This document shows, piece after piece, positions 1 through 64,000 of a stretch of DNA of 64,000 nucleotides (positions within the stretch are counted from its first letter, which is position 1; each line of letters starts with the position of its first letter). A program made the translations under genes and the position numbers. The notes below the pieces were generated by a model. That model was given only the letters and a program-made list of their open reading frames with translations. It made no database searches and had not been told where the DNA came from. The stretch comes from Yaniella halotolerans DSM 15476 (lineage in GTDB: Bacteria; Actinomycetota; Actinomycetes; Actinomycetales; Micrococcaceae), in NCBI RefSeq assembly GCF_000420805.1, contig NZ_ATVQ01000001.1, positions 1,488,001 through 1,552,000 of the forward strand, given 5' to 3'.

Positions 1-1230
1 GGCGTGCAAAGTCGGGTGCATGTTCTGGTCTGCGCCCATACAAGAGGAGTTTGGCGGGAATCTTGGCTACAACAGGAAGGTTCTCTAACACCGTGTGCAT
101 CGGGCGAGGAATTTCTAACCCTCGGCCCCGGAGGACCACCTGATGAATAAGTCGGTGCATGGCGCGTTGTAAGCGTTGTGTAAATGGGGTCAGGCCATAA
201 AGATTGCGGCGGATTCACGCCGGTGCTGCACAGCAGCAAGATCCGAAGTGGCAACATTTCTAGCAAGTAAGGGATTTGCGAGTAGTCGCGCAGCGGCCAC
301 ACCATCCTGGGCCGCTAGATTAACGCCCACCCCACCCACCGGTGACATCGCATGGGCGGCGTCGCCGATGCATAATAAACCGTCGCGGTACCATCGAGTG
401 AGCCGATTCAACCTGATGTCCAGCAACTTGACCTCGTTCCAGGTCAGATCTACTGCGGCTGATGCCGATTGCACCGGCAGCGCTCGGGTGATGGCTGTGC
501 GTAACGGATGGAGACCCTGGCCTCGGAGGAACTCGTCGGATCCCTTGCGAATAATATTCGCGATTTGTGCATATCCCTTGCGAGGGATGATGATGAACAG
601 CTTGTGGCAGGCGGATATTGGCAGTATCGCTTCTCCCACCGGTTCGGAAGTATCCAGGCGAAACCACCACAGATCGAGGGGTACGTTGTAACTCTTCATT
701 GGCAGATGTGCTTGTCGTCTCAATGCAGACCAGCGGCCGTCAGCTGCGATCGTTAGGTCAGCTTTGAGCTCCTGTCGGATTCCGGCATTGATATACGAGA
801 CTCCCACGACTTTTTGGTTTTGACAGATGAGGGCTGTGACTTCTGTTTCCATGAGAAGGTGGAAATTTGGTTCATCGGTTCCCGCTTCGGCCAGCAGGTT
901 CAAAAACTCCCACTGCGGAGTGATTGCTACGTATGGATATTTCACCTTCAGCCCGCTGATGTTGACGACGCGTACCGGTGGGCCTTGTTCACCGTGCAGG
1001 GTGAGGCCGTGAATTTTCGTGTGTGTAAGGGAATTGAACTGCTCGATCAGTCCTAGTTCATCGAGCAGTTCGAGCGTCGTGGGATGTACTGTGTCGCCAC
1101 GAAAATCGCGGAGGAAATCAGCGTGCTTTTCCAGTACGGTTACTTCGACTCCTGCACGGGCCAAAAGTAATCCGGCGATCATGCCAGCTGGTCCGCCGCC
1201 GACAACCACGCATGTGGTTCTTCTCGACAT
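1..1230 (-). pseudogene. FAD-dependent monooxygenase, frameshifted; 3' end beyond window
   Basis: This is a flavoprotein of the PHBH-like (PF01494) class. The N-terminus has a Rossmann motif (VVVGGGPAGMIAG), then a GDTVHPTTLELLDELGL stretch and a late FAD-binding GDAAHAMSPVGGVGVN motif. The start was set at ATG 1230 because GAGGGAC precedes it; the frame opens earlier, at 1278. The frame meets a stop at 190-192 just after VQHRRE. The adjacent frame then continues without a stop to the window edge and reads as the expected C-terminus (TPFTQRLQRAMHRLIHQ, ending RRPEHAPDFAR). One base therefore appears lost between about 193 and 216. This is either a real pseudogene or an assembly error. The substrate cannot be inferred. 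Confidence 0.75.
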
Positions 1231-1470
1231 TTTGTCCCTCGCTCTTGGGGCTTGGTAGGTCCATTCATTGTGCGGCATATTTACCCTGAACGAAATAGCC
1301 CTATCTGCGCTCGACCACTATGGTAGAAGGGTGAAAGTCAAATAAAAGGGACAGCCTCACGTCTTCGAAAGGATCGATGTCAGGTCACTAATTGAGTAAA
1401 AGCCCTGGAGCATACTTCGCTGAAAGCGTAAAGGTCCCTCTTGTGTTTGACGCAATTTATTGAGATCTAG

Positions 1471-1587
1471 GGTAATGCACACCGTGTGCTAGGTGGCCCG
1501 TGTGGCACATGCCGTCTGTGCGGGCAGAGTGAAAAGTATTGCTACACAGCCGGTGGGGCACATGACAGTGAGTATATTATGGTGTAG
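1471..1587 (+). pseudogene. Relic of a zinc-dependent alcohol dehydrogenase (structural zinc loop)
   Basis: Thirty-eight codons starting at GGT 1471 read as GNAHRVLGGPCGTCRLCGQ, then SEKYC, and end in GGAHDSEYIMV before a TAG. This matches the GD-RV...GPCG-C--C...NYC...AEYM-V segment of medium-chain alcohol dehydrogenases, with four zinc-loop cysteines spaced x2, x2, x6 (normally x2, x2, x7). A stop lies directly upstream in frame. There is no start codon, catalytic domain or Rossmann fold nearby, so this is a decayed fragment rather than a gene. Confidence 0.6.
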
Positions 1588-1862
1588 ATCACACAATGAC
1601 AAACTTGTGTCGTGACACGCGAATCACGTTTCGGTACTTGTCAACTTAAACAATCACTGCCTGATAACAGTCTGAGTGGAGTCTGTAATTGTTCTGGCAA
1701 TCTTGTTAGCGTTATAAATCTAGAGGTTGCGTTTGCTTCTTGTCGCCCTGTGATCCAGGGCTGATGAGTTGAGCGCGACCTATATTTGTTTCTGTTAGCA
1801 AGTTGTATAAAGGACGTGAGGAGGAGCTCACCCGCGAATTATTGGCGGTGGGTCAAAGCACC
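1588..1862. other. Intergenic region upstream of proV
   Basis: I see no gene here. The region is relatively AT-rich and contains a short inverted repeat, GTGTC-GT-GACAC, at 1607-1618. It presumably holds the proVWX promoter, but I could not pick a convincing -35/-10 pair. Confidence 0.4.
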
Positions 1863-2954
1863 ATGAGCGAACCAAACACAGGCCAACCCGTCGTCAGGGT
1901 TGAGAATGTCTATAAAATCTTTGGTCGACGTCCCAAAGCTGTCGCTGAGAAGATGCAGGCGGGTGCCACCCGAAAAGACGTAGAAAATCAAGGGACTGCA
2001 GCGGTTATCGACGCAACCTTCGACGTCTATCCCGGCGAAATCTTCGTTGTAATGGGACTGTCGGGGTCAGGGAAATCAACCTTGATTCGTACGTTGAATG
2101 CACTCCAGCCAGCAACCACAGGGACCGTCGAGGTACGAGGGCAAGACTTAGCGAAGCTTTCTCCAAAAGAACTTCGTGCATTGCGGTCCGAACATATCTC
2201 GATGGTGTTCCAGCACTTCGCCTTGTTCCCGCACTGGACTAACATTGAAAACGCGGCATACAGTCTGGAAACCCAGGGCGTAGCAAAACAAGAACGCTAC
2301 GAAAAAGCCCGTGAAGTGTTAGCAGCTGTAGGACTCAAGGGTTGGGAAGACTCCTACCCTTCAGAGCTGTCGGGTGGTATGCGCCAGCGTGTGGGTCTGG
2401 CCCGCGCACTGGCAGCAGATACCGACGTCATGTTGATGGACGAAGCGTTCTCGGCGCTCGATCCGCTCATTCGTCGCGAGATGCAGGAAGAACTGAAACA
2501 AATTCAGGACCGGCTCGGACGAACGATTATTTTTATTACTCACGACCTCAACGAAGCGATGTTCTTGGGCGACCGTATTGCTGTTATGAAAGACGGCGAG
2601 ATCGCGCAGATTGGTACTCCTGAACAGATTTTGTCCGAACCTGCTGACGACTACGTTGCATCGTTCACCTCAGACGTTGACCGCGCTCGGGTACTGACAG
2701 CAGAAAGCGTCATGGTTCCAGAAAACGAGCTGACGGAAGAAGACCGTGCATCGTTCGCCAGAAAATCGTTGTCCGTCAAATCTGATGCAACTATCCAACA
2801 GATTGTTCCCGTGGTGCTCGAAGCCCAGGGGCCAGTGGCAGTAGATAGTGCAACTGGCAGCGACCGTGTCGGCTACATCCGACTAGCGACGCTCCTCGAA
2901 GCGCTCACACCACAAGAATCCACCGTCGTCGATGGTGCAAAGGCGGCAAACTAA
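1863..2954 (+). CDS. proV: Glycine betaine/proline ABC transporter ATP-binding protein ProV
   Basis: This is the ATPase of an osmoprotectant importer of the ProV/OpuAA family. It has Walker A GLSGSGKST, the ABC signature LSGGMRQRVGLARAL, Walker B VMLMDEAFSALDP, the switch His in FITHDLNEA, and a C-terminal CBS-like region. About 363 residues is normal for the family. The start was taken as ATG 1863 (MSEPNTGQP); an in-frame TTG at 1803 would add 20 residues but has no ribosome-binding site. proW begins on the base after its stop, so the two are translationally coupled. It powers uptake together with proW and proX. Confidence 0.93.
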   Translation: MSEPNTGQPVVRVENVYKIFGRRPKAVAEKMQAGATRKDVENQGTAAVIDATFDVYPGEIFVVMGLSGSGKSTLIRTLNALQPATTGTVEVRGQDLAKLSPKELRALRSEHISMVFQHFALFPHWTNIENAAYSLETQGVAKQERYEKAREVLAAVGLKGWEDSYPSELSGGMRQRVGLARALAADTDVMLMDEAFSALDPLIRREMQEELKQIQDRLGRTIIFITHDLNEAMFLGDRIAVMKDGEIAQIGTPEQILSEPADDYVASFTSDVDRARVLTAESVMVPENELTEEDRASFARKSLSVKSDATIQQIVPVVLEAQGPVAVDSATGSDRVGYIRLATLLEALTPQESTVVDGAKAAN

Positions 2955-3785
2955 ATGGAAATTCCAGTACCACGTATTCCATTAGGTGACTGGATCGAAG
3001 TCATCCTCGATTGGCTCCTTGCCACTCTTGGTGGATTCTTCACCGTTATTCGCAACTTTCTAGAGGACCTCTACGAGCTCTTGCTCTGGGTTTTGATGAC
3101 ACCAGAATGGTGGATCATCACTCTCGTACTTGCTGGACTTGGCTGGTGGCTACGGAGTTGGCAACTTGCCTTGGGTACCGTTATCGGGTTCATCCTCATT
3201 GTTGGTGTGAACCAATGGGAAAACGCTATGTCTACGCTTTCCCTGGTAACCATCGCTACCTTGATCGCAGTCGTTATTGCGATTCCGCTGGGTATTTTGG
3301 GCGCTAAGTCCTATACCGCTTCGAAAATCTTGCGTCCGATTATGGACTTCATGCAGACGATGCCTCCAATGGTTTACCTCATCCCGGCGCTCGTTATTTT
3401 CCGTGTCGGTGTTGTACCCGGCATGGTTGCTACCGTCATTTTTGCGATGGCTCCGGGCGTCCGCTTTACCGAACTCGGTATTCGCGGAGTTGACTCAGAG
3501 GTTGTCGAAGCCGGTAAAGCCTTCGGCTCTCCTCCTGGCAAGATCCTGCGTCAGATTCAGTTGCCGTTGGCTATGCCAACCATCATGGCCGGTGTAAACC
3601 AGGTCATTATGCTCTCGCTGTCCATGGTCGTGATCGCCGGTATGGTCGGCGCAGGCGGCCTCGGTGGTGAAGTTGTTGCATCGCTGAACCGAATTAACGC
3701 AGGCCTAGGTTTTGAATCCGGGCTGGCCGTCGTCATTTTGGCGATGTACCTTGATCGACTCACCTCGATTCAGGCAAAGACCTAA
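2955..3785 (+). CDS. proW: Glycine betaine/proline ABC transporter permease ProW
   Basis: This is the membrane permease of the osmoprotectant transporter, 276 residues with about six transmembrane segments. The family's EAA-type loop is visible around EVVEAGKAFGSPPGKILRQIQLPLAMP, and the C-terminus is the usual AMYLDRLTS. It follows proV with no gap and is followed, 64 nt later, by the binding-protein gene. The order ATPase-permease-binding protein is the standard ProVWX/OpuA layout. Confidence 0.93.
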   Translation: MEIPVPRIPLGDWIEVILDWLLATLGGFFTVIRNFLEDLYELLLWVLMTPEWWIITLVLAGLGWWLRSWQLALGTVIGFILIVGVNQWENAMSTLSLVTIATLIAVVIAIPLGILGAKSYTASKILRPIMDFMQTMPPMVYLIPALVIFRVGVVPGMVATVIFAMAPGVRFTELGIRGVDSEVVEAGKAFGSPPGKILRQIQLPLAMPTIMAGVNQVIMLSLSMVVIAGMVGAGGLGGEVVASLNRINAGLGFESGLAVVILAMYLDRLTSIQAKT

Positions 3786-3849
3786 CTCGCAGGTACCTAA
3801 TGACTGAACAAATTCTCATACTCACAAAACCGAAGGGAAGATGTTAACC

Positions 3850-4752
3850 GTGAAATCACGATTCTTTAAACCAGCAGCAGCCTTGTCTGTAGCTGCTCTA
3901 GCACTGACCGCCTGTGGCGACGACGGGTCTGACGAGGGCGGCAACGGTGAAGCTTCCGGTGGCGAAATTACCATCGGTGTGTTCAACGGCTGGGAAGAGG
4001 GCGTCGCAGCCTCCGAGCTGTGGTCTTATATCCTCGAGGAAGAAGGCTACGACGTTACTCTCGAATACGCGGACCCAGCTCCAGTGTATTCGGGGGTATC
4101 GACCAACGACTACAACTTCACGCTCGATACCTGGTTGCCAGTCACCCACGCTGATTACGTTGAGGAATACAGTGGGGACATCACTGACCTTGGCGTATGG
4201 AACGATGAGTCTTCGTTGCACCTTGCAGTGAACGAGGACGCCCCAATTGATTCACTTGATGAACTCGCAGAAAATGCTGATGAGTTCAACAACGAAATCG
4301 TTGGTATCGACCCAGGCGCGGGCCTCACACAGACCACAGAGGAAGAAGTCATTCCAACCTATGGTCTGGAAGATATGGAGTACACCACTTCCAGCACGCC
4401 AGCAATGTTGCAGGAATTAGAAACAGCCACTGAGGCCGGCGATAACATCGTCGTCACGTTGTGGCGTCCACACTGGGCTTACGATGCCTACCCAATCAAG
4501 GACCTTGAGGACCCAGAGGGCGCACTTGGTGGCACCGAGAGCATTCACACCTATGCGAATGCCGAGTGGGCCGAAGATGAAGCCAACGCCGACGTCGTTG
4601 GCTGGCTCGAAAACTTCGAAATGGACTCCGAGACGCTGTACTCGCTTGAAAATGTGATGTTCAATGAGAACCCAGATACGGACGACTACCGTCCAATCAT
4701 CGAGGAATGGGTTGCAGAGAACCAAGAATACGTTGATGGTCTGACAAACTAG
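3850..4752 (+). CDS. proX: Glycine betaine/proline-binding lipoprotein ProX
   Basis: This is the extracellular substrate-binding lipoprotein (OpuAC/ProX family). A lipoprotein signal with lipobox LTAC precedes an acidic GDDGSDEGG linker. The mature domain has GVFNGWEEGVAASELW and a VVTLWRPHWAY segment, the type of aromatic region that binds quaternary amines. GTG 3850 is preferred because GAAGGGAAG ends 9 nt before it; the ATG at 3841 abuts that Shine-Dalgarno. The many Asp/Glu residues suit a surface protein of a salt-tolerant organism. A hairpin follows at 4775-4808. Confidence 0.92.
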   Translation: MKSRFFKPAAALSVAALALTACGDDGSDEGGNGEASGGEITIGVFNGWEEGVAASELWSYILEEEGYDVTLEYADPAPVYSGVSTNDYNFTLDTWLPVTHADYVEEYSGDITDLGVWNDESSLHLAVNEDAPIDSLDELAENADEFNNEIVGIDPGAGLTQTTEEEVIPTYGLEDMEYTTSSTPAMLQELETATEAGDNIVVTLWRPHWAYDAYPIKDLEDPEGALGGTESIHTYANAEWAEDEANADVVGWLENFEMDSETLYSLENVMFNENPDTDDYRPIIEEWVAENQEYVDGLTN

Positions 4753-4774
4753 TCAAACCTCAACTTGCTAACAG

Positions 4775-4808
4775 CCGCTGGCTTCCGCTCACAAGTGGAA
4801 GCCAGCGG
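4775..4808 (+). terminator. Hairpin terminator after proVWX
   Basis: Perfect 12-bp arms (CCGCTGGCTTCC and its complement) around a 10-nt loop lie 22 nt after the proX stop. The T-tract that follows is weak. Confidence 0.7.
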
Positions 4809-4922
4809 TGCTTTAATGCACAAAAAACTGCAGCCCCTGCGCTTGTTATCTATGAACAACAAGCACTATGGCGGAGCAGTCGACCATAATGGAACTGTTG
4901 GCTACATCGAGAAAGGGACTCT

Positions 4923-5627
4923 TTGGCGGCTTCGCTTTCAACGCGGCAGCACCTGCTGGCAGTAGGACTGACTGCAAACGCAGGATTTGTTGATGGTCTT
5001 TTCTTCATCCATCTGGGCGGTTACTTCGTATCGTTTATGTCTGGGAACTCGACCCGGGCCGCGGCCGAGCTATCTCAAGGGAATCATCTGGCGTGGCTGG
5101 CCGCGTCATCACTCATTGTTGCCTTCATCGTCGGAGTCATGCTGGCATCCTTTGCCGTGCGGTTCGGGCCAAAACGTTTCCACCCACCAGCAGAGTCCTT
5201 GCTAACCGATCAGGTGACCCCGCATGGTTCAGCAGTATGGGTGGCCTATGCGCTGATGCTGCTAGGCGGCATCACTGCTGTGACCCCTCCACTAGACATC
5301 GCCGCATCATTCATCGTGGCCGCTGCAACGGGTGCTATCAACGGCACATTCACTCGGCGCGGTGAAGTCACTGTGGGGCTCACATATATGACTGGCACGC
5401 TCGTGAAAATGGGTCAGGCTCTTGCCTCTGCCATGGCTTTACAGTCGTCGGTCTATCTATTTCGGTTCTTGCGTTACCTTGTGCTCTGGGGAGCGATTGC
5501 GGTTGGCTCACTGATTGGTGGTTGGAGCTACCTGCAGTTTGGCATCGCCGCTATCTGGCTTACCGTCGCCGCTATGACCGTCTTGAGCATCGCGTTGACT
5601 TGGCGGGTGCGCCGCAGGAATGCATAA
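4923..5627 (+). CDS. YoaK-like (DUF1275) membrane protein
   Basis: A 234-residue integral membrane protein with about six hydrophobic helices. The family motif GFVDGLFFIHLGGYFVSFMS, followed by GNSTR, is near the N-terminus and identifies DUF1275/YoaK. The biochemical role of the family is not established. The start is TTG 4923, preceded by AAAGGGA at a short spacing; no ATG gives a full domain. It reads alone, between the proVWX terminator and a convergent hairpin shared with aceB. Confidence 0.85.
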   Translation: MAASLSTRQHLLAVGLTANAGFVDGLFFIHLGGYFVSFMSGNSTRAAAELSQGNHLAWLAASSLIVAFIVGVMLASFAVRFGPKRFHPPAESLLTDQVTPHGSAVWVAYALMLLGGITAVTPPLDIAASFIVAAATGAINGTFTRRGEVTVGLTYMTGTLVKMGQALASAMALQSSVYLFRFLRYLVLWGAIAVGSLIGGWSYLQFGIAAIWLTVAAMTVLSIALTWRVRRRNA

Positions 5628-5662
5628 GCAGCGATCCGCGACAACATACTCCTTAAAGTGTT

Positions 5663-5696
5663 GTGGGGTCTCACCGGTAGCACGGTGAGACCCCAC
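5663..5696. terminator. Convergent terminator between yoaK-like gene and aceB
   Basis: A 14-bp perfect stem (GTGGGGTCTCACCG and its complement) with a 6-nt loop lies between two convergent genes. It probably acts in both directions. Confidence 0.8.
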
Positions 5697-5720
5697 GAAC
5701 TGTGAGCACAAGAGGAAGTG

Positions 5721-7382
5721 TTAGGCGCTAACCTTTGCGTTAACAGATAGGTAGCGGTCGTAGGCCGGCAATGTCAGGAAGTCCTCAAAATCTTCCGACA
5801 GTGCGGATTCGGCGAATAACTCTTTGGCATGATCTAAACGATCACCGTCGTACCGGGTAAGCGTGGCAAAGACCTCTTCGATCTTCTGGCCCACCCATTC
5901 GTTTGTGATGACTTTGGTGGAACCATCGTCACGACTAGCTTCGGACCCAGCGTTGATCCACTGCCAGATCTGAGAGCGGGAGATTTCTGCGGTGGCAGCA
6001 TCTTCCATTAGCCCATTGATCGCTGCAGCGCCCGAGCCATTGAGCCAAGCATCCATGTAGCGGATGCCGACTTCAATATTGGTCTCCAGGCCAGCCTCGG
6101 TGATCGAACCGGTGGTGGCCTGCACATTGATGAGCGCGCTTGCAGAAGGTATGACGTCTTCTCGTTTATTTGTCCGGATCTGGTGTGGTGCGTCCAGGAG
6201 CAGTTCGTCAAATACTCCCATGCAAGTTGGCACCAGCCCTGGGTGGGCGACCCAGGAACCATCGAAACCGTCGTTGGCTTCACGGGTCTTGTCTTCACGA
6301 ACCTTCCGCAAAGCTTCTTTAGTGCGTTCCGGATTCGACGACTCAGGAATGAAGGCAGCCATACCGCCGATTGCTGAGGCGCCGCGCTTGTGGCAGGTGC
6401 GAACCAGCAGGTCTGTGTAAGCACGCATCATCGGTTGGGTCATCGAAACTTCGGCACGATCTGGTAGCACGTATTCTGCTCCGGAGTCGCGGTAGGTTTT
6501 GATGATTGAGAAGATGTAGTCCCAGCGGCCGGCGTTCAAACCGGCAGCGTGGTCGCGAAGCTGGTACAGGATCTCTTCCATCTGGAATGCCGCGGTGATT
6601 GTTTCAATCAGCACAGTTGCACGGATGGTGCCCTGTGGGATGCCCAGGTAGTCCTGTGCTTTATTGAAAACACAGTTCCACCAGCGGGCTTCGAGATGGT
6701 GCTCGAGTTTTGGCAGGTAGTAGTAGGGGCCTCGACCGAGTTCGACGAGCTTCTCGGCGTTATGGAAGAAGTACAGGCCGAAGTCCATCAGCGAGCCGGA
6801 AAGCGGTTCGCCGTTAACCTCGATGTGGGATTCTTCCAGGTGCAGACCACGTGGACGAACGTTGATTGTGGGCATCTGCGCCAGGGCTGGCTTCTTCAAG
6901 CGGTAAGTCTTGCCCTGCTCCGACGTAAAGTCGATCTCTTGCCGAATTGCATCGTACAGGTTGACCTGACCGTTGATCATGTTGATCCAGTACGGCGATG
7001 ACGCATCTTCGAAGTCGGCTAGCCAGCCTTTGGCCCCCGAATTCAACGCGTTAATAGTCATTTTCCGATCCACCGGCCCGGTAATCTCCACGCGACGGTC
7101 TTTGAGACCGGGGGCCAGGGGAGCGACCCGCCATGAATCATCTTCACGGATGGTGCGGGTGGACTTTTCAAAGTCCAGTTGCTCGCCGGCTGCAACCCGA
7201 GCCCGAGCGTCCTGACGTGCTGCAAGTAGATCGAGACGCTTGGTGTTTTGTTTGGTGTGCAGGTAGCCCAGAAAGTTGAGGGCTTCTTCGGTGAGAACTT
7301 CACGCTGCCGTGCATCGAGTTCACCGAACACGGTCACCGTGATGCCTTCAGGCGTTGTGTGCTGGATAGTTGATGATGCCAT
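5721..7382 (-). CDS. aceB: Malate synthase A
   Basis: Condenses glyoxylate with acetyl-CoA to malate, the second step of the glyoxylate shunt. The 553-residue length fits isoform A. The family signature RDHAAGLNAGRWDY is near residue 275, and the arginine region RPRGLHLEE and the DGSWVAHPG segment are present. ATG 7382 has GGAG 9 nt upstream. It lies 33 nt downstream of aceA on the same strand, so the two shunt genes probably form an aceA-aceB operon; in Corynebacterium glutamicum they are divergent. Confidence 0.97.
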   Translation of the reverse strand: MASSTIQHTTPEGITVTVFGELDARQREVLTEEALNFLGYLHTKQNTKRLDLLAARQDARARVAAGEQLDFEKSTRTIREDDSWRVAPLAPGLKDRRVEITGPVDRKMTINALNSGAKGWLADFEDASSPYWINMINGQVNLYDAIRQEIDFTSEQGKTYRLKKPALAQMPTINVRPRGLHLEESHIEVNGEPLSGSLMDFGLYFFHNAEKLVELGRGPYYYLPKLEHHLEARWWNCVFNKAQDYLGIPQGTIRATVLIETITAAFQMEEILYQLRDHAAGLNAGRWDYIFSIIKTYRDSGAEYVLPDRAEVSMTQPMMRAYTDLLVRTCHKRGASAIGGMAAFIPESSNPERTKEALRKVREDKTREANDGFDGSWVAHPGLVPTCMGVFDELLLDAPHQIRTNKREDVIPSASALINVQATTGSITEAGLETNIEVGIRYMDAWLNGSGAAAINGLMEDAATAEISRSQIWQWINAGSEASRDDGSTKVITNEWVGQKIEEVFATLTRYDGDRLDHAKELFAESALSEDFEDFLTLPAYDRYLSVNAKVSA

Positions 7383-7415
7383 GGCGGGTGCTCCTATCTG
7401 GTGTAGCAGTTCAAA

Positions 7416-8708
7416 CTAGAACTGCTGTGCTTCGGTCGAGTTGGCCCAAGCGGTGGTGGAAGATTCTGGATTTACTGTGGTTGAGATGCGGTCGAAGTAG
7501 CTAGTGCCCACTTCGCGCTGGTGACGTGTAGCCGTGAAGCCGTCCTTTTCTGCGGCGAACTCGGCCTGCTGCAGTTCAACGAAGGCTGACATCTGACGTT
7601 CGGCGTAGCCTTTGGCGAGGTTGAACATCGAGTAGTTCAGCGAGTGGAAGCCAGCCAGGGTAATGAACTGGAAGGTGTAACCCATGGCAGCCAGCTCGCG
7701 CTGGAACTTCGCGATGGTTGCGTCATCCAGGTTGGCTTTCCAGTTGAATGATGGTGAGCAGTTGTAGGCCAGCATCTGGTCTGGGAATTCAGCCTTGACA
7801 GCTTCGGCGAACTGGCGGGCCACGTCCAGATCCGGTGTGGAAGTTTCCATCCACAGCAGGTCGGAGTATGGAGCGTAGGCTTTGGCGCGTGCAATCGATG
7901 GTTCCAGACCATTCTTGATGTAGTAGAAGCCTTCGGAAGAACGCTCACCGGTCAAGAACTGGTGGTCACGTTCATCGATATCGGATTGCAGGAGGGTCGC
8001 TGCCTCAGCATCGGTTCGTGCAACGATGAGCGATGGGGTGCCGGCAACGTCTGCTGCAAGGCGTGCCGCGTTCAGCGTGCGAACGTGGTGGGAGGTTGGG
8101 ATGAGGACCTTTCCTCCGAGGTGGCCACATTTCTTCTCGGATGCGACCTGATCTTCCCAGTGGACGCCCGCAGCACCGGCACCGATCATTGATTTCATCA
8201 ATTCGTAGGCGTTCAGTGGCCCACCGAAGCCTGCTTCCGCGTCGGCGATGATTGGGACTAAGTAGTCTTCGACAGACTGGACACCTTCGGCCCATTCGAT
8301 CTGGTCGGCACGCATCAGAGCGTTGTTGATACGGCGGACTACCTGCGGGACGGAGTTTGCGGGGTACAGGGACTGATCCGGATAGGTATGACCGGCGAGG
8401 TTTGCATCTGCGGCAACCTGCCAACCGGAGAGATAGATCGCACGCAGACCGGCTTTGACCTGCTGGACGGCTTGTCCGCCGGTCATGGCTCCTAGCGCAT
8501 TGGTGAATTCGCCGGTTTGGTGTTCAGCAGTGAGCTGGTACCAGAGTTTTTCTGCACCGCGGCGGGCCAGGGTGTGTTCTTCTTGTACACGGCCACGCAG
8601 ACGAACAACTTCCTCTGCGCTGTAGTCACGGGTGATATTCGACCAGCGAGGGTTGTTGTTCCAGTCTTGCTGAAGTTGATCTGCTGCTGCCTGAATTGCC
8701 TGTTCCAT
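7416..8708 (-). CDS. aceA: Isocitrate lyase
   Basis: Cleaves isocitrate to glyoxylate and succinate, allowing net carbon gain from acetate. The catalytic motif KKCGHLGGK is near residue 190, followed by the usual IARTDAEAA region. ATG 8708 is chosen over the upstream frame opening at 8732 because TAGGGAG sits 5 nt before it (430 residues). It is transcribed divergently from ramB, the expected regulator of this pathway, and runs into aceB. Confidence 0.97.
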
Positions 8709-9077
8709 GTTTCTCCCTACATCACAGTTCAATTGGATTTTGCGAATTCGGACCTACCGAAAACTTGCTTGTTCTATGTGGTGTGGACCGCTGCGGTTGT
8801 GACCGTTGCGATCGCTGTAGGAACTACTCTGCCGTGGATTTCAACGTGACAATAGGTGCATCGTATGAAAATATCCCTAAAAATTTTTGTACAAGAAATT
8901 TTCTCGATTTCTGGAGAGTTTTTCATTTTTCTCGGCGGCACCTCTGGAAAAAGTGAAAAAATGGGGTAAATTAACAGTGAATAATCCAGTGATATCAGTT
9001 GTGTTTTTGTGTCTGAGGTGTTTTGAGTGCGATAACGCATAAAAAATCTTTTCAGGAGGTTGTGAACGCGCGTCTAC

Positions 9078-9088
9078 TTTTTGCAATT
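9078..9088 (-). promoter_or_regulatory. Candidate RamB box 1
   Basis: On the minus strand this reads AATTGCAAAAA. It nearly matches the box at 9141 (AATTGCAAATA) in the opposite orientation, with centres 63 bp apart, or six helical turns. The core resembles the TTTGCAAA core reported for RamB in C. glutamicum. The assignment is an inference. Confidence 0.45.
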
Positions 9089-9140
9089 TTGGGAGGGCTG
9101 TCTCTTAAAACTTTCGTGATCTCTCTGTTTCCCTGTGAAG

Positions 9141-9151
9141 AATTGCAAATA
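9141..9151 (+). promoter_or_regulatory. Candidate RamB box 2
   Basis: AATTGCAAATA lies 17 nt before the ramB start and just upstream of its putative -10 box. Binding there would repress ramB itself, which is known for RamB in corynebacteria. Confidence 0.45.
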
Positions 9152-9156
9152 TTTAC

Positions 9157-9162
9157 TACACT
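9157..9162 (+). promoter_or_regulatory. -10 box for leaderless ramB
   Basis: TACACT is followed by 6 nt and then the ramB ATG. No Shine-Dalgarno is present, so transcription would start at or next to the start codon. Confidence 0.45.
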
Positions 9163-9168
9163 GCTCTT

Positions 9169-10668
9169 ATGGCCTCAACCACAAACTCAGAGTCGCAGAA
9201 TTATCCTCACATTTCCGAGACGGTATCACCCTCCAAGATTGATCCAGTGATTCTTGGTCATCGGCTCCGCCATTTCCGCACTGCTGCGAACATGACCTTA
9301 GGTGAGCTAGCAAGCCAGTTAGGCGCCACTGCGTCGCACTTGTCGATGATTGAAAATGGGAAGCGAGAACCAAAAGTTTCTCTTTTGACCCGTGGGGCTG
9401 ACATCCTCGGTGTGGAAGTGGGCGATTTCCTCCAGCCCGAAGCGCCCTCCGCGCGAGCAGCACTCGAAATCTCGGTAGAAAAAGCTCAACGCACTCGACA
9501 CTGGCAGGCAATGGGGCTGCCGGCCCTTCGAATCTCTTCTGGAACCCCAACACCCGTACTTGAAGCAATTGATGGACTCACGCGTGAATTGCGTCGGCAG
9601 TCTGCGGAGCAAGCTGCGACTCCAGAAGAGGCCCGTCGAGCAAATGTCTCCATGCGCAAAGAACAGCGCGAGCGGAATAATTATTATGCTGACCTTGAGC
9701 GGCAGGCTCATGAGCTCCTGTCGGCGGTCGGGCATGATGAGGGCCCGCTGTCGTACCATGCCATTGCAGATATCGCCGATCACCTGAATTTTGAATTGCG
9801 ATTCGTTTCATCGCTGCCGCACTCAACTCGGTCGGTGACAGACCTGAAGAATCGTGTCATCTTCCTTGCCGATGCGCGGAATCCTGACCACGATCCGCGG
9901 TCCGTTGCGCTGCAAGCGTTGGTTTCATATGTCCTGGGTCATGGGGAACCGGTGGACTACAAGGACTTCCTGCGACAGAGAGTTTCAACGAACTATGTCA
10001 CTGCCGCGCTGATGATGCCAGAAAAATCTTTGGTTAAGCAGCTGAAGCAGCGCAAGAAGGACCGCGACATCGCCATTGAAGACATTCGAGATGCCTATTC
10101 GGTGTCCTACGAAGCAGCAGCGCACCGGTTTACGAATCTGGCCACGCACCACCTGGATATCGAATGTCACTTCCAGAAAGTCCACGAATCGGGTGTCCTA
10201 CATAAAGCCTATGAAAATGACGGTGTGAACTTTCCGGTGGACTCCATCGGTGCGATCGAGGGACAAGCAGCCTGCCGGTACTGGACGTGCCGGGAGGTGT
10301 TTGGCACCAGTGATCGTTTTCGGCCTTTCAACCAATACACTGACACATCGGTTGGCACCTACTGGTGTACTGCAGTGGTCGAACCGTCACAGTCCGCATT
10401 GTTTTCGCTCTCGGTAGGGATCCCTTTTAATCACGCGAGGTGGTTCCGAGGTGCAGACACGGCTGAGCGCTCGCGCTCCAACTGCCCTGATCCGACGTGC
10501 TGCAGAACGCCATCGGCTGAACTCGAAGCGCAATGGGGTGGTCACGCCTGGCCTGCTGCACGGACAAACGCGCATATGCTTGCAGCCATGCCTCCCGGTG
10601 CTTTCCCCGGCGTCGACGATGTCGCAGTCTATGAGTTCTTAGCTGCACAACAACATTTCAGCCGCTAG
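9169..10668 (+). CDS. ramB: RamB-like short-chain fatty-acid/acetate regulator
   Basis: A 499-residue regulator with an N-terminal XRE-type helix-turn-helix (LGHRLRHFRTAANMTLGELA through SHLSMIENGKREPK, residues about 25-75). A middle IrrE/ImmA-like region follows, then a cysteine-rich C-terminal domain (CRYWTCREVFG, CPDPTCC) typical of the DUF2083 family. RamB in C. glutamicum controls aceA, aceB and acetate genes. Divergence from aceA-aceB supports the same role here. No ribosome-binding site is seen, and two TTGCAA boxes precede the gene. Confidence 0.88.
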   Translation: MASTTNSESQNYPHISETVSPSKIDPVILGHRLRHFRTAANMTLGELASQLGATASHLSMIENGKREPKVSLLTRGADILGVEVGDFLQPEAPSARAALEISVEKAQRTRHWQAMGLPALRISSGTPTPVLEAIDGLTRELRRQSAEQAATPEEARRANVSMRKEQRERNNYYADLERQAHELLSAVGHDEGPLSYHAIADIADHLNFELRFVSSLPHSTRSVTDLKNRVIFLADARNPDHDPRSVALQALVSYVLGHGEPVDYKDFLRQRVSTNYVTAALMMPEKSLVKQLKQRKKDRDIAIEDIRDAYSVSYEAAAHRFTNLATHHLDIECHFQKVHESGVLHKAYENDGVNFPVDSIGAIEGQAACRYWTCREVFGTSDRFRPFNQYTDTSVGTYWCTAVVEPSQSALFSLSVGIPFNHARWFRGADTAERSRSNCPDPTCCRTPSAELEAQWGGHAWPAARTNAHMLAAMPPGAFPGVDDVAVYEFLAAQQHFSR

Positions 10669-10810
10669 GCCAATTTTCGGATCGGCAGCTTGGCTGTTTC
10701 AACATGCCGCTGTTAGAGTTATATAGCTAGACTGTTTGCGACAGCTGTGTCTTTTTTCGTTCTGAATCCCACAGCTTGTCACCCTGCCGAACGAAAGGTG
10801 CCCACCGCAC

Positions 10811-11338
10811 ATGCGTCTGACCCTTGGTAAATTTGTAGTTCACCCTCAGCACGGTCCTGCAGAGGTCGTTGAGCGTAAAACCAGGAAGGTCAAAGGTGAA
10901 GACGTCGAGTACGTGGTGCTGGAAGTAGAAGATCAGCGCCTGCAGATCGCCGTCCCCGAAGACAGCCTGTCTGAAATCGGTGTCCGTGACCTGGCCAGCC
11001 ACACCCGGCTGCGGAAGCTCATGTCATTGTTGGCAAAAACCGGTGACAAACTCGAAAAGCAGTGGTCACGCCGGTTGAAGGCATTGCGCGAAAAACTCGC
11101 CACCGGTGACCTCGACAACGTGGCAGAAGTCGCCCGTGACCTCTACCGTCGTCAGCAAGAAAAAGATCTCTCCATGGCCGAGCGCAACCTGTACCAGGAA
11201 GCCAAAGACATGGTCGTCTCTGAGGTTGCCCTCGTGCTAGACGTGGATCACGAAGAAGCGGAGAAGACCATTGATGGTGCCATTGACGGTGTCCCACTGA
11301 CTCGTCTCGGTCTGGATCGCGGCAAAGACAAAAAATAA
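10811..11338 (+). CDS. carD: CarD family RNA polymerase-binding regulator
   Basis: A CarD/CdnL protein of 175 residues. The N-terminal RNA polymerase-interaction domain begins LGKFVVHPQHGPAEVVERKT and is followed by an all-helical C-terminal domain. Such proteins bind the RNAP beta subunit and stabilise open complexes at weak promoters, notably rRNA promoters in mycobacteria. ATG 10811 gives the canonical N-terminus. It is monocistronic, ending at a strong hairpin. Confidence 0.93.
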   Translation: MRLTLGKFVVHPQHGPAEVVERKTRKVKGEDVEYVVLEVEDQRLQIAVPEDSLSEIGVRDLASHTRLRKLMSLLAKTGDKLEKQWSRRLKALREKLATGDLDNVAEVARDLYRRQQEKDLSMAERNLYQEAKDMVVSEVALVLDVDHEEAEKTIDGAIDGVPLTRLGLDRGKDKK

Positions 11339-11350
11339 CTTACACTAGAC

Positions 11351-11388
11351 AAAGGCGCCGCCCCGAAAATGTTCGGGGCGGCGCCTTT
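11351..11388. terminator. Bidirectional terminator carD / yihY-like gene
   Basis: A 17-bp perfect stem beginning AAAGGCGCCGCCCCGAA with a 4-nt loop lies between convergent genes. The A- and T-flanked stem suits both directions. Confidence 0.9.
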
Positions 11389-11422
11389 GTCTTACCTAGA
11401 GCCTAGAAAAACCAACCGAGCA

Positions 11423-12541
11423 TCATCTTCGATCCGTGTCCTGGTCGTTGAACACGGAATAGGTGCGGCGAAGGACCTTGCCACCTTCGATCGTTTGCTG
11501 ATTCTTCTCAGCTTGCTTTTCCACGGTAGCTACCGAGCGTGGGCGCATTTGGAGAGCTTCCTCAGCAGGAATGCCAGCAACGAGCTGGCGGGCCCGAAGA
11601 ATTTCTACATCAATTTCAGCCCCCAGGAACAGCACGATGTTGAACACCCAGACGACGAACAGGATGGCCATAACCGTCCCGATCGCACCGTATGAGGAGT
11701 ACGAAGCGAAATAGGTGAGATAAATGATCATGGCAATTCCAGCCACGATGATGCCCACAACCGCAAAAATCGAGCCGGCGGAAAAGAGGCGGAAGCGGCG
11801 TTCAACGTTTCCGGTGAAGTGGTAGAGCACGCCCGTGAGTAGCATGACGAGGATGAGCACGACCGGGTATTTTACCCAAGCCCAGATTGGTAGGAATGTT
11901 TCGGTCATGGCGTCTAGTGCGCCTTGTGCGCCCATGGCTTGGGCTATCGGTGCAAATACCGCGTCAATGATCGTGGTGTTCAATGCCAGCGAGATTAACA
12001 CGGCGACCACAATGATGACGACGGTTAATGTTGTGAGCAACATGGTTAGAGTCAGGCGCACAAATGGACGACCTTCGACGACACCGTAGATGTGGTTCAT
12101 ATTGCGGGTAAAGGCTTTTACATATGCTGAAGCCGACCACAGTGCCACGAGAATACCGACAATCAGAGCGATTACACCGCCGGATGCTGACTCGGTCATC
12201 GTATTGACGAGGTTCAACGCCATATCTTGGTACTCGGCCGGAACCGTCTGCTCAACTAAGTCTTGAGTGAAATTTTCAATGGCGCCCGCAGCTGAAGCTA
12301 AGATCAGGGTCAAAATAGAAAACACAGCCAGCAGTGTCGGGGCCAAGGAGAGCACCGCAAAATACGTGAGGATAGCTGCGCGGTCAGTTCCCTTATCCAA
12401 CAAGAATTTCTGTACCGCACGCTTCAACGCATATCCGACCGCACTGGCCGGTAGCTTTTCGGCAGGCTCCCGTGTCGACGACTCGTTTATCGCCTGCTGC
12501 TCTGCCGTAATAGTACGTTCTAATCTAGGTTGAATGGTCAC
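11423..12541 (-). CDS. YihY/BrkB family membrane protein
   Basis: A 372-residue inner-membrane protein with about six helices. It carries family landmarks such as the N-terminal RAAILTYFAVLSLAPTLLAV segment and YGAIGTVMAILFVVWVFN near the C-terminus, followed by a charged tail. Proteins of this family were once called ribonuclease BN; that activity belongs to another protein and no function is assured. The start is GTG 12541. It faces carD across a terminator. Confidence 0.88.
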   Translation of the reverse strand: MTIQPRLERTITAEQQAINESSTREPAEKLPASAVGYALKRAVQKFLLDKGTDRAAILTYFAVLSLAPTLLAVFSILTLILASAAGAIENFTQDLVEQTVPAEYQDMALNLVNTMTESASGGVIALIVGILVALWSASAYVKAFTRNMNHIYGVVEGRPFVRLTLTMLLTTLTVVIIVVAVLISLALNTTIIDAVFAPIAQAMGAQGALDAMTETFLPIWAWVKYPVVLILVMLLTGVLYHFTGNVERRFRLFSAGSIFAVVGIIVAGIAMIIYLTYFASYSSYGAIGTVMAILFVVWVFNIVLFLGAEIDVEILRARQLVAGIPAEEALQMRPRSVATVEKQAEKNQQTIEGGKVLRRTYSVFNDQDTDRR

Positions 12542-12785
12542 AACAAACTTCTTTCTACCGTCGTGCTGCGGACTCTTCCAGCTTAGAAACTCACTGTAAG
12601 CTTGTCAGCTATTCCTGTGCGGTGGAGCGCACACATTTATACTGGAACACATTTGTACCGTGAGTTTCTGCGGTCCATTGCCACTACGTACGGCGAACTA
12701 GGTCAGGAACACTGTCCACTGTAGAATCTGATGGAGCCAGCGACATGTTGGCTCATCCTCTGTTTCCTAGGTAGCAAGAAAAGTT

Positions 12786-13913
12786 ATGCCAAAACCGTCT
12801 ACTCGGCGCACGAGTCGCCTGACTACACCAGTCATGATTACCTTCGTGGTGGTTGCCGTCGTTATGCTGGCACTCACCATCACCTCGGTGGTAAAAGCCA
12901 TGACCCGGGGAGACGACCCGGTGGTCGTCAGTTCGGTGTTGACCGGTCAATCTATGGAAGTTAACCGTACGACCGGACTGGACGTCATTCGCTTTCAGAA
13001 TGTTCGAGCACCGTTGCCAAAGGAAGAAGATGTTCCTGAGACCCTTGATACGTGTATGGCACAACAAGCTACGGAGCATCTGCAGGGCCTAGCCGGCGAA
13101 GGTACATCACTTGATGTAGAGATCGAAGCCTACGCGAATGCTCCGAACGGTGAGTTGTGGGCTGACATCTATCACGCCGGGAACGACCTTGGCTTGGAAA
13201 TGGTGAAATCGGGCTATGCAGTGGTGGATCCTGCTTCGGTTGACGATCCGGAAAAATTGGAAGAACTGCAGGACGCCCAGCAACAAGCCCGTGATGCTGA
13301 GCGCGGCATTTTTTCCAAGGACGCAGACTGCACCTTGCCATCCTATGTTGAGCCGGTACTAGCAAAGCTCGATGAGTTACCACCGACTCCACAGGCCAAC
13401 GACGTAACTGAGCTGACGAAATATATTGGTGAACTAAATAACCTTCGCGCGGGGGCCCAGGAGGCTGTCGCCGTGCTGACAGCAATTCCTGACACCGAAA
13501 ATGATGACTCCGTTGCCGCACTTGCGTGGGGCGATGCAAAGCAAGAGTACATCACGACCTTGGAGGGCGACCTCGAAGAGATTCGTGGACTCGTTGAAGA
13601 TGCTCAAGACAAGCGGGCTGATCTTCAAGAGGCAGATACGTTGGAAAATTCGCCCTCACCGGATGCTCCGGCACCGGTTGAGGACCAGCCGGATGAGCAA
13701 CAGCAACAAGATGAAGCCGAGGAACAAGAGGACCCCCAAGAACAGGAGGGTGACCAAGATACGGCTGCAGCAGAGCCGACTGCAGAACCTTCCGGCGAAC
13801 CAGCTGTAGCTGAAACGGAACCTGAATCACAGCCAGTCGAAGTCGCGCAAACCTCCGAGGCCGAAAGTTCACCTGCTGAGCTCGGTGGCGCTACAGAGGT
13901 CGCTACTGACTGA
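12786..13913 (+). CDS. Membrane-anchored SNase-like protein with acidic tail
   Basis: A 375-residue protein with an N-terminal transmembrane helix (residues about 14-38) and an extracytoplasmic staphylococcal-nuclease-like domain. The domain is recognisable from VIRFQNVRAP, the LDTCMAQQATEHLQGL helix, NGELWADIYHAGNDLGLEMV and SGYAVVDP. A spacer with coiled-coil character follows, then a Pro/Glu/Gln-rich acidic tail from about residue 285. The residues that would correspond to SNase catalytic Arg35, Glu43 and Arg87 appear absent (VRAPL in place of VDTPE, GEL in place of GRxL). It may bind rather than cut nucleic acid. Confidence 0.65.
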   Translation: MPKPSTRRTSRLTTPVMITFVVVAVVMLALTITSVVKAMTRGDDPVVVSSVLTGQSMEVNRTTGLDVIRFQNVRAPLPKEEDVPETLDTCMAQQATEHLQGLAGEGTSLDVEIEAYANAPNGELWADIYHAGNDLGLEMVKSGYAVVDPASVDDPEKLEELQDAQQQARDAERGIFSKDADCTLPSYVEPVLAKLDELPPTPQANDVTELTKYIGELNNLRAGAQEAVAVLTAIPDTENDDSVAALAWGDAKQEYITTLEGDLEEIRGLVEDAQDKRADLQEADTLENSPSPDAPAPVEDQPDEQQQQDEAEEQEDPQEQEGDQDTAAAEPTAEPSGEPAVAETEPESQPVEVAQTSEAESSPAELGGATEVATD

Positions 13914-14032
13914 ACCCCGCGACATATTTTGCATTAGACTCTGCCCTTCCTGCGCCTCGCGCTGTGTGTTAGGTTTGAGCCCACAAGCCAAGGTGGGCCT
14001 CGTCCCTTCACGGCAACCAGGAGGCGCAGCGC

Positions 14033-15319
14033 ATGACGCAAAACATTTTTGTCCTCGGGTTGGATGAACCCGGCTACGCTGAACTAGCCACTCTTCCAGA
14101 TGCCGATCAATATAGCTTTCACGGAATTTTATCGCTCGAAGATCTCCAAAGTGGGGTCATCTCTTTTACTGATTTACTCGCACAAGCGCAAGAGCAATTA
14201 GACGCTTTCGACGGCCCAATTGATGCCATCGTAGGGTATTGGGATTTCCCGGTTTCTATGATGGTACCCATCCTCTGTGACCGCTACGGGCTCCCATCAA
14301 AGCCACTTGCCAGCGTCGTACGGTGTGAACACAAGTATTGGAGCCGGATCGAACAACAAAAAGTTATCGACGAGTACCCGGGTTTTGACCTCATTGATGT
14401 GCACGATCCCTCGGCCAAGTTGCCAGTGCACATGACATACCCGGCCTGGCTCAAACCCATAAAGTCTTTCTCCTCCGAGGGCGCCCACCGGGTGGATAAT
14501 GAGAGCGAACTCCAAGAAGCGCTTGCAGAAGAACGTGATGCCCCGGAACGCATCGGCGGAGCTTTTGACGACGTTTTGGAAATGCTAGACCTGCCAGCCG
14601 AAATCGCCGACATCCCGGGTGGCGCATACATGGTCGAGGAAGCGGCACAGGGCCAGCAATACACGCTAGAAGGCTATTCTTGGGGCGACGAGGTCGAAAT
14701 TATTGGGTTGGTCGACTCCTTCAACTACGACAATGCTCCGAGTTTTCTGAAATACCAGTACCCGTCAACACTGCCGGAACCGGTGCAGCAATATATTCAC
14801 AATGTCAGCCGGCGCATCATCTCGGCGGTAGGACTCACCAACAGCACATTCAATATTGAATACTTTTGGGATGCATCAGCCGAGCGACTCAAACTGCTCG
14901 AGATCAATAGCCGCCATTCGCAGTCGCATGCCCAAATGTTCCACTGGGTAGATGGTCAACCAAACCACGCCGTCATGCTTGACCTCGCCCTCGGCCGCGA
15001 ACCACAGATGCCAAGACGACACGGCAAACACGCGATTGCAGCAAAATGGATGCTACGGCATTTCCAAGACGGCGTTGTCCGGAGCGTTCCAACAGCAGAC
15101 GAAGTCAAGGCTATTGAACAACACTACGACAATGTAGACATTGAAGTCGTGGTCGAAGAAGGCGCGCGCCTTTCTGATGCTGACACCGAGGACAGCTATA
15201 GCTTTACCCTGGCTGAGATTTTTATCGCGGGAGAGACTGAACAACAACTCCGTGAAATCTACGACGCGTGTTGTGACGCCTTAACGATCGAAATCGATGA
15301 TGACGTGGAAGGAGCATGA
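14033..15319 (+). CDS. ATP-grasp domain ligase-like protein
   Basis: A 428-residue ATP-grasp enzyme. Recognisable segments are AWLKPIKSFSSEGAHRV (ATP-binding lysine strand), GGAYMVEEAAQGQQYTLEGY and LLEINSRHSQSH, where the Glu and Asn would bind metal. The family forms acyl-phosphate intermediates to ligate carboxylates to amines or thiols; the substrates here are unknown. ATG 14033 has AGGAGG at good spacing. Its stop overlaps the start of the CocE hydrolase gene, so it opens a three-gene operon. Confidence 0.75.
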   Translation: MTQNIFVLGLDEPGYAELATLPDADQYSFHGILSLEDLQSGVISFTDLLAQAQEQLDAFDGPIDAIVGYWDFPVSMMVPILCDRYGLPSKPLASVVRCEHKYWSRIEQQKVIDEYPGFDLIDVHDPSAKLPVHMTYPAWLKPIKSFSSEGAHRVDNESELQEALAEERDAPERIGGAFDDVLEMLDLPAEIADIPGGAYMVEEAAQGQQYTLEGYSWGDEVEIIGLVDSFNYDNAPSFLKYQYPSTLPEPVQQYIHNVSRRIISAVGLTNSTFNIEYFWDASAERLKLLEINSRHSQSHAQMFHWVDGQPNHAVMLDLALGREPQMPRRHGKHAIAAKWMLRHFQDGVVRSVPTADEVKAIEQHYDNVDIEVVVEEGARLSDADTEDSYSFTLAEIFIAGETEQQLREIYDACCDALTIEIDDDVEGA

Positions 15320-17361
15320 TGCGAACAGTTACCTCGTTGCCAACCTCAATCGAAGAGACCGAACACCTCTGGATCCCGATGAGCGATGGGACCAGACTGG
15401 CTGCGCGGCTGTGGAAACCCGTCTCGGCCGGAGAGGACCCTGTACCCGCGGTATTGGAAATGATCCCGTACCGTAAACGTGACCTCACTGCCGTCCGTGA
15501 TTCGATTCACCACCCGTATATGGCCGGCCACGGATACGCCTGTTTACGCGTCGACCTGCGAGGTAGTGGCGACTCTGAAGGAGTGCTCACCGATGAATAT
15601 TTAGAGCAAGAACTCGACGACGTCGAAGAAGTGCTCGCCTGGCTGATTGAACAACCCTGGTGTAACGGTCGCACCGGGATTATGGGTATCTCCTGGGGCG
15701 GTTTCAACGGGCTCCAAGTAGCTGCTCGTCGTCCCAAAGGGCTCGGTGCCGTGGTTACGGTTTGCTCGACCGATGACCGCTACTACGACGACGTGCATTA
15801 CATGGGCGGTTGTCTTTTAACGGACAACCTGTCCTGGGCATCAACCATGTTTGCCTATAACGCGTCGCCACCCGATCCAGATCTCGTAGGGGAGCGCTGG
15901 CGCGAAATGTGGCAAGACCGCATCGAACACAGCGGCCTCTGGCTGGAGACCTGGTTGCAGCACCAGCGGAAAGACGCGTATTGGCGTCACGGATCCATCA
16001 ACGAGGACTACTCCGATATCGAAGTCCCCGTTTTTGCCGTCAGCGGCTGGGCCGATGGGTATTCGAACGCCGTATTCCGTCTGCTGCGCGGACTTGAGGT
16101 CCCGACGCGCGGTTTGATCGGACCGTGGAGCCATAAGTATCCGCATCTGGGACAACCGGGACCGGCCATTGGCTTTCTTCAAGAAATGGTGGATTGGTGG
16201 GATCACTGGCTTAAAGACGACAAAGACAACGGAGCTATGGACGGCCCACAACTGTCCATCTGGATGCAAGATTCTGTCGCCCCGGCAACCACGTATGAGG
16301 ATCGGCCCGGCCGTTGGGTTGGGGAGCCAAGCTGGCCAAGTTCCCGCATTGTTGAAGAACGCTACCCCTTGGGGCGGCATCGCATCTTCGAGTCTGAAGC
16401 AGCGCGTGACAAGTTTCCGAAAAGCCCCGAGCTTACTGTTCAGTCGCCACTGTCACTTGGACAGTACGGGGGCAAATGGTGCTCATATAATGCGCCGCCA
16501 GATATGCCCTATGACCAACGCGAGGAAGACGGCGGGGCAATGGTGTTCGATAGTGATCCCCTCGAAGAGCGCCTGGAATTATTGGGCGCTCCGACCGTCG
16601 AACTCAGCTTATCTGCCGATCAGCCGGTGGCCATGGTCGCGGTGCGGCTTTCCGATGTCGCACCAGACGATGCGGCAACACGGGTGAGTTATGGTGTGCT
16701 GAATCTGAACCACTTTGTGAGCGCAGATAATCCGCAACCCCTTGAACCCGGGCAAAAGCAGACCGTGACGGTTCAACTCAATGGTCTGGCGCAATCGTTT
16801 CCCGCCGGACATAGGCTTCGGGTGTCGATATCCACGTCCTATTGGCCGGTCGTGTGGCCTTCTCCTAAAAAGTTCCGGCTCACGGTTGATCCAAACGAAA
16901 GTAGTCTAGTCCTGCCGGTTCGGCCCACCTCGATCGATGACGACGCCGACCTGACCCCGACGTTCAGGCCGCCAGAGGGCGCCCCACCCCTTGAGACATT
17001 GCAGCTAGAACCAGGTGAGCACGACTGGAACATCAGTCGGAACCTGGCAGACTTGACGGGTAAATTGGAAGTGGTCAAAGATCTCGGTGTGGTTCGATTT
17101 GAAGATATCGACCTTGACCTGAAACGCAGGGCAGTCGAGCGGTACACCTTCGCAGATGGCGATATGAACTCGGTGCGCGGTGAAACCGTTTGGCATATGG
17201 GTTTTGAACGTGAAGGGTGGAATATTCAGACCCGAACCAAAACTGTGCTGACCTCGACCGTCGACGCGTTCCACATTTACGCTGAACTTGATGCCTACGA
17301 GAATGACAGCCGCGTGGCTTCGAAAACCTGGAACACCACGGTTGCACGTGATTTTATCTAA
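15319..17361 (+). CDS. CocE/NonD family serine hydrolase
   Basis: An X-Pro dipeptidyl-peptidase S15-type alpha/beta hydrolase of about 680 residues. The nucleophile elbow GISWGG is near residue 123, preceded by the oxyanion region RVDLRGSGDSEG. A likely acid is in SGWADGY and the His in GPWSHKYPH. The C-terminal half is the jelly-roll domain. Relatives hydrolyse acyl esters, beta-lactams or alpha-amino-acid esters. ATG 15319 (MRTVTSLPTS) is favoured over ATG 15316 by spacing from GGAAGGAG. It is coupled to the upstream ATP-grasp gene. Confidence 0.85.
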   Translation: MRTVTSLPTSIEETEHLWIPMSDGTRLAARLWKPVSAGEDPVPAVLEMIPYRKRDLTAVRDSIHHPYMAGHGYACLRVDLRGSGDSEGVLTDEYLEQELDDVEEVLAWLIEQPWCNGRTGIMGISWGGFNGLQVAARRPKGLGAVVTVCSTDDRYYDDVHYMGGCLLTDNLSWASTMFAYNASPPDPDLVGERWREMWQDRIEHSGLWLETWLQHQRKDAYWRHGSINEDYSDIEVPVFAVSGWADGYSNAVFRLLRGLEVPTRGLIGPWSHKYPHLGQPGPAIGFLQEMVDWWDHWLKDDKDNGAMDGPQLSIWMQDSVAPATTYEDRPGRWVGEPSWPSSRIVEERYPLGRHRIFESEAARDKFPKSPELTVQSPLSLGQYGGKWCSYNAPPDMPYDQREEDGGAMVFDSDPLEERLELLGAPTVELSLSADQPVAMVAVRLSDVAPDDAATRVSYGVLNLNHFVSADNPQPLEPGQKQTVTVQLNGLAQSFPAGHRLRVSISTSYWPVVWPSPKKFRLTVDPNESSLVLPVRPTSIDDDADLTPTFRPPEGAPPLETLQLEPGEHDWNISRNLADLTGKLEVVKDLGVVRFEDIDLDLKRRAVERYTFADGDMNSVRGETVWHMGFEREGWNIQTRTKTVLTSTVDAFHIYAELDAYENDSRVASKTWNTTVARDFI

Positions 17362-17373
17362 TTGGAGACCTGC

Positions 17374-17763
17374 ATGGAGATTCTTAGTAGCCGAACATTG
17401 CTGCGACCGAAACACCTTGAACGTACTCAAGCGTTCTATCGGGATACACTTGGCCTCGCGGTCTTTCGAATCTTTGGGCCGCCAGAGCGTCCGGGTATGG
17501 TGTTTTTCTGCGGCAACGGCTTGTTAGAAGTTTCCGGCCAGGCTGAAGAAACGATAGCCACCCCGCAACTCTCGCTATGGATGCAGGTTCGCGACGTTGA
17601 GGTTGAGTACGAGCGACTGGCAACACAAGGCGTGACCATGTTGCGCGAACCTCAAACGGAACACTGGGGTCTGATCGAAGCCTGGATCGCTGACCCTGAC
17701 GGAGTACAGATCGTGCTGGTACAGATTCCGCACGACCATCCACTGCGTCAGGATCAGCGTTAG
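17374..17763 (+). CDS. VOC (glyoxalase/bleomycin-resistance) family protein
   Basis: A 129-residue single-unit VOC protein with an N-terminal half (LRPKHLERTQAFYRDTLGL) and a C-terminal half ending AWIADPDGVQIVLVQ, which carries the metal-ligand-type Glu/Asp region. ATG 17374 is 6 nt after TTGGAG. It is the third gene of the ATP-grasp/CocE/VOC operon, so it may act on, or protect from, a product of that pathway. The substrate is unknown. Confidence 0.8.
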   Translation: MEILSSRTLLRPKHLERTQAFYRDTLGLAVFRIFGPPERPGMVFFCGNGLLEVSGQAEETIATPQLSLWMQVRDVEVEYERLATQGVTMLREPQTEHWGLIEAWIADPDGVQIVLVQIPHDHPLRQDQR

Positions 17764-17774
17764 TCCTCGCCGAG

Positions 17775-18620
17775 TTACTCGGGTGAAACAACCTGCTGTG
17801 GTTTACGGCGTAGTCCACCCTGCCACATGATGTCATACGGGGTCTCAGCAGCAATGCGCTGATTGATGCCTGCGGTGACGAAGTCTTTGGCACGTTCGGC
17901 TGCCTCGAGTGCTGTGCGGCCCTTCGAGAGTTCGGCGGCAACGGCTGCAGCCAGGGAGCATCCGGCACCGGAAACAGCGTGGTTACCGATCTTTGGTACG
18001 CCAAGAACCTGCAGATCGGATCCGTCATAGAACACATCGACGGCTTCGGGCCCGGAAAGACGAATGCCACCTTTGGCGAGCACCGCCACACCTGAATCAT
18101 CGTGGATTTTGCGTGCGGCATCCTTGAGCTCGGCAAGGGTTGTGATCGTCATACCCGAGAGCTGTTCTGCCTCAAAATGGTTCGGAGTGGTGACGGTTGC
18201 CAGCGGCAGGAGCTTGGTTTTGAGAGCGTGGTCGGTGTCTTGCGCTTCACCGGGTTCCTGACCCTTACAGATCAAGACCGGGTCCAAGACAATGTTCTTC
18301 CACTCTTGGGACTGCAGTGCCTTGGCAACAACGTCAATGGTTTCAACCGACCCCATCATGCCGAGCTTTACGGTATCGAGCTGACCGGCAAAATTCGCCT
18401 GGATAGCTTCTAGCTGCTGCTCTAATACCTCGGGTGCAATGCGCGTGAGTCGGTGGTTCCAATTGTCCTGCGGGTTGTACGCAACGATGCAGGTGAGTGC
18501 GGCAGTGCCGTAGGTACCGAGTTCTTGGAACGTGCGAAGGTCTGCTTGGGCACCGGCGCCGCCGGTTGCCTCGGACCCCGCGATGGTCATGGTGACGGCG
18601 GGTGAGTGAACGTTATACAT
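17775..18620 (-). CDS. thiD: ThiD/PdxK-type hydroxymethylpyrimidine or pyridoxal kinase
   Basis: A ribokinase-fold kinase of 281 residues. It begins TMTIAGSEATGGAGAQADLR, has KLGMMGSVETIDVV, and a catalytic-site segment SGAGCSLAAA near the C-terminus. The G-A-G-C form and the FQELGTYGTAALTCIVAYNP stretch resemble the ThiD-like pyridoxal kinases of Firmicutes, so a role in B6 salvage is as likely as thiamine synthesis. No other thi genes are nearby. TAAGAT ends 6 nt before the ATG, suggesting a leaderless message. Confidence 0.85.
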   Translation of the reverse strand: MYNVHSPAVTMTIAGSEATGGAGAQADLRTFQELGTYGTAALTCIVAYNPQDNWNHRLTRIAPEVLEQQLEAIQANFAGQLDTVKLGMMGSVETIDVVAKALQSQEWKNIVLDPVLICKGQEPGEAQDTDHALKTKLLPLATVTTPNHFEAEQLSGMTITTLAELKDAARKIHDDSGVAVLAKGGIRLSGPEAVDVFYDGSDLQVLGVPKIGNHAVSGAGCSLAAAVAAELSKGRTALEAAERAKDFVTAGINQRIAAETPYDIMWQGGLRRKPQQVVSPE

Positions 18621-18626
18621 GCCATC

Positions 18627-18632
18627 ATCTTA
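18627..18632 (-). promoter_or_regulatory. -10 box for leaderless thiD
   Basis: TAAGAT on the minus strand, then GATGGC, then the start codon. Confidence 0.35.
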
Positions 18633-18702
18633 TATGGCCTAGGCCAATGAACGCATGTCTGCTAGGTCATATTTCGTCAGAGTTAGCGCTCGGCGAGACA
18701 AT

Positions 18703-19188
18703 TTACTCGTCGGCGGGCTGTTCTGACGTTTCTGGTTCAACCACGTAGACGAATGAACTAGCAGCCCAGCGGCCCAGCGCCATCAGAATTGCAGCCGGGA
18801 AACCCACCAACGGAATTAACAGGGGGATCAGGCCTTCGCCACCAGCGGTCAGCACGGTCAGACCATAGAACATGCCGATAATAGCGTAAGCCAAGATGTG
18901 GATGGACTGGTTGAGCTGATGCCGCAGAAGCCAGTTCGCCAGCAACGCAAGCGGCAACCCCAGGATGAGCCCTGAGAGACCCACCAGCGTCAGGATTGGC
19001 GTCAAGTCGCCGACCGTATCTGAAATTGGTAGGAGATTGAGAATGACGACGATTGCAGCCATCACAATGTTGGGTACCAACCAGGCCACCAGGAAACCAT
19101 AAATCGACATCGAAAGCCGGGCTCTTGGGCCGGTATTGCGGCGACGTTTGGGGGCGGAATCGTACTTCTCTGGAACGGGTGTGGTCAC
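18703..19188 (-). CDS. Hypothetical four-helix membrane protein
   Basis: A 161-residue protein with a basic cytoplasmic N-terminus (KRRRNTGPRAR) and four hydrophobic segments. It ends in an acidic tail (EPETSEQPADE). I do not recognise the family. The start is GTG 19188 with AAGG upstream. It is divergent from the MFS transporter gene, with starts 75 bp apart. Confidence 0.65.
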   Translation of the reverse strand: MTTPVPEKYDSAPKRRRNTGPRARLSMSIYGFLVAWLVPNIVMAAIVVILNLLPISDTVGDLTPILTLVGLSGLILGLPLALLANWLLRHQLNQSIHILAYAIIGMFYGLTVLTAGGEGLIPLLIPLVGFPAAILMALGRWAASSFVYVVEPETSEQPADE

Positions 19189-19263
19189 AACGAGCCTTAG
19201 AACGGGGTCACGCGGGTACTGACAGCGTTTAGTCTAGTGCTTTTTGAAAACAGAGGAGTAAGC

Positions 19264-20511
19264 TTGGTCGTTATGGCAACAACGACATCTGGCGCTCGGG
19301 CATGGACCGTGGTAGTGGCGACGGGCATCCTGGCGGCGATGCACGTTTGGAAACTGCCATCTGCCTTGGAATATATCCGGACTGATCTGGGCATCAGCCT
19401 GGTAGCAGCTGGAACTCTGGTGGGTGTCGTGCAGTTGGCCGGCGCATTGGGTGGGCTTGCCGCCTCGGTCGTTTCTGAACGTATCGGTGCGAAATATACC
19501 CTGGTGGTCGGCATGGCACTGGCTGGTCTTGCTTCGCTTGCCGGCGGGGTCAGCATAAACGCCGGTTGGCTAATGACTACCCGAGCAATTGAGGGCATCG
19601 GATTTATTCTCATTACTGTTGCGGCTCCTGCATTGGTCCGAGCGCTCGCCCCGGTACAAAGCGTTAACGCGGCAATGGGGTGGTGGGGTGCCTTTCAAGG
19701 CATCGCATTATTTCTCGGGGTGGGCATTTCAGCGGTCCTGCTCAATGCCACAGAGATCTCCTGGCAGATCTGGTGGATCATCATGGGTGGTGCCACCCTG
19801 GCCTTTATCCCGGTGATTCTACGAAAAGTGCCCGCTGACAGCCCGGGCGCTATCAACTTTAAGCGCATCGGCCGTTTGATCGGCAACTCGGTAAAAACGC
19901 CGTTGCCGTGGGCGTTGGGCATCATTTTCTCGTCGTACACTCTGCAGTGGGGTGCGATTCTGAGTTTCTTGCCCACCATCTTCGGAGCCGTGGACATGAG
20001 CTCCGCCGTCAACGTCGCCATCGTCGTCGGTCTTGCGACTGCCGTCGTCGGCGGACTCAACGGGGTAGCCAATATTCTCACCGGTGTGCTGTTGCAGCAC
20101 GGACACCCACCACGCCGCTTGCTGGTAACCGGTTTGATCACCATGGCCGTCACCTCCACGCTCGTATTTGCCCCTGACTGGTCGAATGTGCCCGGTCACG
20201 TGGTGTGGCCGCTGCTTGCTGCCGCTGTTTTCTCATTCGCCGGTGCACTCGTGCCAACCACTGTGACCCGCCAAGCCGTGGACATCGCCCCGCCGGGTGG
20301 CTCAGCAGCAGCCGTGATTGGGTTGATGACCCAGCTCTATAACCTGGCAAATTTTTTGGGACCCATCATCCTGTCCGCAATTGCCGCTGCCGCGGGCAAC
20401 TGGCAGATGTCCTGGACGATGACGGTCACAGCCTCTGCGGTGGGCATCACGACTGCGATGATCTTTGTGCCACGCGGTGTCGACCCATTCAAAACTTCCG
20501 GGCAGTCTTGA
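19264..20511 (+). CDS. MFS transporter (CynX/NimT-like)
   Basis: A major facilitator of about 415 residues with twelve predicted helices. After a short N-terminus comes an AAMHVWKLPSALEYIRTDLG loop typical of CynX-type permeases. Cargo is unknown. TTG 19264 is preferred because AGGAG lies 5 nt upstream; ATG 19273 is the alternative. TAGTCT at 19230-19235 may be its -10 box. It reads toward yhhQ. Confidence 0.82.
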   Translation: MVVMATTTSGARAWTVVVATGILAAMHVWKLPSALEYIRTDLGISLVAAGTLVGVVQLAGALGGLAASVVSERIGAKYTLVVGMALAGLASLAGGVSINAGWLMTTRAIEGIGFILITVAAPALVRALAPVQSVNAAMGWWGAFQGIALFLGVGISAVLLNATEISWQIWWIIMGGATLAFIPVILRKVPADSPGAINFKRIGRLIGNSVKTPLPWALGIIFSSYTLQWGAILSFLPTIFGAVDMSSAVNVAIVVGLATAVVGGLNGVANILTGVLLQHGHPPRRLLVTGLITMAVTSTLVFAPDWSNVPGHVVWPLLAAAVFSFAGALVPTTVTRQAVDIAPPGGSAAAVIGLMTQLYNLANFLGPIILSAIAAAAGNWQMSWTMTVTASAVGITTAMIFVPRGVDPFKTSGQS

Positions 20512-20616
20512 TTACAATATCTGTGAACTATAACGCCGGCTGGGGCAGCAGCCGAGTACGGGGCCGTTGAGGCCGTGACACCGTCGCGAGACAACGTTTT
20601 TCTCTAAGGACGCTTC

Positions 20617-21315
20617 GTGCCCGAAACACAACATGCCAAAGGGCAGTTCCAAGGAACCTTCGCACCGATTAGTTCCCATATTTATCCTGTGCTCTTTGCC
20701 ATCATGGCCGTGGTCTTTATCCTGTCGAATATAGGTGCAGCCAAGGGTGTACAAATTGGGCCGTTGCTCACCGACGGCGGATTCTTCTTATTCCCGGTGG
20801 CGTACATCGTCGGCGACATCATCTCCGAGGTCTACGGTTTCAAAGCCTCTCGACGGGTCATTTACACCACGTTTCTGATCGCAGCATTCGCATCGCTGAC
20901 CTACTGGATTATCATTATCCTTCCGCCAGCCGAATTCTATGATGGCCAAGAAGCGCTGATCCGTACTCTCGGGCCAGTCCCGCTGATTGTGCTGGCATCG
21001 CTGGTTGGATTTTTCGTGGGGCAACTCTCCAACGCCTGGATCATGGTGGCCATGAAGCGTCGCAGTGGCGAACGATACCTCTTCGGGCGGATCGCAGCAT
21101 CCACGGTGGTGGGTGAATTACTGGATACCATCGCGTTTTCCGCGATCGCGGCCACTGTCATCGGCATCGAGACCTTCGGCCAGTACGTCGTGTTCGTGCT
21201 CATCGGATGGGTCTGGAAATTCACCGTGGAGATCGTCTTGGCACCGGTCACCATGTGGACGATCCGTAAAATTAAGGTTGCTGAACCACACTACGGCACC
21301 GTCACCGGCGATTAA
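20617..21315 (+). CDS. yhhQ: Queuosine precursor transporter (YhhQ family)
   Basis: A 232-residue protein with about six helices, matching the YhhQ/QPTR (DUF165) family. Marks are SNIGAAKGVQIG, DIISEVYGFKASRRVIYTTF, FFVGQLSNAWIMVAMKRR and LLDTIAFSAI. The family imports 7-deazaguanine precursors (preQ0/preQ1 or queuine) for tRNA modification. The start is GTG 20617 with AAGGA upstream. The tgt gene, which uses such bases, lies 1.4 kb away and in convergent orientation. Confidence 0.9.
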   Translation: MPETQHAKGQFQGTFAPISSHIYPVLFAIMAVVFILSNIGAAKGVQIGPLLTDGGFFLFPVAYIVGDIISEVYGFKASRRVIYTTFLIAAFASLTYWIIIILPPAEFYDGQEALIRTLGPVPLIVLASLVGFFVGQLSNAWIMVAMKRRSGERYLFGRIAASTVVGELLDTIAFSAIAATVIGIETFGQYVVFVLIGWVWKFTVEIVLAPVTMWTIRKIKVAEPHYGTVTGD

Positions 21316-21339
21316 TATGTCGTTGTGTTTCAAAGAACC

Positions 21340-21369
21340 TTGCCTTGTTCGCAAGAATCTGGTTATGTA
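21340..21369 (+). promoter_or_regulatory. Promoter for the SAM-IV riboswitch transcript
   Basis: TTGCCT at 21340-21345 and TATGTA at 21364-21369 are separated by 18 bp. A start near 21375 would put the riboswitch P1 stem at the 5' end of the RNA. Confidence 0.4.
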
Positions 21370-21377
21370 AATCAACA

Positions 21378-21500
21378 GAATCACGAGTGCTGATCAATGA
21401 AGCCCTGGCTGATCAGCCAGCAACCCTCTTGTCATAGTGGGGTGCTCCAGATGATGATTCGGCTGAGTCCGAACGTTCTCAGCAAGTATGGCGCCGTGCG
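21378..21500 (+). ncRNA. SAM-IV riboswitch
   Basis: S-adenosylmethionine aptamer of the actinobacterial SAM-IV class. P1 pairs GAATCA (21378-21383) with TGATTC (21455-21460). P2 pairs CTGATCA with TGATCAG around a loop containing CCCTGG. CTGG in that loop can pair with CCAG (21447-21450), the SAM-I/IV pseudoknot. The conserved core CAGCAACCCTC...GTGGGGTGCTCC is present, and a downstream hairpin (GCTGAG/CTCAGC, 21462-21483) follows. From memory, both the order and core bases match the mycobacterial SAM-IV RNA. It precedes a flavin monooxygenase start by about 45 nt. Confidence 0.88.
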
Positions 21501-21543
21501 CGGACGATGTTCTGGCGACGCCACGATCATTTCAGGAGTCTGC

Positions 21544-25175
<3,632 letters not shown>

Positions 25176-25182
<7 letters not shown>

Positions 25183-28100
25183 AGTCCCTCTGGTTCAGCT
25201 GGTTCAGGGCTCTTGACGGATTCGTCAATCTGGTCGACGCCGTTTTGCTTCGTGGTGCCGGATGTGGGAACATTGTCTGAATCGCCAGCATAAATTTCCA
25301 TCGGCAGCTGGTCACGGTCGGACTCTTGCCCTGGTTCACCGGGTGCATCTGCGGTAACCAACGATACTCTGGATTTCCGAGAATCTTCGATGCTGATGAC
25401 GGCGGTCCCGTCGATATAATCGTCCAGGGTTTCGAGCAGTTTGAGCGGCGTTGCGAGGACCATGTGGAAACCAAATTCCTGGAAAATATCCATTGCTAAC
25501 CGAGTAAAACGACTGTCGGCCTTATCGAAGGCTTCATCCATCATGACCGTGGCGAAACCGGGTACATCAGCGTCAACTCCGGCCAACTGATACCGCAGCG
25601 CTGCAGCGAGGCAGAACGTCACCAGTTTCTGTTGCTGACCGCCCGATAGCCCATCGGACGAGTCGAAGGCATCGACTTCAGTGCCAGCACCATCAGTTTC
25701 TTTGGCGCGGAATCGCACATGATATCTGGTGTCCAGGACTTGCCGTCGCCAGGTGTGATCAGCCGGTTCGGACGAACCGATCTTCTGCATAATGGAATTC
25801 ATGGTGTGAAAACGCGATTCTGCGGACGCCCGATCTTGTTCCGCCCATGAACCCGATGAAATTTCGTGCAGGTCGGATAAGAATTCTCGTGCCTTCTCAT
25901 TCTGGTTATTCAACACCACAATATTCAGGTAGGTATTGGGATTGAACTCTGACCGTGACAGCGACGCATTGATCGGTGCGATGCGATCCTGGACGCGACC
26001 GAGATTGCCGCGAATTTCACTCGCGAGATTGGCAATGTTATTCCGAGACTGTGTCTGTAACAGCTCAAAAAATCTTTCTTCGAACCGAGAAGGCCCATCG
26101 GAAATGATCCGATCGAGTAAGTCTTTGTATCCAGCCCGATCATCGATGAACACCGACAGGTTGGCCGCAATGGCTTCCCACCGAGTGCGGAATTCTTGGG
26201 CTATACCCTGAAACTTGGATCCCGCGTCGGAAGCAATACGCTCTGCCTGATGCTGTTGTTTATGCAACTGATTCAAGACCTGACGGGAAACGCGGTCAAG
26301 TTTATCGTGTGCAATACGCCGTGTTTCTGACACCTCCAAAAACAGCGCATCGAGTTCGGCAGTCACGTCGTCTGCAACATCGGCTTTGTGAATTTGCTGA
26401 TCTAATTCATCGAGTATCTCGGTGAGCCTCTGCAAGTGATTTTCAGATGCCATGCGAGCCTGCAGTTTTTCGTCATAGGTTTTCTCAGCAGCAGCTTTTC
26501 GCGAAGCTGCTTCGGTGACGCGGCGTTGAGCCTCGATGAGATCGGTATTGGACGACTGGAGTTCAACGAGCTTTGCTTGCAGCTCATCCCGCCGCATCTC
26601 GGTAGTCACCACATCAATAGCTTCCCACCGGATCGTTTCCAAATCCTCTAATAAATGCAAGCGTCGCTGCTCGTGGTTCTGACGTTGCACAATTTTGTCG
26701 AGACGTTGTTCCAACTGCCCATCTTCTGTGGTGAGCTGCTGCAGTTGATCAGAAAACCGGTCGTGCTTTTCGTTATTCGTAAAGCCCATGACCCAGTGCG
26801 TTGCGTCATTGATATTATGCCGGTCGTCTTTTTCGTAGCGATTCGCACCGCGTCGGACTTGGCCTGCGCGCGTGACGGCACGCTGGTAATTACCAAAGTC
26901 GCTGGCTTGCTCAACTGCCTGATAATCATAACGGTGTGTGAGCTCAGCATAAATCCACGGCTGCATGGCATGATCGGCGACGGTCACACGATTGACCACG
27001 GAATCCGGATAGTTCAATGCCCTGGGGCTTGGATCTGATGCCGGCACGACTTGAGAAACGACTCGAGTGCCGAGGTGCTGGCTATCGATGGCCGCTAACA
27101 CCTTGTTGGCGTGTGCTTGTGGAATGAGCAATGTGGTGGCAAAAGGCCGGAGCACTCGTTCAATTGCCCCGGTCCAGTCCCGATATTCTTCACGAACTTC
27201 CATCAGCTCACCGGCAAATGGCAGGCTCATCTCGGGTAGTCCCGCGGCCGCTGCAATAATTTTGCGCGCCTGTTGCAGCCGAAGCGACATATTGGATGAT
27301 GATTCTTGTAGCGAGCGCAGTTCGGCTTGGACGTTCTTACGTGCCTGTTCGTTCTGGCCTCGCTGTGTCCCAATGTCGAGCATCTGCCGTTGAAGTTCTT
27401 CGCGACGCTGGGTTGCGTTGGTAATATCATGGGCCGCTTGCGTCCGGAGTTCTTCAAAGTCACGTTGCGTATAGGGCAGTTCAATGCTGACCCGGAGCAG
27501 TCGTTGTTGTAAATCGTTGCGAGTTTGCTGTGTGGCGAGAACTAATTCCTGTTGTGCTGCGACACGAGATTCTAGTGTTTGTAGTGCCCCGCCACCGGCT
27601 TCTAAGAGTTGCTGAGTCGCCAAATTATGGTCGTCCATCGTGTCTGCCCGACGACGCTCAGCAATCTCAAACGCATCACGACGCTCGGTCACTTTCAGCC
27701 GAGCGTCTTCAATTTCCTTGGTCACGAGTGCATGTTTCGTTAAGGCGGTGTAGTCATCCAGCCCGGCCAGTAGGTATGCGGCATGTTCGCTGTCCGAGCG
27801 TGCCTTATCGTATGCCTCGGCGGGCTCGCGAAGTGCTTGCAGGACATCGCGTTGTTCACGAGCATCGACCACGGTGCTGTGCGCTTGCGACAGTTCTTGA
27901 AATTGTTCCCGAGCCGTCTCGGCCAACTGAAAGGTTTTGGGCTCATCCAACATGAACGAACGAAACAGCTCGTCCAGGTTGCCGAGAGATTTTGCGGACT
28001 GCGTCCGGTGCAGTAGCCGCAGTGCGTTTTCTCCGGAAATTTTGAGCATGCGCCGAAACCGGTTGGCAAATGTCGCATGGCGATCTGTAATGAGTTCGGC

Positions 28101-28649
28101 CTCGGGAATTTCGCGTTTGAGCTGGCGAACATTAATCCCAGAATCAATGAACTGCCCAAAGTCCGTGAGTTTTCGGTCGTCTCGCAGAATGATCGACTGT
28201 TCCTGGACGTCAGCGTTTTGCGTGGCTCCGCGACGCAGATAGTAGAGCTTGATCAACACGACCGGTTCCGGATCGATACCATTCGAGAAACTGAGCTTGA
28301 CCCCGGAATACGTGGCTTGTTCACGAAGATATGTGCTGACTACTTCACCCGTTTCGACGTCGGTGGCTCGACGGTAGGCCCCGCGAACATAGGACACCAG
28401 ACTGCGAGCGTGTGGCCCCCGGGAGACGCCCTCTTGTGCGGCAGCGTTGAAGCGAATCTGATTCCGCGGCACCAGCACCGAGGAGACGGCGTCCAAGAGC
28501 GAAGACTTTCCCGAGCCAGAAGGGCCGGTAATGAGAAATCCCTGGCGGGACAGCGGGATGTCCCAGTGGTTCTGGAACGTACCCCAGTTTAGGACTTCAA
28601 TCTTGTCCATGCGCCATTGTCCAGGGTAGATGGTGGTTGGCGTTGTCAT
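25176..28649 (-). CDS. jetC: Wadjet SMC-like ATPase JetC
   Basis: A MukB/SbcC-like ATPase of 1157 residues and the loop-extrusion motor of Wadjet. Walker A GPSGSGKSS is at residues 42-50. Long Glu/Gln/Arg-rich coiled coils flank a central hinge. The C-terminal head has the signature LSGGQQQKLVTF and Walker B ATVMMDEAFDKAD. The length and motifs are complete. It overlaps jetB by 4 nt (ATGA) and jetD by 7 nt, so the subunits are translationally coupled. Confidence 0.93.
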
Positions 28650-29327
28650 GACATATCCTCTTCCGCTGGCTGGTCACGCTCCTGCTCGAGGGGGAGCCTT
28701 TCGTGCAGCAGTCTGTCGTATTCACCACGAATGGCGGCTATCTCATCGGCACCAAAGATGACGGTCAACACCGGTGAAATCTCGAAGCGGCCTTTTGTCG
28801 TGGTCTCGTATAGAATGCCGAGTTCTTTGAACCGATTCCATGCTGCCCGCACGTGTTTTTTCAAATTGTGCTGGGTCCGTACCGCCGACACGATCAAAGA
28901 CTGCGAGTTGCTCGATTGTTTCATCTTCATCAACGACGGCGCGACTCTGGTCCGCATCTTGCATCAATCGCTGGCGCAAATGCAACAGGAGAACGGTCTG
29001 AATATGTGTGAGGTTGGTAGCTCTGACAACCCGTGGGGCATCTGGTGCATCCACATTGCGGACGAAGGCGACCTCTTGTTCATGATCTACGACGAGCGTG
29101 AGGAACAATTCGGCCAAGCGTGAGCGGAGCATCGTTTCGTCAACGAGAATTCTGGACCATAGATTGCTGTGCCGTGCGGCAGAAATATAAGGGCCGCGAA
29201 GCAGCTGCAGCAGCGTCCGCCGTGAGGCTTCGTTCAGGGTCCCGGTGTCGTTGTCCCACAGCTGGTTGGCGTCGTCGGTGGTGTTATTTTGTGTGGTGAA
29301 CGGGTCTGGCAGCGTATGATCGGTCAC
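28646..29327 (-). pseudogene. jetB: Wadjet kite subunit JetB (DUF4194), frameshifted
   Basis: The kite-like subunit of the Wadjet SMC complex. The N-terminal part reads from GTG 29327 (AAGGA upstream) through RQRLMQDADQSRAVVDEDET to DPAQFEK. The true C-terminal part, RAAWNRFKELGILYETTTKG, then FEISPVLTVIFGADEI, is in another frame and ends at 28646 in the ATGA overlap with jetC. The frames join at a run of six T on the plus strand (28856-28861). With five, the protein would be a normal 226 residues. Causes could be mutation, polymerase slippage or sequence error. Confidence 0.8.
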
Positions 29328-30769
29328 TGCGGAATCCTTTCCGTAAACAGAAACGTTTCAAGTTGGCCGGTGCGGTCGTTCCAAGCTACCTGTTCGGTAT
29401 TGCCGACGAGCCACCGTCCGTGTTCCTGACCAAGTACGACGAGGCCGACAATCGAAGCGATGCCTTGTGTAGCAGGAAAGTGTTCGAGCACTTCGCCGAT
29501 AGTGGCGGTGCCATGCTCAACGATCACCGCGTTGACGTTGACCTCGAGTTCCGACATATCGATGTCCATGGTGCGGGCAAGCTGTTGGATCGTCTCGAAC
29601 GACACCGTCCCCGTCGTGTTTTCTTCGAGCACCGTTTCAACTCGGTAGTCTCCGGGATTTTTGAGTCGCAGAGATGAGATGGACGAAATCTGAGGCAGCC
29701 GTGAAAGCTGTAATTCGACATCGAACTGGTCGGTCGGACGCAATATTTCCGACACGCTCAGGGCATCTTTGAGTGCCGCCCGCAGTTCTCGGTTGAGCCG
29801 ACGTTCTTCGGCCAGGCGTTGTGATTGTACAAACCGGCGTAGGCTTCGGCTAAACGAGGTCAGTACCTGGTGGACCTCGGTCGAGCGATCCTGCATGACC
29901 GGTAGCATGCGTCGCAGTGCCCGCATTTGTGACGGTGGGATCTGCTGGGCGAAGTTACGCTCGGTGATCGTCTGAATCGCATCTTCGAATTCGAGGCCGC
30001 GTTCAGGATCCAGCAGCAGTGCGTAGAACCCGTAGAAGGATCGTCCCGCGTCTGAATCCGCGAGCATATCAACTCCGCGGAAAATATTCTCGAGCACTTC
30101 GGACCGCGAGTCATCTGAATCAATGAGCTTTTCACGGAGGCCGTGATTGAGTCCTTCGACCTCTTGACGGACACGAGCAAAATCAGAAGGTACCTCGGTC
30201 ACAAGGTTGAGGATCTCATCGATGCGTTCGGCGGCCTTCTCGCCGTCGAGCACATCGAGCTCGCCCTCCGAAAGCCGCTGAATCTTGTCTTCAATGCGAG
30301 CTTTTTCTGCTTCGAGGGTTGCCAGGCGGGAAGCGATGTCGGGGTCGGTTTCCATGACGAGCTGGGACATCAGATTCTGAATTGTGGCGAGACGTGATTC
30401 GGTCACGGTCCTGCGAGGGGTATGGAGTTCTTCGACGAATTGCATCGCGGCCAGTGCGCCGGGGGAGAGCTCGAAGGTTTCTTCTCGGGTATCGGTACTC
30501 GGCCGCCGGATCACAATTCCGGACCGCCGCCAATCAGATACATACTCCTGGGCGGTACGCGGAAGCTCAAATCCTGCGGAGCGAAGTTCTTCGAGATCTT
30601 CGGTGACCTGTTCGAAGAGTTCGGGTGCTGGAACTCTTCGGTGTTCACCGGCCAGCCGATGTTCAAGGATCGTCAGTACAATGTGCGCATTCTGGGATCG
30701 CAGGATTGCCCATGCTGCATGGGTTTCAGCAATTCTTTGATGAGCAAACGCGCGACGGACGAGACTCAT
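29324..30769 (-). CDS. jetA: Wadjet kleisin subunit JetA
   Basis: A DUF3375 protein of about 481 residues, the kleisin-like subunit of type I Wadjet. It begins SLVRRAFAHQRIAETHAAWA, a typical JetA N-terminus, and has a middle coiled coil (about 155-200). ATG 30769 is preferred for homology; a TTG at 30793 would add eight residues, and neither has a clear Shine-Dalgarno. Its stop overlaps the jetB start (GTGA). It begins 36 nt after the ferredoxin reductase gene. Confidence 0.88.
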   Translation of the reverse strand: MSLVRRAFAHQRIAETHAAWAILRSQNAHIVLTILEHRLAGEHRRVPAPELFEQVTEDLEELRSAGFELPRTAQEYVSDWRRSGIVIRRPSTDTREETFELSPGALAAMQFVEELHTPRRTVTESRLATIQNLMSQLVMETDPDIASRLATLEAEKARIEDKIQRLSEGELDVLDGEKAAERIDEILNLVTEVPSDFARVRQEVEGLNHGLREKLIDSDDSRSEVLENIFRGVDMLADSDAGRSFYGFYALLLDPERGLEFEDAIQTITERNFAQQIPPSQMRALRRMLPVMQDRSTEVHQVLTSFSRSLRRFVQSQRLAEERRLNRELRAALKDALSVSEILRPTDQFDVELQLSRLPQISSISSLRLKNPGDYRVETVLEENTTGTVSFETIQQLARTMDIDMSELEVNVNAVIVEHGTATIGEVLEHFPATQGIASIVGLVVLGQEHGRWLVGNTEQVAWNDRTGQLETFLFTERIPQ

Positions 30770-30805
30770 ATGTTCACTAGCATAATTGGCCAACGCTGCG
30801 TAGGG

Positions 30806-31918
30806 CTAGCGCTTCCGGGTCAGCTGTCGGATTGAAATATCAGTGTCCGCCAATTGTTCGGGGTCGACTGCAATACCACGGCTGATTATGCGGGTGGCCG
30901 CACGAATGATCATGCGCTCGTCGAGTGCGGCAGCACCAATCAACTGGTCGCCGTCGACAACAAAAATCGCGTTGTCCCCGCGGTGTACCAGGTGTTCGTG
31001 GGCCTGAGGGATCACCCGCCCAACGGCCTGGGCATCGTGGCCGAACTGATCCGACCACACCCACTGTGGCAGCGGCGCATCGGGTTCGGTGCCCATGATC
31101 GTGTGAACCACGCGTGCGGCAGAGGCGCGGCCGTGGTCCCAGTGGTCTTGGCGGGGCTGGTCGTGAATACGGCAGACATCGCCGATCGCATACACGCCCG
31201 CCAGATTGGTTCGGTAATGTTCGTCAACGACGACGCCGTCATCAATGGTCACCCCGGTGTTTTCAGCTACCTGCACCGCCGGTTCAACACCGACGGCGGC
31301 GATGACCAGATCGAAGCGGTCGAGCTCTTCATCCACGGTCAGACGACGCGGGACCACCTCAACCTGGTCGCTCATGGTCGCATAGAGTTGCTCGGCCAGC
31401 TCGCCAAAAATTTCGGTGGCCGGAACCTGCGGGGTATATACGGTGACCTGTGCGCCCAACTGTTTCGCCGAAGTGGCAAGTTCGGGCGCCAGCAATCCAC
31501 CCCCAGCTATCGCTACCGAGACTCCCGGGCCAAGCACATCGCGTAGCGCATCGGCATCGGCAAGCGTCCGGAATGTGTAGACGGGCTCGGGCAGATCCAA
31601 TGTTCTGGGTGTGGCACCGGTGGCAATCACAATGTGATCGGCTGCAAACCGTTGGTTGGCGGTCCACACGGCGCCGGATTCGAAACCTAGCGCGGTATCT
31701 TGCACCCAGGTTACGGCGTTGTCGGTGAACCAGGTGTCGGGCGCGAGGGCCAGGTCGACGTCGTCACCCACCAGATATTCGGTGGAAAGCGGCGGTCGGT
31801 CCAGTGCGGTCTCGTGCGGATCAATAATGGTCACCGAGCCGGTATAGCCGGCGTCGCGCAATCCTGCGGCAACAGAAAATCCGGCGACCGAACCGCCAAG
31901 AATAACCGTGTTAGGCAT
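30806..31918 (-). CDS. FAD/NAD(P)-dependent ferredoxin reductase
   Basis: A 370-residue pyridine-nucleotide disulfide-reductase-fold flavoprotein. It shows an FAD Rossmann motif (VILGGSVAGFSVAAGLRDAG), an IVIATGA motif, an NAD(P) motif (VAIAGGGLLAPELA) and the second FAD motif LAGVYAIGDVC. Such enzymes pass electrons to [2Fe-2S] ferredoxins or rubredoxins of oxygenases. It overlaps the Rieske ferredoxin gene by 8 nt, so the two form an electron-transfer pair. No oxygenase gene is adjacent; the Wadjet genes follow instead. Confidence 0.9.
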   Translation of the reverse strand: MPNTVILGGSVAGFSVAAGLRDAGYTGSVTIIDPHETALDRPPLSTEYLVGDDVDLALAPDTWFTDNAVTWVQDTALGFESGAVWTANQRFAADHIVIATGATPRTLDLPEPVYTFRTLADADALRDVLGPGVSVAIAGGGLLAPELATSAKQLGAQVTVYTPQVPATEIFGELAEQLYATMSDQVEVVPRRLTVDEELDRFDLVIAAVGVEPAVQVAENTGVTIDDGVVVDEHYRTNLAGVYAIGDVCRIHDQPRQDHWDHGRASAARVVHTIMGTEPDAPLPQWVWSDQFGHDAQAVGRVIPQAHEHLVHRGDNAIFVVDGDQLIGAAALDERMIIRAATRIISRGIAVDPEQLADTDISIRQLTRKR

Positions 31919-32237
31919 CGAATTTCGGAGTTAGCAGGACGCGACCGTCCACAACATCAACATCGTGGGTCGGGGCATCCACGGTTGCCGGCAGGTTCAG
32001 TACCTTGCCGTTCGCCAAGCAGAAGCTCGAGGCATGTTTGGGGCACTCAACGGTGCCGTCTTCAACCCAGCCCTCGGACAGCGAATAGTTGCCGTGGGTG
32101 CAGCGGTCGTTCAGCGCGTAGATACCCTCATCCGTGCGAAACACCGCGATCGGCTCGCCACCGGTCACATCGTGACCAACGTAGACGCCTTCCTCGATGG
32201 GAAATTCGTTTTCTGCGCCTATATCAATACTTGTCAT
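31911..32237 (-). CDS. Rieske [2Fe-2S] ferredoxin
   Basis: A 108-residue Rieske protein with both cluster boxes: CTHG (Cys and His) and, 17 residues on, CPKHASSF (Cys and His). The size is that of the ferredoxin component of ring-hydroxylating dioxygenases or of NirD-like proteins. ATG 32237 lies 5 nt after GGAGG. It is coupled to the reductase gene downstream and preceded, 19 nt away, by the NUDIX gene. The partner enzyme is not in the window. Confidence 0.9.
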   Translation of the reverse strand: MTSIDIGAENEFPIEEGVYVGHDVTGGEPIAVFRTDEGIYALNDRCTHGNYSLSEGWVEDGTVECPKHASSFCLANGKVLNLPATVDAPTHDVDVVDGRVLLTPKFDA

Positions 32238-32256
32238 ATCAGCCTCCAAAATCAGC

Positions 32257-32796
32257 TTAGATTCCCCAGTTGGCCCAAGCCATCGCCTGTGTCACAAGTT
32301 GTGACCGGCCGCCTTCGAACTCGTCTTGCACGTCGGCGGAAAGGGCTTCATCCGGGGTCAGCCATGCTACCTGCAGGGCATCCTCGCGGGGCTCTGTGTC
32401 ACCGCGGACCGGCACAACGTAGCACAGTGCTACCGCGTGCTGGCGTTCATCGGTGAGCCCTGATGTGGAACCATACGGGAAGTATTCGGCCACCGTAAAG
32501 GGTGTCAGCGTCATGGGTAACTGCGGCATCGCTAATGGGCCCAGATCTTTTTCCAGGTGCATCATCAGCGCATCGCGCACCGGCTGCATGTATTGCACGC
32601 GACCGGAGACGAATGAGTACCGGAACGTGCCGCTGGTATCTGCCCGGTATAACAGGCCAACCTCTACGACGCGACCGTGGGAATCGAGGCGGACAGGGAG
32701 AGCTTCAACATAGATCATCGGCAACCGCGCTCGGGCCGCGGCAAGTTCTGTTTCATGGAGCCACCCGGGATTCGGGTCAGGAGTTCGAACCGTCAT
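32257..32796 (-). CDS. NUDIX-fold protein (DUF4916-like), degenerate NUDIX box
   Basis: A 179-residue protein whose middle region, GRVQYMQPVRDALMMHLEKD, lies where a NUDIX box would be but keeps few of the expected glutamates (a Gln in place of the first Glu, and RDALMMHLEKD rather than REXXEE). It resembles actinobacterial DUF4916/NUDIX-like proteins, and hydrolase activity is doubtful. TAGAGT lies 7 nt before ATG 32796, suggesting a leaderless message. It is divergent from the 95-residue gene, with starts 30 bp apart. Confidence 0.65.
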   Translation of the reverse strand: MTVRTPDPNPGWLHETELAAARARLPMIYVEALPVRLDSHGRVVEVGLLYRADTSGTFRYSFVSGRVQYMQPVRDALMMHLEKDLGPLAMPQLPMTLTPFTVAEYFPYGSTSGLTDERQHAVALCYVVPVRGDTEPREDALQVAWLTPDEALSADVQDEFEGGRSQLVTQAMAWANWGI

Positions 32797-32803
32797 GGGC
32801 CCC

Positions 32804-32819
32804 ACTCTACAACTACAAT
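32804..32819. promoter_or_regulatory. Back-to-back -10 boxes of two divergent leaderless genes
   Basis: TAGAGT (32804-32809, minus strand) is 7 nt from the NUDIX start, and TACAAT (32814-32819, plus strand) is 7 nt from the start at 32827. Only 4 bp separate the boxes, so polymerase could occupy one at a time. Confidence 0.45.
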
Positions 32820-32826
32820 TGCACCT

Positions 32827-33114
32827 ATGCCTTCATACCGTGCGATCCTCTCCATCGGTGACGTCCATCCAGGTCATGGCCCCGAAGCGGTCATGGATGC
32901 TGCCGTCGCGGCCGTGTCGTCCATGGCGACCGTGGAGCAGACCGATATCCAAGTGTTGTCCAATGTTCCCCAAATAGTGGTGCGGTTTCATATTGGCGAC
33001 GATGCAAATGCTCACGATGTCGCAGGGGTAATGCATGACGCCGTGGCCGAAGTCGCGACGACGGGCTCAGCGCGGTTGTTACTGAGACGTGGAGGGCGTT
33101 GGTTGCCAATTTAG
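32827..33114 (+). CDS. Conserved small hypothetical protein
   Basis: A 95-residue soluble protein (MPSYRAILSIGDVHPGHGPE ... LLLRRGGRWLPI) with a predicted alternating beta-alpha-beta pattern. I recall similar proteins in Micrococcales but know of no function. The start at ATG 32827 is supported by a TACAAT box 7 nt upstream. It is divergent from the NUDIX gene. Confidence 0.6.
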   Translation: MPSYRAILSIGDVHPGHGPEAVMDAAVAAVSSMATVEQTDIQVLSNVPQIVVRFHIGDDANAHDVAGVMHDAVAEVATTGSARLLLRRGGRWLPI

Positions 33115-33374
33115 TCTACAGCCTGGAGTTCGTGTGGCATCGCATACGTGACGCTGCACGGCTGATGCTTATCACCGTGTCCAGTGTTATACCTACCTGG
33201 TTTGTTGTGTTTGTGGAGAGCTTGGTTGAATGTTTGAGTTGTTGGGGTTGGGCTTATCGTGTCCTACCGGGTGTTTATGCTTGGTGTATGACGGATTCGA
33301 GACCATAACCCAACGCCTCGCTGCCTAACTAGCCGGTGGCCAGAATTATGTCGCAGAGTGCTGGTGACCGTTCG

Positions 33375-35084
33375 TTAGTCTTCCTCATCAGCGTAGACAA
33401 GATGCTCCATTGCCTGCTTTTCGGCCGTCGCAATTTGGTAGCGCCGGTTCTCAGTGGCCGCAATGATGACAAACAGGCCAAGCAGTGCCACACCGACCAT
33501 GAGGAAGGATGAGTTCGAACCGAAGAGGCGACTACCAGCAATGGCGATCATGCCGAAGCCAAAACCAATAGCAATGGACATGCGGCCTCGGCCGGTCAGG
33601 GTCAACTGGGACAGAACTACTAACAACGCGACGATAGCGATGATTGCCCAGACAATTTCCGGAATCCAGAGAAAGTCCGAAATATTGTGTGAAGCAAGAG
33701 CCGTGAACACTGTGGTGGCAGAAAAAATCATCATCCAGCCGGTAAATAAACCGATCGGCATGTCCACCAGGAAGCGCTCTTGAACAGTTCGCTCCGTATA
33801 TCGATTCAAGCTTCCTACAGCTCGCACCAGCAGTACTGCCGCGGCTATGGAGGCGATCGCCTCCAGACCCCAATCTTGGAAATGCGCTAACAGTTTGGCG
33901 CCAACCGACAAGAGCATTGCATTGGATACATACCAAGCGGTCGTCCTATTTCGGACAGCAGAGTATTGCGAGGGCGCCCACTGATAAGCGGTGTATAACA
34001 GCATGCCGGCCCAAAGAATCGGCCAGGCCGCAACATGCCAAAACGCCATCGACAACAACGACGTCGAACCTGAGTACAAGCCATCGTGGGCGTCAATTAA
34101 CGATGACCACGGACCAATCCACCCGAGACTCACGAGTCCGACGACCACAAAAAGCGCCCAACTGATGGTCAGCGTAATACGGCGAAAGCCATCAAGCTGT
34201 TGCGGATCTGGATCATCCGTAATCGGTTTACGGAAGGGCAGCACGACCTCTGCCTCGTTCTCAACATTATCTTCGGTCTTGTCCACAGCAGGTGCGGGAG
34301 TTTGCGACTCAATGGAACGCGCTTTGTAAACGATGCGGTTCAACCGCTGCCATTCTGGCAAATTTTGCCGGGCGCGCTCAAAGAGCTCGTCATCCGACAA
34401 GTATTCATTGTCCTGCTGCAGCATCGGACGATTTTGTGGTGCAGGAACATCATCAGACTCTAACTCGCGAGCAGCCCGCAGTAATGCTTCGGTTTCGCGC
34501 TCTTGCTGACGGTGGCGCGCATCGATCGCATGCTGACGCTCCAGCTCGGCCATGCGTTCGGATTCGCGCTCCCGTTGCTCTTCTAATGCCAGACGTGCTT
34601 CTTCGACTTCAGCAGCCAAGTGCTTTGAGCGTTCTTCTGCCAGACGGGCCGCACGACGATCATCCTGCAACTTTTGCCAACGAGCCTGCAGTCGTTCCGG
34701 CGTATTGGCAATTGCTTGTTCGATATCTTCTTGAGAGGGCCCTTTGAATGAATCCAACCAAGCGTTGAACTTATCGCGCAGGGTCCACTTATCTTCTTTC
34801 GGGACCTTGGAAGTGTTCCGCCCCGTCGCAGGCACTTCGGTGAGCTCTTGAGCTTCGTCTTCCTCGGTCTCCGCAGCAGGGGTGACAGAGGATGATGAAG
34901 GCTGGTTGTCTTTCAGGCGTGCGAGCGCACTAGACCCGGTGGTCTCCTGCGTGGCGGCAGGTGTGGAGCCATTGGACTCACTTGATTCGACAGCTTCCTC
35001 GGGGCATTGGGTTTCTGTGCGGGGAGGCTGGTGCTGCTTGAGCCTTGACAAAGCGTTTGTCGACTCCGATGATTCCTCGGTCAA
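33375..35084 (-). CDS. Coiled-coil membrane protein of unknown function
   Basis: A 569-residue protein. The N-terminal 110 residues are disordered and hold two copies of an ALxRLKxxQP motif (ALSRLKQHQPP, ALARLKDNQPS). An Arg/Glu/Ala-rich coiled coil follows (about 125-220), then eight or so transmembrane helices from about residue 300. The membrane part (GMLLYTAYQWAPSQ, ERFLVDMPIGLFTGWMMI) faintly resembles long TspO/MBR-related proteins. TTG 35084 is 5 nt after GAAAGGAG and so is preferred to GTG 35099. The function is unknown. Confidence 0.65.
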   Translation of the reverse strand: MTEESSESTNALSRLKQHQPPRTETQCPEEAVESSESNGSTPAATQETTGSSALARLKDNQPSSSSVTPAAETEEDEAQELTEVPATGRNTSKVPKEDKWTLRDKFNAWLDSFKGPSQEDIEQAIANTPERLQARWQKLQDDRRAARLAEERSKHLAAEVEEARLALEEQRERESERMAELERQHAIDARHRQQERETEALLRAARELESDDVPAPQNRPMLQQDNEYLSDDELFERARQNLPEWQRLNRIVYKARSIESQTPAPAVDKTEDNVENEAEVVLPFRKPITDDPDPQQLDGFRRITLTISWALFVVVGLVSLGWIGPWSSLIDAHDGLYSGSTSLLSMAFWHVAAWPILWAGMLLYTAYQWAPSQYSAVRNRTTAWYVSNAMLLSVGAKLLAHFQDWGLEAIASIAAAVLLVRAVGSLNRYTERTVQERFLVDMPIGLFTGWMMIFSATTVFTALASHNISDFLWIPEIVWAIIAIVALLVVLSQLTLTGRGRMSIAIGFGFGMIAIAGSRLFGSNSSFLMVGVALLGLFVIIAATENRRYQIATAEKQAMEHLVYADEED

Positions 35085-35204
35085 GTACACTCCTTTCACC
35101 GCATTAAGTTCCCTTTTAGACGAGTCTGCCTATTTTACTTCCGCATACGGCATTCCACGAACGGACACGCTCGAGGTTGCGGCGGGCATACACGACGTTC
35201 TAAT

Positions 35205-36203
35205 TTACGGTGCGAACCTGAGCGACTGCTGGGATGTGAACAAACGTGGCTTCTGCGTCAGCGGGTCGGTGAAGACCAACTTGTCTGCCAATAACTGTAG
35301 CGGCTGAGCATAATCATCAGGGGCATGTTCTAGCAGGTCAGGGTAAAATCGATCATGCAAAATGGCGTGCCCCAGAGCTGCCAGGTGGATGCGCAACTGA
35401 TGGGTCCGGCCGGTGCGCGGCTGCAGTGCAACGTGGGCGAGAGCGCCATCATCGGTGGCCCGATGCGACAAAAGTGTGATATCAGTTACCGCGTTCGGGC
35501 CCGTCGTTGGGGCATGACTGCGGCGACGCTTGCCGATCCGGGGGGCTTCGATGCGACCCGAATCTTTAACGGCGTAGCCCTCAACCGCAGCGGTGATAAT
35601 GCCTTGTACTTTGATGATGCGATTACGAAAGGTCAGCGGAAAACGCTCAAGGTATAACTCGGTTGGGTTGGGGACATGCACGACGGCTTGATATTGACGG
35701 GTGACCTTGCGGTGTTCAAACAGCTGTTGATACGCGCCACGTGTTGCAGGGTTTGGCGAGAACAGCAAGACGCCTGCGGTCGCACGGTCGAGACGGTGTA
35801 ACGGCACCAGGTCTGGAATGTTGAGTTGATTGCGGAGACGCACCAACGCAGTTTCTTGCAAAAATTGGCCACCCGGAGTGGTTGGTAGGAAGTGGGGTTT
35901 ATCCGCGACGACCAAATCCTGGTCTTGATGCAAGACGTTGATATCAAATGGGATGGGCTGCTCATAGGGGACGGAGCGGTAGTACCAAATGAACTCGTGT
36001 GCGCTGGCGGGTGTGTGATGGTCAATCGGTGTACCATCTCCGGCCACGATCTCGCCGTCGTTGATGCGCTGGGCCACCGCATCGCGGCCCAGGTGCGGGA
36101 AGCGATGATGCAGATACTCGACGACGGTGGTTGCGACGTCGTCGGGTACGCGCAGTCGGGTGGGTCCGACGCCGTTGCGGACCGGAAGTGGGGGTGTGGC
36201 CAT
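35205..36203 (-). CDS. RluA-family pseudouridine synthase
   Basis: Isomerises uridine to pseudouridine in rRNA or tRNA. The 332-residue protein has the catalytic HRLDRATAGVLLF motif (Asp is the nucleophile) and the C-terminal PRTGRTHQLRIHLAALGHAI motif. An N-terminal S4-like segment (VPDDVATTVVEYLHHRF) is present. The target position cannot be assigned. TAGACT ends 6 nt before the ATG, so the message is probably leaderless. It lies 9 nt downstream of lhr. Confidence 0.93.
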   Translation of the reverse strand: MATPPLPVRNGVGPTRLRVPDDVATTVVEYLHHRFPHLGRDAVAQRINDGEIVAGDGTPIDHHTPASAHEFIWYYRSVPYEQPIPFDINVLHQDQDLVVADKPHFLPTTPGGQFLQETALVRLRNQLNIPDLVPLHRLDRATAGVLLFSPNPATRGAYQQLFEHRKVTRQYQAVVHVPNPTELYLERFPLTFRNRIIKVQGIITAAVEGYAVKDSGRIEAPRIGKRRRSHAPTTGPNAVTDITLLSHRATDDGALAHVALQPRTGRTHQLRIHLAALGHAILHDRFYPDLLEHAPDDYAQPLQLLADKLVFTDPLTQKPRLFTSQQSLRFAP

Positions 36204-36209
36204 ACTTCT

Positions 36210-36215
36210 AGTCTA
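36210..36215 (-). promoter_or_regulatory. -10 box for leaderless RluA-type gene
   Basis: TAGACT on the minus strand, then AGAAGT, then the start codon. It overlaps the lhr stop codon. Confidence 0.4.
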
Positions 36216-39200
36216 GGCGCGGAAACGAATTGCGTTGGGCGTGGTGTAGAAGCCCGCTTCGACGAGGTGGGAGGCGAGTTCCGTTCTCGCTATCGGTTCA
36301 CCATTGACGGTAGCGACGGCTAACTTGTCGGTGTGAGCACGACGCAAGATCTCGACGAGGGCCGTTGCTGCTGGACCGAGGTGCTGGGTGCCAAACTGCA
36401 GTAGCGTTTTGCCTCCGCGTTCCAAATACAGCACAAGCTCACCGTTGACCAACACCACATAGGCCCCGGCTTTTCTTCCGGGGCGGTGACCCTCGGTGGG
36501 CGGCCAATCCAGCGTGGCACCGTAGGGGTTGGCAGGATCGGTTGCGGCCAAACCAATGGCCTGTGGGTGTCGGGGCTGGTCGTCATAGGCTCGGAGGGCA
36601 TCGATGGTTGCAGCGGTTGAGAACTGTGCGGCACCCAGCCCGTCGATGAAGTAGCCGCGGCGAATATGGCCGGCCTCTTCCATCTTGGATAGCAGCCGGT
36701 AGTAAGCGGAAAACCCGCCCGGTAGGGCCTCCGCGGTGACGGCGCCCCGGGTGATGACGCCGTAGCGGTCCAGCAGATATTCGGCCTGGGCGTGCAGTGC
36801 GGTCGTGTTTTCGTCGGTGCGTTCGGGTAACAGAGACCACCGGCCGACTGACGAGGGTGGATCGGGGTTGCGTGACGCCGGGGTTGTCGGGGCCAGACGG
36901 TTGAGTCGACGTAGGCGCGCTGCCCGCCGCGGGGAAGTACGCTGTGCCGGGGCTCGCCGGCTGGTTTTGGAGTAGGTGGCCCGCACCGCGGTGAAGGTGT
37001 CATTGGTAATCACCCCGGCCCAAAAGAGGTCCCATAGCGCTGCCAGAATGTCGTCACCGGAGTACTCAAGCTGGGCTAACAGTGCGGAGTAGAACCACCC
37101 GCCAGTGCCGGTCAGCGCTGTGACGATAGCTTCGTGGACGGCGAGTCGATCATCGGTGGGTCGAATCGGCAGGGTCAGGTCGACGGTGTCCACGTGGTGA
37201 AACGCTACTGTTTGATCCGCCGCTCCGACCATCACAAACTGTCCGGTTGCCAGCAGTTCATCGAGCATGGCCGGCTGGTAGTCGACCACGCGTGCGGGCA
37301 GGATTGCTGATTCCCACACTGCAGTGGGCGCTGCGAAACCGGTGAGTTGGTCCAGGATAATCGCCAGCCCATCGGCACCGCGTTCCTGCGGGCTCGGGAC
37401 AATCTGGTGCTGCTGGAGCAGATAGCGCGCGTAGGCGTTATGTTCGACGGGTTCGACTTCGGCGCGCAATTGGGCCAGAGAGCGACGACGGATACGGGCG
37501 AGCACATCGACGTCGCACCATTCATCGGTGGCCACCGGTCCGTCGCCTGGTGGCGGCGTCGATAAGTAAGCCCCAAACGTTACTCGGTGCTGGGCGGCTA
37601 AGCGCTGGAGCACTTGATGGGCGATGACTTGGCCGATACCCAACCGTTCAGCGACCTGGGGTGCAGTAAACGGACCGTGCGTGCGAGCATAGCGGGCAAT
37701 CAGATCACCTAGTGGATCATGCACCGAATCAGAAAAGGCTTGGGGTACACCGATGGGTAACGGGATGCCGAGGCCGTCGCGCAGCCTGGGGGCGTCTTCA
37801 ATCGTCGCCCAATAGTGGTGGGTGCCCATGCGTACGTTGATGGCACGTTTAGCGGCGACGAGTTCCTCAACCCAGTGTTCTGCCGTCGTTGCGTTAACGG
37901 CTTCGTCGTCCAGATGTAGCCGCTCGGTGAGTTCTTGGGTGGTCAAAGGGCCCAGCAGACGCAAGAGATCCGCGGTGCCCTCAATCCCGGTGAGACGCCG
38001 GTTGCTGGAGGTGTGCTGCAGATCGGTCTGTACCTGTGCGATGACGTCGTCGTCGAGCAATTCGCGCAGCATGTCCTGGCCCAACAACTGCGAGAGCAAG
38101 CCCGGGTCCAAGGAGAGGGCAGCGGCACGGCGCTCGGCAAGTGGCGCATCTGTTTCGTACATGAACTGTGCGGTATAGCCGAAGAGCAGTGTTTGAGCGA
38201 AGGGGGAGGCCTGCGGGGTTTGGACCTCGACGACTCGAAGGATACGGGTGCGAATCTGGTCCAGGATTTCGGTGAGACCGTCGATGTCGTAAACATCCTG
38301 GAGCACTTCGCGGACGGTTTCCAAAATGATGGGAAAATGCGGGTACTTGGAGGCAACGGCGAGGAGTTGAGCCGAGCGTTGACGCTGTTGCCACAGGGGC
38401 GTGCGTTTGGCTGGATCGCGACGCGGGAGTAGCAGCGCTCGGGCGGCATTTTCGCGGAAGTGTGCGGCAAAGAGCGCCGAACTTCCCACGTGCTGACGCA
38501 GTTGGGCGCGTAGGTCCTCGGGTTCAAACCAGAAGATATCCGCAGTTGGAGGTTCGCCGTTGGTGGCCGGTACCCGCACGATGATCCCGTCGTCACCGGC
38601 CATCGCGTTGGCGTCGAAACCATAGGTGTCTTTGACGCGTTCGGAGATCGCCAGCGCCCAGGGTGCGTGAATGGCCTTGCCAAAGGGGGAGTGCAGAATG
38701 ATCCGCCAGTCGCCGAGCTCGTCGCGGAATTTCTCGATCACCACGGTGGTGTCGGACGGCAGATGCCCGGTGGCTTCGCGCTGTTCGGTCAGGTAGTTCA
38801 AGAGATTATCGCGGGCATTGTCATCCAGCCCGGCGGCTTTCAACCTGGTCTCAATGTTGGGGTGGGCGAGCGCTTCGCGACGAAATGCTCCGGTAGCGCG
38901 ACCGAGCTCCAGCGGGCGGCCAGGTTGGTCGCCGCGCCAGAAGGGCAGCCGTCCCGGGCGCCCGAAGGCCGGAGTGACCAGTACACGATCGTGGGTAATG
39001 TCTTCGATCTGCCAGGTAGTGGCTCCCAAAATAATGGTTTCGCCCACCCGCGATTCGTACACCATCTCCTCATCGAGTTCGCCCACGCGCTTGGCTGCAT
39101 CGGTATCAGTAGCCAAATAGACGCCGAATAACCCACGGTCTGCAATCGTACCGCCCGAGGTGACCGCCAGACGTTGTGCTCCGGGCCGGGCGGTAATGGT

Positions 39201-40649
39201 CCCGGCTTCGCGATCCCACACGACCCGGGGTTTGAGCTGTGCGAATTCATCGGAAACGTACTTGCCGGCTAACATGTCCAGCACCGATGCGTAGACGTCC
39301 AGGGACAGGGTGGTAAACGGTGCGGCTCGGCGCACCACGTCGAGCCATGTCTGGTCGGTGAGTTCATCCATGGCGGCGGCCGCAATGGTGTGCTGTGCCA
39401 AAATATCCAGCGGATTGGCCGGAATCGACAGGGCCTCGATCTCACCGGACAGCATGCGTTCTGTCACGACTGCGGCGTCTACGACATCGGCGCGGTGCAG
39501 CGGGAAGAACCAGCCGATCGACACTTCGCCAACCTGGTGGCCTGCACGCCCCACCCGTTGGAGACCGGCAGCAACCGTGGGCGCTGATTGCAGGTGTATC
39601 ACTGCATCCACGACACCCATGTCGATGCCCAGTTCCAATGACGATGTCGCAACCACGCACCGCAGTGTGCCCGATTTCAGGCCTTCTTCGACCTCGGCGC
39701 GAGCGGTTGCCGACATCGAGCCGTGGTGGGTGCGTGCAAATTCGAATTCCTCATCGTCCCAGAGTTCATTGAGAGATTCGGTGAGCCGTTCTGCGGAGCG
39801 TCGCGAATTCACAAATACGATCATTGATCGATACTGGGTGGCGATCTCCATAATGCGGGCTTCTACGTGCGGCCACATCGAGACGTTCTCTTCGGGGGAG
39901 GCACCAGCAGCGGGCTGGGTCATATCCGTCACCGGTACGGAGACGGTGATATCCCACCGCTTTTGCTCGGCCCCATCCACAACTTTGACGGGTTGGACGC
40001 CACCTAAAAATCGTGCGACCTCTTCGGGGGGACGAACCGTCGCCGATAGCCCAATGCGTTGTGCTGGCTGCTCTAACAGTGCGTCTAGGCGTTCCAACGA
40101 GAGCGCCAGGTGCGCACCGCGCTTGTTGCCGGCCAAGGCATGGACTTCGTCGACAATCACCGTTTCAACTCCGGTGAGTGTTTCCCGAGCCTTCGATGTA
40201 AGCATCAAATACAGCGATTCGGGTGTGGTGATTAAGATTTCCGGGGGATCGGTAATGAGGCGACGACGATCCCGCGGTGAGGTATCTCCGGAGCGTACCC
40301 CGGTGCGGATCTCGGGAACTTCGTGTCCCTGTGCCGCCGCCATCTGGGTGATACCCACCAGGGGTGCGGTGAGGTTGCGCTCCACATCAACGCCGAGTGC
40401 TTTCAACGGAGAAATGTACAGAACTTTAGTGCGGCGCTTGGTCTCGACCGGCTGGGTGATGAGCCGGTCAATCGCCGATAAAAAGGCCGCGAGTGTCTTG
40501 CCCGAACCGGTCGGCGCGATCACCAGAGCATGCTGGCCAGAAGCGATCGTATTCCATGCGCCCAACTGTGCTCGGGTCGGCGCATCAAAGGATCGCTCGA
40601 ACCATGAGCGCGTGGCGTCAGAAAATGCGCTCGGCACCGAATCTGTCAT
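36213..40649 (-). CDS. lhr: Lhr-type large superfamily 2 helicase
   Basis: A 1478-residue helicase of the actinobacterial full-length Lhr class. Motif I is PTGSGKTLAAFL, motif II DEVHAL followed by AGNKRGAHLAL, motif V SLELGIDMG and motif VI QRVGRAGH. The winged-helix and Lhr-core regions follow, then a long C-terminal Lhr-CTD. Lhr is a 3'-5' translocase linked to DNA-crosslink repair in mycobacteria. TAGTCT lies 6 nt before the ATG. It sits between rlmH and the pseudouridine synthase gene. Confidence 0.95.
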   Translation of the reverse strand: MTDSVPSAFSDATRSWFERSFDAPTRAQLGAWNTIASGQHALVIAPTGSGKTLAAFLSAIDRLITQPVETKRRTKVLYISPLKALGVDVERNLTAPLVGITQMAAAQGHEVPEIRTGVRSGDTSPRDRRRLITDPPEILITTPESLYLMLTSKARETLTGVETVIVDEVHALAGNKRGAHLALSLERLDALLEQPAQRIGLSATVRPPEEVARFLGGVQPVKVVDGAEQKRWDITVSVPVTDMTQPAAGASPEENVSMWPHVEARIMEIATQYRSMIVFVNSRRSAERLTESLNELWDDEEFEFARTHHGSMSATARAEVEEGLKSGTLRCVVATSSLELGIDMGVVDAVIHLQSAPTVAAGLQRVGRAGHQVGEVSIGWFFPLHRADVVDAAVVTERMLSGEIEALSIPANPLDILAQHTIAAAAMDELTDQTWLDVVRRAAPFTTLSLDVYASVLDMLAGKYVSDEFAQLKPRVVWDREAGTITARPGAQRLAVTSGGTIADRGLFGVYLATDTDAAKRVGELDEEMVYESRVGETIILGATTWQIEDITHDRVLVTPAFGRPGRLPFWRGDQPGRPLELGRATGAFRREALAHPNIETRLKAAGLDDNARDNLLNYLTEQREATGHLPSDTTVVIEKFRDELGDWRIILHSPFGKAIHAPWALAISERVKDTYGFDANAMAGDDGIIVRVPATNGEPPTADIFWFEPEDLRAQLRQHVGSSALFAAHFRENAARALLLPRRDPAKRTPLWQQRQRSAQLLAVASKYPHFPIILETVREVLQDVYDIDGLTEILDQIRTRILRVVEVQTPQASPFAQTLLFGYTAQFMYETDAPLAERRAAALSLDPGLLSQLLGQDMLRELLDDDVIAQVQTDLQHTSSNRRLTGIEGTADLLRLLGPLTTQELTERLHLDDEAVNATTAEHWVEELVAAKRAINVRMGTHHYWATIEDAPRLRDGLGIPLPIGVPQAFSDSVHDPLGDLIARYARTHGPFTAPQVAERLGIGQVIAHQVLQRLAAQHRVTFGAYLSTPPPGDGPVATDEWCDVDVLARIRRRSLAQLRAEVEPVEHNAYARYLLQQHQIVPSPQERGADGLAIILDQLTGFAAPTAVWESAILPARVVDYQPAMLDELLATGQFVMVGAADQTVAFHHVDTVDLTLPIRPTDDRLAVHEAIVTALTGTGGWFYSALLAQLEYSGDDILAALWDLFWAGVITNDTFTAVRATYSKTSRRAPAQRTSPRRAARLRRLNRLAPTTPASRNPDPPSSVGRWSLLPERTDENTTALHAQAEYLLDRYGVITRGAVTAEALPGGFSAYYRLLSKMEEAGHIRRGYFIDGLGAAQFSTAATIDALRAYDDQPRHPQAIGLAATDPANPYGATLDWPPTEGHRPGRKAGAYVVLVNGELVLYLERGGKTLLQFGTQHLGPAATALVEILRRAHTDKLAVATVNGEPIARTELASHLVEAGFYTTPNAIRFRA

Positions 40650-40655
40650 AGGTCC

Positions 40656-40661
40656 AGACTA
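40656..40661 (-). promoter_or_regulatory. -10 box for leaderless lhr
   Basis: TAGTCT on the minus strand, then GGACCT, then ATG. It overlaps the rlmH stop codon. Confidence 0.4.
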
Positions 40662-41117
40662 CTGGTGATGATACGGTCGCCCGGCGGAAATCTCCTGCGC
40701 GCGATAAATTTGTTCGGTCACCATGAGCCGCACCAACTGATGCGGAAACACTAGATTCGACAGCGACCACACCGTATCGGCTCGCGCTCGCAGCTGATCA
40801 TTGACGCCGTAGGCGCCGCCGATCACCACGGCGACGTTTCGTGAGGTGTCGAAGAGTTGCTGCAAGTGGGCCGCCAACTGCGGCGATGAAAAGTTTTTGC
40901 CCCGTTCGTCCAGCAGGATGACGTGGTCGCTGGGGCGAAGCTGTTTGGTGATGGCCGCAGATTCTTCATCCCGAGAGCGTTGTTCACCGGAGGTTGTGTG
41001 GGGAACAAGTTTGAAGATCACGTCATAAGGCTTTTTGAGGCGTTTGGTAAACCGGTCGATACCGTCGATGACCCAGGCTTCATGCCGTTTTCCCACGGTA
41101 ATGACGCGTATGGACAA
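40659..41117 (-). CDS. rlmH: 23S rRNA pseudouridine-1915 methyltransferase RlmH
   Basis: A SPOUT-fold methyltransferase that methylates pseudouridine 1915 in 23S rRNA helix 69. The 152-residue protein has the SAM-knot motif VVIGGAYGV and the canonical C-terminus EQIYRAQEISAGRPYHHQ. TTG 41117 (MSIRVITVGK) is chosen because GGGAG lies 8 nt upstream; the open frame to 41159 adds a tail foreign to the family. Confidence 0.95.
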   Translation of the reverse strand: MSIRVITVGKRHEAWVIDGIDRFTKRLKKPYDVIFKLVPHTTSGEQRSRDEESAAITKQLRPSDHVILLDERGKNFSSPQLAAHLQQLFDTSRNVAVVIGGAYGVNDQLRARADTVWSLSNLVFPHQLVRLMVTEQIYRAQEISAGRPYHHQ

Positions 41118-41239
41118 GGCTTGAACTCCCGGCTTGCTGTTGTGGACTCTTCTGCTCAACTGTAGCCTGGCGCCAGCCTCATTTCAGGCAGCACCTCCCC
41201 GCGTCGGGGTGTAGTTCGCTAGCACCGCTACTCGTCTGA

Positions 41240-41247
41240 TGTATACA
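41240..41247. promoter_or_regulatory. GntR operator candidate 1 (prp operon)
   Basis: The palindrome TGTATACA (ATGTATACAG in context) lies 79 nt before the GntR start. A related half-site, CTATACAT, follows at 41251-41258. It is the same core as at 41303, 61101 and 61536. Confidence 0.55.
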
Positions 41248-41302
41248 GAACTATACATATTATGGCGCAGATCTCACGGAACTGGCCAAGTCGCCCACCC
41301 TG

Positions 41303-41310
41303 TGTATACA
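41303..41310. promoter_or_regulatory. GntR operator candidate 2, overlapping the -10 box
   Basis: TGTATACA within the perfect 10-bp palindrome GTGTATACAC. It overlaps TACACT (41307-41312), the putative -10 box 6 nt before the GntR start, so binding would block the promoter. Confidence 0.6.
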
Positions 41311-41318
41311 CTGAAGGT

Positions 41319-41972
41319 ATGCGAGCCAGTGAACGAGCCTATGTGGCGCTGCGCCGGGACATTCTCAATTGGGATCTCCCACCCGGCTCAGTGCTTGCCG
41401 AGGTTGAGCTATCCGAACGCCTTGGCGTTTCGCGTACTCCTGTGCGCGAAGCCGTGGCGAAATTGGTGGCTGACGGTCTGGCGTATGCACAACGGGGGCG
41501 GGGGACTGTAGTCTCCGACGTTTCCCTAGAAGATTTAGAGGACATGTTTGTGCTGCGTCGAGTACTCGAAACTGAATCGGCTCGACTTGCCGCGATCAGC
41601 GATCAGGCCCACCGTTTTGCTCCACTGGCCGAAAGATTCCGATCGGTCGTCGAACATTCCGAAACACTCGAAGAGCCCGGTCCGTACTACCAGTTGGTCA
41701 ACACCATGGATGAGCTCATCGATGAAGCGGCGGGCAATAATTACCTGTCCACCGCACTCACAAATTTGCGCGTGCACCTGGCACGCGTTCGCCGCATGGC
41801 CAAAGACGACCGTGACCGTCTGGCCGCGTCTGCGGTGGAGCACTCCAAGATTGCCGAGGCAATCGCAAAACAAGATCCACTGCTAGCCAGTGCAGCAACG
41901 ACCATGCATCTGCAGGCGTCGCTGGATCATATCCTTACCCATGCAGAAACTCCGAAGGGACGTCATGATTAA
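41319..41972 (+). CDS. GntR/FCD-family regulator of the prp operon
   Basis: A 217-residue FadR/FCD-type repressor. The N-terminal winged helix ([20 protein letters not shown], then [15 protein letters not shown]) precedes a helical effector domain with conserved [10 protein letters not shown] and [10 protein letters not shown] segments. ATG 41319 is favoured by a -10 box 6 nt upstream and by family length. Its stop overlaps the prpD start, so it heads the prp operon and probably represses it until a propionate-derived effector appears. Confidence 0.88.
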
Positions 41973-43482
41973 CCACGAAGTACGTGTTTACCCATCCGCG
42001 CAGCATCTTCCACACGAAGATCAGCTGGCCTACAAGATCGCCAAAGTTGCCACCGACGACGTCGCGGTCACCGATGACGTTAAAGACATGATCATTAACC
42101 GCATCATTGATAACGCCTCGGTCGCGGTTGCTTCACTGAACCGTGCCCCAATTGTCTCGGCGCGTGCCCAGGCTGCTACACATGCGCCATCTACCGGCGG
42201 CTCCGGTGCCTCAGTCTTCGGTATTGACGAGAAGGTCTCCCCGGAATGGGCAGCATGGGCAAATGGGGTGGCCGTTCGTGAGCTCGACTATCACGACACC
42301 TTCTTGGCCGCGGACTACTCCCACCCCGGCGATAACATTCCGGCCATCTTGGCGGCAGCCGAGCACGCCGAGAAATCCGGTCATGAGCTGATCCGGGGTA
42401 TCGCCACCGGATATGAAATCCAGGTCAACCTCGTCAAAGCGATCTGCCTGCACGAGCACAAGATTGACCACATCGCACACTTGGGGCCATCGGCCGCCGC
42501 CGGTCTTGGAACCCTGCTCGGTGCCGATACTGAGACCATCTTCCAGGCCGTTGGGCAAGCCCTCCATACGTCAACGGCTACTCGTCAGTCACGGAAGGGC
42601 GAAATTTCCACGTGGAAGGCCCACGCACCAGCATTCGCCGGCAAGATGGCCTTGGAATCCATTGACCGTGCACTGCGCGGCCAGACCTCCCCGGTCCCTA
42701 TTTATGAAGGTGAAGACGGCGTCATCGCGTGGATGCTCGATGGTCCGGATGCGAACTACACCGTGCCACTGCCAGCCGAGGGTGAAGCAAAGCGCGCCAT
42801 CTTGGATACCTACACCAAGGAACACTCTGCCGAATACCAGGCTCAAGCATGGATCGACCTGGCCCGGAAGCTAAACCAGGAACACCCAGAAGCCACCGAT
42901 CCCGCCAACGTGGAAGCCATTGTCATCAAGACCTCCCACCACACCCATTACGTGATCGGTACCGGAGCCAACGACCCAGAGAAAATGGACCCAACCGCGT
43001 CCCGCGAAACGCTGGATCACTCGATCATGTACATCTTTGCGGTCGCGCTACAAGACGGCGCATGGCACCACGTTGATTCATACGCACCAGAACGTGCTCA
43101 GCGTAAAGACACCGTGGAACTGTGGCACAAGGTCTCAACCGTTGAAGATCCTGAATGGACCCGCCGCTACCACTCGCTGGACCTTGACGAAAAAGCCTTT
43201 GGCGGCTCGGTAGAGATCACCATGAAAGATGGCACCGTCATCACCGATGACATTGCCGTCGCAGATGCCCACCCACTGGGCGCTCGTCCATTCGAACGCG
43301 AACAGTACATCAGCAAATTCCGCATGCTTGCTGAGGGCATCGTCGAAGAAGCCGAAATCACCCGCTTCCTGGACGCAGTCCAGCGCCTTGATGAACTCAA
43401 GCCAGGTGAACTCGATGCGCTCAACGTCGTCGCCAAGCCCGGCTACATCAACGCAGCGGAAGCACCGAAAGGACTCTTCTAA
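41965..43482 (+). CDS. prpD: 2-Methylcitrate dehydratase PrpD
   Basis: Dehydrates 2-methylcitrate in the methylcitrate cycle, which turns propionyl-CoA into pyruvate. A MmgE/PrpD-family protein of 505 residues, with landmarks [40 protein letters not shown] and [20 protein letters not shown] 41965 (MINHEVRVY) overlaps the GntR stop, with GAAGGGA upstream. prpB follows with a 1-nt overlap (TAATG). Confidence 0.95.
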
Positions 43483-44411
43483 TGCTGTATTCGAAAGTCA
43501 GTCCCGCCGACAAACGCGTCGCCTTACGCAACATGCTCACCCCCGGAGCTGCACGGCAGTTTCCCGGGGCGTTCAACCCGCTGTCCGCACGCCTGATCGA
43601 AGAAAAGAACTTCGACGGCGTGTACATCTCGGGTGCGGTGCTTGCCAATGATCTGGGTCTGCCAGACATCGGCTTGACCACCCTGCCCGAGGTTGCCAAT
43701 CGTGCCGGCCAGATCGCGCGGATGACGGATCTACCATCGCTGGTCGATGCCGACACCGGTTTTGGTGAGCCCATGAACCTGGCGCGCACCATTCAAGAGC
43801 TCGAACATGCCGGCCTGGCCGGGATGCACATCGAGGACCAGGTGTTGCCGAAACGCTGTGGTCACCTGGACGGCAAGACTGTCGTCGACACCGCCACTAT
43901 GACCCAACGGATTGCAGCCGCTGCCGATACGCGTATCGATGACAACTTTCTCATCATGGCGCGTACTGACATCCGCGGTATTGAGGGGCTGCCAGCCGCC
44001 ATCGACCGGGCCAAGGCCATGGTCGATGCAGGTGCCGATGCGATCTTCCCGGAGGCGATGAAAGACCTGTCGGAGTTCGAGGCCATCACCAACGCCGTCG
44101 ATGTTCCAGTCCTGGCCAACATGACAGAGTTCGGTAAATCCGAGCTCTTCACCCGCCAGCAACTGGCCGACGCCGGGGTCGCCATGGTGATTTACCCTGT
44201 GACCCTATTGCGTAGCGCCATGGGCGAGGCTGAACGCGTCCTTGATACGATTACCAAAGACGGCACACAGCAGGCGTCCGTGGACCAGATGCTGACCCGG
44301 TCCCGCCTGTATGAACTTGTAGCCTACGAAGACTACAACGCATTTGATTCCGGTATCTTCAACTTCGAAGTGCCGGGCCTAGATATCGATGCCAACGCCG
44401 AAAACCTCTGA
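43482..44411 (+). CDS. prpB: 2-Methylisocitrate lyase PrpB
   Basis: Cleaves 2-methylisocitrate to pyruvate and succinate. This ICL/PEP-mutase-fold enzyme of 309 residues carries the catalytic loop KRCGHLDGK (Cys near residue 126), DADTGFGEPMN for magnesium binding and ARTDIRGIEG. Its KRCGH loop and length separate it from the aceA product in the same window. It sits between prpD and prpC. Confidence 0.95.
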   Translation: MLYSKVSPADKRVALRNMLTPGAARQFPGAFNPLSARLIEEKNFDGVYISGAVLANDLGLPDIGLTTLPEVANRAGQIARMTDLPSLVDADTGFGEPMNLARTIQELEHAGLAGMHIEDQVLPKRCGHLDGKTVVDTATMTQRIAAAADTRIDDNFLIMARTDIRGIEGLPAAIDRAKAMVDAGADAIFPEAMKDLSEFEAITNAVDVPVLANMTEFGKSELFTRQQLADAGVAMVIYPVTLLRSAMGEAERVLDTITKDGTQQASVDQMLTRSRLYELVAYEDYNAFDSGIFNFEVPGLDIDANAENL

Positions 44412-44422
44412 TTGGAGTATTT

Positions 44423-45556
44423 ATGTCCGAAGAGATGAGAAAAGGCCTGGTCGGTGTTGTCGCCGATTCCACCGCCATCTCGAAAGTCAATCCAGACACT
44501 AACTCGCTGCTCTACCGCGGCTACCCCGTTCAGGACCTGGCGAGCCAGAAATCCTTCGAAGAAGTCGCCCTGCTGATGTGGAACGGCGAACTGCCATCCG
44601 AGGCAGAACTCGACGATTTCATTAAACTGGAGCGTGGCCATCGTGCGCTGGATCCAGCCGTCAAAGAGGCCATTGATCTGCTGCCAAAAGACGCCCACCC
44701 GATGGACGTTGCCCGCACCGCAGTCTCGGTCATCGGGGCACGTCATGACGATGCTGAAAACTCTGACCCCTCGGTCGAATTGCGCAAATCCAAAGAACTT
44801 TTTGCTGCGTTCCCGGCTGTTGTGGCCTACGACCAGCGCCGTCGTCGTGGCCTCGATGTTGTGGAACCACGCGATGACCTCGACTATTCGCAGAACTTCC
44901 TGTGGATGACCTTCGGTGAGGAATATCCGGCCGAGGTTGTTGACGCGTTCCGCGTGTCCATGGTGCTCTACGCCGAGCACTCCTTCAATGCCTCGACCTT
45001 CACCGCCCGCGTGATCACCTCGACTGAATCAGATCTGCACTCGGCTGTTACCGGTGCGATCGGTGCGCTCAAAGGAGCACTGCACGGTGGCGCCAATGAG
45101 GCCGTCATGCACACGTTCAACGAGATCGGAATTGACAAGAACGAATCTCGCGAAGACGCCGCAGCACGCGCCAAGGCATGGATGGAAGCTGCCCTGGCCG
45201 AAAAGCGTAAAGTTATGGGCTTTGGCCACCGCGTCTACAAGTCCGGTGACTCCCGCGTGCCGTCGATGAAAGAAGCCTTGGACAAGATGATCGAATACTA
45301 CGATCGTGGCGAAATCCTGGGGCTCTACGACGGTCTCGAAAAGGCCATGGCCGAGGCTAAGGACATCCTGCCAAACTTGGATTATCCGGCAGGCCCTACC
45401 TATCACCTAATGGGCTTTGACACCGACATGTTCACCCCGCTGTTTATTGCCTCACGCATCACGGGTTGGACCGCTCATATTATTGAGCAGCGTGCGGATA
45501 ACGCCCTGATCCGTCCACTGTCGCTCTACCACGGACCTGATCAGCGCGAACTCTAA
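44423..45556 (+). CDS. prpC: 2-Methylcitrate synthase PrpC
   Basis: Condenses propionyl-CoA with oxaloacetate, the entry step of the methylcitrate cycle. It is a type II citrate-synthase-fold protein of 377 residues with SLLYRGYPVQDLA, ALHGGANEAVM, GFGHRVYKSGDSR and DFLS-equivalent PTYHLMGFDTDMFTPLF. The length and N-terminus fit PrpC rather than GltA. ATG 44423 has TTGGAG upstream. It ends the operon before a strong terminator. Confidence 0.93.
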   Translation: MSEEMRKGLVGVVADSTAISKVNPDTNSLLYRGYPVQDLASQKSFEEVALLMWNGELPSEAELDDFIKLERGHRALDPAVKEAIDLLPKDAHPMDVARTAVSVIGARHDDAENSDPSVELRKSKELFAAFPAVVAYDQRRRRGLDVVEPRDDLDYSQNFLWMTFGEEYPAEVVDAFRVSMVLYAEHSFNASTFTARVITSTESDLHSAVTGAIGALKGALHGGANEAVMHTFNEIGIDKNESREDAAARAKAWMEAALAEKRKVMGFGHRVYKSGDSRVPSMKEALDKMIEYYDRGEILGLYDGLEKAMAEAKDILPNLDYPAGPTYHLMGFDTDMFTPLFIASRITGWTAHIIEQRADNALIRPLSLYHGPDQREL

Positions 45557-45578
45557 GAACGCCTGAGACGCTTAGAAG

Positions 45579-45610
45579 GCCGCGAACTCCCAACAGGGTT
45601 CGCGGCTTTT
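45579..45610 (+). terminator. prp operon terminator
   Basis: Nine-bp perfect arms (GCCGCGAAC and its complement) extend inward by further pairing, followed by TTTT, 22 nt after the prpC stop. Confidence 0.88.
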
Positions 45611-45702
45611 AGCGTTCCACCATAAGGGGTCGACACCAAGCATCCGTGATGCGAGCATAGAGGTACCAAGATCCTGAGGCTCGCCGCAGTGAGGAGTTCA
45701 TT

Positions 45703-46053
45703 ATGCGCTACCTGTTGTCATGGCACATCCGGGAGGCCGAACTACACGATCGCACTCCCGCATGGCGCGAGGAGATCGTAGCGTTCCTCGCTCGATTCGA
45801 GGACGAGTTGTTCCTCAGTTCTGAACTCGACTGGGTTGAAGTACTCGACCCAGAGTCACAAGCGATCGTGGTTGGTCCCGGTGGGGACGTTCGTCCCGGT
45901 TATTACAATGAAGGCGGAAAACCCTCGGCACGAGTGTGGGCAATTCGCGTCGAAAATAAAGAGCGCGCCCGAGAGATCGCAGCAACCTTCGCGGGACAAC
46001 TCGACACGTGGATCGAAGTCCGTGAATCCTTACCGGGGGCACAACGCCCCTAG
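45703..46053 (+). CDS. YCII-like small protein
   Basis: A 116-residue protein (MRYLLSWHIREAELHDRTPA ... TWIEVRESLPGAQRP) with the beta-alpha-beta order of YCII/DGPF dimeric barrels. The GPGGDVRPGYYN and ARVWAIRVENKERAREIAATF segments fit the central strand and second helix. The function is unknown. GAGGAG lies at good spacing before ATG 45703. Confidence 0.6.
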   Translation: MRYLLSWHIREAELHDRTPAWREEIVAFLARFEDELFLSSELDWVEVLDPESQAIVVGPGGDVRPGYYNEGGKPSARVWAIRVENKERAREIAATFAGQLDTWIEVRESLPGAQRP

Positions 46054-46063
46054 GCAATACAAA

Positions 46064-46103
46064 AAGCCCTTACTCCGTTGATATATCAACGAGGTAAGGG
46101 CTT
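46064..46103. terminator. Terminator of tRNA-Ser(CGA)
   Basis: AAGCCCTTAC and its complement enclose a second stem (CGTTGA/TCAACG). The minus strand has a T-run after the stem, so it ends the tRNA transcript and may also end the gene at 45703. Confidence 0.75.
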
Positions 46104-46112
46104 ATTGATCAG

Positions 46113-46200
46113 CGGTAGCGGAGGGATTTGAACCCTCGGTACGGGGTTGCCGTACAAAGCATTTCGAGTGCTTCACCTTCGGCCGCTCGGACACGCTACC
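46113..46200 (-). tRNA. tRNA-Ser(CGA)
   Basis: An 88-nt class II tRNA with a long variable arm. The acceptor stem is GGTAGCG/CGCTACC with G73, and the anticodon loop CTCGAAA gives CGA, reading UCG. CCA is not encoded. Confidence 0.93.
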
Positions 46201-46244
46201 AAATACCCGAGCCACTATACCGGATGCCCTGATAATCCCCAAAA

Positions 46245-46769
<525 letters not shown>

Positions 46770-46771
46770 CT

Positions 46772-47407
46772 ATGCATGTTCATCTGATAGACCACCCTCT
46801 GCTGGCTCATAAACTGACGGTACTGCGAAGAAAAGAAACCCCGTCGATGATCTTTCGGCAGGTAACCGAAGAACTCGTCATGCTGCTTGCCTACGAAGCG
46901 ACACGTGACTTGGACGTCGTCGACGTCGAGATCGAGACCCCGGTAACCGCGACGACCGGCACGCAGATCGCGAAACCTCGTCCGCTTGTGGTGCCTATCT
47001 TGCGTGCAGGACTGGGCATGCTTGATGGCATGGTTCGCATGGCCCCAACCGCCGAAGTTGGCTTCTTGGGCATGATCCGTGACGACGAAACGTTGAACAT
47101 TGTTACGTATGCCGAACGCCTACCGAAAGACCTGACGGGACGCCACGTTTTCCTGCTGGACCCCATGCTGGCCACCGGCGGCACGTTGGCCGAGTCGATT
47201 CGTTTCCTATACGAACGCAATGCTCGTCAGGTGTCCGCAATCTGTCTGCTCGCCGCCCCGGAAGGCATCGAATACCTCCAAGATAACCTCGCCGATATTG
47301 ACGTAAGTCTCTACGTTGCAGCAATCGATGAGCGACTGGACGAGAATGCTTATATCGTGCCGGGCCTCGGTGACGCAGGAGATCGCCTCTACGGCGTCGC
47401 AGAGTAG
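46772..47407 (+). CDS. upp: Uracil phosphoribosyltransferase
   Basis: Salvages uracil to UMP with PRPP. The 211-residue protein shows VPILRAGLGMLDGM, the PRPP loop LLDPMLATGGTLAESI and the uracil-binding C-terminus IVPGLGDAGDRLYGV. ATG 46772 gives the canonical N-terminus (HVHLIDHPLLAHKLTVLR). No Shine-Dalgarno is present; a TAAACT box lies 6 nt upstream. Confidence 0.96.
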   Translation: MHVHLIDHPLLAHKLTVLRRKETPSMIFRQVTEELVMLLAYEATRDLDVVDVEIETPVTATTGTQIAKPRPLVVPILRAGLGMLDGMVRMAPTAEVGFLGMIRDDETLNIVTYAERLPKDLTGRHVFLLDPMLATGGTLAESIRFLYERNARQVSAICLLAAPEGIEYLQDNLADIDVSLYVAAIDERLDENAYIVPGLGDAGDRLYGVAE

Positions 47408-47637
47408 CGCTTATACATCTGTATTGGGTCGAAAACTCCTGAGAGTTCGAATGTTACAAGTGATTCTCATCACTTAATGAAGTCGAAAGTCCACATAATG
47501 AGACAAACATGGGGTCGGCGTTTGCGTTACGTGACCATTACGGGTCAATGTTGTGATAGCACATACCAGTTCGGGTCAGGTTAGTCCCGAGCGTCATCGG
47601 TGGTCATCGCCGTTTAGTTTGTTGAAGGAATAACTCT

Positions 47638-48399
47638 ATGACAAGCGCACCCCAGCAAGGTTACGTTCACATTTCGGTACGTAACGCACAACGCCGAGCA
47701 GAGCGTGTCCGAGCTTATCGGGAGGCGGATGAGAATCGTCTCAGGGCGGTTCCTTCAGACGAGACCCCCGCACCAGAAAATGGTGTGGCTCCGGTGCATA
47801 TGGAAACCGAAGCTCGTGGATTTGTGCTGTATGTGGGCATGGACGAACAGTCTGCCCTCGCCGCTGGTACGTCGTTGACCCGTTTAGCCAACGAACTGCG
47901 CCACTATGTTGAAACCTTAGTTCCTGGCGCAGATTCCTATGCGGCAGTCGCTATTGCCCCGGCCGACGTGGCGGGTGAAGATCTTGACGTCGTCCGTCAG
48001 GTCACCGCAGATCCCACCATCCAGCAGGCTATTTCGCCAGAACTTGCCTCAGCTCCAGCACCGGTCTCAACCCGGCAGCCGGGTGTGCTCATCGACCTTG
48101 CCCGTCGCGAAGTTTTGCTCGATGGCGAACCACTCAACCTGACATATAAAGAATTTGAGCTGTTGAACTACCTGGTCGAAAATGGCGGTCGTACAGTTAA
48201 CCGGGAAGAGCTGCTCCAGACGCTGTGGGATGAAACCGAAGAAGTCCCCAACGAGCGCACCATCGACGTTCACATTCGTCGTCTACGCGCCAAGCTGGGA
48301 CGTCTCTCCGGCACGGTCCGCACTGTTCGTGGTCAGGGCTACCGTTTCTACGAGCACCCAGAAGTTGTCGTCTGGGCCGCACCAGAGTACTCCATTTAG
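47638..48399 (+). CDS. Winged-helix (OmpR/PhoB-type) DNA-binding protein without receiver
   Basis: A 253-residue protein whose C-terminal 95 residues are an OmpR-type winged helix (LTYKEFELLNYLVENGGRTV; ERTIDVHIRRLRAKLG; VRTVRGQGYRFYE). The N-terminal 150 residues do not look like a phospho-receiver domain. A basic N-terminus and an Ala/Pro-rich linker (SPELASAPAPVSTRQP) are seen. It resembles actinobacterial orphan regulators; the signal and targets are unknown. A 230-bp spacer with two inverted repeats precedes it. Confidence 0.8.
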   Translation: MTSAPQQGYVHISVRNAQRRAERVRAYREADENRLRAVPSDETPAPENGVAPVHMETEARGFVLYVGMDEQSALAAGTSLTRLANELRHYVETLVPGADSYAAVAIAPADVAGEDLDVVRQVTADPTIQQAISPELASAPAPVSTRQPGVLIDLARREVLLDGEPLNLTYKEFELLNYLVENGGRTVNREELLQTLWDETEEVPNERTIDVHIRRLRAKLGRLSGTVRTVRGQGYRFYEHPEVVVWAAPEYSI

Positions 48400-48480
48400 T
48401 CACCTGAAGCCTTCCAAGCAACCCCTGCATTAACTGCTGTGCAGGGCTAGACTCGTAGAGAGCTTTTGGAAGGAGCCGTC

Positions 48481-48984
48481 ATGACGGATCGTGACCCACT
48501 GCAGTTTTTCCTCGATAAATCGAATCCTGACGCTTGGAAAGCCGTGATCCGATTATCGAGAGCAGTGAGTGACGACGCCCGTGCGGCAGGCCTATCAGAC
48601 CAGCTGATCGAACTGGTCAATCTTCGCGTATCTCAGATGAATGGTTGCGCCTACTGTCTGGATCTGCATACTCGTTACGCCGTTGACGCCGGAGTATCGG
48701 CCCAACGACTCGGAGCCCTGGCCGCTTGGTGGGAAGCTGAGAACCTCTACACCGCCCAGGAACGTGCAGCACTGCACTTGGCTCAAGAAGTCACGAACGT
48801 GGACGACATTGATTCCGTGCAGGCCGCACAGCTGATCGCCTTTGGGCAATTGAACGAAGAACAATATGCTGCCGTTCAATGGGTGGCGATGACGATGAAT
48901 CTTACGAACCGGATCTCAATTCTCTCGCACCACCCGGTACGCCCGAATAAGGCCTCGAAGCAAGCGCTGGGGGAGTCGTCATGA
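48481..48984 (+). CDS. AhpD-like/carboxymuconolactone decarboxylase-family protein
   Basis: A 167-residue helical protein of the CMD/AhpD family. The redox motif CAYCLDLH (Cys-x2-Cys with the following His) suggests alkylhydroperoxidase-type activity. ATG 48481 has AAGGAG 5 nt upstream. Its stop overlaps the pirin start (ATGA). It opens a five-gene operon of stress-type proteins. Confidence 0.85.
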   Translation: MTDRDPLQFFLDKSNPDAWKAVIRLSRAVSDDARAAGLSDQLIELVNLRVSQMNGCAYCLDLHTRYAVDAGVSAQRLGALAAWWEAENLYTAQERAALHLAQEVTNVDDIDSVQAAQLIAFGQLNEEQYAAVQWVAMTMNLTNRISILSHHPVRPNKASKQALGESS

Positions 48985-50126
48985 CGAATCTTGACCCAAA
49001 TCCAGAACTCATTGACTTTAACGCTCCAAATAATTCTGCAGGACTTAGCGCCGGTTTCGAAGAAAAACGCGGCACTGACTATATTGTCGAGGTGCTCGAA
49101 CCACGTGGGGTACCGCTGGGCGGACCACGCGCGATGACAGTACAGCGCACCATTCCGCAGCGAGCTCGCTCACTGATCGGTGCGTGGTGTTTCCTCGACT
49201 ATTTTGGGCCTGACGATGTTACGCAATCCGGCGGCATGCAAGTGCCACGCCACCCACACACTGGTTTAGCTACCGTCTCGTGGCTATTCGAAGGCCGGGT
49301 TGACCACGTCGACTCCGCTGGGAACTGGGCTTTAGTTCGTCCCGGTGAAGTCAATCTTATGAATGCCGGATACGGTATCACCCACTCCGAACATTCCAGC
49401 CACGACACCACAACGCTGCACGGTGTGCAGCTCTGGTACGCCTTTCCGGAGCAGCATCGTTTCGTGGAACCCCACCTTGACCAGCACCGAGCGGAAGTCG
49501 TTCGCGGTCCAGGTTGGGAGACGAAAATCGCTATTGGCTCCTTGCTGGGTGTCACTTCTCCAGTCGAAACGTACAGCCCACTTTCTGCAGCAGAAATATC
49601 GTTGGAGCCCAACACAACGCTGGAAATTGATGTGCCGGCTGAACACGAACACGGACTGCTGGCAGTGGAGTGCACCGCGAACTTCAACGGTGCGTTGATC
49701 GAACAGAATCACCTCGGATATTTAGGCACCGGGGTGACGAAACTGGAGCTCAGCTCCGGCGAAACGCCCATACGTGTCATGCTGATCGGTGGCGAGCCGC
49801 TGCATGAAGACATTGTGATGTGGTGGAATTTCGTGGGTCGTTCTCACGACGAAATCGCACGCTGGAGACAACGCTATCAAACAGAAATGGGCTTTGAAGC
49901 ACCTGCCGAAGACTCTCCGCTGGCCGGGCATGAGCTCGAAGCACCCGTCGCTGGCCCGCTGTTGGATACGTTGATACCGAACGCCTATCCCGAAGGCACC
50001 CGCTTCCCACAGTACGGACAGTTCCCGCCCAACGAACCAGCGCCCCTACCGGCCCCAGGATTGCCGACGGTAGCGATGAAACCAAGAAAAAATCCACCAA
50101 CGGTTGCCCGCCGCAAGGAGGACTAG
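48981..50126 (+). CDS. Pirin-family cupin protein
   Basis: A bicupin of 381 residues. The metal site is in RHPHTGLATVSWLFEG and GYGITHSE, followed by the pirin C-terminal cupin. Pirins are iron proteins, some with quercetin dioxygenase activity. The last 70 residues are a proline-rich extension (PPNEPAPLPAPGLP) beyond the usual length. It overlaps the AhpD-like gene by 4 nt and abuts the next gene. Confidence 0.88.
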   Translation: MTNLDPNPELIDFNAPNNSAGLSAGFEEKRGTDYIVEVLEPRGVPLGGPRAMTVQRTIPQRARSLIGAWCFLDYFGPDDVTQSGGMQVPRHPHTGLATVSWLFEGRVDHVDSAGNWALVRPGEVNLMNAGYGITHSEHSSHDTTTLHGVQLWYAFPEQHRFVEPHLDQHRAEVVRGPGWETKIAIGSLLGVTSPVETYSPLSAAEISLEPNTTLEIDVPAEHEHGLLAVECTANFNGALIEQNHLGYLGTGVTKLELSSGETPIRVMLIGGEPLHEDIVMWWNFVGRSHDEIARWRQRYQTEMGFEAPAEDSPLAGHELEAPVAGPLLDTLIPNAYPEGTRFPQYGQFPPNEPAPLPAPGLPTVAMKPRKNPPTVARRKED

Positions 50127-50468
50127 ATGACGAATCTATCGCCAGATCATCCACAATTTTTTCAACGCAATGGGTATATCGGCATGATCGTCGATGACTC
50201 GGATACCGTTGCAGGTCGCGAAATATATCGAGACCACGAAACAGCCGATGGCACAAAGCAGAGGATCTTTATCGAGACCGTGGTCGAAGAAGACTACCGC
50301 GGTGCCGGGCTTGCCGGAAAACTCGTACAATATGCGCTCGATAACGCACTGGACGAGGGTTACCGCATTGTTGCGATCTGCCCATACGTCAAAAGTTGGA
50401 TCGAGAAAAACTCCGATAAACGCTACGCCGACGCCAGTGACACTGCGCGTCCCGAACACTTCAACTAA
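50127..50468 (+). CDS. YjdJ-type GNAT acetyltransferase, copy 1
   Basis: A 113-residue mini-GNAT protein. The acetyl-CoA loop is EEDYRGAGLAGKLVQYALD, followed by GYRIVAICPYVKSWIE, characteristic of the YjdJ/GNAT subfamily. The ATG follows the pirin stop directly, with GGAGG inside the pirin 3' end. A paralogue follows 7 nt later. The substrate is unknown. Confidence 0.85.
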   Translation: MTNLSPDHPQFFQRNGYIGMIVDDSDTVAGREIYRDHETADGTKQRIFIETVVEEDYRGAGLAGKLVQYALDNALDEGYRIVAICPYVKSWIEKNSDKRYADASDTARPEHFN

Positions 50469-50475
50469 GGCAGAC

Positions 50476-50808
50476 ATGACTACACAATCACGCTGGTTCC
50501 GCGATGAAGAGTCCTTCGGTGTCACGAATGAGACCGGGGATGTCATCGGCCGCAACCTCTATCATGATGTCGAATCCGCCGACGGCACCAAACAACGCGT
50601 ATTTCCAGGGGTCTTTGTCCATCCCGATTATCGAGGCGCAGGTTTGGCCGGGGAACTGACGAAACATTCTCTGGACCAATCAATCGCCGAAGGATATCGC
50701 ATCGTGCCGGTTTGCCCCTACGTGGCACAATGGATGCGGGAATACGACGACGGATCCTATTTGAAATACCGTGATGAGCCGTCCTCGGAGCACTTGAATG
50801 TCGACTAA
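50476..50808 (+). CDS. YjdJ-type GNAT acetyltransferase, copy 2
   Basis: A 110-residue paralogue of the preceding gene, with HPDYRGAGLAGELTKHSLDQ and GYRIVPVCPYVAQWM. Shared segments (ADGTKQRxF, YRGAGLAG, EGYRIV) show a tandem duplication with later divergence. ATG 50476 has AAGG 6 nt upstream. It overlaps the phosphatase gene by 11 nt. Confidence 0.85.
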   Translation: MTTQSRWFRDEESFGVTNETGDVIGRNLYHDVESADGTKQRVFPGVFVHPDYRGAGLAGELTKHSLDQSIAEGYRIVPVCPYVAQWMREYDDGSYLKYRDEPSSEHLNVD

Positions 50809-51319
50809 CACAGATCAGAAACGTCTTATTGTCCTTCGACATGGCAAAGCCGCGTATCCGCCCGTGCCCGACCATGAACGACCACTGGCAGACCGCGGCA
50901 ATACTGAAGCCCCTGCCGCCGGTCGTTGGCTGATTGAACAGGGCATATATCCTGACGCCATCGTCACTTCAGATGCCGTGCGTACACGACAAACCACCAC
51001 GTGGGTGCTCAACGAACTCGGAGATACAGCCCCCACGCCTTACCTGGATTCTCGTCTCTACTTGAGCTCTGCAACCCAGGTGCTGTCGGTGATTAACGAA
51101 ACCGAAGAACAAGTTCGGACGCTCATGGTTGTCGGCCACATGCCCTGGGTGCAAGAAATTGGGATGCGGTTAGCGTCGGTTGACTCTGATGAACAAGCAG
51201 TATTGGATATGGCTGAACGCTATCCGACACTAGGGCTGATGGTATTCAACGTTCCCGGTGAGTGGGCCAGCCTGGACGGTCGTGATGCTGACATGACGCA
51301 TTTCGTCGTGCCACGCTAG
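50798..51319 (+). CDS. SixA-like histidine phosphatase
   Basis: A 173-residue histidine-phosphatase-superfamily protein. The RHGK motif (LIVLRHGKAAYP) carries the nucleophilic His; SDAVRTRQTT and VVGHMPWVQEI supply further active-site residues. The short length and RHGK match SixA/PhoE-like proteins. The start overlaps the GNAT copy 2 gene. It is the last gene of the operon, and its stop overlaps that of a convergent small gene. Confidence 0.88.
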   Translation: MSTNTDQKRLIVLRHGKAAYPPVPDHERPLADRGNTEAPAAGRWLIEQGIYPDAIVTSDAVRTRQTTTWVLNELGDTAPTPYLDSRLYLSSATQVLSVINETEEQVRTLMVVGHMPWVQEIGMRLASVDSDEQAVLDMAERYPTLGLMVFNVPGEWASLDGRDADMTHFVVPR

Positions 51320-51477
51320 ACATCCTCTCGAACTCCAAGACGCAGAAGCACGACGCCGATCGCGGAGATGAGAGCGAAACACATCAAAGTTACTGCCAGC
51401 CACAGCGGCAGCGGCACAAACATTGTGATCATCATCGCGATGAGTGCTAGTGCGAGAAGGATGCGGGAGCAGGTCAT
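51316..51477 (-). CDS. Small two-helix membrane protein (53 residues)
   Basis: Starts at ATG 51477, 4 nt after GAGGAACA. It reads MTCSRILLALALIAMMITMF, then PLPLWLAVTLMCFALISAIG, and ends LLRLGVREDV. Two hydrophobic helices are separated by a short Pro-Leu-Pro turn. Its stop overlaps the stop of the convergent phosphatase gene. No function is known. Confidence 0.55.
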   Translation of the reverse strand: MTCSRILLALALIAMMITMFVPLPLWLAVTLMCFALISAIGVVLLRLGVREDV

Positions 51478-51543
51478 TGTTCCTCAAGAATACTGATATG
51501 CGTTGAAGTCTAGCGAACTTCAGCAAACGTATTTGGGCTAACG

Positions 51544-51583
51544 AAAAGCCCTTGAGATATGATCTGCAATCAATCTCAAGGGC
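51544..51583 (-). terminator. Terminator of tRNA-Arg(ACG)
   Basis: GCCCTTGAGAT pairs with ATCTCAAGGGC. On the minus strand the stem is followed by TTTT, 34 nt after the tRNA 3' end. Confidence 0.85.
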
Positions 51584-51616
51584 CGAGGATCCGCATGAAA
51601 CTGCGAACGTTTTGAG

Positions 51617-51690
51617 CGCGCCCTAAGGGATTCGAACCCCTGACCTTCTGTTCCGTAGACAGACGCTCTATCCAGCTGAGCTAAGGGCGC
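51617..51690 (-). tRNA. tRNA-Arg(ACG)
   Basis: A 74-nt cloverleaf with acceptor stem GCGCCCT/AGGGCGC and G73. The anticodon loop CTACGGA gives ACG, whose A34 is the TadA substrate. CCA is not encoded. Confidence 0.94.
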
Positions 51691-52075
51691 CGGGCAACGA
51701 GAACTAACTATACTCGTACTTTTTGAAAATGCAAAACCAGTGCGGGTCCTGTTTTTGCAAAAACGAGCTGTGTGGAGGTGAAGTAACGTGTATAAACTCA
51801 TTTTCGCAGGATTGGTGAGGTGCGAAAAGCCCGACAATAGCTCATTTTCCAGGGTTTCAGTATGAAAACCAGTGTCGTTCATCACTTTCTCCCGGTTAGG
51901 TAAAGTGAATCTTGTCTCTGAGCGAAGTTCTGGTGAATCAACTTGGGCGCGGTCAGCGGACAGGCTGCTAAAGTGTGCGACATAGACTCTCGTTCCGACC
52001 GGAACGGTTCGCAGCACGACGACGTGCTGGTATTGTCATGCTGCGGTTGGTAAGTCGATACGAAAAAGGATCCAA
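51691..52075. other. Intergenic region between tRNA-Arg and pckG
   Basis: About 385 bp without a credible gene. It should contain the tRNA promoter and the pckG promoter, and it holds the TTGCAA-centred palindrome at 51751. Confidence 0.5.
51751..51764. promoter_or_regulatory. TTTTTGCAAAAA palindrome upstream of pckG
   Basis: GTTTTTGCAAAAAC is a perfect 14-bp palindrome containing the TTTGCAAA core of RamB sites. It lies about 310 bp before pckG and 60 bp upstream of the tRNA-Arg 5' end, so either gene could be the target. Confidence 0.4.
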
Positions 52076-53923
52076 ATGGTTGAAAACGCCGCCTCCGATC
52101 TGGCTGCACAGGTCGAGGACACCGCACCCACCAATTACGCACCGTTATTGGACTGGGTCAAAGAAATAGCGGAGCTGACCCAACCGGACTCGGTCTACTG
52201 GGTAGATGGTTCGCAGGAAGAAAACGATCGCATCGCCCAAGAAATGGTCGATGCCGGTTCATTGGTCCGACTCACGGACCCACAGTTTCCGAATTCTTAT
52301 GCGGCCTTCTCCGATCCCGCCGATGTTGCGCGCGTCGAATCGCGGACATTTATCTGCTCTGAAAAAGAAGAAGATGCTGGTTTTACCAATAACTGGAAAG
52401 ACCCAGCCGAGATGAAATCCATCCTCAACGATGCATTCGACGGCGCCATGCGTGGCCGCACAATGTACGTTGTCCCATTCGTCATGGGTCCACTGGATGC
52501 TAAAGATCCTAAGTTCGGTGTGGAAATCACCGACAGCCCCTACGTTGTCCTGTCCATGCGCGTCATGGCTCGTATCGGCACAGACGTTTTGAACAAGATT
52601 GCTGAAACTGAAGCATTCTTCGTTCCGGCCTTGCACTCCGTTGGTTCCCCACTGGAGCCAGGTCAAGAAGACGTTACCTGGCCATCAAGCGACACCAAGT
52701 GGATTGTCCACTTCCCGGAGGAGCGTTCAATTGTCTCCTACGGCTCCGGCTACGGCGGCAACGCACTGCTCGGCAAAAAGGCATATGCGCTGCGCATTGC
52801 TTCGGCTATGGCACGTGACGAAGGCTGGATGGCCGAGCACATGCTGATTCTGAAGCTCACCAGCCCAGAAAATGAGTCCTACACGATCACCGGCGCCTTC
52901 CCGTCAGCCACCGGTAAGACCAACCTCGCGCTGATTGATCCAACCTTGGAAGGCTGGACCGCTGAAACACTGGGCGATGACATCGCTTGGATCACGCCCG
53001 ATGAGGATAAGAACCTGCGGGTCGTTAACCCAGAATACGGCTTCTTCGGTGTGGCCCCAGGTACTGGCTGGCACACCAACCCCAACGCGATGCGTGCCAT
53101 CGCCAAGGGGAACACAATCTTCACTAACGTTGCGTTGACTCCAGAAGGTGGCGTTTGGTGGGAAGGCCTTACCAAAGAGAAGCCAGCCAAACTCACCGAC
53201 TGGTTGGGTAACGAGTGGACGCCTGAGTCTATTACCCCGGCAGCGCACCCGAACTCACGGTTCTGCACGCCGATTGACCAGACCGACATGTTGGCTGAGG
53301 AGTACTTCAACCCAGAAGGCATCAAGCTTGACGCGGTCTTGTTCGGTGGTCGTCGTGACAACGCGATCCCGCTGGTGACTGAAGCCCGGTCATGGCAAGA
53401 TGGAGTGTTCAAGGGTGCAACCCTGTCGTCTGCACGCACCGCTGCTGCAGAAGGCAAAGTTGGCGAAGTTCGTCGCGACCCAATGGCGATGCTGCCATTC
53501 ATGGGATACGCAGCAGGCGACTACGTCCAAAATTGGTTGGATATGGAAGACAAGATCGGCGCTGACAATATGCCGCAAATCTTCTTGGTCAACTGGTTCC
53601 GCCGCAATGACGCCGGCAAGATCTCCTGGCCAGGCTTCGGCGAGAACGCTCGTGTCCTGAAATGGGTCGTTGAGCGTCTGCAAGGAAAGGGCAAAGGCAC
53701 CGATACTCCTATCGGCGTCGTTCCTACCCAGGATGCGTTGGACTTGACCGGCTTGGAGATTTCTGAAGACAACCTCATCAACTCGATTAAATTCGACGCG
53801 GATGAATGGCACGACGAAATCCCGATGATAGAAGAATGGTTCGAAAAATTCGGCGATAAACTGCCAGCTGCTATGTCGGACGAACTTGACGGACTCAAGG
53901 ATCGTCTAGGGCTGAACAGCTAG
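52076..53923 (+). CDS. pckG: GTP-dependent phosphoenolpyruvate carboxykinase
   Basis: Converts oxaloacetate and GTP to PEP and CO2, the gluconeogenic exit needed on acetate or propionate. The 615-residue length is that of GTP-type enzymes. [12 protein letters not shown] and [17 protein letters not shown] are canonical. The P-loop reads [11 protein letters not shown] near residue 278, with Thr where GTP-type enzymes normally have a reactive Cys (SACGKTN). ATG 52076 follows AAAGGA. A hairpin ends the gene. Confidence 0.95.
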
Positions 53924-53936
53924 TTTTCCACAACAC

Positions 53937-53972
53937 GTCAACCCGGGTCTGCAATAACAGGCCCGGGTTGAC
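53937..53972 (+). terminator. Hairpin after pckG
   Basis: Eleven-bp perfect arms (GTCAACCCGGG and its complement) around a 14-nt loop, without a T-tract. The putative recQ -10 box begins at the next base. Confidence 0.65.
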
Positions 53973-53978
53973 TACGTT
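53973..53978 (+). promoter_or_regulatory. Possible -10 box for recQ
   Basis: TACGTT, then 7 nt, then ATG 53986. An AAAGGG just before the ATG could instead serve as a poorly spaced Shine-Dalgarno. Confidence 0.25.
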
Positions 53979-53985
53979 AAAGGGT

Positions 53986-56043
53986 ATGACACTACGCGCT
54001 GAGGCCACCCAGATTCTTTCCGAACTCGTCGGAAAGCCCGCAGCCTTCCACGAGGGACAGTATGAGGCCATCGAAGCGATCGTCAGTGGGCGGCGCGGAT
54101 TGGTCGTGCAGCGCACCGGGTGGGGAAAATCTGCGGTCTACTTCGTCGCGACAGCACTCCTGAGACGTCGTGGTGGTGGACCCACGTTGATCATCTCTCC
54201 TCTGCTAGCTCTGATGGCAGATCAGGTTGCAGCAGCCCAGCGTGCCGGCATCGTGGCTGAATCAATTAACTCAACCAATGCGGCCGCCTGGAACGTGATT
54301 GCAGGGCAACTGGAACGCGACGAAATCGACGTCTTGCTGATCTCGCCGGAACGTCTCAACAATCCGATGTTTCGTCAGAGTCAGCTGCCCGATCTGATCG
54401 AACGACTGGGGCTCTTGGTCATCGATGAGGCCCATTGCATTTCGGACTGGGGTCACGATTTTCGCCCGGACTATCGCAGAATCGGCTCGGTGATCAGCCA
54501 GTTGGAAACACCAATCCTGGCGACAACAGCAACGGCGAACCAGCGTGTGGTCGACGATGTACTGGAACAACTTGGCAATGACGTCTTCCTAACTCGCGGC
54601 CCGCTAGCCCGCTCGTCGTTGCGACTCTCGGTGTTGCCCCAAGCCGACTCGCAAACCAGAATCGGTTGGCTGGTCGACCATCTGACGCACTTCGAATCCT
54701 CGGGCATTGTATATACGCTTACGGTCGCTGCTGCCCACGACGTCGCAGAAGCCCTCCAAGCAGCCGGGCATAATGTGGCCGCATATACGGGCGCGACCGC
54801 ACCAGAAGAGCGCACCGAGCTAGAACAAGCATTGAAAGATAACCGAGTCAAAGCACTGATTGCCACGTCGGCTCTGGGCATGGGATTCGATAAGCCAGAC
54901 CTTGGATTTGTCGTTCATTTTGGCGCACCGTCATCTCCGGTTTCCTACTACCAACATATCGGTCGTGCCGGACGTGGGACCGACCACGCCGAGGCGGTGC
55001 TCCTACCCGGTGTGGAAGACCAACGGATCTGGGAATACTTTGCGACAGCATCAATGCCAGACGAAGGGATCGCTAAGCAGGTTCTGGAAGCCACACAGCA
55101 GCCGCTTTCTATACCTGCACTGTCGGCCAGGGTAGACCTATCGCCGTCACGGCTGGAACTGTTGATTAAGATTCTCGCCGTTGATGACGCCATCGTTCGA
55201 GTTCAAGGCGGCTGGCAGGCCACCGGCACGCCCTGGCACTACGATGCCGAACGCTACGAGCATGTGGCAGCCCAACGTGTTGCCGAACAAAATCTGATGT
55301 TGGAATACCAGCGCACCGAGCAGTGTCGTATGCAGTATCTTTCACAGACATTAGATGACCCCTACGCCCAAGCGTGCGGCCGGTGCGATAACTGCGTGGG
55401 CGCCTGGCTTACACTTGAGATTTCTGCGGACGCCCGCAACTACGCGCAACAGGTCTTGGCACGGCCGGGGGTCGACATTGCGCCGCGAAAGATGTGGCCT
55501 ACCGGTCTGGACAATCTTGGAATCAACCTCAAAGGAAAAATCAAACAGCAACATCTCCCGGGGCGGGCACTCGCCCGCCTGACAGATCTCGGCTGGGGCA
55601 CCACGCTGCGTCAACTCCAAGATGCTGATGATCAGCCTGTTACCGATGCCATGGTGCAAGGCTTGGTCCAAGTCTTGGCGGACTGGGACTGGGCTCAGCG
55701 TCCCATTGCCGTCGTTGCGATGCCATCGCCAAACCGACCACAACTGGTGGGGTCCCTGGCACAGGCTATCGCAAGCATTGGCCAGTTACCGTACCTCGGT
55801 GAGTTGCAATGGAACGGTCCGGTCCATCCTCCGGCTGCCAACAGCGCGTTCCGCTTAGCTCAAGTGCATAATCGGTATAGCGTGCCTGCGCAACTCCAAG
55901 AGGCGTTGAACAGTGCACCACAAGGGCCACTGCTGCTCGTCGACGATATTGCCTCGACCAAGTGGTCCTTGACCGTAGCATCTGCGACGCTGCTGCGGGC
56001 TGGCGCCGACAGTGTCCTCCCACTGACGCTTGGCATCGCCTAA
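53986..56043 (+). CDS. recQ: RecQ-family helicase fused to a phosphoribosyltransferase-like domain
   Basis: A 685-residue RecQ-type helicase. It has QRTGWGKSAVYF (motif I), DEAHCISDWGHDFRPDYRR (II), TATANQRV (III), ATSALGMGFDKPDL (V) and QHIGRAGRG (VI). A zinc cluster (CRMQYLSQ, CGRCDNC) follows. The last 110 residues form a ComF-like phosphoribosyltransferase domain (VVAMPSPNRPQLVGSLAQAI; GPLLLVDDIASTKWSLTVAS). Such fusions occur in actinobacteria. ATG 53986 is chosen; its stop overlaps manB by 4 bp. Confidence 0.9.
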   Translation: MTLRAEATQILSELVGKPAAFHEGQYEAIEAIVSGRRGLVVQRTGWGKSAVYFVATALLRRRGGGPTLIISPLLALMADQVAAAQRAGIVAESINSTNAAAWNVIAGQLERDEIDVLLISPERLNNPMFRQSQLPDLIERLGLLVIDEAHCISDWGHDFRPDYRRIGSVISQLETPILATTATANQRVVDDVLEQLGNDVFLTRGPLARSSLRLSVLPQADSQTRIGWLVDHLTHFESSGIVYTLTVAAAHDVAEALQAAGHNVAAYTGATAPEERTELEQALKDNRVKALIATSALGMGFDKPDLGFVVHFGAPSSPVSYYQHIGRAGRGTDHAEAVLLPGVEDQRIWEYFATASMPDEGIAKQVLEATQQPLSIPALSARVDLSPSRLELLIKILAVDDAIVRVQGGWQATGTPWHYDAERYEHVAAQRVAEQNLMLEYQRTEQCRMQYLSQTLDDPYAQACGRCDNCVGAWLTLEISADARNYAQQVLARPGVDIAPRKMWPTGLDNLGINLKGKIKQQHLPGRALARLTDLGWGTTLRQLQDADDQPVTDAMVQGLVQVLADWDWAQRPIAVVAMPSPNRPQLVGSLAQAIASIGQLPYLGELQWNGPVHPPAANSAFRLAQVHNRYSVPAQLQEALNSAPQGPLLLVDDIASTKWSLTVASATLLRAGADSVLPLTLGIA

Positions 56044-57458
56044 GCGCGGAGGATCCCCAGCACGGTGTCTCGGAGCCACACCATCGTAGATGGATCGGCA
56101 GCTTCAGCATTGAACCGCAGCAAGGGTTCGGTATTCGACGGGCGGAGATTAAACCACCAATCGCCATTGGTCGCTGCCATCGTCGTGCCGTCAATGGTCG
56201 AAATAGTGGTTTCAACACCGGGGTCGAATTCGGCGAGCACCTGAGCGATCGAACCGGCTTGGTCTGCGACTTGCGAGTTGATCTCCCCGGAAGCAACGTA
56301 TGGGGTGTACTCGGCTGCCAAGGAGGAAGCGGTGGCGGTGGTTGATCCCAGCATCGCTAAGACGTGCATGGCCGCTAACATGCCGGTATCGGCATTGAAA
56401 AAGTCGCGGAAATAATAGTGCGCAGAGTGCTCGCCGCCAAACACCGCGGAATGCTCGGCCATGTAGGCCTTGATGAACGAGTGCCCTACACGAGTTTCAA
56501 CCGCTCGACCACCTGCAGCCTCAACTGCTTCGGGCACAACCTTTGATGTGATGAGGTTGTAAATAATCACCGGGGTGGTCTCACCGGCATTTTGAGCTCG
56601 TGCGATCTCTCGTACCGCAACCATGGCCGTGATGGCCGATGGGGTTACCGGTTCGCCTCGCTCATCAATCACAAAACAGCGGTCTGCATCGCCGTCGAAT
56701 GCTAAACCAAGATCCGCGCCATGCTCACGCACCGCGTTCTGCAGATCGACTAAGTTGGCCGGTTCAATAGGATTGGCCGGGTGGTTAGGGAAGGTCCCGT
56801 CTAATTCAAAATACAACGGGATGATGTCAATAGGTAGTGAGCTCAACACCTTATCGCCCAGAACCGCAGGGGTGGTGTACCCAGCCATGCCATTTCCTGC
56901 ATCGACCACAACTTTTAGCGGACGAATGTTCGATAGATCTACGAGCGAGCGTAGATATTCTGCGTAGCCGGTGAGCGTATCGCGCTGCGAAACTTCGCCT
57001 GCTTCAGCTACGGATTCGACAAACCCGGCGTCCAAATAACTTTGCGCCTTGGCTTGGATCTCCGCCAAGCCAGTATCTGCTGAAATGGGGACGGCAGCAG
57101 CACGGGTCATTTTTATGCCGTTGTAGCCGGCGGGGTTATGCGAGGCAGTGAACACCACGCCCGGAGCGTTCAGTACACCCGAGGCGTGATACAACATATC
57201 GGTGGAGATCAATCCCAGCTGTTCAACATCTGCACCTGCGGCTGCGGCGCCGCGGGTAAATGCTGCCACATAGTCTTCCGATGAAGGGCGCATATCACCA
57301 CCAACGAGTACCCGGTCAGCACCGGTCACCGCAACGAATGCGAATCCGACCGCTAACGCTACGTCAGCATTGATGGTTTCGTCTTCGATACCGCGGACGT
57401 CGTAGGCTTTAAAACTATCGGCTAAATTCATTTTGGGGAGATCAAAAGCAAGCTTCAC
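56040..57458 (-). CDS. manB: Phosphomannomutase/phosphoglucomutase
   Basis: Interconverts hexose 6- and 1-phosphates for sugar-nucleotide synthesis. The catalytic phosphoserine motif is VFTASHNPAGYNGIK, the metal loop DGDADR and the phosphate-binding RPSNTEPLLRFNAE. GTG 57458 is proposed because TAGACT lies 8 nt upstream and the resulting N-terminus (AFDLPKMNLADSFKAYDVRG) fits relatives; ATG 57431 is the alternative. It is divergent from the MFS gene. Confidence 0.92.
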   Translation of the reverse strand: MKLAFDLPKMNLADSFKAYDVRGIEDETINADVALAVGFAFVAVTGADRVLVGGDMRPSSEDYVAAFTRGAAAAGADVEQLGLISTDMLYHASGVLNAPGVVFTASHNPAGYNGIKMTRAAAVPISADTGLAEIQAKAQSYLDAGFVESVAEAGEVSQRDTLTGYAEYLRSLVDLSNIRPLKVVVDAGNGMAGYTTPAVLGDKVLSSLPIDIIPLYFELDGTFPNHPANPIEPANLVDLQNAVREHGADLGLAFDGDADRCFVIDERGEPVTPSAITAMVAVREIARAQNAGETTPVIIYNLITSKVVPEAVEAAGGRAVETRVGHSFIKAYMAEHSAVFGGEHSAHYYFRDFFNADTGMLAAMHVLAMLGSTTATASSLAAEYTPYVASGEINSQVADQAGSIAQVLAEFDPGVETTISTIDGTTMAATNGDWWFNLRPSNTEPLLRFNAEAADPSTMVWLRDTVLGILRA

Positions 57459-57522
57459 GATTTCTGAGTCTAGCCTCAAACCACACCGGCACATAAAACC
57501 TCGTTGCGGCAGAAAGGCAGCC

Positions 57523-58791
57523 ATGCACCAGTTCCAGTTTCCGGGGCCACAGACCGGAGAAACATGGCTGGGACACGTTCCCAAAACGGCGAGCTTCCGA
57601 CGGTTGATGATCGGTCTATTCTTCGCCGGCGTCGCAACCTTTGCACAGCTCTATTCACCTCAGGGACTGCTGCCCCTGATCGCTGCAGACCTGCAAGCTA
57701 GCGCGGATCAAGCCGCGCTGCTGGTATCTGCTTCTACGATTGGTCTGGCAGCGGCTGTTATTCCGTGGTCATTTGTGGGTGACAGGCTCGGACGGAAACC
57801 AGCCATGACGATTTCTATTATTACCGCCTGTTTATTCGGTATTGGCGCCACACTTGCGCCGACCTTCGGCGTGATTCTGCTGTTTCGGGTGTTAGAAGGC
57901 ATGGCACTGGGTGGTGTGCCAGCGCTGGCAATGGCCTATCTGAATGAGGAAGTCCACCCGCAAGCCACCGGTCAATCAGCCGGGACGTTCATCGCGGGGA
58001 CGGTACTCGGCGGGCTCCTAGGTCGTGTCGTGGCAGCCCCCATAGGGGAGTGGTACCACTGGCGTATGGGCATGGGGGTAGTGTTGGCGCTTGCGGTGGC
58101 TTCGGCCGTCTGCTTTCTGCTCCTCACTCCAGCGGCGAGAAAATTTCAACCCACAAAGTCTTCCCCGCGTAAAGCCATCGCAGCGATTACCACCAATTTG
58201 CGCTCCGCGGTGCTCAACGTCATGTACCTGCAGGGCATGTTACTGATGGGCGGATTCGTGGCCGTCTACAATTTCTTGGGATTCCACCTCATAGAAGAGC
58301 CATTCAATTTGCCGGTCTCTGTGGTGTCGCTGCTCTTTTTGGCCTATCTCATGGGCACTTTCACGTCACCGTGGGCAGGTGCTCTGGCGACTAGATATCG
58401 GCCTTCTCGAGTGCTGATGGTACTGACTCTACTGATGATTACGGGAATCCTGCTCACACTCGTTCCCAACCTCTGGGTAGTATTGCTCGGGCTACTGGTA
58501 TTTACCGGTGCATTTTTCGGAGCACATTCCGTCGCATCCGGTTGGGCCGGAGCTGCGGCAGAAGGCGGAAGAGCCCAGTCAACGTCGCTATACAACCTCT
58601 GTTACTACACCGGATCGTCAGTTTTTGGTTGGCTCGGCGGCATCTTTTTGATCCATTATGGATGGACTGGAACAGTGCTGATGACCGCCGGTTTGGCACT
58701 GTTGGCGCTGACTGCCACGGCGCTGTTATACGTTTTTGTTGTCCGACCGCGAATTAAAGCGGTCCGAGAGCCGAACTCGACACGCGCTTGA
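57523..58791 (+). CDS. MFS transporter (YnfM-like)
   Basis: A major facilitator of 422 residues with twelve helices. The loop 2-3 motif is GDRLGRKPAMTISI, and the N-terminus (GLFFAGVATFAQLYSPQGLL) is typical of YnfM/arabinose-efflux-like proteins. The substrate is unknown. ATG 57523 has AAAGG 5 nt upstream; the frame opens earlier but would overlap the manB start. Confidence 0.85.
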   Translation: MHQFQFPGPQTGETWLGHVPKTASFRRLMIGLFFAGVATFAQLYSPQGLLPLIAADLQASADQAALLVSASTIGLAAAVIPWSFVGDRLGRKPAMTISIITACLFGIGATLAPTFGVILLFRVLEGMALGGVPALAMAYLNEEVHPQATGQSAGTFIAGTVLGGLLGRVVAAPIGEWYHWRMGMGVVLALAVASAVCFLLLTPAARKFQPTKSSPRKAIAAITTNLRSAVLNVMYLQGMLLMGGFVAVYNFLGFHLIEEPFNLPVSVVSLLFLAYLMGTFTSPWAGALATRYRPSRVLMVLTLLMITGILLTLVPNLWVVLLGLLVFTGAFFGAHSVASGWAGAAAEGGRAQSTSLYNLCYYTGSSVFGWLGGIFLIHYGWTGTVLMTAGLALLALTATALLYVFVVRPRIKAVREPNSTRA

Positions 58792-58802
58792 CAACTTGAC
58801 AG

Positions 58803-58808
58803 TACAAT
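58803..58808 (+). promoter_or_regulatory. -10 box for the gene at 58816
   Basis: TACAAT, then AGGCGGC, then ATG. The 7-nt spacing fits a leaderless start, though AGGCGG could also serve as a ribosome-binding site. Confidence 0.35.
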
Positions 58809-58815
58809 AGGCGGC

Positions 58816-59508
58816 ATGGAATTCATTATCCCGCTCTTGCTGCTTGCGGTCTCGGCTTTATTGGTGTGGGGCATCATCGCCTTTCTCGGTCGCTCATCAG
58901 GCCTACAGAACACAACCGCAGGTTCACGCGGTAAGTCGCCGGCGCTCTTTGACCGTATGTCCGAAGAAGGCGCATCTGCTGCTGCCCGACGCCTAGACGA
59001 AGAGTCTCACAACAAGGTCTATCGTTACCTTGCTGTTGGACAGCTTGCCCAGGCGGCAGAGGTCTACCACAAAGCGACCGGAGTGGGACGGATTGAGGCG
59101 TTTGTCGATGTCCAAGCGCTGTATCAGTTCCCGCAAGAGCATGTGGAAGATGCCGAAGAATCGGTTCCACTGGAAGATGTGGCAGGCTCGGATCCGTTTG
59201 TCCCAGCGGATGAACAGGAAGTCACCGATCTCACGGTGCCTGATGAGTGGTTAGAGCTCAGTGAGCCGGCCAAGCAGCAAGGCTTCGAAGTGCAAATTAG
59301 TCGGGATTCCGAAACAATCTCTATGTCGTCGGAGGAATTGCCTCCGTGGATTCGCGATCAGATTGAGGCGATGGTCCGCGACGAGCGGCTTGATGATGCA
59401 GCAGAAACCCTGACCGAACATACGGTGTTGCAGCAGACCGAGGCGCAGGATCTCATTAAAATTATCGCGCAACAGATTCACGCTGCGGACGATGACAGCA
59501 AAGAGTAA
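58816..59508 (+). CDS. Hypothetical membrane-anchored acidic protein
   Basis: A 230-residue protein with one N-terminal transmembrane helix (EFIIPLLLLAVSALLVWGII). A cytoplasmic part follows with a TPR-like helical pair (RYLAVGQLAQAAEVYHKATG), a disordered acidic linker, and a C-terminal helical bundle (IEAMVRDERLDDAAETLTEH). I do not recognise the family. It ends before a strong terminator. Confidence 0.65.
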   Translation: MEFIIPLLLLAVSALLVWGIIAFLGRSSGLQNTTAGSRGKSPALFDRMSEEGASAAARRLDEESHNKVYRYLAVGQLAQAAEVYHKATGVGRIEAFVDVQALYQFPQEHVEDAEESVPLEDVAGSDPFVPADEQEVTDLTVPDEWLELSEPAKQQGFEVQISRDSETISMSSEELPPWIRDQIEAMVRDERLDDAAETLTEHTVLQQTEAQDLIKIIAQQIHAADDDSKE

Positions 59509-59525
59509 TGACGTTTGCCCAATGA

Positions 59526-59555
59526 AAAAGCTCCCTGTTTATACAGGGAGCTTTT
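59526..59555. terminator. Convergent bidirectional terminator
   Basis: AAAAGCTCCCTGT pairs perfectly with ACAGGGAGCTTTT around a 4-nt loop, with A and T tracts for both directions. Confidence 0.92.
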
Positions 59556-59565
59556 CTATGGTCGC

Positions 59566-59880
59566 TTAGACGTCGTCCTCGGCAGCCGGTCCGCCTTCAC
59601 CTTCCCAGCGGTCTATCTGCTTGGCTTTTGAACTGGAGTGTTTCAGCCGTACGCCATAGCCGCCGGCTTGCGAATCCGGTAAGAACAGTGCGCCGTGTTC
59701 GATGAGTACGGCTTTGATTGCTTGCTCCTGCTCTTCGGGTAACGAAATGACACCACGTTCAAACTTCCGAATCTCATCGCGTTCGATACCTGTTTCGTCA
59801 GCTATATACCACGTCGAGATGCCGACCAGGGCACGACCCGCCCTCGCCAGGTTGGAGTTGAATACGTCTTGAATAGTCAT
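59566..59880 (-). CDS. Small XRE-like helix-turn-helix protein
   Basis: A 104-residue protein with an XRE-type fold (NLARAGRALVGISTWYIADE, then TGIERDEIRKFERG). It ends in the ALFLPDSQAGGYGVRLK strand seen in many small HTH regulators, plus a charged tail. ATG 59880 lies 5 nt after GGGAG. It follows the dehydrogenase gene by 12 nt and probably shares its message. Confidence 0.75.
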   Translation of the reverse strand: MTIQDVFNSNLARAGRALVGISTWYIADETGIERDEIRKFERGVISLPEEQEQAIKAVLIEHGALFLPDSQAGGYGVRLKHSSSKAKQIDRWEGEGGPAAEDDV

Positions 59881-59892
59881 CACGACTCCCAT

Positions 59893-60960
59893 CTATTGAT
59901 CAATTTTGACCAAGATCTTTACTTCAGTTTCGCCCGCGTCGCGAAGCTTCCGCAAGCCTTGATCCACCACGTCATCCATGTCTATGACAGAACTAATAAA
60001 TTGACGAACATTCAATTTTCCAGACAGAACAAGGTCAATGGCTTCGCCGTGCACATTAGCGTAGCCGATCGATGACCCCATCGTCCGTTCTTGCATTGTC
60101 AGTGCATCGGCAACTGCAAACATAATTGCTTCTGGATATACCGCAACGATCTCAACGTGTCCGGTTGGCCGGACCACCTCGAACATCTGATTGAAGACAA
60201 CTTCGACGCCAGCACAGTCAAAAGCAAAGGCCGCGCCTACGCCATCGGTGGCATCCTGGACGACATTCAGCAGTGATTCCTTAGTGGGGTCAACAACGCG
60301 ATCTGCGTAACCAGCATCTCTAGCAATCTGCTGACGAGCTGTAGATACTTCGGACAGAATCACATTGAGCCCCTTGGCTTTTAGCACGGCGGTCACTAAC
60401 TGTCCGATCGGGCCCCCACCGCCGACCACGGCCGTCTCTCCCGCCAGGACGCCCGCCCGGTTGACGGCATTCAGCGCTACCGCCAAGGGTTCAATCAGGG
60501 CGCCTTCTTCGAGTGACATGTCACCGATTCCGTGTACCCAACGTTGTTCGACCACAATCGACTGGGCCATCCCGCCGCCCCGTCCAGAGATGCCGATGAA
60601 GCCCATGTCTTCACACAGGTTGTATTGTCCTTGTTGGCAAGCCCAGCAGGTGCCATCGACCATTAGAGGTTCTACGACCACGCGATCGCCAACCTTCACA
60701 TGATCGACGTCGTGTGCGATTTCAGTAACGACGCCTGAGAATTCGTGACCGAACACCACGGGAAGGACTTCACCCGAAAGTGCATGCGGTTCATGTTCTG
60801 TAGGAGCTGGCGGGAACGGTCCGGAGAAAAACAGGGAGAGGTCAGACCCGCACAGGCCATTGAACGCCGGAGCAATTTTTACTGCGCCATCGACGAGTTC
60901 AGGTTCTGGAATATCTTCGATACGGACGTCTTCCGTTCCGTAGTATCTGACTGCTTTCAA
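59893..60960 (-). CDS. Butanediol-dehydrogenase-like zinc alcohol dehydrogenase
   Basis: A 355-residue medium-chain dehydrogenase resembling (R,R)-butanediol dehydrogenase. The catalytic zinc region is NGLCGSDLSLF and GHEFSGVV; the structural loop is DGTCWACQQGQYNLCEDMGF, lacking the usual first Cys; the Rossmann motif is VVGGGGPIGQLV. TTG 60960 (MKAVRYYG) is preferred, with AGAGGTGG 5 nt upstream; GTG 60969 is the alternative. A TGTATACA operator lies 140 bp upstream, so it may belong to the GntR regulon. Confidence 0.88.
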   Translation of the reverse strand: MKAVRYYGTEDVRIEDIPEPELVDGAVKIAPAFNGLCGSDLSLFFSGPFPPAPTEHEPHALSGEVLPVVFGHEFSGVVTEIAHDVDHVKVGDRVVVEPLMVDGTCWACQQGQYNLCEDMGFIGISGRGGGMAQSIVVEQRWVHGIGDMSLEEGALIEPLAVALNAVNRAGVLAGETAVVGGGGPIGQLVTAVLKAKGLNVILSEVSTARQQIARDAGYADRVVDPTKESLLNVVQDATDGVGAAFAFDCAGVEVVFNQMFEVVRPTGHVEIVAVYPEAIMFAVADALTMQERTMGSSIGYANVHGEAIDLVLSGKLNVRQFISSVIDMDDVVDQGLRKLRDAGETEVKILVKIDQ

Positions 60961-61100
60961 TGCAACCACCTCTCACAAAACGGTGGAATATGCTTCTGCT
61001 CCTAGTCTTTCACTAGGGCTGTTGTCCTTCAAGACTGCTGTTCTTCAGGCGGAATGTTGTGGCGCGGTGCAGGAAATTATTCGGGGGCTATTCTGCCGCT

Positions 61101-61110
61101 ATGTATACAT
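61101..61110. promoter_or_regulatory. GntR operator candidate 3
   Basis: ATGTATACAT, a perfect 10-bp palindrome with the same TGTATACA core found before the GntR-prp operon. It lies 140 bp upstream of the dehydrogenase start. Confidence 0.5.
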
Positions 61111-61262
61111 AACCACGTATGGTGCTGAAAAGAGGACATTATTCGTTGGCCAGAAGACGCTGGGAAATACTCCGTGAAGCGGCCCCTATCGGAGGCCGGA
61201 AAAACTAGGTGGCACTCAACTGTCGCCAAGGCGTTCGCCGAATAAAGTGCCTTAGCCGTCAA

Positions 61263-61293
61263 AGCCCTGCAAACTCAATGAGTCTGCAGGGCT
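61263..61293 (-). terminator. Terminator of tRNA-Ser(GCU)
   Basis: AGCCCTGCA pairs with TGCAGGGCT just 3' of the tRNA on the minus strand, followed by TTTG. Confidence 0.75.
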
Positions 61294-61297
61294 GTAT

Positions 61298-61389
61298 TGG
61301 CGGAGGCGGGGGGATTCGAACCCCCGGTCCGCGTTTAAACAGACCCTTCATTAGCAGTGAAGTCCAATCGGCCTCTCTGGCACGCCTCC
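61298..61389 (-). tRNA. tRNA-Ser(GCU)
   Basis: A class II tRNA with a long variable arm. The acceptor stem is GGAGGCG/CGCCTCC with G73 and an encoded CCA. The anticodon loop CTGCTAA gives GCU, reading AGC and AGU. Confidence 0.93.
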
Positions 61390-61535
61390 GGGCTATTTGC
61401 GCATTTTCGTGTGCAAATAACCCCTTTACCATATCGGACGAAAACGGATAGAGCAAAACGAGCATGGCAGTGTCTGTGAATACCGCCCGCGAGTTTGTCA
61501 TGTACATCACAGGCGACTAATGTGTGACCCACGCA

Positions 61536-61545
61536 ATGTATACAT
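61536..61545. promoter_or_regulatory. GntR operator candidate 4 (prpE)
   Basis: ATGTATACAT lies 45 nt before the prpE start. It is identical to the site at 61101 and shares its core with the two sites of the GntR-prpDBC operon. Confidence 0.6.
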
Positions 61546-61590
61546 AAATGGTTTTACTGGACAACATCGAGAAGTTTGCGAAGGAGCAGC

Positions 61591-63510
61591 ATGGGTGAAG
61601 AAAAGTCGCAACAACCAGGTACTGCCTATCGTGCGGTACTGGAACAGTCCATCCAGCAACCGGCAGAGTTCTGGCTCGAACAAGCAGAGCTGCTCGATTG
61701 GCATACAGCACCCACTCGAGGACTCGACTATGACGGTGCCGAATCATGGAAATGGTACCCGGATGGTCGCCTCAACATCACCTATCAAGCCTTAGACCGC
61801 TGGGTGAAGAACGGTCGAGGTGACCAACCCGCACTTATCTGGGATTCAGCCATGACCGACCAGAAAATTACCTATACCTACGCTGAACTGCTGGATCAAG
61901 TTGCTCGGCTGGCTGCAGCACTGCGAGCCCAGGGTATCGAGCACGGAGATCGGGTACTGATCTATATGCCCATGATCCCAGAAGCATTGATCGCGATGTT
62001 GGCCGTTGCTCGACTCGGCGCCATCCATGTGGTGACCTTTGGTGGGTTTGCCCCCAAAGAAGTGGCTACTCGACTGGATGATGCCCAGGCCAAAGCTGTC
62101 ATTGCGGCAAACGGCGGTATCGAGCCGTCTAGACCCATTCGCTATCTTCCAAACGTGGCTGAGGCTATTGAAATGGCTGAGCATAAGCCAGAGGTTGTGT
62201 TCATCAAACAGCGTCCAGAGATCGACGATAATATTGCTGATTTCGATCCGGCTTGGTTAGATTTTGACGAGCAATTGGCCGCGCAGCAGCCGGTTGATGC
62301 GGTCCCTGTGGCAGCAACCGCCCCGCTGTATTTGTTGCACACCTCGGGTACGACCTCGAAACCAAAGGCCGTCATTCGCGATCACGGTGGATATGCCGTG
62401 GCCTCTGCCTGGTCGGTTCCACACATCTATGATGTTGCAGCTGGGGAGACCATGTTTGTGGCTTCAGACGTCGGATGGGTCGTAGGCCATACCTACATTG
62501 TGTACGCGCCCCTGGTTGCCGGTGCCACAACCGTTGTCTATGAGGGCAAACCCGTGGGAACCCCGGACGCCGGCGCATTCTGGCGGGTCGCATCCGAACA
62601 CCAAGCCAAAATGATCTTCTCAGCGCCCACAGCCTACCGTGCAATCCGGGCTGCGGATCCCCACGGGGAACAGTGGGAAAAATACGATATGTCTGCTCTG
62701 CGGAATGTATTTTCCGCCGGTGAACGGCTCGATGAAGACACGTATCACTGGTTGGCTGAGGTTACAGGTAAGCCGATTGTTGACCACTGGTGGCAGACCG
62801 AAACCGGTTGGCCGATTGTAGCGAACCTGCGAGGGTTGGATCCGATGCCGATGAAACCCGGTTCGTCGTCGGTCGCGGTGCCCGGCTACGACGTCGGTGT
62901 TGTCAATCCACTGGGTGAACCCGTTGGCCCGGGCAATGAGGGCAATATTGTGATCAAATTGCCGCTCCCACCAGGTGCCATGGTTGGGTTGTATGGTGAA
63001 CCGGAGCGTTTCCACTCCTCGTACATGGCTGCCTTCCCTGGCTATTACGAAACCGGTGATACCGGATATATCGACGAGGACGGCTATGTCTTTGTCCTGG
63101 GACGCTCCGACGACGTCATCAATGTGGCAGGTCACCGATTGTCCACTGGCACACTGGAATCGGTCATTGCCGATCACCCGGTTGTTGCCGAAACTGCTGT
63201 GATCGGTGTGGCCGACGGTATTAAAGGCCAAAAACCGGTGGCCTATGTGGTCTTGACCGCCGGCGCCGATATTACGCCCGAACAGCTTTCCAAAGAGTTA
63301 GTGGCTAAAGTGCGTAAAGATTTCGGTGCGGTCGCGGCATTCCGTGACGTCGAAGTTGTCTCGGCGCTGCCAAAAACCCGGTCTGGCAAGATTCTGCGAC
63401 GCACGATGCGGTCGATTGTCGAGGGCGAGGACTTTTCCGCGCCCGCGACCATCGATGATCCCGATGTACTGGAATCCTTTGCGGGACAAACCCGGCGCTG
63501 GGAGATCTAA
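61591..63510 (+). CDS. prpE: Propionyl-CoA synthetase
   Basis: Activates propionate (possibly also acetate) to the CoA ester with ATP, feeding the methylcitrate cycle. The 639-residue adenylate-forming enzyme has LLHTSGTTSKPKAVIRDHGG, the DHWWQTETGWP motif, GDTGYIDEDGYVFVLGRSDD and the acylated-lysine motif KTRSGKILRR. LRGLDPMPMKPGSSSVAVPG fits PrpE better than Acs. ATG 61591 has AAGGAG 4 nt upstream. The GntR box upstream ties it to prpDBC. Confidence 0.92.
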   Translation: MGEEKSQQPGTAYRAVLEQSIQQPAEFWLEQAELLDWHTAPTRGLDYDGAESWKWYPDGRLNITYQALDRWVKNGRGDQPALIWDSAMTDQKITYTYAELLDQVARLAAALRAQGIEHGDRVLIYMPMIPEALIAMLAVARLGAIHVVTFGGFAPKEVATRLDDAQAKAVIAANGGIEPSRPIRYLPNVAEAIEMAEHKPEVVFIKQRPEIDDNIADFDPAWLDFDEQLAAQQPVDAVPVAATAPLYLLHTSGTTSKPKAVIRDHGGYAVASAWSVPHIYDVAAGETMFVASDVGWVVGHTYIVYAPLVAGATTVVYEGKPVGTPDAGAFWRVASEHQAKMIFSAPTAYRAIRAADPHGEQWEKYDMSALRNVFSAGERLDEDTYHWLAEVTGKPIVDHWWQTETGWPIVANLRGLDPMPMKPGSSSVAVPGYDVGVVNPLGEPVGPGNEGNIVIKLPLPPGAMVGLYGEPERFHSSYMAAFPGYYETGDTGYIDEDGYVFVLGRSDDVINVAGHRLSTGTLESVIADHPVVAETAVIGVADGIKGQKPVAYVVLTAGADITPEQLSKELVAKVRKDFGAVAAFRDVEVVSALPKTRSGKILRRTMRSIVEGEDFSAPATIDDPDVLESFAGQTRRWEI

Positions 63511-64000
63511 AGGGCGTTGGACACCTCATCGGCCGCTGCTTGCAACGCGGGCAGTAGTTCGGTGAGGTCCCCTGGCGTATGCCGAGTGACCGCGATCGAG
63601 GTATTCATGGCGGCAACGGTTTCCCCAGCCCGGTTGCGAATCGGGACCGCCACGGAAGCTAATCCAACTTCAAGTTCTTCTGTGACCACGGCAAAGCCTT
63701 GAGCCCGAATTTCGGCAATTTCACGTCGGAGCCACGCCGGGTCCGTTATGGTGTAATCGGTGACCTCGGCCAGCTCCGCCTCGGCAAAATACGTTTCGAG
63801 CTCGGCATCGGATAAACCGGCCAGGAGCACGCGCCCCATCGACGTCGCATACGCGGGGAATCGCGTCCCGACCGTGATGTTGATCCGCATGATCGACGTG
63901 GTCTCTTTCCGAGCAATGTAGACGACGTCGGTGGTATCAAGCACGGACGCCGACGTGGATTGCCCCAGCTGTTTGGACAGGTTCGCTAAGACCGGATCGA
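63507..64000 (-). CDS. IclR-family regulator, N-terminus beyond window
   Basis: The C-terminal effector domain of an IclR regulator. It enters at the right edge (DPVLANLSKQLGQSTSASVL) and runs through VVYIARKETT, the conserved ATSMGRVLLAGLSD region, GFAVVTEELEVGLASVAVPI and a normal C-terminus. The DNA-binding domain is off the window. IclR proteins often control aromatic or acetate catabolism. Its end overlaps the prpE stop by 4 bp in convergent orientation. Confidence 0.9.
   Translation of the reverse strand, partial: DPVLANLSKQLGQSTSASVLDTTDVVYIARKETTSIMRINITVGTRFPAYATSMGRVLLAGLSDAELETYFAEAELAEVTDYTITDPAWLRREIAEIRAQGFAVVTEELEVGLASVAVPIRNRAGETVAAMNTSIAVTRHTPGDLTELLPALQAAADEVSNAL

Follow-up and report, generated by a model that had tools for sequence, protein, structure and literature searches.

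A predicted SAM-IV riboswitch ahead of an SfnB/DszC-type flavin monooxygenase gene in the Micrococcaceae

Judged by sequence and comparison, bases 21379–21494 of the window (the whole 64,000-nucleotide stretch of DNA that was analysed) are an authentic SAM-IV riboswitch, found ahead of a gene for a flavin-dependent monooxygenase of the SfnB/DszC type. The riboswitch probably switches this gene off at high SAM, within one regulon that also includes metY-metX and a flavin reductase encoded at a separate locus. The comparisons below support the aptamer, both of its pseudoknots, the gene family and the conservation of the regulon. If the proposed control is correct, SAM sensed by RNA would decide when reduced flavin is spent on organosulfur compounds in these actinobacteria. 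Repression of desulfurisation by sulfur sufficiency would then be directly testable in this family, where the sensor would be known and the gene set defined.

A flavin monooxygenase is an unusual but sensible target for SAM-IV. Reported examples precede the gene for O-acetylhomoserine sulfhydrylase in Mycobacterium avium (PMC3774663), cg1478 in Corynebacterium glutamicum (PMC3890552) and, as a prediction, an aminotransferase class V gene in Streptomyces clavuligerus (PMC8269248). The M. avium and C. glutamicum riboswitches share with the one described here the whole covariance model, the core, PK-1, PK-2, P5 and an actinobacterial host, but the target in the window differs, being a flavin monooxygenase. 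The main text of a regulon survey that includes 13 SAM-IV sites contains no reference to a monooxygenase or to sulfonate (PMC3766115). A literature search, with the founding SAM-IV paper (Weinberg 2008) and supplements outside its coverage, found no paper tying SAM-IV to monooxygenases.

The aptamer, its leader and the gene downstream

Scanned with Rfam over its full 64 kb, the window matched RF00634 (SAM-IV) at 21379–21494 (+) with a score of 83.8 bits (E 1.8e-13) and an alignment covering the full length of the model (1–116 of 116). The gathering score is 38, and the SAM-IV call made earlier in a sequence-only reading is upheld. This was the sole riboswitch match in the window, the remaining Rfam matches being three tRNAs. 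SAM-I or SAM-I/IV identity was ruled out, as the scan retained SAM-IV alone at the site. The features of the region are as follows, with the promoter-like region, helices, core and pseudoknots read from the letters.

20617–21315, on the flank opposite tgt: gene for a Vut_1 queuosine-precursor transporter (profile matches)
21340–21345 and 21364–21369 (+): promoter-like region, TTGCCT and TATGTA with an 18 nt spacer
21379–21494 (+): predicted SAM-IV aptamer, RF00634 (covariance model; core AGCAACC..GGTGC)
21379–21382 and 21456–21459 (+): P1, AAUC with GAUU
21389–21395 and 21411–21417 (+): P2, GCUGAUC with GAUCAGC
21404–21408 and 21447–21451 (+): PK-1, CCUGG with CCAGA, four of five pairs
21419–21425 and 21441–21445 (+): core, AGCAACC and GGUGC
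21432–21436 and 21487–21491 (+): PK-2, UCAUA with UAUGG, five of five pairs, one of them G-U
21462–21467 and 21478–21483 (+): 3' hairpin P5, GCUGAG with CUCAGC (also from the Rfam alignment)
21534–21538 (+): Shine-Dalgarno sequence AGGAG, found in eight of nine leaders (AGGAA in that of locus L018)
21544–22788 (+): gene for an SfnB/DszC-type flavin-dependent monooxygenase, 414 aa (Pfam, NCBIfam, PDB relatives)
46113–46200, 51617–51690 and 61301–61389 (-): three tRNA genes (Rfam scan)

In the alignment and the letters, the P1, P2a/P2b, P3 and P5 helices and the GCAACC/GGUGC core are all present, including the P1, P2, core and 3' hairpin that the sequence-only reading had named. Its loop pseudoknot CTGG/CCAG falls inside PK-1, which joins the P2 loop to the strand ahead of the 3' side of P1. 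PK-2, which it did not name, is complete, with the strand in the P3 loop pairing with the strand after the last hairpin. An equal layout of P1, P2a, P2b, P3, P5, PK-1 and PK-2 was seen by cryo-EM in a mycobacterial SAM-IV (PMC6890682). The first pair of PK-1 in the window is a C-A mismatch, and this strand pair was unique among 128 usable sites.

A Shine-Dalgarno sequence downstream of the aptamer had also been proposed, and was found 39 nt after it, with the ATG (21544) 49 nt after the aptamer. The in-frame ATG at 21397, which opens a 463-aa frame, was rejected as the start because it is inside the aptamer, whereas the nine aligned leaders all retain the Shine-Dalgarno sequence and the start at 21544. 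A promoter upstream of the aptamer is plausible from the letters. The region just ahead, suggested previously, has its TTG in all nine of the aligned orthologous leaders and a -10-like TAnnTA in six, but a consensus promoter scan did not list 21340–21369, and the one promoter-like site that it returned sits inside the aptamer.

The product of the downstream gene contains Pfam Acyl-CoA_dh domains. The top NCBIfam model was SfnB (TIGR04022), with 251.1 bits over residues 18–396 of 414, and the second was DszC (NF043015), with 115.4 bits. The protein falls under both curated cut-offs (430.9 and 850 bits, respectively) and the family names are therefore approximate. Its best sequence relatives in the PDB were 8cda, TdsC, MsuC and DszC. 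An AlphaFold2 model from 37 sequences had a mean pLDDT of 88.0 and a pTM of 0.90. In the PDB fold search, ranks 1–27 were all MAB_4123, TdsC, DszC or MsuC chains (E 4.5e-23 to 2.1e-20), followed by a putative acyl-CoA dehydrogenase (E 1.5e-17), and lower-ranked matches included nitrososynthases and other monooxygenases. Loci L033 and L058 were excluded from the 37-sequence alignment because their match spans contain stops; each of the 37 sequences in it matches the SfnB model and the DszC model at 1e-10. H373 is invariant in all 37 and H85 is kept in at least 90% of them. Both align with histidines of TdsC, and we take them to be catalytic active-site histidines. Profile, sequence and predicted fold, though below the curated cut-offs, agree in placing the target among the DszC/TdsC/MsuC-type flavin monooxygenases of the acyl-CoA dehydrogenase fold, in line with the DszC/SfnB-like monooxygenase of this fold that had been proposed from the sequence.

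Each of the known enzymes differs from the window protein in some respect. SfnB (TIGR04022) has in common with it the best profile and a sulfur context, but the window gene has a queuosine transporter gene and tgt as its neighbours and is not part of a sulfone cluster. DszC, TdsC and MsuC share the fold (TM 0.81–0.86 by query length), 23–26% identity and the two histidines, whereas in the window genome the oxygenase and reductase genes are apart, each with its own SAM-IV. The closest solved structure by both sequence and fold is MAB_4123 of Mycobacterium abscessus (PDB 8cda), which is 28–29% identical to the window protein and is itself named just a probable monooxygenase.

At their 3' ends, the monooxygenase gene and tgt, which lie on opposite strands, share 38 bases (22751–22788, as called). 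With Vut_1 on one flank and tgt on the other, queuosine genes enclose the sulfur gene. The closest named homologue among the matches listed was that of Enteractinococcus helveticum (79%), where the order is MFS transporter, Vut_1 queuosine-precursor transporter, SAM-IV, monooxygenase and opposite-strand Tgt, with one additional frame ahead of Tgt, the genes of this locus being assigned by resemblance to the window proteins. On this likeness, Enteractinococcus (Micrococcaceae) is the most likely genus of origin of the window. Loci L033 and L034 have the gene order of the window plus one extra frame before tgt. In L014 and L033, which belong to one member of the genus, there appears to be an interruption of the monooxygenase frame close to its start; the long frame opens only after the conserved start position, and the L033 match span contains stops.

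SAM-IV sites in the genus and the family

The window genome has three SAM-IV sites: one ahead of metY, with a metX-like gene next in line, one ahead of the window gene and one ahead of a flavin reductase gene. The nine genomes of the genus hold 32 sites in total. With the target class taken as the nearest downstream tblastn match, nine of these precede metY, nine a flavin reductase gene, 13 an ACAD-fold monooxygenase gene and one an LLM gene; one of the 13 (L012) is less certain, as the contig ends about 600 nt downstream and the match is 234 nt away. In all nine genomes, metY, the flavin reductase gene and the orthologue of the window gene are each under SAM-IV.

Elsewhere in the family, 31 further genera were sampled with one genome each. 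They yielded 112 matches, of which 110 were above the cut-off and all 112 were examined. In 18 of these genera, SAM-IV was found no more than 200 nt before a gene for a flavin reductase or an ACAD-fold or LLM monooxygenase, the LLM enzymes being of the NtaA/DmoA type. When the genus is included there are 144 sites, and the targets are metY (37), flavin reductase (24), ACAD-fold monooxygenase (16), SufS-like (9), a rhodanese then a MetY-like enzyme (8), LLM (7), MetX-like (5), an MFS transporter then LLM (4), MetQ-like lipoprotein (4) and OsmC-like (4), together with three singletons and 23 sites without a classified gene. Family names were assigned from representatives of the classes. That of the MetX-like class matches the alpha/beta hydrolase profile alone and presumably represents MetX; that of the MetQ-like class matches the NlpA lipoprotein profile, and we assume that it represents MetQ. 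In a wider sample of the family (Micrococcaceae), SAM-IV was present in 394 of 395 genomes. On these comparisons, the predicted switch in the window is part of a family-wide pattern and is kept across the examined genomes of its genus.

Relatives of the monooxygenase numbered at least 552 in named genomes, and the best 80 were kept, their loci reaching at most 2.5 kb from the match in each direction. SAM-IV was found in four of these loci. L033 and L034 have it directly upstream of the gene, and two Citricoccus records have it at another place in the locus, in one of them before an LLM-like gene. In the other 76, eight of which are actinobacterial, Rfam found no SAM-IV within this range, and the enzyme family is therefore wider than its SAM-IV control.

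The sequence-only reading had suggested that SAM status controls the scavenging of organosulfur compounds. The regulon supports this, as the reductase has its own SAM-IV in all nine genomes of the genus and LLM or ACAD-fold monooxygenases are under SAM-IV in other genera too. When SAM is low, reflecting a shortage of methionine and hence of sulfur, homocysteine synthase, the oxygenase and the flavin supply would be made together, and the oxygenase with its separately encoded reductase would take sulfur from organosulfur compounds. We infer both this partnership and the class of substrate. In Rhodococcus qingshengii, proteomics found higher levels of MetY and MetE when cultures contained dibenzothiophene (PMC8557817), and in Gordonia an sfnB region was proposed to take part in desulfurisation (PMC9861168); the word riboswitch was found in neither.

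Candidate switching mechanism and alternatives

In known SAM riboswitches SAM represses, and by analogy it is likely to repress the monooxygenase gene. We infer SAM binding, its direction and a translational mechanism of the following kind. SAM-IV would start the mRNA of the FMNH2-dependent monooxygenase, and plentiful SAM would turn the gene off. SAM would stabilise P1 and PK-2, which would occupy the UAUGG of the tail. With the tail occupied, GACGCC downstream would be available to GGAGUC at the Shine-Dalgarno sequence, and their pairing would block translation. Without SAM, UGGCG of the tail would pair with CGCCA, leaving the Shine-Dalgarno sequence free; this pairing would exclude PK-2. 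The two candidate helices are:

21489–21493 and 21519–21523 (+): proposed SAM-free helix, TGGCG with CGCCA (both strands in nine of nine leaders; consensus fold)
21517–21522 and 21535–21540 (+): proposed SAM-bound helix, GACGCC with GGAGTC, five of six pairs (GACGCC in eight of nine leaders)

The nine orthologous leaders keep the tail CAAGUAU(U)GGCG, the CGCCA segment and, around the Shine-Dalgarno sequence, AGGAGUCU, with the exceptions that L018 differs in AGGAGUCU and L021 is without GACGCC. The segment CGACGCCA can pair with both the tail and the Shine-Dalgarno sequence, and 34 of 1000 shuffled linkers score as well. The metY leader follows an equal logic in other letters, with 29 of 1000 shuffles as good. 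For seven other orthologous leaders (L014 was left out), the shuffles as good per 1000 were between 10 and 40 in four, 128 in L020, where the tail is misregistered in the shared-segment score, 514 in L021 and 691 in L018. Scores were obtained for 102 of the 144 sites, with variant sites, very short linkers and leaders lacking a called start dropped, and 32 of them were in the best tenth where 10.2 were expected (metY 17 of 36, ACAD 7 of 12, reductase 2 of 22, LLM 1 of 6). The signal is thus weak or missing in three of eight individually scored orthologous leaders (L018, L020 and L021) and, taken as classes, in the reductase and LLM leaders. The complementarity in these letters supports Shine-Dalgarno hiding in part. 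Fold energies gave no clear switch in the window, where the value for an unpaired Shine-Dalgarno sequence was 0.71 with the tail free and 0.59 with it blocked; in 13 ACAD leaders the means were 0.52 and 0.50, respectively, with the value lower in three and higher in two. No terminator-like site was found between the aptamer and the Shine-Dalgarno sequence in the window. Given this and the complementarity, and despite the flat folding, translational control by hiding of the Shine-Dalgarno sequence is on balance taken as the most likely mechanism.

It is rather unlikely that SAM-IV instead stops transcription, whether by an intrinsic or a Rho-dependent route. The 39 nt in question offer no terminator-like site for this, the anti-Shine-Dalgarno segment is kept in eight of the nine leaders and the shared-segment score of the window exceeds that of most shuffles, although Streptomyces clavuligerus is reported to make a premature transcript that contains a predicted SAM-IV (PMC8269248), a weak hairpin resembling a terminator and ending in a T-rich tail lies over the start codon (21538–21554) and the folding lends Shine-Dalgarno hiding no clear support. 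A degenerate riboswitch or a chance likeness, with the monooxygenase gene not under its control, would fit the C-A pair that opens PK-1, the sole such strand pair among the usable sites. It is nevertheless highly improbable in view of the covariance score, the presence of every helix, the complete PK-2, the position of the aptamer upstream of the orthologous gene in all nine genomes of the genus and the distance from aptamer to start, which is 37–52 nt in the eight orthologues with a called start.

The switch may also be real and the enzyme serve a purpose other than sulfur scavenging, acting for example on a non-sulfur substrate or in thioether detoxification. The scores under the curated SfnB and DszC cut-offs leave room for this, as does a fold that also includes nitrososynthases and other monooxygenases, but the best neighbours by profile, sequence and fold are organosulfur enzymes or MAB_4123, and metY/metX, LLM monooxygenases, flavin reductases and MetQ-like lipoproteins are found in the same regulon. 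We regard this explanation as improbable and retain SAM-repressed organosulfur scavenging as the preferred one.

Pseudoknot covariation and aptamer subtypes

The two strands of each pseudoknot were compared across the 144 sites with strands re-dealt between sites, a control that ignores relatedness. PK-1, usable in 128 sites (16 were unparsed and left out), had eight distinct strand pairs and was 97.5% paired, against 86.9% when re-dealt, the observed pairing also being the highest value of 2000 re-dealings. PK-2, usable in 117 sites (27 left out), had 47 distinct pairs and was 85.1% paired, against 63.1 ± 2.3% when re-dealt with a maximum of 71.9%. Within the 16 ACAD sites (15 usable), PK-2 was not above the control (86.7% compared with 85.1%). 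Judged from these alignments, the strands of both PK-1 and PK-2 change together across the family.

The metY SAM-IV sites of Micrococcaceae have GGUC at the start of P1 and CG at the end of PK-2, whereas the window aptamer has AAUC and UA. We grouped the sites by target into a scavenging group (reductase, ACAD, LLM, MFS, MetQ and OsmC; 59 sites) and a biosynthesis group (metY, metX, SufS-like and rhodanese; 59 sites), both groupings being our own. The PK-2 loop strand ended in UA in 52 scavenging sites and in CG in none (six other, one unread), and in CG in 57 biosynthesis sites and in UA in none (two unread). P1 was AAUC-like in 57 of the 59 scavenging sites and GGUC/AGUA-like in 58 of the 59 biosynthesis sites. 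Outside the genus of the window, the ratio of UA to CG was 29:0 in the first group (seven other or unread) and 0:48 in the second (two unread).

This split may reflect tuning to different SAM levels, or just two old aptamer lineages. A more speculative reading, which we hold only tentatively, is that SAM-IV in Micrococcaceae forms a two-tier controller, with the GGUC/CG subtype on methionine and SufS-like genes and the AAUC/UA subtype on scavenging oxygenases, reductases and uptake. Different SAM thresholds would then order biosynthesis and scavenging in sequence and couple the oxygenase and reductase loci in trans. The clean division of subtype by target also provides natural material for studying what determines the threshold of a riboswitch.

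Two further forms of the aptamer were seen. A SAM-IV subtype with AGUA in P1, before a rhodanese gene and then a gene for a MetY-like enzyme, was found in eight of the 31 other genera (L183, L195, L200, L218, L220, L224, L236 and L247). A SAM-IV-like variant, with P1 mostly CUUC and a swapped core pair (CCAACC..GGUGG in place of GCAACC..GGUGC), scored 37–77 bits and was found at 21 sites in 14 of the 31 other genera (L217, L221, L222, L227, L231, L234, L235, L237–L246, L248, L249, L253 and L254); none of the three sites in the window genome is of this type. The variant aptamers precede genes without a clear sulfur link. At 12 loci, one of which (L250) is not a variant, a frame of 88–147 aa starts between -2 and 20 nt after the aptamer. 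These frames form one blastp-linked group, with no Pfam match in the seven of 12 scanned and no NCBIfam match in the eight of 12 scanned. The type with CUUC and the swapped core is possibly a variant riboswitch with another ligand.
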